Source: a virus
Reading direction: 5' to 3' (one strand)
Virus record (IMG/VR): IMGVR_UViG_3300030116_002155
Coordinates: 1 to 25,620 of that record
Length of the DNA stretch: 25,620 bases
Shown: positions 1 through 25,620 of the stretch, in pieces
Layout of the letters: every line of letters starts with the position of its first letter
Position numbering within the stretch: the first letter of the stretch is position 1
Position numbers and translations under genes: made by a program
Notes under the pieces: generated by a model
Seen by the model: only the letters and a program-made list of their open reading frames with translations
Database searches by the model: none
Told to the model about the DNA's origin: nothing

Positions 1-177
1 GATGATGATGTTTCAGCCGATAGACTCAAGAACGCTGCAGCCACTAAAAAGCTCGCAATATTCGATGCATTTGAGATCTTAAATAGAATTGAAATTGAAA
101 AAGCATTACTTGAGGGTAAAAATATAGAAGAAAAACCACAGTCTTTTAAAGGCTTTGCTGAAAGAAGATCTAAGTAA
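1..177 (+). CDS. 3' end of a gene upstream of the large terminase; possible small terminase subunit
   Basis: Frame 1 is open from the window edge to a TAA at 175-177 and gives the last 58 residues of a protein. The stop overlaps the ATG of the large terminase gene (TAATG), so the two are translationally coupled. The visible tail is helical and charged, with a long amphipathic helix containing KKLAIFDAFEILNRIEIEKA and a lysine/arginine-rich end. Position directly before the large terminase is where small terminase subunits usually lie, so that role is an inference from context; no diagnostic motif is visible in this fragment. Confidence 0.7.
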   Translation, partial: DDDVSADRLKNAAATKKLAIFDAFEILNRIEIEKALLEGKNIEEKPQSFKGFAERRSK

Positions 178-2390
178 TGTACGAACAATCATTATATCGC
201 ATTATAGAGCCTATAAAAATTAATACGATTAAAAGGCTTAATAAAGCAAAAAAGTGGAAATACGGCTATAATAAAGAGCATGACGTGGTTGTTATAAGCC
301 ATACTGGTGAGATCGGCGACGTTTATAGCATACAAAATTTAAAAATAGCATTACCTAAACAACCAAAAGAAGTTTTTAAAGGTAATAATAAATGGGAGGT
401 ACAAGAATATCCAAAAGAATTACAAAAGTTAAAAAGTATATTTGATTGGAAAGATTTACCAAGTAATTTTAAAGATAAGTGGAATGTTTACATTGATAGA
501 GAATTTACCAAACGCGACGAAGGTTATTGGTTCTATAACAAAAATGTTCCTACTTATATTACTGGCTCTCATTATATGTACTTGCAGTGGACCAAAATTG
601 ATGTTGGGAAGCCAGAGTTTAGAGAAGCAAACAGATTATTCTTTATATTCTGGGAAGCTTGCAAAGCAGATACAAGATGTTACGGAATGTGCTACCTCAA
701 AAATAGACGGAGTGGCTTTTCATTCATGGCATCGTCAGAAACTGTCAACCAAGCTACCATCTCTTCAGACTCTAGGTTTGGTATCTTATCAAAATCAGGA
801 GCAGATGCTAAGAAAATGTTTACAGATAAAGTCGTACCAATATCCGTTAATTATCCATTCTTCTTTAAACCAATACAAGATGGAATGGATCGACCAAAAA
901 CAGAGTTGGCGTATCGTGTTCCCGCAAGTAAATTTACAAAAAAGAGTATTCTTACAAAACAAAGAACTGAAGAGCTTGAAGGATTAGATACAACTATTGA
1001 CTGGAAAAATACAGGTGATAATAGTTATGATGGTGAAAAACTAGCTTTATTAGTACATGATGAAGCAGGTAAATGGGAAAGACCTGAAAATATATTAAAT
1101 AACTGGCGTGTAACTAAAACCACATTAAGATTAGGTTCAAGAGTTATAGGTAAATGTATGATGGGTTCAACAAGTAACTCATTAGATAAAGGTGGTGAAA
1201 ACTTTAAAAAACTATATAATGACTCAGATGTTACAAAAAGAAACCGCAACGGACAGACTCGTTCGGGACTCTATAGTTTGTTCATACCTATGGAATGGAA
1301 CTTCGAGGGATTCATTGATTCTTATGGATTACCTGTATTCAATACGCCAGAAGAACCAGTCGAAGACAACTATGGTCAATACATTGACGTCGGAGTTATT
1401 GAGCACTGGGAGAATGAAGTTGAAGGATTAAAAGGAGATCAAGACGGTTTAAATGAATTTTATAGACAATTTCCAAGGACTGAAGAACATGCTTTCAGGG
1501 ATGAAACTAAAAATAGCATATTTAATCTTGCTAAGATTTACGAACAGATTGATTTTAATGAAGAAGCTAGATACTCTGCTCTTGTCACTCGTGGCAGTTT
1601 TCAGTGGAAAAACGGAGTCAAAGACACAGAAGTAGAATTTACACCAAACCCTAACGGTAGATTTAATGTTAGTTGGGTGCCGGGTAAAGGTTTACAAAAT
1701 AAAGTAATAATAAAAAATGGTAGCAAATATCCAGGAAATGAACATATTGGTGCATTTGGTTGCGATAGTTATGATATATCCGGAACTACAGATGGCAAGG
1801 GTTCTAAAGGATCATTACATGGCCTCACTAAGTTCAGCATGGAAGAGGTACCAGCAAATAGGTTTTTTCTGGAGTATATAGCGAGACCGCAAACTGCAGA
1901 AATGTTTTTTGAAGATATATTAATGGCATTACATTTTTACGGTATGCCGATACTTGCAGAAAACAATAAACCAAGATTATTATACTATTTAAAAAGAAGA
2001 GGTTATAGAGGTTATTCAATGAATAGACCTGACAAAGTTTGGAATAAATTATCAGCTGCCGAAAAAGAAATAGGTGGTATACCAAACTCAAGTGAAGATA
2101 TTAGACAAGCACACGCTGCTGCAATTGAAAGTTATATAAATTCATATGTAGGTATAAAACACGACGGAAGTTATGGAGATTTATATTTTAATGAAACATT
2201 AAATGATTGGGCTAAGTTCGATATAAATAAAAGAACAAAGTTTGATGCGGCGATTAGTTCAGGTTTAGCAATTATGGCATGTAATAAAAATTTATATACC
2301 CCTAAAGCTACTCGTGAATTAAAAAATAAAGTAAATTTTAGTTTTGCTAAATACGATAATAAAGGCAATTTTTCAAAAATAATACAATAG
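177..2390 (+). CDS. terL: Terminase large subunit (packaging ATPase/nuclease)
   Basis: Probable motor that cuts concatemeric DNA and pumps it into the procapsid through the portal. The 737-residue length fits two-domain large terminases. ATPase domain: a deviant Walker A, KNRRSGFS at residues 175-182, with Phe in place of the usual P-loop lysine and an upstream lysine, like the deviant motif of lambda gpA; Walker B LALLVHDEA with the Asp-Glu pair at 295-296. RNase H-like nuclease domain: acidic residues at D530 (GCDSYD), E595 (ILAENNK) and D690 (KFDAAISSGLAI), the usual spacing of the metal-binding triad. The start overlaps the upstream stop and the stop abuts the portal ATG with no gap. Codon use is uneven along the gene: roughly 650-1000 and 1240-1660 use more C/G-ending codons than the AT-rich ends. 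I am confident of the family. Confidence 0.93.
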   Translation: MYEQSLYRIIEPIKINTIKRLNKAKKWKYGYNKEHDVVVISHTGEIGDVYSIQNLKIALPKQPKEVFKGNNKWEVQEYPKELQKLKSIFDWKDLPSNFKDKWNVYIDREFTKRDEGYWFYNKNVPTYITGSHYMYLQWTKIDVGKPEFREANRLFFIFWEACKADTRCYGMCYLKNRRSGFSFMASSETVNQATISSDSRFGILSKSGADAKKMFTDKVVPISVNYPFFFKPIQDGMDRPKTELAYRVPASKFTKKSILTKQRTEELEGLDTTIDWKNTGDNSYDGEKLALLVHDEAGKWERPENILNNWRVTKTTLRLGSRVIGKCMMGSTSNSLDKGGENFKKLYNDSDVTKRNRNGQTRSGLYSLFIPMEWNFEGFIDSYGLPVFNTPEEPVEDNYGQYIDVGVIEHWENEVEGLKGDQDGLNEFYRQFPRTEEHAFRDETKNSIFNLAKIYEQIDFNEEARYSALVTRGSFQWKNGVKDTEVEFTPNPNGRFNVSWVPGKGLQNKVIIKNGSKYPGNEHIGAFGCDSYDISGTTDGKGSKGSLHGLTKFSMEEVPANRFFLEYIARPQTAEMFFEDILMALHFYGMPILAENNKPRLLYYLKRRGYRGYSMNRPDKVWNKLSAAEKEIGGIPNSSEDIRQAHAAAIESYINSYVGIKHDGSYGDLYFNETLNDWAKFDINKRTKFDAAISSGLAIMACNKNLYTPKATRELKNKVNFSFAKYDNKGNFSKIIQ

Positions 2391-4808
2391 ATGGCAAAAG
2401 TACCAACAAGAAGTATTTTCCCCAGTCAAGCAGTAAGCGACATTGAGAAAGCAGATTTGCAATATGGATTAGAAGTTGCTAAAGCTGTAGAATCTGAATG
2501 GTTTAAAAAAGACTCAGGAAGTACACGTTACTTTGCAAATAGAGATAATTTTCATAGATTAAGACTATATGCAAGAGGTGAACAAAGTATACAAAAATAT
2601 AAAGATGAATTGTCTATTAACGGTGATTTATCATATTTAAATTTAGATTGGAAGCCAGTTCCTATTATACCTAAGTTTGTAGATATAGTAGTTAATGGCA
2701 TAGCAGAAAGAACATATGATTTAAAAGCTTTTTCAATAGATCCTGTAGCTAGTAAAAAAAGAACAGAATTTGTTGAAAATATGTTAAATGACATGTATGC
2801 ATCTGACTTTGCAAAAAAAATACAAAATGCATTAGGAATTAATACTCTATATAATGAGGAAAAAGATATACCTGAAAATGAAGAAGAATTAAATCTTCAT
2901 ATGCAATTAAATTATAAGCAATCTATTGAAATTGCTCAAGAACAAGCTATAAATAATGTTTTTGAATCAAATAAATATAATTTATTAAAGAAAAGAGTTG
3001 ATTACGATATAACTGTTTTAGGCATGGGTTGCGTTAAAAATAGTTTTAATACAGCAGAAGGTATTAAATTAGAATATGTTGACCCTGCTGATTTAGTTTA
3101 TTCTTATACAGAATCTCCTTATTTTGATGATATTTATTATGTAGGTGAAGTAAGAAGAGTTTCTATTGTTGAGCTTAAAAAACAATTTCCGCAATTAACA
3201 AATGAAGATATTGAGGATATTGAAGGATACGGAGCCGGTAATTCAAAATTATATAACAAATCATACACAGCAGAAAGTCAAGATAGAAATTATGTATATG
3301 TATTGTATTTTGAATATAAAACTTTTGAAAATCAAGTATACAAAATAAAACAAACTTCTACTGGTGCTGATAAAGCAATACAAAAAACAGATGAGTTTGA
3401 CCCACCAAAAGACGCAAGATCAAGATTTGAAAAAGTAAACAGATCTATTGAATGTTTATATGAGGGTGCTAAAATAGTTGGTTTAGAAAAAATGTTAAAA
3501 TGGCAAAAAGCAATTAACATGACTAGACCAAAGTCAGATATTACAAAAGTACAAATGAGTTATAACATTGTAGCTCCAAGAATATATAAAGGAAAGCCTG
3601 AGTCATTAGTTAGCAGAATGACATCTTTTGCAGATATGATTCAAATAACGCATTTAAAGTTACAGCAAGTGTTGTCTCGTATGGTTCCTGACGGGGTATT
3701 TTTAGATGCGGATGGTATTGCTGAAGTGGATTTAGGTAATGGTACAAATTATAATCCACAAGAAGCATTAAATATGTATTTCCAAACTGGTTCTGTTATT
3801 GGTAGATCAATGACGCAAGATGGTGAATTTAATAATGGCAGAGTACCTATTCAAGAATTAAGAGCATCGGGTGGTAACCAAAAAATTGCAAGTTTAATAC
3901 AGTCTTATAATTATTATTTGCAAATGATGCGAGATGTTACAGGATTAAATGAAGCAAGAGATGGTAGCGCGCCTGATAAAAATGCATTAGTTGGATTACA
4001 AAAATTAGCAGCAGCTAATAGCAATACAGCAACTAGACATATATTACAAGGTGGTTTATATGTAACATTAAAAACTGCAGAAGCAATATCATTAAGAATT
4101 GCTGATGTATTAGAATATTCAAATACTAGTGAATCTTTTATTCAATCATTAGGTAAATTTGATATGGCAACATTAGCAGAAATTTCAGAACTACATATTC
4201 ATGATTTTGGTATATTTTTAGAATTAGCGCCAGATGAAGAAGAAAAACAATTATTAGAAAATAATATTCAAATGGCCATTACTCAAAAACAAATTGAATT
4301 AGATGATGCTATTGATGTTAGAGAAATTAAAAATCTTAAATTAGCTAATCAATTATTAAAATTAAGAAGAAAACAAAAATTTGAAAGAGATAGACAAATA
4401 CAAATGGAAAATATACAAGCTCAATCTCAATCGAATACTCAAGCGGCTCAAGCTGCTGCTGCTGCAGATATGCAAAAACAACAAGGAATTGCGGAAAGCA
4501 AAGTAAAAATTGCACAAGCACAATCTCAATTTGATATTGCAAAATTAGAAAGAGAAGCAGCAATTAAGAAAGAATTAATGGAATTTGAATTTCAATTAAA
4601 CATGCAGCTTAAAACGGCTGAAGCAGATGTAATTAAAAATAAAGAGAAGTATAAAGAAGATCGTAAAGACGAAAGAACAAAAATTCAAGCTTCTCAGCAA
4701 AGTGAATTAATAGACCAGAGAAAATCTGGTACACCACCAAAAAACTTTGAATCCGCTGGATTTGATAACTTAGGTGGATTTGGGTTAGAACAATTTGATC
4801 CAAGATAA
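2391..4808 (+). CDS. Portal protein with long coiled-coil C-terminus
   Basis: Probable dodecameric DNA entry and exit channel at one capsid vertex and docking site for the terminase. Supporting features: position directly after the large terminase (ATG follows the stop with no spacer); a core segment around residues 88-118 (FVDIVVNGIAERTYDLKAF) and a region at about 200-250 (DYDITVLGMGCVKNSF, then YVDPADLVY) typical of portals; and the segment near 515-550 with VTGLNEARDGSAPDKNALVG, which I remember from portal proteins of phages of Bacteroidetes and marine phages. Residues from about 640 to 770 are rich in Gln, Ala, Lys and Glu, include an alanine run coded by GCT repeats, and should form a long coiled coil, perhaps a barrel-like crown inside the head. 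At 805 residues it is larger than many portals, mostly because of this tail. Function is by family resemblance and order. Confidence 0.87.
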   Translation: MAKVPTRSIFPSQAVSDIEKADLQYGLEVAKAVESEWFKKDSGSTRYFANRDNFHRLRLYARGEQSIQKYKDELSINGDLSYLNLDWKPVPIIPKFVDIVVNGIAERTYDLKAFSIDPVASKKRTEFVENMLNDMYASDFAKKIQNALGINTLYNEEKDIPENEEELNLHMQLNYKQSIEIAQEQAINNVFESNKYNLLKKRVDYDITVLGMGCVKNSFNTAEGIKLEYVDPADLVYSYTESPYFDDIYYVGEVRRVSIVELKKQFPQLTNEDIEDIEGYGAGNSKLYNKSYTAESQDRNYVYVLYFEYKTFENQVYKIKQTSTGADKAIQKTDEFDPPKDARSRFEKVNRSIECLYEGAKIVGLEKMLKWQKAINMTRPKSDITKVQMSYNIVAPRIYKGKPESLVSRMTSFADMIQITHLKLQQVLSRMVPDGVFLDADGIAEVDLGNGTNYNPQEALNMYFQTGSVIGRSMTQDGEFNNGRVPIQELRASGGNQKIASLIQSYNYYLQMMRDVTGLNEARDGSAPDKNALVGLQKLAAANSNTATRHILQGGLYVTLKTAEAISLRIADVLEYSNTSESFIQSLGKFDMATLAEISELHIHDFGIFLELAPDEEEKQLLENNIQMAITQKQIELDDAIDVREIKNLKLANQLLKLRRKQKFERDRQIQMENIQAQSQSNTQAAQAAAAADMQKQQGIAESKVKIAQAQSQFDIAKLEREAAIKKELMEFEFQLNMQLKTAEADVIKNKEKYKEDRKDERTKIQASQQSELIDQRKSGTPPKNFESAGFDNLGGFGLEQFDPR

Positions 4809-4838
4809 ATTTTTTAAACAATTATATAATATTTTATT

Positions 4839-6062
4839 ATGGCAGAAATTAAAGCAAAAGTGGTAGACGCTGAAGAACCGTCTATTCAAGAAAAAGAAGA
4901 AGCAGTTCAGAAACCATCAAGTTTTGATGAAGATTCTGGAATGTACAAAGTAAATTTAAACGAACCTAAAGAAGAACAAAATGCCGTTCAAGAACAAAAA
5001 ACAGAAGATGGCGTGCTACGCGGAAGCAGCGAGAATGAAGAAGCTGGGGAAAAAACCGAAGTGGAATTGCAAGACGTACGCGAAGAAAAAGAAATAGAAG
5101 AAACGCCAATATTAGAAGAAGTTATAGAAGATGATGAAACCAGTGATAACAAGGCTCCAGTGGTTGCAGAGCAAGAAGAAAGCAAAGTTGAAACGGTTGA
5201 AGAACCTAAAGAAGAAACCAAAGAACCAGTAGTTGATTATCCAGAAAATATTATAGACTTAGTTAAGTTTATGAATGAAACAGGTGGGACACTGGAAGAT
5301 TATGTTCGATTAAATGCAGATTATACTAACGTGGATGAAAATACATTGTTAGTTGAATATTACAAACAAACAAAACCTCATTTAAGTTACGATGAAATAC
5401 AATTTCTTATGGAAGATGAATTTTCATTTGATCAAGAAATAGATGAGGAAAGAACAATAAAAAGAAAAAAATTAGCTCTCAAAGAAGAGGTTGCAAAAGC
5501 TAAAAGCTTTTTAACAGGTCTTAAGGATACATATTACAAAGAAGTCAAGTTGGGTTCTAAGTTAGCTCCTGAGCAACAAAAAGCTGTAGAATTTTTTAAC
5601 CGCTACAATGAAGAGCAAAAATCAGCTGATGAATTATTAGCAAAGCAAACAGAACATTTTAAACAACAAACTGAAAACGTTTTCAATGAAAATTTTAAAG
5701 GTTTTAATTTTAAAGTTGGAGACAAAAAGTATAGGTTTAATGTAAAAGATGTTAATAAAGTAAAAGAATCACAAAATTTAACAAGTGTCTTTGATAAATA
5801 TGTTGATGAGAATAATCTTCTTACCAACGCAGGTGATTTTCATAAATCTTTATTTGCCGCTTCTAATCCTGATGCAATAGCAAATCATTTTTATGAGCAA
5901 GGTAAAGCAGATGCTATAAAACAAATGTCCGCAGAAGCTAAGAACATTAATATGGATCCTAGAAAAACTTCGGACGGTTATGTTGAAACTGGCGGTATAA
6001 AAGTAAGAGCTATATCAGGAGATAGTGATTCTAAGCTAAAAATTAAACTTAAAAATTACTAA
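4839..6062 (+). CDS. Probable capsid scaffolding protein
   Basis: Candidate scaffold that guides coat assembly and is absent from the mature head. It lies between portal and major capsid protein, the usual scaffold position, and has the usual composition: residues 1-130 are extremely rich in Glu and probably disordered, followed by a helical and charged region (IIDLVKFMNETGGTLEDYV, then repeated Lys/Glu helices at about 180-280) and a basic C-terminus rich in Lys that could bind coat protein. It is 407 residues. No protease motif is visible, so nothing suggests that it is a fused prohead protease. The start is preceded by TTATT rather than a Shine-Dalgarno site. The N-terminal coding sequence contains several CGC, GCG and AGC codons that are rare in the surrounding genes. 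Identity rests on position and composition, not on a recognised motif. Confidence 0.65.
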   Translation: MAEIKAKVVDAEEPSIQEKEEAVQKPSSFDEDSGMYKVNLNEPKEEQNAVQEQKTEDGVLRGSSENEEAGEKTEVELQDVREEKEIEETPILEEVIEDDETSDNKAPVVAEQEESKVETVEEPKEETKEPVVDYPENIIDLVKFMNETGGTLEDYVRLNADYTNVDENTLLVEYYKQTKPHLSYDEIQFLMEDEFSFDQEIDEERTIKRKKLALKEEVAKAKSFLTGLKDTYYKEVKLGSKLAPEQQKAVEFFNRYNEEQKSADELLAKQTEHFKQQTENVFNENFKGFNFKVGDKKYRFNVKDVNKVKESQNLTSVFDKYVDENNLLTNAGDFHKSLFAASNPDAIANHFYEQGKADAIKQMSAEAKNINMDPRKTSDGYVETGGIKVRAISGDSDSKLKIKLKNY

Positions 6063-6082
6063 CAATTAAAAAATAATTTAAA

Positions 6083-7507
6083 ATGGCAAGTACAAGTTTT
6101 GCAGTTGGAACTGGCGGTTTAGTCACTCCTTCTGCTTCAAAGATGACGACTATTGGATCTTATTTAGATATAAGAAATGATGGTTGGACAAAACAATATC
6201 TTCCTGAGCTTTATGAAGCTGAGGTAGAAAAGTATGGAGACAGATCTATTTCTGGATTCATTCAAATGTTAGGTGCTGAAATGCCTATGGCTTCTGATCA
6301 AGTTATTTGGTCTGAGCAAGGTAGATTACACTTAGCGTATAACGGACAAATCAATCCTGTAACTGGTGTTGTAGACACAATTACTGGTATTGATTCTGGA
6401 GCTACTGAAGCTCACGCGGTAAGAAAAGGTGCTACTGTTGTAGCAGTTGTTAACAGTATTGTATTCAAAGCTCTTGTAACTGCAGGTGCTGAGGCTTCAA
6501 CATCTCAATTAACAATCAGACCTTACAGCGCTGAGCATGTAGATGATATTTCTGGTATCGCAACTACAGACAATCAGGTTATTAAGTTTTTCGTTTACGG
6601 TTCTGAATTCAAAAAAGGAACTGATTCAATGACGGATTCTATCGAGCCTAACTTCTTATCATTAACTAACAACCCGATGATTCTTAAAGATCACTTTGAA
6701 ATTTCAGGATCTGACGCGTCTCAAATTGGTTGGGTAGAAGTTTCAGGTGAGGCTGGACAATCAGGATATTTATGGTATTTAAAATCTCAAGGAGATACTT
6801 CTAAGAGATTTGAAGATTACTTAGAAATGTCAATGGTTGAAGCTGAAAAATCAGCTGGTGGTAACGTATTCTCTTCTGTAACTAATGCTCCTGCAGGATC
6901 TGAAGGTCTTTTAGCAGCTATTGGTTCAAGAGGTATTGTTGGTACTGGTTTCTTTGATGATTCATCTGATCCAGTATTAGCTAGCTTTGACACATTATTA
7001 GCTAACTTAGATGAGCAAGGAGCTATTGAAGAAAACATGTTATTCTTAGATAGAGGTGCTAATTTAGGTATTGATGATATGTTAGGAGCTGTTAATGCTA
7101 ACTACAGTGGTGGTACATCTTTTGGAGTATTCAACAACTCTCAAGATATGGCTTTAAATTTAGGTTTCTCTGGTTTCAGAAGAGGTTCTTATGACTTTTA
7201 TAAAACTGACTGGAAATACTTAAACAACAAGTCAACTAGAGGATTAGTTGGTGGTTTAGAAGGAGTATTAGTACCAGCAGGTACATCTTCAGTGTATGAC
7301 CAAAATCTTGGTAAGAATGTTAAGAGACCATTCTTACACGTGAGATATAGAGCTTCTGAAGCTGATGATAGAAAACTAAAAACTTGGATTACTGGTTCAC
7401 TAGGTGGTGCATCTAGCTCTGGTACTGACAAGATGGAAGTTCACTATCTATCAGAAAGATGTTTGATAGTACAAGCTGCAAACAACTTTATCAGATTTGA
7501 CTCTTAA
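6083..7507 (+). CDS. Major capsid protein
   Basis: Probable HK97-fold coat protein, the main shell subunit. It is 474 residues and follows the scaffold candidate by 20 bases. The sequence is rich in Gly, Ala, Ser and Thr, has an N-terminal arm, a helix region near 35-60 (KQYLPELYEAEVEKYG) and a C-terminal part with LHVRYRASEADDRKLKTW and a beta-rich finish (SERCLIVQAANNFIRF), which I remember from coat proteins of marine phages. Its codon use stands apart: Phe, Asn, Tyr and Ile use many C-ending codons (TTC, AAC, TAC, ATC), and Gly/Ala strongly favour GGT/GCT, as expected for the most highly expressed gene of the cluster. A hairpin terminator starts nine bases after the stop, which would limit read-through and give abundant coat mRNA. 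Confidence 0.85.
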   Translation: MASTSFAVGTGGLVTPSASKMTTIGSYLDIRNDGWTKQYLPELYEAEVEKYGDRSISGFIQMLGAEMPMASDQVIWSEQGRLHLAYNGQINPVTGVVDTITGIDSGATEAHAVRKGATVVAVVNSIVFKALVTAGAEASTSQLTIRPYSAEHVDDISGIATTDNQVIKFFVYGSEFKKGTDSMTDSIEPNFLSLTNNPMILKDHFEISGSDASQIGWVEVSGEAGQSGYLWYLKSQGDTSKRFEDYLEMSMVEAEKSAGGNVFSSVTNAPAGSEGLLAAIGSRGIVGTGFFDDSSDPVLASFDTLLANLDEQGAIEENMLFLDRGANLGIDDMLGAVNANYSGGTSFGVFNNSQDMALNLGFSGFRRGSYDFYKTDWKYLNNKSTRGLVGGLEGVLVPAGTSSVYDQNLGKNVKRPFLHVRYRASEADDRKLKTWITGSLGGASSSGTDKMEVHYLSERCLIVQAANNFIRFDS

Positions 7508-7515
7508 TATTTATT

Positions 7516-7554
7516 AAAGGTAACGGGTGCTTCGGCACCCAATGCCTTTATTTT
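7516..7554 (+). terminator. Rho-independent terminator after the coat gene, UUCG tetraloop
   Basis: Two stacked stems close on a TTCG loop: GGGTGC at 7525-7530 pairs exactly with GCACCC at 7535-7540, and AAAGGTA at 7516-7522 pairs with TGCCTTT at 7543-7549 (one G-U pair), with a small internal loop of AC/AA between them. ATTTT follows at once. A C(UUCG)G loop is especially stable, and the T-rich tail supports termination on the + strand. It sits just past the coat stop codon and before the next gene. Confidence 0.85.
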
Positions 7555-7576
7555 AACATTTTTATTATATCATATT

Positions 7577-8365
7577 ATGGCAAAAAAACAAAAAGCAGAG
7601 GTGGCTGCTAAAGAACCTGTAATGGTTGCTCCATCAAAAAAAGTGGTTAAACCACAAATACAAGATAAATTATACGAATTAACCATACATGAAACACCTA
7701 TTGTTTATATTTTAAAAAGCAAAGGTATATTATGGTTTGATGAAGAAAAAGGTTACGAAAGAGAAATAAAATACTGTGAAAATCAAAAAACAGTATTTGC
7801 AGATGAAATGAAAGGGGTACAAAGAATGAGCCACATATCTTTTAAAGATGGCAAACTTTATGTGCCAAAAGAAAAACAAACATTACAAAAATTTCTTTCA
7901 ATGCATCCTGACAACGGCAGTAAATTTGCAGAACATAATCCTGTTCAAATTGCTCAAGATGACTTAGAGGTGCTTGAATTAGAAATTAGTGCGTTAAATT
8001 TAGCACAAAAAATTGATGTTGATCATGCAGAAGCAATATTGAGGTCAGAATTAGGAAATGAGGTATCTAGGATGACTTCTAAGGAGCTTAAAAGAGATTT
8101 ACTATTATTTGCTAGAAACAATCCTGTATTGTTCTTAGAATTGGCAAATGATGAAAACATAAATATTAGAAACGTAGGCATAAAAGCTGTAGAAAATAAT
8201 ATTATCGATCTTTCAAGTGATCAAAGAACATTTACCTGGGCATCAACAGGAAGAAAACTTATAACAGTTCCATTTGATGAAAATCCATATTCAGCATTAG
8301 CTGCATGGTTTAAAACAGATGAAGGAATTGAAGTTTATCAAACAGTTGAAAAAAGAGTTAAATAG
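7577..8365 (+). CDS. Unrecognised structural protein, possible head-completion or minor head protein
   Basis: I do not recognise this 262-residue family with certainty. Residues 1-28 are a Lys/Ala/Val-rich, probably flexible tail. About 30-95 looks beta-rich (KLYELTIHETPIVYILKSKG, with a short Trp-Phe-Asp segment). About 120-205 is helical, with acidic and leucine-rich helices. The C-terminus (222-257) carries FTWASTGRKLITVPFDENPY followed by a short helix, the part that looks most conserved. No catalytic motif, signal peptide or membrane segment is visible. It lies between two hairpins, a terminator before it and a long stem after it, so its transcript level is probably set separately from the coat gene. 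Position right after the coat gene suggests a head-completion or auxiliary head protein, which is inference. Confidence 0.7.
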   Translation: MAKKQKAEVAAKEPVMVAPSKKVVKPQIQDKLYELTIHETPIVYILKSKGILWFDEEKGYEREIKYCENQKTVFADEMKGVQRMSHISFKDGKLYVPKEKQTLQKFLSMHPDNGSKFAEHNPVQIAQDDLEVLELEISALNLAQKIDVDHAEAILRSELGNEVSRMTSKELKRDLLLFARNNPVLFLELANDENINIRNVGIKAVENNIIDLSSDQRTFTWASTGRKLITVPFDENPYSALAAWFKTDEGIEVYQTVEKRVK

Positions 8366-8370
8366 TTAAT

Positions 8371-8409
8371 TATAGTGGTTGAGCCGCTATATGCGGCTTA
8401 ATCATTATA
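8371..8409 (+). other. Long 17-bp hairpin between structural genes
   Basis: TATAGTGGTTGAGCCGC at 8371-8387 pairs along its whole length with 8393-8409, counting three G-U pairs, around a TATAT loop. It begins six bases after the upstream stop and ends 12 bases before the next ATG. There is no T-run on the + strand (TAAATAAAAATT follows), so it is a poor classical terminator; an RNA processing, stabilising or attenuating stem is equally possible. The three G-U pairs hold in the + strand RNA, where they are G-U; the opposite strand would have weaker A-C mismatches there, so the structure is most likely meant for the + transcript. Confidence 0.6.
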
Positions 8410-8421
8410 TAAATAAAAATT

Positions 8422-9138
8422 ATGGCAATTAATGTAAATACAGTATATCAAACGGTATTATCAATATTAAATAAAGAATCGAGAGGTTTTTTAACACCTG
8501 ATGAATTTAAAAGAATAGGTGCTCAAGTGCAACTTGATATACTAGACAGAAATTTTCATGATTACAATCGTGCAGTTATAAAACAAAATGCTGGAAGATT
8601 TGTAGAAGGCTATGGTAATATACCAGAAAAAATTGAAGAAAAGATAGATCCATTTTATGCTTTTTCTGACATAACATTAACTAATGGTGTTGGAACTTTA
8701 CCCACAGATACATATAAAATAATTAGCCTTACTGTTTCAAATAAAACTGTACAATTAGAAAAAGTAAATAAAAAAGATTTACCATATCTTTTATCTTCAC
8801 AACTTACTAAACCCACAACATCTCATCCTGTATATTATCAGAGAGCAACAGATATAATTGTTGAGCCTGCATTGTCAGATGGTAGTTGGACATTGGGTGA
8901 TATAAAAGTTGAATATATAAAAGTACCAAGTGATCCGGTTTGGAATAGTTCAGCAGATACAAATGGTGCTTTAACTTATACTAGTTCAGGTTCAACAGAT
9001 TTTACATTGCATGAATCCGATAGAGTTGAATTAATAATAGGTATATTAAAATATGCTGGATTAGTTATATCTGATCCTACAGTTGTTCAAGCAGCAGGCG
9101 GCGAAGAATCAAAAACAATACAATTACAAAATTCATAA
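8422..9138 (+). CDS. Conserved phage structural protein, head-tail connector candidate
   Basis: A 238-residue protein whose N-terminus (about 5-45) contains the pattern VYQTVLSILNKESRGFLTP followed by a helix with EFKRIGAQVQLDIL. I remember this NKE-x-RG-x-(I/L)TP-x-EF signature from virion proteins of marine phages and phages of Bacteroidetes, usually annotated only as structural protein. The middle (about 75-170) alternates short beta strands, consistent with a compact beta domain, and the C-terminal helix ends in a Glu/Gln-rich tail. It lies between the coat region and the tail hub genes and is separated by three bases from the next gene, so a neck or adaptor role is the best guess. No enzyme motif or signal sequence is seen. 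Confidence 0.72.
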   Translation: MAINVNTVYQTVLSILNKESRGFLTPDEFKRIGAQVQLDILDRNFHDYNRAVIKQNAGRFVEGYGNIPEKIEEKIDPFYAFSDITLTNGVGTLPTDTYKIISLTVSNKTVQLEKVNKKDLPYLLSSQLTKPTTSHPVYYQRATDIIVEPALSDGSWTLGDIKVEYIKVPSDPVWNSSADTNGALTYTSSGSTDFTLHESDRVELIIGILKYAGLVISDPTVVQAAGGEESKTIQLQNS

Positions 9139-9141
9139 TAA

Positions 9142-10299
9142 ATGGGACTAATAAACGTAACACAACAGGCTTATTATAGTCAGTCACAATCATTTACCGC
9201 AACTGGTTCTTCAAATACAGTTACAATAACTACTGTTTATTTTCCTACATTACCGGCTGTTGGTAAAATTGATATTTTTATTAATGGCAATCAAATAAGC
9301 ACAGGTAATTATTCTTATAATGCCTCAAGTGGTGTTATAACTTTTACTGGAAACGCTAACAATACAAATGTAATAGCTTTAGTTAATAGTGAATATAGGC
9401 CTATTGCTGGATTTATTATAGAAGTAAAAGAAATTGATAAATCTGAAAGATTTGGTAATTATAGATATATATCTTTAAATGATTTAATTAATAATTATAT
9501 TGTTGCATATATTGGAGACGGTAAACTTATAAACAATGCTAAAAGAACCGACGTATTGTTTCATGCAAAAAGAGGTATACAAGAATTTAGCTATGATGTT
9601 TCAAGAATTGAAAAAATACAAGAAATAGAGTTAGGTCCTAGCCTTTCAATGCCTATGCCTCAAGATTATATCCATTATGTAAGATTATCTTATATTGATG
9701 ATGCTGGTATTGAAAATATTATTTATCCAGCTAGATATACATCAAGACCATCAGAATCGATATTACAAGATGATGATTATAAATATTTGTTTGATTCAAC
9801 AGGCGCGTTATTAACTGGTACACCTGTAACTAATGATAGATTTAAAGAGTTTGACATTAGTAAATTAACAGGAAATGATATAGGTGGCAATACAAGTTAT
9901 GATCAAGACGATAGTTTGGATAGAATACATGTTTATGGAGGTCGTTATGGTTTAGACCCTGAAACTGCACAAAATAATGGAGTATTTATAATTGATGAAC
10001 TAAATGGTAAAATAAGTTTTTCAAGTGACTTAGCAAATAGAATAATTACTTTAAAATATATATCAGATGGTTTAGGTACAGATGATGAAATGCAAGTACA
10101 TAAATTTGCTGAAGACGCAATGTATAAATATATTACTTATGCTATCGCAAGTACAAAAGCTAATTATCCTGAATATATAATTAATAGATTTAGAAAAGAA
10201 AGAAGAGCGGCAATAAGAAACGCTAAACTAAGATTGTCAAGTTTAAAATTAGAAGAGCTTACTCAGGTAATGAGAGGTAAATCTAAAGTAATTAAATAA
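9142..10299 (+). CDS. Probable head-tail adaptor / tail tubular A-like protein
   Basis: A 385-residue protein. Residues 1-90 form a Ser/Thr/Asn-rich beta segment containing FINGNQISTGNYSYNASSG, a small beta-sandwich-like insert that recurs in phage tail proteins. From about 100 on comes a helical core (ISLNDLINNYIVAYIGDG, then RTDVLFHAKRGIQEFSYDV) and a conserved stretch with SMPMPQDYIHYVRLSYIDD, then a C-terminal helix rich in Arg/Lys (RFRKERRAAIRNAKLRL). I remember the core pattern from marine phage connector proteins. A helical bundle plus beta layer in this genome position fits the adaptor family to which T7 gp11 and P22 gp4 belong, but that link is inferred from order and composition only. 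It starts three bases after the upstream stop and ends six before the next gene. Confidence 0.72.
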   Translation: MGLINVTQQAYYSQSQSFTATGSSNTVTITTVYFPTLPAVGKIDIFINGNQISTGNYSYNASSGVITFTGNANNTNVIALVNSEYRPIAGFIIEVKEIDKSERFGNYRYISLNDLINNYIVAYIGDGKLINNAKRTDVLFHAKRGIQEFSYDVSRIEKIQEIELGPSLSMPMPQDYIHYVRLSYIDDAGIENIIYPARYTSRPSESILQDDDYKYLFDSTGALLTGTPVTNDRFKEFDISKLTGNDIGGNTSYDQDDSLDRIHVYGGRYGLDPETAQNNGVFIIDELNGKISFSSDLANRIITLKYISDGLGTDDEMQVHKFAEDAMYKYITYAIASTKANYPEYIINRFRKERRAAIRNAKLRLSSLKLEELTQVMRGKSKVIK

Positions 10300-10305
10300 T
10301 AATAT

Positions 10306-13300
10306 ATGCCAGAAATTAAGAACAATTTTCTTCAAGGTAAAATGAATAAAGACCTTGATGATAGATTAATACCTATTGGTCAATATAGAGACGCTCAAAA
10401 TATAACAATTTCTAAGTCTGAAAATTCAGATGTAGGTACTGTACAAAATGTTAAAGGTAATTCTAAATTATATGGCACTAGTTTAGGATTAGGCGCCACC
10501 TATGAAACTATAGGTGTTTTTGCAGATTCTTTTACTGGCGATATATTTTGGTTTGTAACAGACTTTGAAGCAACAAATATTAATAACAATTCTTCAGCTG
10601 TAACTTACGCGGGATCAAATAAAAATTGTCGTATATATTATGCAAACGCAGATTCTCAAGCGCAACCTAAATTACTTATAGATAGCTATAGATTAAATTT
10701 TAATAAAAATTATAAAATACTTCATATTAATAAGCTTGACGATTTATTATTTTGGACAGATAATTATAATCAACCCAGAAGAATTAATTGGCGAATAGCT
10801 TTAGACGATGCTAATAACAATCTCAGTAATAACCCTGCTTCTTCCGACCAAAAAAAATATTACATTAACGATAAATATTTAGAAGATAAAATAAGCGTTG
10901 CTCAATATGCTCCTTATGCTGCTCCTACAGTTTCATTATCCTATGACTCATCTATAAAAAGTAAACATATAGAAGAAGAATTTGTAAAATTTGGCTATAG
11001 ATTTAAATATGATAATAATGAATATTCATTAATGTCACCATTTACACAACATTGTTTTCAACCAGGTAAAGCAAGCCAAACATTTAATGATGGAACATAT
11101 GCAAGTGGTATGGCTGGTATATTAACACAAGCTGATAAAGAAAATGCTGTAAAATCAACTGTTGTTGATACTATGGTAAATAAAGCTAATAAAGTTACTT
11201 TATCGATTACATTGCCGTTTGATGAAAATTTATCAAATCATAAAAGCGCTAAAGTAAATAATGGCTCTGGATTAACAGGAACAACACACGCAATTGATAC
11301 TTTAGCTGGAAATGGAAATATTGCAGCTAATAATATAGTATTAACTGCTAAAAATGAAGTATATGTTGTAACTGGTACACCTACCGCAACAGCATTCAAT
11401 ACGACAACTTCAATTTCACCCGCAATACCTGATAATACAGATTTGTATTTTTTTAATGTAGGTGTAGAAAGTCCATATAGTTGGGAAAATAAATTAAAGA
11501 TAAAAGAAATTGAAATATTATATTCTGAGTCTGATAGCGCAGCAATAAAGGTAATAGATAGAATAAAAGTCAATGATTCAACAAATGTAAAGCCGGTTAT
11601 TGAGGTTATTAGTAGTACATCTGCTAAATTAAGATATGTATATGAATATGTTTATAAATCTACAAAACCAACAAAAACTTTACCTGAAGCTGATTTAATA
11701 AGAGTTAATGATGTAATACCTATAAAAGCTAAAACACAAGAAATATCAGGTAATAGAATAATATATGGTAATTATTTACAAAATAGAGAAATAGATACTA
11801 TTACACCTACTTTCACTGTAACCAGTGGTAATCAAGGTGTACAAAATAAAGAATATTTATTATCATCTGTAAAATCAAATAGAACATATCAAGTTGGTAT
11901 TGTTTTATCAGATAGATACGGTAGACAATCACCTGTTATTATACCAGAAAATTCAACAACATTTGTTGAACCACAATCAAGTTCTACGGTAGTTACCAAT
12001 GGTGCTAATTCATGGACTCATAGTTGTTTAAGAGCAACATTTGATGGTGTTATTGGAAATGATAGATACAACGCAGACACAAACCCGTTAGGGTGGTATT
12101 CTTATAGATTTGTAGTTAAACAAACAGAACAAGAATATTATAATGTTTATACACCACAATTATTACAAGCAGGTACACCTACAAATTTAACAGATGAAAG
12201 GTCTTTTATATATCTACATGGTGATAATATAAATAAAGTACCTAGAGATGTAACAGATTTAAATATTGAAACTGGAACTCAAGGTTCTCAGGTTAGACTA
12301 TTACCAAAAGTTACAGATAATAATATACTTAATGCAAGTAGATTTGTTGGTTTAACACAATTGGATGGAACAGATTTTATAGAGGTAACTTCTATAGGTA
12401 CTTCAAGAGAACAAAGCTTAACAAATGATTTAGATGGTGGTAATGCTACTGATGTATTAAATGAAATATATAAATTTGAAAAAAATCCATTAATGGGTGA
12501 ATTACCTGATGGATTTGGCGCTACTCACCAAGATTGGAAAGCATCTCCACATAAATTTAGTTTTTATGTATTTGAAACATATCCTTTTATTTCTGTATTA
12601 GATATATATTATGAAACATCTTCTTGTGGTTTATTAGAAGATTTAAATGATAAAATTTTAGGAAGTGCAGGTGCCGCGCCTACTGATATTCAAATTACAA
12701 GTACAACATTTACTGAAGCAAATCAATCTGGTACTACAGTTGGAACTTTATCAGCAAAAAAATCTGATGGAACTAATGTTTCACCTGGTGCTACTTTTGT
12801 AATAAATAGTGTAACTGATGGCTTGGGTGCTAGTCATTCTGGCACTTTTGCAATAAGTGGGGCTAGTTTAAATACTAATACAACGTTTGAATTTAAAAAC
12901 ACTGCAGCTGATAATTATACTATTAATATAACCGCAACAAGAACAGGTACAACAGAAACAACAACAAAAGATATAACTGTTTCTGTACAAAATGTAAACC
13001 CAACTATAAATGTTGGCTCATCTACACAAAGTATTGCCGCAGTACAAGCAAATCAAGCAACCAGTATAACAATAACAGGAACTAACGGTAGTATTAAAGC
13101 AGGTGCTAATACTAATAATTTAACATTTAGTATTGTATCTCAAAGTAATAGTGGTAGGTATACAATAAACAGTACAACAGGTGTAATAAGCGCAGGTGTT
13201 ACGTTATCAAATGGAATGTCTGATACATTGACATTAAAAACAACAGACGTTGCAAATGCAACAAGTGCTAATACAAATTTAACTATAAATGTAACTGGAT

Positions 13301-13575
13301 CACCATATACATCTTTTTATAGAGCATCAAATGGAAATACTACAGATTCCGTAGCAGTTGATGAACCTACAGGTATTCAAGCTTGGCATAATGGCGATAC
13401 AGCTATGCCGGAAGAGTTCGATGTTGTATATACTAATGCCCAAGGTAGTGCTACATTTAATAGTAATGGTAAATGGTATTCTATGTGTGGACCAAATTAT
13501 TGTTCATACCAAACAGCTGTATTTGTATTTAAAACAAATTCTAGCGGTGTAGTCACTGATAGAAAGCTAGGTTAA
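10306..13575 (+). CDS. Tail hub/nozzle candidate, N-terminal partner, with cadherin-like domains
   Basis: A 1089-residue virion protein. The N-terminus carries KMNKDLDDRLIPIGQYRDA and DVGTVQNVKGNSKLYG, a signature I remember from large tail (stabilisation or nozzle) proteins of marine phages; the pattern of an opening beta-propeller-like domain fits that role. Residues up to about 785 form the long beta-rich body. About 792-896 is a cadherin-like domain (PTDIQITSTTFTEANQSG, GTLSA, then a strand ending DITVSVQNVNP), and about 897-996 is a second Ig/cadherin-like domain. The final 90 residues are a separate domain with WHNGD and WYSMCGPNYCSYQTAVFVF, whose two cysteines are close together. These added domains probably face outward and may bind the host surface. 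The 439-residue gene that follows looks like the rest of the same functional unit. Confidence 0.75.
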   Translation: MPEIKNNFLQGKMNKDLDDRLIPIGQYRDAQNITISKSENSDVGTVQNVKGNSKLYGTSLGLGATYETIGVFADSFTGDIFWFVTDFEATNINNNSSAVTYAGSNKNCRIYYANADSQAQPKLLIDSYRLNFNKNYKILHINKLDDLLFWTDNYNQPRRINWRIALDDANNNLSNNPASSDQKKYYINDKYLEDKISVAQYAPYAAPTVSLSYDSSIKSKHIEEEFVKFGYRFKYDNNEYSLMSPFTQHCFQPGKASQTFNDGTYASGMAGILTQADKENAVKSTVVDTMVNKANKVTLSITLPFDENLSNHKSAKVNNGSGLTGTTHAIDTLAGNGNIAANNIVLTAKNEVYVVTGTPTATAFNTTTSISPAIPDNTDLYFFNVGVESPYSWENKLKIKEIEILYSESDSAAIKVIDRIKVNDSTNVKPVIEVISSTSAKLRYVYEYVYKSTKPTKTLPEADLIRVNDVIPIKAKTQEISGNRIIYGNYLQNREIDTITPTFTVTSGNQGVQNKEYLLSSVKSNRTYQVGIVLSDRYGRQSPVIIPENSTTFVEPQSSSTVVTNGANSWTHSCLRATFDGVIGNDRYNADTNPLGWYSYRFVVKQTEQEYYNVYTPQLLQAGTPTNLTDERSFIYLHGDNINKVPRDVTDLNIETGTQGSQVRLLPKVTDNNILNASRFVGLTQLDGTDFIEVTSIGTSREQSLTNDLDGGNATDVLNEIYKFEKNPLMGELPDGFGATHQDWKASPHKFSFYVFETYPFISVLDIYYETSSCGLLEDLNDKILGSAGAAPTDIQITSTTFTEANQSGTTVGTLSAKKSDGTNVSPGATFVINSVTDGLGASHSGTFAISGASLNTNTTFEFKNTAADNYTINITATRTGTTETTTKDITVSVQNVNPTINVGSSTQSIAAVQANQATSITITGTNGSIKAGANTNNLTFSIVSQSNSGRYTINSTTGVISAGVTLSNGMSDTLTLKTTDVANATSANTNLTINVTGSPYTSFYRASNGNTTDSVAVDEPTGIQAWHNGDTAMPEEFDVVYTNAQGSATFNSNGKWYSMCGPNYCSYQTAVFVFKTNSSGVVTDRKLG

Positions 13576-13606
13576 AAATAAAGTAAAAAATGTAATAATT
13601 TATAAT

Positions 13607-14926
13607 ATGGCATATGTAGTTGACATACAATTTTTTAATACATTTATTCTTAGAAGTGCTTCTAAAAATACAGTTCATGTAGAAGAATCGAGAATAAAAG
13701 GTGGCTTTAATGAGCCGTTTGCTGCATTAGGGCCTAAAGCATATGCTACGAATGAAAACTATGAAGAAAATAGAAGGGAAAATGCTTTGATATATTCTGG
13801 TATATATAATTCAAGAACAGATATAAATCAAACAAATGTATTTAGTGGTGCAGAAAAAATAACAAGAGCTGTTGATCCTGCTGATGGTAGTATACAAAAA
13901 TTATATGCAGAAGACACTAATTTAATTATACTTCAAGAAGATAAAGTTAGTAGAGCATTAATTGATAAAGATGCATTATTTACAGCAGAAGGTGGACAAT
14001 TAACAGCATCAGGTGCTGCGGTAATTGGTCAAATAGTTCCTTTTTTAGGAAAATATGGAATAAGTAAAAACCCTGAAAGTTTTGCTATAAAAGGTGGTAG
14101 AAAATATTTTGCTGATAAAAATAGAGGTGCAATACTTAGATTATCAAGAGATGGTATAACTGAAATATCATCAGCTGGTATGAAAGATTGGTTTAAAGAT
14201 AATTTAAAAATTAGCAATTCTATTGTTGGGATGTATGATGATAATAATGATGAATATGTAGTATCTTTACAAGGACCAGAATTAGGATTGCAAGAAGATG
14301 GCTCATATTTTGGATGCGAAACTTTAAGTTTTGATGAAAGAGTAAAAGGATGGGTAAGCTTTTATAAATTTAAACCTAATTTTGGATTTACAGTAAATAA
14401 AAACTTTATTACTATAAACAGTGGCGATTTATGGTTACATAATAAAGAATATAGTATAACAACACCTAAAAATACTTTTTATGGTACAACTTCAGAAAGC
14501 TATATTACTTTTGTTGCTAATACACAACCATCTGTAGAAAAAACTTTTCATACTATAAATTATGAAGGCGACGCAGGATGGGAAATGAAATCTTCAATTA
14601 CAGATTTAAATATGTATGCAAAGTCTGTACTACCAAGTTCAACAACTGTAGCATCTGGGGTTATACCAGTTAGTTTTATTAAAAAAGAAAACAAATACTA
14701 TTCACATTTAAGAAATAGTACAACAGATTATGAAGGTAATAATTTACCAACAGCTTCTAATCAAGTTGTAGGTGTAGAAACATCAGGTATAAAAGGATTT
14801 TTTACAACAGTTAAAATGCAACATAATTCAATCGATAAAGATGTAGAATTATTCTCAGTTTCACACAATGTAGCAGGTAAATTAAAAGTACCAAGAACAA
14901 CTAGCAGTACATCTGCAAAAAAATAA
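13607..14926 (+). CDS. Tail hub/nozzle candidate, C-terminal partner
   Basis: A 439-residue protein with VEESRIKGGFNEPF near residue 25, then ENALIYSGIYNSRTDINQTN, IQKLYAEDTNLIILQEDKV, YGISKNPESFA, KYFADKNRGAILRLSRDGI and a segment with ERVKGWVSFYKFKP. Repeated short strands with RLSRDGI and similar turns suggest beta-propeller blades. I remember this set of patterns from marine phage structural proteins, where, as far as I recall, it often follows the body of the preceding protein in the same chain. Here a stop, 31 bases and a new ATG separate the two, and the frames differ. The C-terminus ends in Ser/Thr and two lysines. There is no signal peptide or enzyme motif. Role as part of the short-tail nozzle is inferred. 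Confidence 0.75.
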   Translation: MAYVVDIQFFNTFILRSASKNTVHVEESRIKGGFNEPFAALGPKAYATNENYEENRRENALIYSGIYNSRTDINQTNVFSGAEKITRAVDPADGSIQKLYAEDTNLIILQEDKVSRALIDKDALFTAEGGQLTASGAAVIGQIVPFLGKYGISKNPESFAIKGGRKYFADKNRGAILRLSRDGITEISSAGMKDWFKDNLKISNSIVGMYDDNNDEYVVSLQGPELGLQEDGSYFGCETLSFDERVKGWVSFYKFKPNFGFTVNKNFITINSGDLWLHNKEYSITTPKNTFYGTTSESYITFVANTQPSVEKTFHTINYEGDAGWEMKSSITDLNMYAKSVLPSSTTVASGVIPVSFIKKENKYYSHLRNSTTDYEGNNLPTASNQVVGVETSGIKGFFTTVKMQHNSIDKDVELFSVSHNVAGKLKVPRTTSSTSAKK

Positions 14927-14930
14927 TTTA

Positions 14931-15326
14931 ATGGAATTTAATATACGCAGACTCGAAGAGTCAGACTATGTAACAATAAGTGAGTGGTGGAAAGCTTGGA
15001 AATGGCCAGTTCTACCAAAAACTTTTTTGCCTGATACAGGTTTTATAGTCGAAAAAAACAATATAGGTATAGTTTCTGGTTATGTTTATATGACCAATTC
15101 TAAAGCCGCTTTACTTGAATGGATAGTATCTAATCCAGAATATAGAGAAAGTGACAGAAAAGACGCGATAACGCTGTTAATTCAAGCCGTAGAGCGCGTT
15201 TTAAAAGACCAAGGTATAAAACATATATTTACCATTGGTAGAAATAAAAGTTTGATAAAAAAACATAAAGAATTAGGGTGGGATGTTGACGAAAATCCAT
15301 CTTACGAAATAATAAAAAATTTATAA
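14931..15326 (+). CDS. GNAT-family acetyltransferase-like protein
   Basis: A 131-residue protein matching the small GNAT-like proteins that marine phages carry among virion genes. Visible features: N-terminal IRRLEESDY, a tryptophan-rich helix (EWWKAWKWP, 18-26), the LPDTGFIV strand, the strand pair GIVSGYVYMTNSKAALLEW, and the region corresponding to motif A, IVSNPEYRESDRKDAI (65-80). In typical GNAT enzymes the acetyl-CoA loop here reads R/Q-x-x-G-x-G/A; in this protein the glycines are absent (YRESDRKDA), so either pyrophosphate binding differs or the protein is not active. Substrate unknown; lysine or N-terminal residues of virion proteins are conceivable. Codon use is unlike its neighbours, with CGC, GCG, ACG and CTG codons (for example near 15164-15200), hinting at separate origin. 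Confidence 0.75.
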   Translation: MEFNIRRLEESDYVTISEWWKAWKWPVLPKTFLPDTGFIVEKNNIGIVSGYVYMTNSKAALLEWIVSNPEYRESDRKDAITLLIQAVERVLKDQGIKHIFTIGRNKSLIKKHKELGWDVDENPSYEIIKNL

Positions 15327-15328
15327 TA

Positions 15329-15943
15329 ATGGCAATATTTAGTGCAATAGCAGCTGGAAAAGCTAGAAAAGCTCAGGGTAAGGCCCAAAGTAAGTTAGAT
15401 AAAGCTATAGCTGACAGACAGGAAATAATAAATCCTTATGAAAATGTAACGGATTTAAGCAGCATGGTTAGTAATCCTTTTGCTAATTTACAAGTAGCTA
15501 CAGGTGCGGCAGAAATGCAAGCAGAACAAGCAGATATATCTTTAGCAAGCACGCTAGACACTTTAAGAGCAACAGGAGCCGGTTCAGCTGGCGCTACAGC
15601 ATTAGCACAGGCGGCATTAAGAAGTAAACAAGGTATTGCCGCAACTATAGAACAACAAGAAGCACAAAACGCAAGATTAAGAGCGCAAGGTGAGCAAGTG
15701 GCTCAACAACAAAGAATAGCTCAAGTACAAAGAATGCAAGAAGCAGATGTTTTAGGTAGAACGTTTATGTTTCAAGCACAAGAAAGTAGAGATATTGCTG
15801 ATATATCAAGACAAGCTGGTATGGTCCAACAATATGGACAACAAAGAGCTGATGCTTTAGGTGCTATGGGGAAAAACACTGGGGCTGTGCTTGGGGCTTT
15901 TGCAGGGGGACTAGGTCAAGCTGCTGGTGAAAAATTGTTTTGA
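15329..15943 (+). CDS. Ala/Gln-rich probable internal virion (ejection) protein
   Basis: A 204-residue, almost entirely helical protein. The start region (MAIFSAIAAGKARKAQGKAQ) is followed by NPFANLQVATGAAEMQAEQA (about 50-70), a glycine-alanine turn (RATGAGSAGATALAQAAL, about 88-105), and a long Gln/Ala/Arg coiled coil through 175; the C-terminus is a glycine-rich segment (GAVLGAFAGGLGQAAGEKLF). I remember near-identical patterns from marine phage structural proteins of unknown role. Composition and position before two more large alpha-helical proteins resemble the internal core protein set (gp14, gp15, gp16) of T7-like phages, which enters the cell envelope with the DNA; that functional parallel is inferred, not shown by a motif. 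It starts two bases after the GNAT stop. Confidence 0.72.
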   Translation: MAIFSAIAAGKARKAQGKAQSKLDKAIADRQEIINPYENVTDLSSMVSNPFANLQVATGAAEMQAEQADISLASTLDTLRATGAGSAGATALAQAALRSKQGIAATIEQQEAQNARLRAQGEQVAQQQRIAQVQRMQEADVLGRTFMFQAQESRDIADISRQAGMVQQYGQQRADALGAMGKNTGAVLGAFAGGLGQAAGEKLF

Positions 15944-15961
15944 TAATAAAAAAATATAATT

Positions 15962-17461
15962 ATGGCATTACCAAAAGTAACATACGGATCATATAACTAT
16001 GGACAATATGCTAATCCAACAGCTATTAGATACAAAGGTGGCTTAGGTGAAGGTTTAGCTGAAGGTCTAGTTAGGGGTATAGAAGGTTTTAAAAAAGGAA
16101 AAGCTAAAGCAAAATTAGCTGAAGAGCAAAGCTTTATAGCGAGTACTGAATATGAAAATAAAGTTAATAAAGCTTTAGGAAATGCGCAGTCAGCTAATAG
16201 AGAATTTGTAATAGGTTTAAAACAAGAGGTTGGCGATTTAGTTAAAAATTATAAACTAGGCAGAATAAGCTTGGATGAATATTCAAAAGGAATGGATAAG
16301 TATAATGGATATTTGAATGATCTTCAGTTAATGAGTGGTATAGTTACAAATATAGCATCTTCTGATAATCCAGATGTAGATTTAACAACAGTAAGGCCAA
16401 GCCTAGACAATATTGGGTCAGCAATGACAAGAAATTCACTACAAAAACAGCAATTCATTATATCTGAAAATAAAACAGAAGATGGACTTAATTTTTCTTT
16501 GCCATCTGGTATGCCGTCAGATTTTAAAATAGTTAACATGTCTGTAAAAGATCTTATAAATGACGACAGATATTACACACCTAAAATACAATTTGATTTT
16601 GATGCAACCCCTATTGCTAATAGTTTATTACAAAATATTAAAAATTCTAAAGAAGGCAATGAGGCTATAACCTACACTAGAAGATCTATAGGTGATAAAG
16701 TTTTTGAATATGGTAAAATTAAATCTGAAAATATTGATCCCTACTTAGCGGCTAATCTTGATAAAGATTTAGTTTTAAAGGCGTTAACAAAAGAGCAAAA
16801 AGAAGCATATTTTGAAGATTCTATAGAGGGTAATAAAATGGGTGATTATGTAGGTTCTGAAGAACAAGACCAACAAATATATAATGCTCTTTCTAATGAA
16901 ATAAAAAACAAGCTTTTAAATTTAGAATTTGATCGTAAAGATGTAACTCAGATTGTTAATAGAAAAAACCAAGAAAAAATTAATTTAGTAGCTGCAAAAA
17001 ATGAATTTGAATCATATACTAAAAATATTGATGGTATTAAAAATTATCTTATAGATAAACAATTAGAGCTTGGCGACGAAATAAAAGACGGGGCAAAACC
17101 GGGTAGCATTGTTGTAACTAAAAAATTTAAAGACGAAGAAGGTAATGATCTTTCTCAATCATATGAATTAGATTTTACAAATAAAGAAACATGGAGATTT
17201 ATTGTTGGTGGTCAAATAAAAAATGATTTAAGAAAATTTTATGGAGGATCTCAGCCTATTACCGAACAATTAGGACAATTTGATATTGATCAAGCATATG
17301 ATAATTTTATGAAAGAAATTAAAAATATTACTCCTACTAAAGTAAAATTTAATCCTGAAACTGGCGAATTCGAAGAAAAAAATAATGTAGAAAAAGCTTT
17401 TGAAATGGATATTCCATTTTTACAACAATTAAAACAAATTGGAAAACCTATAAGAAATTAA
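15962..17461 (+). CDS. Unrecognised virion protein, possible second internal/ejection protein
   Basis: A 499-residue protein. The start has YGSYNYGQYANPTAIRYKGG, then a Gly/Lys helix (about 22-50, GLGEGLAEGLVRGIEGFKKG) and a helical region with many charged residues to about 140. The middle (about 170-290) has mixed strands and helices (GLNFSLPSGMPSDFKIVN, PKIQFDFDATPIANSLLQN). The C-terminal half is very rich in Lys, Glu, Asp and Asn. No signal peptide, membrane segment or catalytic motif is visible. It lies between two probable internal proteins, with three bases to the next start (AAATTATG), so joint production and a role in the same complex are likely. Function not assignable from sequence alone. 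Confidence 0.62.
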   Translation: MALPKVTYGSYNYGQYANPTAIRYKGGLGEGLAEGLVRGIEGFKKGKAKAKLAEEQSFIASTEYENKVNKALGNAQSANREFVIGLKQEVGDLVKNYKLGRISLDEYSKGMDKYNGYLNDLQLMSGIVTNIASSDNPDVDLTTVRPSLDNIGSAMTRNSLQKQQFIISENKTEDGLNFSLPSGMPSDFKIVNMSVKDLINDDRYYTPKIQFDFDATPIANSLLQNIKNSKEGNEAITYTRRSIGDKVFEYGKIKSENIDPYLAANLDKDLVLKALTKEQKEAYFEDSIEGNKMGDYVGSEEQDQQIYNALSNEIKNKLLNLEFDRKDVTQIVNRKNQEKINLVAAKNEFESYTKNIDGIKNYLIDKQLELGDEIKDGAKPGSIVVTKKFKDEEGNDLSQSYELDFTNKETWRFIVGGQIKNDLRKFYGGSQPITEQLGQFDIDQAYDNFMKEIKNITPTKVKFNPETGEFEEKNNVEKAFEMDIPFLQQLKQIGKPIRN

Positions 17462-17464
17462 ATT

Positions 17465-20400
17465 ATGTTAGAATATATAGTAGATGGTCAAATTGTTGAA
17501 GTTGACCCTAAAGACAAAGAATTGTTTTTAGAAAAATATCCTAATGCTACAGAACAAAAAAGTGTAGAACCGGATTTTCAGACTCCCACAACACCGGGTG
17601 CGGTTGTGGAGGAAACTGCAGCACCCGATACGGAATCCAAATCGGAAGATATTTCTTTGGGTTTACCAGAAAAAGTTAAAAATATATATGATAATTTACC
17701 TAAACCTTTGCAATGGATAGGCAGTCAATATGCTCGAAAGGTTAGAAAAGGAGCTATAGGGGCTTTAGATTTTACTAATTTTCTTGGTGGAATAGTTGAA
17801 AGCGCGGAAGGCGCAGCAGAAACCGCTTTAACATACAGATCAGACCAATTAGTTAGATCAGGAAAAATTACACAAGAAGAACAAAACTACTTACTTAATG
17901 AAATTTCAGATGGTGCTTTTGCTCCTCTTACTGATATTTTTGATCAAACTCAAAGAGCAAGAGATGTATTAGCAGATTTTGGACAAGAAGACCCTAATAG
18001 AACTATATATGAAGAATTAGAGCAAGGTAATTTTGGTGACGCAATAGATAAGCTTGAAAATGGCTTATTGCAAGCTATTCCAAGTGTAGCTGCAGCATTT
18101 GCCGGCCCTGCTGGTATGGCTGCTATTTTTACATCTGCTACCGGTAGTAACTATAAAACAAAAGTAGATGCTGATCCTAGTAAACGAGGTGATACTGAAA
18201 CATTTGGGTGGTCTTTGGCTCAAGGAGGTGTAGAACTAGTTAGTGAAATGGTAACAAGAGGTATAGTTAAAGGATTTGGTAAAATGACTTTGGCACCTAA
18301 TACAGTTAAAAATATATATAAAGCTACTACCAAAAATTTAGCTGGTAGAATACTAACAGGAGCAGCATTAGAGGGTAGTTCGGAAGTGGGTGCTCAAGAA
18401 GTAAATAGATATTTAGATTATATATGGGATGAAGATAATGCGTTTGGTTACCAAAAAACAAATCCCGACGGGAGTATAAAATACGATGTAGGAAACATTC
18501 TTCAAAGAAGTTTTGATACATTTTTGATTAGCTCTATTGTTGGTGGTGGATTAGGAGCGGCTAGTAAAACGCCTGGCTCAAAAAGATATACAGAAGAAAG
18601 ATTAAGCCCTGTTAGATTTAAAAAAGATAATCTAAAAATAGTTGAAGAAATATCCAAATTAGAAACCGAGTATGTTACAAACCCTAATCCTATAATTGAA
18701 AATAAAATATTAGAATTACAGCAGAAAGTAATAGATAACAAACTTTTAAATGAAAGAGTTTTAAATTCTTTTGAAGATTCAGAGTTAGTAGAATATGCTA
18801 GAGATAAAATAGCTATTAGTGAAGCTAGAGATAGCTTAAATAATATTGAAGACGTTAATATTAAAAACAGTATTGAAAAAGCTATTGAACAAAAAGAACA
18901 AAAAGTAGATGCACAATATAATGACAAGCTAAGTAGGTTAATCAAAATATTAGAAAAACCAATAAAACCTGAAGGAGCTTTATTATCTGACTTTGGTATA
19001 CTTTCTGCAGCTGATAAATTAAGAGAAGTTGCATTAGATAAAGCTAAGCAAACAAAAATATCTAATGATGTACAAAAAATATATGAAGAAAAAGGCACTG
19101 AAGGGGCGTTTGAAATCATTGAAAAATTTAAACCTATAACAAATAAACTTGTAAGAAAAAGAAGGGAAGCCCCTAATTATGATGAACAACTGTTAAGAGA
19201 TGAAATTGAAACAGGTGAAAGAGGCATATTAGATTTAATAAGAGAATACAAACCAGATAGTGGCGTTCCTTTATCAGGATATATAAACAAGTTTTTACCA
19301 GCTAGGGCAATTGAAGCATCGAAAAGAGTATTAGGCGAAGAGTTTACACAAGATGTAACTGAAATAAGAGAATCAAGAATTGAATTAGATGATACTACTC
19401 AAGAAGTTTTAGATTTTGTAAGAACAGAACCTAAAGCAAAAGAACAATTAAGAGATATAGCTGGTATTACAAAAGAAAGTGTACAAAAAGATGCTACTGA
19501 AATATTGAAAGGTAAGTTGCCTGGCATAGTAGAAAAAAGTGGTAGAGATCAAAACGAAATACTAACAGCAATAAATAACGCTAGCAAATTAAAAATAAGT
19601 GATAGTGTTCTTGAAGAAATGGGTGGAAATTTTAACAATACCCAAGAACAGAATAGCAGGTTTGCAACATTTTTAGATACCAACTACGATGCAATAATAA
19701 AATCCATACCTGACGCTGTTAAAAATAAATTACCTGTATTTGAAAAAATTGATACTGGTAAAAGAGAGAAAACAAAAGAAGGCAAAAAAATATTTGAATA
19801 TAAGACGCCTACAAAAGAACAAATGCTTTCTTTTTATACAGAAGGAGGCCTTACAACTTTAAGAGCAAGAAAATTAAAACTAGCTGATATACTTGCACAA
19901 GAAATAGGTAAAGACGCTATAGCAGAAGTTTTGGCTGATGCTAATATTCAAAAAGAATTTTTAGAAAGACAAGAATTATTAGGTAAAGAAATACCACAGG
20001 ATGCAATACCAAGATTATTACAAAGAATAGATAGATTAATTGAAAGCATAGACACAAAAAGCGATGGAACATTAGCAATGGGTATATCACCTGTTTTAAT
20101 TAAAAGAGCTTTTAAAGGTGGTTTAAAAGTATTTAGAGCAACATTAAAGAAAACAAATGATTTTCAAAAAGCTTTAACTGCATTCATTAAAAAAGTAAAA
20201 ACTTATTTTAAATCTGCTGAAGAAGGTAAAATAGCTGAAGAAGTTATAAAAGAAAATGTAACTATAAATAATATTGAAAGCTTAGACCTTGATGCAATGA
20301 TTGATGAAGTTGCAAAACGTGTAAATACTAATAGAGGTATTGCATATGAAAGAGTAATATATTCCAATGCAGCTAATGTTAAAAATCCTTTATTTAAAAT

Positions 20401-23128
20401 AATTGGCGAACAAACTGAAAAAGGTGGTGCTGCCGATATACAATTTGAAATTGCTGGTAAAAGATTTGATGTAGAAGCTAAATTAGAAAGCCCGCAATAT
20501 AGTAGTATAAATGGACAATACAATTTTAATAATAAAGTTTTTACAAATTCTAAAAATACTAAAATTAGTGAAGGTTTACAAATTACATTAGACAATATAT
20601 TAGAAAAAGCAAAACCTGCACTAGATAAATATAAACAAAGAGCGACTGAATTAGGTGTTAATTTAGAAACAAGCGGTAGTAAAATGCCAATTGATATATT
20701 TAATCAATTAAAAGAAGAGGGATTACAAAATAATATTACAACTAGAGAAGTTGTTAGTCAATCAGTAATAGAAGAATTATATAATAAAAAAGATCAATAT
20801 TATATACAAATAAAAGGAAAAGGATTATATTATATAGGTAAAAACCCATTAAATTTACCTGTTCCTAAATTAGAAGGGGATGTAACAATTACATTTAGAA
20901 TAGCGAGGAGTTCAAGAGATAAAAATAACAATGTTACTCCTACTCTTAGATTTTTACCAGATGATATAAATATAACTAGTAAAAAATCTGATCATAGTAT
21001 AGATACAGCTAATGGAATAAATAAATTATTAAAGTCTGATAATATATTAGATTTAATAGCAAAACAAAAATCTATTGAAAAATATAATTCAAAAGATTTA
21101 AATAAAGATTTTAATAAGTTTTTAGAAAAATCTACGGGTATAGGCGCTCAAAAAGTATTTAGCAAGGCTAAAGCAGAGGCAAGAGCTAAAACAGTAAGAA
21201 AAGGTTTTGGTGATTATTTTGTACCGCCTGGTGCTGAAGATTTTGCTGGTTTAATGCATAAAACATTAGCCAAAGGCAAAGAAGGAGAAAAACAATTAAA
21301 GTTTTATCAAGATAATTTATATACACCATATAACGTTGCTAATGAAAACATAACACGAGAAAGAGCGGCGATGTTTGAAGATTTTAGAGCATTAAAGAAA
21401 AAATTAAGTAATGTGCCTAAAAAATTAAAAAAGCTTACTAAAGGTGGTGATTTTACAAATGACCAAGCTGTTAGAGTATACATGTGGAATAAGTTAGGTC
21501 AGAAAGTTCCTGGCTTATCTGAAACAGATTTAAAATCTTTAGTAAAAGAAGTTAGTAATGATAAAGAATTAAGTCAATTTGCTAATGAGTTATTAAATAT
21601 AACTAAAGGTGATGGGTATGTAAAACCTGAAAACAATTGGATGAGTGGTAATATAGCTACTGATTTAATGGGATTAATGAATTCAACTAAAAGAAGTAAA
21701 CATTTAGAAGTTTGGCAAAATAATGTTGATCAAATATTTAGTGAACAAAATTTAAATAAATTAGAAGCAGCTTACGGCAAAAAGTGGGTAACTAATCTAA
21801 AGAAAACTTTAGAAAGAATGAAGACTGGCATGAATAGAAAATGGGGAGGCGATGCAGTTTTGCAATCTTATTTAGATTGGGTAAATGGTTCTGTTGGTGC
21901 AATCATGTTCTTAAACACTAGATCGGCTGTGCTACAAACAATATCTAATATAAACTATTTAAACTTTAGCGACAACAACCCATTGCAAGCTGCAAAAGCA
22001 TTTGCAAATCAAAAACAATATTGGTCTGATTTTAAAACTATATTTAATTCTGATTATTTGCAAGAAAGAAGAGGTGGTAATAAAATTAATGTAAACGAAA
22101 GCGAATTAGCATTAGCTGCTGAAAAAGGTGGAATACAAGGAACAATTAGTTTATTATTAAATAAAGGGTTTATATTTACAAAAATAGCAGATAGTTTTGC
22201 TATTGCTTCAGGTGGTGCTTCAATGTACCGTAATAGAATAAATACTTATATTAAAGAAGGTTTATCTGAAAAAGAAGCTACAGAAAAAGCATTTATAGAT
22301 TTTAAAGCTATAACTGAAGAAACACAACAGTCAAGTAGACCTGATAGAATATCTGAACAACAAGCAAGTAATGCGGGTAGATTATTATTAGCATTTGCTA
22401 ATACTCCAATGCAGTACAATAGAATTATTAAAAAGAATGCCCAAGATTTAATTGCTCGTAGAGGTGATCCTAAAGAAAAAATATCTAAAATAATATATTA
22501 TAGTACAATACAAAACTTAATATTTAATGCAATGCAAAAAGCTTTATTTGCTTTAGCATTTGCAGAAGATGAGGAAGATGAGGAAGAAGTATCTAAATAC
22601 GCTTTAGTTGGAGAAGGCATGGCTGATTCATTATTAAGAGGGTCAGGTTTAACAGGTAACGCTGTGGTTGCTGTAAAAAATGTAGCTATAGATGTGGCTA
22701 GAAGATCCGGTAGACCAAGACCAAATTTTAAAGATGCAGCATGGAAAGCAGCTACTTTATCACCACCAATTAACAATAAATTAACTAAAGTGAGAGGTGC
22801 ATTATATTCATTAGATTATGTTACGCCTAGAAATATATTTGATCCATCGTTAGATAATCCAGCATTATCAGCAGGGGCGAATATAATATCCGCTACAACC
22901 AACATACCATTAGATAGAGCATTAAGAAAAGCACAAAATATAGAAGCGGCAATGAGTGATGAAGCAGAGTGGTGGCAAAGCACAGCATTATTAATGGGTT
23001 GGGGGTCATGGGAATTAGGTATGCAAAAACCAAAAAAACAATCAAAAAAGAAGACAGAAGTTCCTAAACCACTTTTTGATAAATCACAAAATATATTTAA
23101 TAAAAGAAAAAGTACAATTTTTAAATAA
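17465..23128 (+). CDS. Giant internal virion protein with PD-(D/E)XK nuclease-like motif
   Basis: At 1887 residues this is the largest gene here, probably a cargo or ejection protein delivered with the genome. Visible parts in order: an N-terminal module (1-33, IVDGQIVEVDPKDKELFLEK) of a kind I remember at the start of marine phage virion proteins; an acidic Pro/Thr/Glu linker (about 34-70), unusually GC-rich; hydrophobic Ala/Gly stretches near 200-228 and 350-365; long charged helices (about 375-560); a nuclease-like segment at about 955-1010, with E962, D991 and E1004-x-K1006, that is D-x12-E-x-K after an upstream Glu; a conserved helical region from about 1231 to 1760 (GFGDYFVPPGAEDFAGL, RSAVLQTISNINYLN at 1486, TEETQQSSRPDRISEQQAS near 1620, AFANTPMQYNRIIKKNA); and an acidic run EDEEDEEE near 1700. 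The C-terminal region matches giant virion proteins of marine phages. Length and order recall T7 gp16, but no lytic transglycosylase motif was recognised. Confidence 0.8.
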   Translation: MLEYIVDGQIVEVDPKDKELFLEKYPNATEQKSVEPDFQTPTTPGAVVEETAAPDTESKSEDISLGLPEKVKNIYDNLPKPLQWIGSQYARKVRKGAIGALDFTNFLGGIVESAEGAAETALTYRSDQLVRSGKITQEEQNYLLNEISDGAFAPLTDIFDQTQRARDVLADFGQEDPNRTIYEELEQGNFGDAIDKLENGLLQAIPSVAAAFAGPAGMAAIFTSATGSNYKTKVDADPSKRGDTETFGWSLAQGGVELVSEMVTRGIVKGFGKMTLAPNTVKNIYKATTKNLAGRILTGAALEGSSEVGAQEVNRYLDYIWDEDNAFGYQKTNPDGSIKYDVGNILQRSFDTFLISSIVGGGLGAASKTPGSKRYTEERLSPVRFKKDNLKIVEEISKLETEYVTNPNPIIENKILELQQKVIDNKLLNERVLNSFEDSELVEYARDKIAISEARDSLNNIEDVNIKNSIEKAIEQKEQKVDAQYNDKLSRLIKILEKPIKPEGALLSDFGILSAADKLREVALDKAKQTKISNDVQKIYEEKGTEGAFEIIEKFKPITNKLVRKRREAPNYDEQLLRDEIETGERGILDLIREYKPDSGVPLSGYINKFLPARAIEASKRVLGEEFTQDVTEIRESRIELDDTTQEVLDFVRTEPKAKEQLRDIAGITKESVQKDATEILKGKLPGIVEKSGRDQNEILTAINNASKLKISDSVLEEMGGNFNNTQEQNSRFATFLDTNYDAIIKSIPDAVKNKLPVFEKIDTGKREKTKEGKKIFEYKTPTKEQMLSFYTEGGLTTLRARKLKLADILAQEIGKDAIAEVLADANIQKEFLERQELLGKEIPQDAIPRLLQRIDRLIESIDTKSDGTLAMGISPVLIKRAFKGGLKVFRATLKKTNDFQKALTAFIKKVKTYFKSAEEGKIAEEVIKENVTINNIESLDLDAMIDEVAKRVNTNRGIAYERVIYSNAANVKNPLFKIIGEQTEKGGAADIQFEIAGKRFDVEAKLESPQYSSINGQYNFNNKVFTNSKNTKISEGLQITLDNILEKAKPALDKYKQRATELGVNLETSGSKMPIDIFNQLKEEGLQNNITTREVVSQSVIEELYNKKDQYYIQIKGKGLYYIGKNPLNLPVPKLEGDVTITFRIARSSRDKNNNVTPTLRFLPDDINITSKKSDHSIDTANGINKLLKSDNILDLIAKQKSIEKYNSKDLNKDFNKFLEKSTGIGAQKVFSKAKAEARAKTVRKGFGDYFVPPGAEDFAGLMHKTLAKGKEGEKQLKFYQDNLYTPYNVANENITRERAAMFEDFRALKKKLSNVPKKLKKLTKGGDFTNDQAVRVYMWNKLGQKVPGLSETDLKSLVKEVSNDKELSQFANELLNITKGDGYVKPENNWMSGNIATDLMGLMNSTKRSKHLEVWQNNVDQIFSEQNLNKLEAAYGKKWVTNLKKTLERMKTGMNRKWGGDAVLQSYLDWVNGSVGAIMFLNTRSAVLQTISNINYLNFSDNNPLQAAKAFANQKQYWSDFKTIFNSDYLQERRGGNKINVNESELALAAEKGGIQGTISLLLNKGFIFTKIADSFAIASGGASMYRNRINTYIKEGLSEKEATEKAFIDFKAITEETQQSSRPDRISEQQASNAGRLLLAFANTPMQYNRIIKKNAQDLIARRGDPKEKISKIIYYSTIQNLIFNAMQKALFALAFAEDEEDEEEVSKYALVGEGMADSLLRGSGLTGNAVVAVKNVAIDVARRSGRPRPNFKDAAWKAATLSPPINNKLTKVRGALYSLDYVTPRNIFDPSLDNPALSAGANIISATTNIPLDRALRKAQNIEAAMSDEAEWWQSTALLMGWGSWELGMQKPKKQSKKKTEVPKPLFDKSQNIFNKRKSTIFK

Positions 23129-23134
23129 ATAATT

Positions 23135-23272
23135 ATGGCAAAAGACGCGTGTTATAAAAAAGTAAAAGCAAGATATAAAGTATTCCCATCAGCATACGCT
23201 AGCGGAGCTATTGCAAAATGCAGAAAAGTTGGTGCCGCTAATTGGGGTAATAAATCAAAAAATAAAAAATAA
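23135..23272 (+). CDS. Tiny basic protein with PSAYASG motif
   Basis: A 45-residue ORF starting with ATGGCA, six bases after the giant gene, and ending in TAATG that overlaps the next start. The protein is strongly basic: nine lysines and arginines in the first 20 or so residues and a Lys-rich end. The core reads YKVFPSAYASGAIAKCRKV, followed by GAANWG. I remember this PSAYASG-x3-KCRK pattern as a small family of unknown function found in many marine phages and large algal viruses, probably annotated as a DUF; I cannot verify the number. Two cysteines (C6, C29) could bind metal or form a bridge, which is speculation. Its start context and tight coupling support a real gene despite its size. 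Confidence 0.82.
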   Translation: MAKDACYKKVKARYKVFPSAYASGAIAKCRKVGAANWGNKSKNKK

Positions 23273-23454
23273 TGAAAGGAGTACCACATTTTAAAAAAGA
23301 TGGCACAATCTATAAAGGTGCAACACATAAATCAGGTAAACAATTAATGTCTGGTAAGAAACATACTAAATCAAGTGTAAACTTATTTCATATTAATCAG
23401 TTACCTAAAAAATCATTAAATAAAGCTTATAAACAAGCAGGCTTATTAAAGTAA
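23272..23454 (+). CDS. Small basic protein of unknown function
   Basis: A 60-residue basic protein coupled to both neighbours through TAATG overlaps. It reads as a short repeat of Gly/Lys turns: GVPHFKKDGTIYKGATHKSG, then a histidine-containing stretch with MSGKKHTKSSVNLFHINQL and a helical lysine-rich end. I remember similar proteins (HFKKDGT-x-YKG at the start, KHT-x-SS-x-x-LFH) next to the PSAYASG protein in marine phages. Function unknown; high positive charge suggests contact with DNA or with the capsid interior. No signal or membrane segment. Confidence 0.78.
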   Translation: MKGVPHFKKDGTIYKGATHKSGKQLMSGKKHTKSSVNLFHINQLPKKSLNKAYKQAGLLK

Positions 23455-23741
23455 TGGCAGATCCAGTAAAAGGTACAGGTAAAAAACCTAAAGGTAGTAG
23501 CAGACGTTTGTATACAGACGAAAATCCAAAAGATACAGTTAGTATTAAATATGCCAGCGTGGCAGATGCTAATGCTACATGCAGAAAGGTTATGGGATCA
23601 AGTAAGTCTTTTGCTAGAAAAATACAGATATTAACTGTAATGGAACAAAGAGCTAGATATGGTAAGAAGCCAAGACAATCTAAGATAGCTACAGCTTGTA
23701 AAAATAAATTAAGAAAAAAACATGGCAGTAAGAAAAACTAA
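23454..23741 (+). CDS. Small basic conserved phage protein (RRLYTDENPKDT motif)
   Basis: A 95-residue Lys/Arg-rich protein whose start overlaps the previous stop by one base. The N-terminus has GTGKKPKGSSRRLYTDENPK followed by DTVSIKYASVADANATCRKV; the middle has FARKIQILTVMEQRARYGKK; the end is very basic. I remember the KPKGS-x-RRLYTDENP-x-DT-x-x-IK pattern from marine phages, and from large viruses of algae, as a conserved unknown family, always near other tiny basic genes. Two cysteines are present. Function unknown. A DNA-binding or virion-associated role is inferred from charge and from the position at the end of the structural block. Confidence 0.78.
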   Translation: MADPVKGTGKKPKGSSRRLYTDENPKDTVSIKYASVADANATCRKVMGSSKSFARKIQILTVMEQRARYGKKPRQSKIATACKNKLRKKHGSKKN

Positions 23742-24000
23742 AAAAGGAGCTCAGTTAAAACGTTGGTTCAAAGAAAAATGGATTGATGTAAGAACAGGTA
23801 AACCTTGCGGTAGACGTAAAGGTGAAAAAAGAGGTGTGCCTTATTGTAGACCAAGTAAAAGAATATCTAGCAAAACAGTTAAAACAGCAGGTGAAATGTC
23901 ACCATCAGAAAAGGCTGCAAAGATAAGAGAAAAGAAAGCATTAGGTCAACCAGCAGGTAAACCGAGAAGAGTTAAAAATGTTAAAAGAAGAAAAAAATAG
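23722..24000 (+). CDS. Small basic protein with WFKEKW and CGR/CRPS motifs
   Basis: A 92-residue protein that begins 20 bases inside the preceding gene in another frame; the ATGGCA start and A-rich upstream sequence match other starts here, so I keep this start. It reads LKRWFKEKWIDVRTGKPCGR, then a second cysteine in VPYCRPSKRISSKTVKT, GEMSPSEKAAKIREKK and a basic tail. I remember this L-x-x-WF-x-E-x-W-x-D ... CGR ... CRPS-x-R-x-S-x-KT family from phages and large DNA viruses, function unknown. Two cysteines 12 residues apart, each next to basic residues, could form a metal site only in a dimer or with the neighbours. Overlapping genes suggest coordinated, possibly stoichiometric, expression. 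Confidence 0.8.
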   Translation: MAVRKTKKGAQLKRWFKEKWIDVRTGKPCGRRKGEKRGVPYCRPSKRISSKTVKTAGEMSPSEKAAKIREKKALGQPAGKPRRVKNVKRRKK

Positions 24001-24032
24001 GTAATTACATATAGTATACAAACTTAATCGTT

Positions 24033-24314
24033 ATGGCAAAAAAAATCTCAGAAGAAACGGAAGTACAACTTGACTTAAAAACGATCGGAATGATCATTGG
24101 TGGAGCTATCGCTTTAGCTGCCACTTATTTCACTTTAACGGCTGAAATAGAGCTTGCTAAGGAGTTACCTAAACCAGATATATCAAGAACTGAATTTGAT
24201 TTAAAAGACGAATTAATTCGTTCGACAATAATTGATATAGATGAAAAGGTAGACAAAAACGCAGAAAAGCTTGAAGATATAGACGAAAAGCTTTATCAGC
24301 TAATAAAAGAATAA
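24033..24314 (+). CDS. One-pass membrane protein, holin-like or spanin-like (paralogue 1)
   Basis: A 93-residue protein: a short charged N-terminus (KKISEETEVQLDLK), one hydrophobic segment at about residues 18-36 (IGMIIGGAIALAATYFTL) followed by TAEI, then a charged, coiled-coil C-terminus with repeated Ile/Leu heptads (DIDEKVDKNAEKLEDIDEK). There is no signal-peptidase site, so it should be anchored with most of the chain on one side. It shares an ungapped 33-residue block with the gene at 24663 (V-x-LD-x-K ... FTLTAEI). Near an endolysin, such a protein is usually a holin, an antiholin or an inner-membrane spanin; the coiled coil is like a spanin or class III holin. Which of these it is cannot be told from sequence. 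Confidence 0.78.
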   Translation: MAKKISEETEVQLDLKTIGMIIGGAIALAATYFTLTAEIELAKELPKPDISRTEFDLKDELIRSTIIDIDEKVDKNAEKLEDIDEKLYQLIKE

Positions 24315-24316
24315 AT

Positions 24317-24661
24317 ATGAAAAATTTAATTACTTTAATCTTATTATTATTTACATCAATTTCATTTTCACAAGAAATGACAGTATTATACATGAACTCA
24401 TCATGGAATCAAAGAAATCATTATGCAGATGTAGATAAATTAAAAAGAGCAAAAATTTTAAAAGTAAACTTCGAGGACCAACCAGTAAGCATAAGAAAAG
24501 CAATAAGATCAGTACCTGCAATTATAGTATTAAAAGACGGTAGACCTGTGGCTACATGGCAAGCAGATTTATCTATGAAATTAAAAGTGCGCTATGAAGA
24601 CGTACAAGCCGTAATTGATGGCACGGTTGTTCCTAAATTAAGAAGAGCTTCAACAAATTAA
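24317..24661 (+). CDS. Exported thioredoxin-like protein without a CxxC site
   Basis: A 114-residue protein. Residues 1-18 form a Sec signal peptide (MKNLITLILLLFTSISFS), with likely cleavage before Gln19, a common arrangement in Bacteroidetes. The mature part has a thioredoxin-like order: strand MTVLYMNSSW, helix, strand AKILKVNFED, helix, then RSVPAIIVLKDGRPVATW, in which SVP (65-67) corresponds to the cis-proline loop and KDG to the following turn. The expected active-site CxxC is replaced by NSSWNQRN, with no cysteine anywhere in the chain, so redox activity is not possible by the normal mechanism. It lies two bases after one membrane protein gene and one base before its paralogue, in front of the endolysin. 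A structural or regulatory role in envelope disruption is inferred. I recall comparable proteins in other marine flavophage-like genomes. Confidence 0.75.
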   Translation: MKNLITLILLLFTSISFSQEMTVLYMNSSWNQRNHYADVDKLKRAKILKVNFEDQPVSIRKAIRSVPAIIVLKDGRPVATWQADLSMKLKVRYEDVQAVIDGTVVPKLRRASTN

Positions 24662-24662
24662 T

Positions 24663-24977
24663 ATGCAAGAACTTACAGAAAAATCAAAAGTATCGTTAGA
24701 TATCAAAGCGGTAATTGGTGCAGTATTTGGTATTGTATCCATTGCTGGTGTTTGGTTTACACTAACAGCTGAAATAGCACAATTACAATTAGATGTAATT
24801 AGAATGCAAGATGCCGTAGCACTTAATGAAGAATTTAGAATTAAATGGCCAAGAGGAGAAATGGGTGCTTTACCAGACGATGCCAAACAAGATTTAAGAA
24901 TAATGTATTTGCAAGATGATGTTGAAGCATTACAAGAAGTTGTTAAGAAGTTAGAAATAGACAACGCAAAAAAATAA
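24663..24977 (+). CDS. One-pass membrane protein, holin-like or spanin-like (paralogue 2)
   Basis: A 104-residue protein with the same plan as the 24033 gene: short N-terminus (MQELTEKSKVSLDIK), one hydrophobic segment at about 17-35 (VIGAVFGIVSIAGVWFTL), then TAEI and a coiled-coil C-terminal half (LQDDVEALQEVVKKLEIDN). The 33-residue block from Glu6 to Ile38 aligns without gaps to residues 7-39 of the other protein, with 14 identities by my count. The C-terminal parts differ, this one having a Pro/Gly linker (RIKWPRGEMGALPDD) before the coiled coil. It starts one base after the thioredoxin-like gene and ends six before the endolysin. Holin, antiholin or inner spanin are possible; a holin/antiholin pair is an inference from duplication. 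Confidence 0.78.
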   Translation: MQELTEKSKVSLDIKAVIGAVFGIVSIAGVWFTLTAEIAQLQLDVIRMQDAVALNEEFRIKWPRGEMGALPDDAKQDLRIMYLQDDVEALQEVVKKLEIDNAKK

Positions 24978-24983
24978 AATTAA

Positions 24984-25448
24984 ATGAAAAACATAAGCAA
25001 GCATATCTCATATAAAGAGGGTGTGTATAGCATCACTGCTTTGAGATTAGGTTTAAATAATGATCCTACAAAAACTCATTTAACTAATATGGAATTATTA
25101 GCTGAAAAGATTTTTGAACCATTAAGAAAACACGTAGGTGGACCAATTAAAATAAATTCATTTTATCGCGGACCTGAATTAAATAAAGCGATCGGCGGGA
25201 GTGCCAATTCGCAACATTGTAAAGGCCAAGCAATTGATATTGATGATGTATATGGTTATATGAGTAATGCTGATATGTATGAATATATAAAGAATAACTT
25301 ATCGTTCGATCAGATGATATGGGAATTTGGAAATTCTGATAACCCGGATTGGGTTCATGTAAGTTATGTAAATGAAGAAGCTAATAGAAACAGATGTTTA
25401 TTAGCTTATAAAGACGAAAATAATAAAACAGCTTATAAAGTAATATAG
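24984..25448 (+). CDS. Endolysin, peptidase M15 (L-Ala-D-Glu or D-Ala-type carboxy/endopeptidase) family
   Basis: Probable peptidoglycan peptide cleaving endolysin of 154 residues. Zinc ligand pattern of M15 peptidases: H78 and D85 in SQHCKGQAIDID (the S-x-H-x-x-G-x-A-x-D motif), and H125 in DWVHVSY, with E114 in QMIWEFG as the likely catalytic base. INSFYRGPELNKAIGG precedes the first motif, as in M15 proteins. No signal peptide is present, so release to the wall needs a membrane protein, consistent with the two one-pass proteins just upstream. The C-terminal about 25 residues are charged and extra. Exact bond specificity (L,D- or D,D-) cannot be read from the motif. Confidence 0.88.
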   Translation: MKNISKHISYKEGVYSITALRLGLNNDPTKTHLTNMELLAEKIFEPLRKHVGGPIKINSFYRGPELNKAIGGSANSQHCKGQAIDIDDVYGYMSNADMYEYIKNNLSFDQMIWEFGNSDNPDWVHVSYVNEEANRNRCLLAYKDENNKTAYKVI

Positions 25449-25449
25449 T

Positions 25450-25488
25450 ATGGAAAATTGTAATTGTCCCTTTTGCATTTGTGAATAA
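25450..25488 (+). CDS. Possible 12-codon cysteine-rich mini-ORF
   Basis: ATG at 25450, one base after the endolysin stop, opens MENCNCPFCICE and stops at a TAA (25486-25488). Four cysteines in twelve residues are arranged C-x-C-x-x-C-x-C, very unlike chance codon use in this AT-rich DNA, and the start spacing matches that of other genes in the lysis cassette. It could be a real peptide that binds metal or a fortuitous ORF in an RNA leader. Too short for a firm call. Confidence 0.35.
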   Translation: MENCNCPFCICE

Positions 25489-25504
25489 CAAATAGAAATA
25501 AATA

Positions 25505-25530
25505 AAGGGGCCGCAAAGCCCCTTAATTAT
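25505..25530 (+). terminator. GC-rich hairpin terminator, possibly bidirectional
   Basis: AAGGGGC at 25505-25511 pairs exactly with GCCCCTT at 25518-25524 around a CGCAAA loop. On the + strand AATTATT follows; on the opposite strand the bases reached next are T-rich (complement of AAATAGAAATAAATA). It lies 56 bases after the endolysin and probably ends the late transcript; the T-rich tract on the reverse side fits a bidirectional terminator between converging units. Confidence 0.72.
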
Positions 25531-25531
25531 T

Positions 25532-25595
25532 ATAACTAACTCCCGCCAACCACTCATTTCCTCCGTTGGTGATCAACCCAACGAACGTTAGTTAT
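25532..25595. repeat. Nested inverted repeat in a GC-rich non-coding stretch
   Basis: ATAACTAAC at 25532-25540 and GTTAGTTAT at 25587-25595 are exact inverted copies that would close a large stem-loop. Inside, CGTTGG (25564-25569) and CCAACG (25578-25583) form a second hairpin whose loop contains the palindrome TGATCA. Bases 25541-25620 hold 38 G/C of 80 by hand count, clearly above the AT-rich genome. No ORF of useful length runs through it on either strand. It could be an RNA structure, a protein-binding or recombination site, or a terminal element; I do not recognise it. Confidence 0.45.
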
Positions 25596-25620
25596 CCGTC
25601 ACACGCTAAACAGTTTTCAT

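Follow-up and report, generated by a model that had tools for sequence, protein, structure and literature searches.

The window analysed here is the whole 25,620-nucleotide stretch at positions 1 to 25,620 of the IMG/VR virus record IMGVR_UViG_3300030116_002155, whose late genes run in the order terminase, portal, capsid, tail genes, a protein of about 200 amino acids, one of about 500, and a giant protein. The giant protein, a predicted internal or ejection protein, is encoded by an open reading frame of 1887 amino acids on the plus strand (17465–23128, window ORF list), which also contains the nuclease module that is our main subject. Comparison with relatives, by BLAST for the N-terminal part, divides it into an N-terminal part kept only in some of them (residues 1–949, 17465–20311), the module itself (residues about 945–1200, 20297–21064) and a constant C-terminal region (residues about 1201–1865, 21065–23059) found in all 86 giant ORFs examined. 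The module is about 250 residues long and comprises a nuclease core followed by a conserved second half that carries YYIQIKGKGLYY (residues 1112–1123, 20798–20833). Within the N-terminal half, residues about 520–700 form the part shared most widely among relatives, and ILDLIREYKPDSGVPLSGYINKFLPARAIEASKRVLGEEF, at window positions 19217–19385 (residues about 585–640), looks by eye like sigma-70 region 2. Downstream, at 24984–25448, lies a gene that matches peptidase M15 in Pfam (PF08291, E=7e-15) and probably encodes an endolysin.

The late gene order matches that of the Flavobacterium elemo phages and the Manatee Spring podophage, and partly that of Cellulophaga and Tenacibaculum podophages. 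By this order, the 204-residue protein (15329–15943, plus strand) is likely an internal protein comparable to T7 gp14, and its syntenic counterpart in elemoA and Gundel_1 is annotated as a virion structural protein. The 499-residue protein (15962–17461, plus strand), for which no confident family match was found, is likely of the T7 gp15 kind, with a syntenic gene in phi46:3 (gp118) annotated as a structural protein. In T7, gp14, gp15 and gp16 are ejected as a set. Searching the named phages by tblastn with the whole giant protein or its C-terminus gave nothing significant, so its placement had to come from synteny and from a profile of the C-terminus. With E=1.3e-12, the profile matched gp074 of Gundel_1, annotated 'structural protein', in a phage described as a podovirus (PMC8776804). 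In elemoA, the Manatee Spring phage and phi46:3 the giant proteins escaped the profile, and thus their equivalence rests on gene order. Together, gene order and the annotation of Gundel_1 gp074 suggest that the giant protein is probably a virion component ejected with the genome.

The protein also resembles the polyvalent proteins surveyed by Iyer et al. 2017 (PMC5512222), being large, built of several modules, encoded among late virion genes and variable in module content. A zincin-type HExxH motif, of a kind common though not universal in polyvalent proteins, occurs upstream of the module's position in 60 of 74 giant relatives (for example SHELLHGIL; L122, L152, L163, L164). HExxH is missing from the window copy, which counts against the interpretation we favour below, and none of the domains of the polyvalent set (LPD, MPTase, ART, PBECR and others) was matched by Pfam in the window protein. 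No DNase domains accompany or displace the ParB-like ones in that survey. Thus, a PD-(D/E)XK module lies outside it, with later literature covered through open-access papers, a non-exhaustive set.

An earlier, sequence-only reading had proposed a PD-(D/E)XK nuclease within the giant protein, and the residues it named are all present in the ORF translation: GIAYERVI with E962, then GGAADIQFEIAGKRFDVEAK with D991, E1004 and K1006, including the 12-residue gap between D991 and E1004. E962, the predicted active-site helix glutamate, is encoded at 20348–20350, D991, a predicted metal ligand, at 20435–20437, and the ExK of the motif, E1004-A-K1006, at 20474–20482 (E1004 codon 20474–20476, K1006 codon 20480–20482), all on the plus strand. 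As a pattern of letters the motif is ordinary, since the protein contains 18 instances of a loose E-D-ExK pattern and shuffled versions have a mean of 15.8, and we attach no significance to the bare motif. The argument must accordingly come from relatives and structure.

Conservation among relatives lifts the motif above chance. We aligned 34 homologues, mostly stand-alone phage genes, which are 21–30% identical to the window sequence except for L001 at 79% (alignment A3). In all 34, E962, D991 and E1004 are invariant, and K1006 is nearly so, with a glycine in its place in L029, a stand-alone gene. Equally well conserved in this alignment is a further motif, K..YYIQ(I/V), in which YYIQ is invariant. 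Restricting the comparison to nine domain copies that lie within giant phage proteins (alignment A5; 20–39% identity to the window, L001 again 79%) left only 8 invariant columns, which include E962, D991, E1004 and K1006 and four others. By our own arithmetic, the chance of finding the four named residues among the invariant columns is about 2e-7 (hypergeometric, 293 positions, columns taken as random). Matches from an HMM search in L102, L163 and L164 likewise retain the D and the ExK. Additionally, the module has a dN/dS of about 0.16 against L001, the single close nuclease-bearing relative available for this analysis, indicating purifying selection.

An AlphaFold2 model built from the 34-homologue alignment reached a pLDDT of 83.9 and a pTM of 0.76, and a second AlphaFold model from the nine internal homologues only reached 82.1 and 0.73; both have the window sequence as their target, so the two are not fully independent. 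The first model shows the arrangement expected of PD-(D/E)XK nucleases, with a helix glutamate followed by the D and then by E-x-K at adjacent predicted strands (E48–52 of the modelled piece, residues 992–996, and E55–62, residues 999–1006). The sequence-only reading had placed the residues on two hydrophobic strands. Two strands are indeed predicted at this point: D991 immediately precedes one of them, and the following strand ends with E1004-x-K1006.

Foldseek against the PDB ranked the HhaI restriction endonuclease first for both models (prob 0.97, E 1.1e-3 for the A3-based model; prob 0.95, E 3.8e-4 for that from the internal homologues), with nearly the whole domain aligned (PDB 6uke). 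HinP1I (1ynm) and the Hjc resolvases ranked far below it in the A3-based search. The prediction thus has the restriction-endonuclease core fold, and as the TM-scores against HhaI are low (0.29–0.38), the match is one at the level of fold and does not imply close similarity. In a multiple alignment the E, D, E and K of HhaI are co-linear with those of the window. However, sequence homology to HhaI was not significant (E=0.21 by hhalign; a profile score of 8.0 bits, where the highest among 200 shuffles was 5.0), the HhaI comparison sequence being identical to PDB 6uke across residues 1–258. The window domain also differs from HhaI in being embedded in a giant phage protein. We noticed no partner methyltransferase on reading through the window's ORFs and those in the remainder of the incomplete 32.6-kb record, and no HhaI relatives were found in plasmids.

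Comparison of the A3 profile with PDB sequences gave 2k5w as the best match (E=0.014, weak), covering the second half of the module. Next came Hjc resolvases (7bgs, 4tkk, 1hh1; E=0.032 to 1.7), in which G-x-x-(Y)E, D and ExK align with those of the window. The Hjc matches are not significant and take in the nuclease core only, leaving out the module's second half. No confident match for the domain emerged from searches of Pfam, PDB and NCBIfam/PADLOC. A Glyco_hydro_15 match (E=0.018, below the cut-off) was rejected as it crosses the module boundary and other support is absent, and a SwaI-like match in the C-terminal region (E=0.0028) also fell below the cut-off. The earlier nuclease reading thus survived both of the outcomes it had named as fatal, since a nuclease fold is predicted and relatives keep the residues, and the assignment of residues about 945–1200 as a PD-(D/E)XK nuclease domain is well supported by alignments and structural models.

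The domain has a wide distribution outside giant proteins. Searched with a small alignment, IMG/VR yielded 146 relatives, and the 80 that were fetched are nearly all stand-alone phage genes of about 225–285 codons. Named examples are PSSM2_192 of P-SSM2, P-TIM40_181, a gene of Synechococcus phage S-H25 and one of the marine virus AG-345-E02, and in the first three, which are cyanophages, the gene lies near mazG (pyrophosphatase) and the gene for the gp41 primase-helicase. These solo genes are given no function in a paper on the core genes of cyanophages. All 34 members of the homologue alignment matched PHROG 26930, a family with no assigned function, which shares the domain family and the four residues with the window module. 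The members of PHROG 26930 differ in being solo genes for 225–280 residues near replication genes, whereas the window copy is embedded in a giant late protein. We suggest that PD-(D/E)XK nuclease is a likely function for this marine phage family, widespread as judged from the 146 relatives. One weak InPase match in Pfam was confined to a stand-alone homologue. In GTDB genomes, where we looked for a bacterial source, the sole match lay on cyanophage DNA in a Nonlabens assembly. That contig of Nonlabens xiamenensis (NZ_RMVE01000006.1) carries gp41 helicase, mazG and a near-identical copy of P-TIM40_181, and is thus a probable contaminant or misbinned.

The nuclease domain is a cassette: it occupies a slot before the shared C-terminal ~640 residues that is filled with unrelated modules in relatives, a feature that is new here. 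Six close-relative loci with the giant protein were fetched, two of them near-identical (L003 and L004) and one cut short (L006). In four loci (L002, L003, L005, L007) the C-terminal ~650–700 residues are 73–82% identical to the window while the stretch at about 950–1200 is unrelated. L001 shows the reverse, with residues 500–1200 being 81–83% identical and the C-terminus only 53%. These opposite mosaics indicate that movement of the module and its neighbours was not tied to that of the C-terminus.

Scanning IMG/VR with a C-terminal alignment extended this picture to at least 572 relatives, and among the 86 giant ORFs upstream homology was seen in a minority. Clustering of the slot stretch (n=72) gave a dominant module in 52, the nuclease in 11 and further groups of 5, 3 and 1, so that the nuclease fills the slot in about one in six sampled relatives. 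This count draws on the loci that scored highest in the C-terminal search and thus leans towards close relatives. By eye, the 52-member and 5-member groups seem related, having an E-H motif in common, and would account for 57 of 72 if joined. This motif (YEHT or LEHE) is conserved in the dominant cassette (stretches before the constant region in L099–L172), and a Pfam scan of the other cassettes, including the dominant one, gave no convincing family. The singleton, L117, resembles a divergent nuclease by eye. By HMM searches, eleven relatives in addition to the window carry the module at full length, with a position further upstream in L122, and L101 and L108 have partial copies where their contigs end. 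A scan with the divergent internal module of L131 returned only its own contig.

On this evidence, we think the most likely role of the module is that of an early DNase effector. Residues about 945–1200 would fold as a PD-(D/E)XK endonuclease whose nearest solved fold is of the HhaI type, with E962, D991, E1004 and K1006 as predicted metal-binding and catalytic residues and the YYIQIKGKGLYY half as a predicted accessory or DNA-binding part. The constant C-terminal ~640 residues presumably serve packaging and ejection as a podophage internal protein. Ejected with the genome, the giant protein would carry the nuclease into the cell, where it could act as a metal-dependent DNase on the host chromosome or on resident or competing mobile DNA. 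The exchange of modules among relatives is what is expected of effectors in an arms race. The analysis shows the residues and their conservation, the fold as predicted, exchange of the cassette and purifying selection on it; we infer catalysis, a DNA substrate, virion location, injection and the target, and we regard the explanation as a whole, an HhaI-like nuclease in a cassette slot that is ejected and cuts DNA in the cell, as reasonably probable. The low TM-scores against HhaI and the non-significant sequence link count against it, as does the fact that reading the incomplete record brought up no methyltransferase by which the phage might spare its own DNA.

The neighbourhood of the stand-alone homologues speaks against the effector view to some extent, because their adjacency to replication genes means that DNA processing would fit too. 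The module might then be no weapon but a structure-specific nuclease acting on Holliday junctions or branches in the phage's own incoming or replicating DNA, a reading also favoured by the recurrence of Hjc resolvases among the profile matches and below HhaI in Foldseek. We consider this unlikely. The same phage record carries, outside the window, a minus-strand ORF (L181:4016–4480) that we take, from reading it, to encode a T7 endonuclease I-like protein, and the module is missing from most relatives with the same slot, which would be odd for an essential processing enzyme. Both points weaken the resolvase reading, and the top structural match is a restriction enzyme. The ORF at L181:4016–4480 adjoins genes resembling those for ribonucleotide reductase, thymidylate synthase and a primase-helicase.

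Other readings keep parts of the effector interpretation and alter one step. The nuclease could be delivered at entry and yet cut RNA, such as tRNA or mRNA, sparing DNA, given that predicted RNases (PBECR) occur among injected phage proteins (PMC5512222) and the DNA substrate here is inferred. The nearest solved folds, those of HhaI, HinP1I and Hjc, belong to DNA endonucleases, which makes an RNA substrate highly improbable. PD-(D/E)XK domains are mostly DNases. The glycine in place of K1006 in L029 would suit a fold that has lost activity and serves the ejection protein as a structural element or in DNA binding. Such a role is very doubtful, as the predicted catalytic four make up half of the invariant columns of the internal versions, a pattern of an active site and unlike a scaffold, and a structural part would not be absent from most relatives. 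Virion location and ejection draw on gene order and a homologue's annotation, and the protein might instead stay in the virion or an envelope conduit, its nuclease acting in packaging or on extracellular DNA. Against this stands the podophage order itself, with proteins of ~200 and ~500 residues before the giant one as in the ejected T7 set, and we give the idea little credence.

If active and delivered, the module would represent a DNase type of effector absent from the published survey of injected phage proteins (PMC5512222). It would cut DNA without gene expression, so that this marine phage may cut DNA inside the host cell at the first moment of infection. More broadly, and more tentatively, marine podophages of Flavobacteria and their kin may possess a giant ejected protein with a dedicated effector slot for swapped modules. 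One of these, a restriction-enzyme-like DNase from a family otherwise known as solo phage genes, would arrive at entry and destroy the DNA of host or rivals ahead of any expression of phage genes; we see this as possible, though somewhat short of probable. Module exchange among phages that are otherwise alike offers a natural effector series for comparison, and the slot is a place to seek unknown anti-host or anti-competitor enzymes. At L005:8890, a stop where the cassette starts breaks the giant gene into two ORFs, and L006, which is identical to L005 over their common part, reads through that stop.

Follow-up and report, generated by a model that had tools for sequence, protein, structure and literature searches.

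Two adjacent genes, here called A and T, travel together in uncultured phages, with T directly after A in 95 of the 97 contig groups recovered overall from viral contigs and genome bins. A is predicted to be anchored in the inner membrane, and T to be an exported protein with a thioredoxin fold that has lost its chemistry. We propose that in marine phages of the Bacteroidota type A-T is an envelope module of two genes, placed among the lysis genes and serving either the envelope step or the timing of lysis, a reading to which we give about even chances; it is probably a so far undescribed aid to lysis of the host cell and not a holin/antiholin pair. The order and tight coupling of the genes, the predicted fold, the NxxN pattern of T, the lysis context and the presence of a separate holin were shown or computed.

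The A-T pair and its neighbours

The window, i.e. the whole stretch of 25,620 nucleotides analysed here, derives from a 32,604-base uncultured virus record. Its portal protein matched best a record named 'Caudoviricetes sp.' (52.9%), followed by a Maribacter phage (47.2%) and Flavobacterium phages (43.0%), and Cellulophaga and Tenacibaculum phages were also among the 87 portal-matching records. The gene order is A, T, B and then E, in a tight operon, and the open reading frames of A and B were verified at the following coordinates:

24033..24314, + strand: A, 93 aa, single-pass inner-membrane protein, predicted N-in/C-out
24317..24661, + strand: T, 114-aa exported pseudo-thioredoxin (predicted), signal peptide at about residues 1-18
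24407-24409 and 24416-24418, + strand: N31-x-x-N34 of T, counterpart of the thioredoxin active site, CxxC replaced
24515-24517, + strand: cis-Pro P67 of T, aligned with the thioredoxin Pro in the profile alignment
24663..24977, + strand: B, 104 aa, single transmembrane (TM) segment, helical tail, conserved EFRIKWPRGEMGALPDDAKQDLRI motif; optional neighbour of A-T
24984..25448, + strand: E, 154-aa Peptidase M15 endolysin (Peptidase_M15_3, PF08291, E 7e-15; phrog_894 endolysin, E 4e-31)
25505..25524, no strand assigned: terminator-like bidirectional hairpin, by consensus match only, at the operon end before a convergent gene

By hydropathy, E has no segment above threshold, no TM and no predicted export signal. 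The convergent open reading frame past the hairpin is, judging from its sequence, what we take to be a ribonucleotide reductase-like gene. Upstream of A, several small and very basic proteins are encoded at 23135-24000, in an order partly conserved in relatives; one of them (23722-24000) matches DUF5872 (PF19197, 4e-13), and a 1887-aa protein (17465-23128) lies immediately upstream of this run.

Relatives were gathered from viral contigs fetched with T, B and A queries and from bacterial and archaeal genome bins searched with an alignment of A, the loci retained being the best 80 of 240 for A and the best 80 of 129 for B. Contigs were grouped on shared 400-mers, so that near-identical strains were merged. 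Four A loci at contig ends were left out of the A-T spacing counts, and groups with short flanks were set aside, leaving 57 of 95 for the lysis-context count (at least 2 kb upstream and at least 3 kb downstream) and 86 of 95 for the position of B.

Among the viral contigs, T stood directly downstream of A in 80 of 82 contig groups and in 135 of 137 non-edge loci, most commonly with a 4-nt overlap (spacing of -4 nt, 54/135 loci). The same order was present in all 15 loci of the genome bins, which had been found independently with A. Bacteroidota figured among the bin titles (Crocinitomicaceae, Flavobacteriaceae, Flavobacteriales, Cytophagales, Sphingobacteriales, Bacteroidetes), as did Maricaulis, Woesearchaeota, Gammaproteobacteria and more; these mixed titles suggest that some bins are probably binning errors. 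The distances of A and T were correlated (r 0.83; partial 0.68 given E, 56 triples), and the partial correlation of T and E distances given A was 0.08 in the same triples. This A-T mirror-tree correlation is in part a reflection of common genome history, and the cassette may move as a single block. One relative (L001:4830-5836) carries a tandem duplication in the K4-A-T stretch, with two exact 300-nt copies 707 nt apart and an extra, C-terminally altered T, which may be a recent event or an assembly artefact.

The conserved unit is A-T, and B is optional: in the 86 well-flanked groups B lay directly after A-T in nine, directly before it in seven and elsewhere in the locus in five, and was not seen in 65, while only 25 of the 60 groups having B also had A. 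The initial annotation had read A, T and B as a three-part device in which T was inserted precisely between two paralogues. T does lie between A and B in the window, but the close fit is ordinary tight operon packing, and gene order in relatives upholds A-T and not A-T-B, which at 9/86 groups is a minority order and is ruled out as the conserved unit.

Predicted properties of A, B and T

TM and lipoprotein calls in this work are hydropathy and regex heuristics. A has a TM segment at about residues 18-36, and Lys and Arg are more numerous on its N-terminal than on its C-terminal side in 59 of 88 distinct A proteins and equally so in 19. The AF2 model (mean pLDDT 86) has helices at 15-44 and 52-92, with a break at P46/P48 after the TM helix, where both prolines are invariant in 39 aligned sequences. 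Cysteine was found in none of the 88 distinct proteins. From hydropathy, the Lys/Arg bias and the AF2 model, A is predicted to be a type II inner-membrane protein with a periplasmic helix at 52-92, the topology of the i-spanin type.

A and B, which have one hydrophobic segment apiece near residues 16-36, resemble each other over their N-terminal part. Residues 3-39 of A and 2-38 of B align by BLASTP without gaps (14 identities, ending in FTLTAEI; E 1e-8 for this single comparison). The 14 identities of the best ungapped 33-residue window were reached by none of 2000 shuffles of A (maximum 12), nor by any of 2000 shuffles in which the compositions of N-tail, TM and tail were kept apart (maximum 13). 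Profile-profile comparison of the two families gave a probability of 97.6 (E 3.5e-12), and phrog_20984 matches both B (5e-11) and A (0.0013). The claim of two paralogous membrane proteins with a shared 14/33 block is thus borne out, as homologous single-TM proteins. That of a duplication followed by divergence into a holin and an antiholin is not: similarity over the shared block is 36.5% within a genome (25 genomes) and 37.6% between genomes, and A occurs mostly without B and B without A. With within- and between-genome identity equal, a recent duplication in the lineage is ruled out. All but one of 156 sequences had their nearest neighbour in their own family, A or B. By these comparisons, A and B share an old membrane-anchor domain and are old relatives.

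The B family is widespread in marine phages, pelagiphages included, with a strongly conserved EFRIKWPRGEMG-type motif (B of the window; L022, L023, L024, L025). Homologues occur in the marine phages HTVC027P, HTVC041P, HTVC121P and MedDCM-OCT-S30-C28 and in phrog_20984, which has no assigned function; B had no Pfam match. The homologue stands two genes before an M15 gene in HTVC027P and shortly before maturase genes in HTVC041P and HTVC121P, and further homologues are on contigs that show no lysis gene in their vicinity.

For T, an exported thioredoxin-like protein as first annotated, several approaches converge on a signal peptide and a thioredoxin fold: a profile match to a PDB thioredoxin (4.5e-7), a match to PF00085 in 24 of 54 members, and an AF2 model (core pLDDT about 90-94) that matches thioredoxins by Foldseek (1e-5) and by VIA-align (Z up to 10.2). 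Some of the longer T proteins escaped searches with a single sequence and were recovered with iterated profiles; once those below 95 aa and those lacking a start had been removed, 98 distinct T proteins remained.

In the profile alignment the W-C-G-P-C of the PDB thioredoxin faces W-N-x-x-N of T. Asn occupies both thioredoxin Cys positions in 94/98 distinct T (the exceptions being L059, L175, L179 and L183) and the second position in 96/98; the cis-Pro is present in all 98, and CxxC in none, which rules out a redox-active thioredoxin. A small residue followed by Gln ends the signal peptide in 93/98. No lipobox was found in any of the 98, and T as an o-spanin lipoprotein is likewise ruled out. 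After the start Met, conservation is highest at the cis-Pro, at both Asn and at the Gln where the signal peptide is probably cleaved. The Asn pair, the missing CxxC and the invariant cis-Pro together argue that T is a redox-dead exported binding protein, a sequence pattern that reads as that of a fold kept for binding once its chemistry was lost.

Lysis context and proposed role

The placement of these genes in a lysis region, proposed from the window, where the M15 endolysin is the gene next to them, is supported by the relatives: an endolysin was found near A-T in 49 of the 57 loci, of M15 type in 40 and Amidase_2 type in nine, and no M15 or amidase endolysin was recognised nearby in the other eight. 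The presence of two unrelated endolysin families indicates that A-T is tied to lysis and not to one enzyme. A 45-51-aa protein with the shared pattern YYP...ELNIYLL...HFR also recurs near endolysin and holin genes (L121:2778-2915, L128:7036-7173, L055:7154-7309).

A 3-TM holin-type gene was found near A-T in 26 of the 57 groups. Three tested holin seeds match GTA_holin_3TM and/or phrog_3427, and a holin-type seed from L136 matches neither. Since the 32.6-kb record of the window had no recognised holin gene, it was searched together with the records from which 12 of the loci came. In this first set of 13, which includes the closest kin of the window, a phrog_3427 holin was present in 6/6 records of at least 50 kb and 0/7 shorter ones. 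In a second set of 25 records, 17 had a holin match, among them four of the seven virus records of at least 50 kb, so that across both sets a separate 3-TM holin is encoded by 10 of the 13 relatives that reach 50 kb. It lies roughly 28-39 kb from A-T in four records. In the relative L215 the distance is about 1.3 kb, upstream, from the counterpart of the window's first large gene, a terminase-like gene close to which the window's record begins. The frequency of this separate holin in long relatives makes A and B unlikely as the main holin; the reading of either as the phage's only holin is rejected as improbable, and the initial holin assignment is not supported.

A lipoprotein candidate, a possible o-spanin, was present by regex in 16 of the 57 loci and absent in 41, including all nine of amidase type. 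Among four near-complete relatives, only G005 has a convincing lipoprotein, the regex matches in G001 and G008 being internal cysteines in doubtful open reading frames. In some relatives the gene right after the M15 endolysin belongs to a lipoprotein family (QITHVLAVTQEGDTL...; L011:4422-4811, L036:7910-8284), which may be an o-spanin or an envelope protein and was not seen in the window's record. One cassette lipoprotein searched against Pfam had no match.

Another recurrent neighbour is O, an exported family of about 390-410 aa (32 distinct proteins) found near A-T in 24 of 57 loci, often directly before A (e.g. L173:4827-5999, L036:4793-6001, L172:4763-5998). Judged by eye, its strand-rich sequence looks like that of an outer-membrane barrel. 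One member compared with Pfam and PHROG matched neither, and a search of PDB sequences with the family gave nothing up to E 5. O is missing from the window's record and from nine others of the 13 records searched.

Once a holin and an endolysin have been assigned, what is left for A-T to serve is passage of the outer membrane or timing. In the proposed mechanism, A would be anchored in the inner membrane by its one TM and extend a helical stalk into the periplasm, and T would be secreted via the Sec pathway. Keeping the fold, the cis-proline and the Asn pair at the old active site, T would act by binding and not by redox chemistry; its partner would most likely be the stalk of A, or else a host envelope component reached through A. 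Together with the separate 3-TM holin and the M15 or Amidase_2 endolysin, the pair would serve the periplasmic and outer-membrane stage of lysis or its timing, in a spanin-like or RI-like manner. B, in this picture, is related to A from further back, moves independently and has entered the cassette of some phages. We infer the binding of A and T, their periplasmic location and the lysis step served.

A more specific version, which we consider doubtful, is that A-T is a lipoprotein-free replacement of the spanins, the Asn-x-x-Asn/cis-Pro groove of T docking the stalk of A or a host or phage outer-membrane protein, e.g. O. With no lipobox in T, and a stalk of about 40 residues in A, short for bridging the periplasm, the pair is not a literal spanin.

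The main rival, because its topology is similar to that of A-T, is a timing regulator in the manner of holin T and antiholin RI of phage T4, with A as the one-TM protein with a periplasmic domain and T holding it inactive. The cleavable signal peptide suggested by the pattern in 93/98 T fits this, as do the strict A-T pairing and reading frames that usually overlap or nearly touch; we nonetheless consider it unlikely, if the least so of the rivals, as the separate 3-TM holin of most long relatives makes A improbable as the main holin, and it is thioredoxins that the model of T resembles. The 50 best matches listed by Foldseek and VIA-align include neither RI nor holin T, which excludes nothing. 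Also unlikely, and ranked after the timing regulator, is an envelope 'moron' that lies near lysis genes by chance; A and T, often in company with O, would then for instance exclude superinfecting phages or modify the host envelope. The barrel-like O in 24/57 loci and the eight loci without a recognised endolysin speak for such a pair, but endolysins of two unrelated families accompany A-T in 49/57 loci, and O is missing from most of the 13 records searched. Lastly, a holin and antiholin derived by duplication, with T as a third part, is very improbable. In its favour are the N-terminal/TM block common to A and B, the lack of another recognised holin in the window's record and the lack of a predicted export signal in E. 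Against it, that record starts near a terminase-like gene, just where L215 has its holin upstream, all long records of the first set encode a holin of their own, no B was seen in the surroundings of A-T in 65/86 groups, and A and B are no more alike within than between genomes.

Novelty and comparison with known systems

Searched by tblastn against 50,697 deposited phage records, A (from the window and one relative), T (from the window and two divergent relatives) and O had no match, so that annotation would miss the module. The BFVD structure library holds a viral protein 33% identical to T, and raw sequences thus exist in databases. Among open-licence full texts, a search that is no proof of absence, nothing was found on the module or on a phage thioredoxin-like lysis gene, and open-licence texts on Asn-substituted redox-inactive thioredoxins, judged from listings, held nothing on such a gene.

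A 2018 survey notes that spanin-less phages exist, raises the question of how they pass the outer membrane, and suggests as possible substitutes other topologies or a protein of the outer membrane (PMC6139136). A 2025 survey assigns only unimolecular spanins to Bacteroidetes phages (PMC12596118), in contrast to which the marine A-T phages mostly show no spanin lipoprotein near the cassette and carry A-T there. Flavobacterial phage isolates have a few spanins and holins annotated, and the word thioredoxin is absent from the main text of the paper describing them (PMC8776804). If the proposal is true, a lipoprotein-free A-T would be a new route to the last envelope step of lysis in marine Bacteroidota phages, and a T family tied to one membrane partner offers a clear case in which to test whether the fold of an enzyme has been turned to binding.

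B belongs to the same family as phrog_20984 and the proteins of HTVC027P, HTVC041P, HTVC121P and MedDCM-OCT-S30-C28, where neither A nor T has a match. With the thioredoxin family (PF00085) T has in common the fold, the cis-proline and the aromatic residue before the active site; unlike its members it is predicted to be exported, has NxxN for CxxC, and is encoded by a phage beside a membrane protein. The T4 holin T likewise has a one-TM topology. RI, according to PMC8385771, is an antiholin of the periplasm that binds holin T and has a cleavable signal peptide, so that both systems pair a one-TM membrane protein with a secreted periplasmic partner; they differ in the thioredoxin fold of T and in the separate 3-TM holin of most long A-T relatives. 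As in the two-component spanins such as lambda Rz/Rz1 (PMC6139136), the genes are adjacent, often overlapping and in the lysis region, and an exported partner accompanies an inner-membrane protein of type II whose helical stalk reaches into the periplasm. In contrast to these spanins, T has no lipobox (0/98) and has a folded thioredoxin domain, the stalk of A is short, and A has no cysteine (0/88), whereas some component has one in 507 of the 528 surveyed (PMC6139136).
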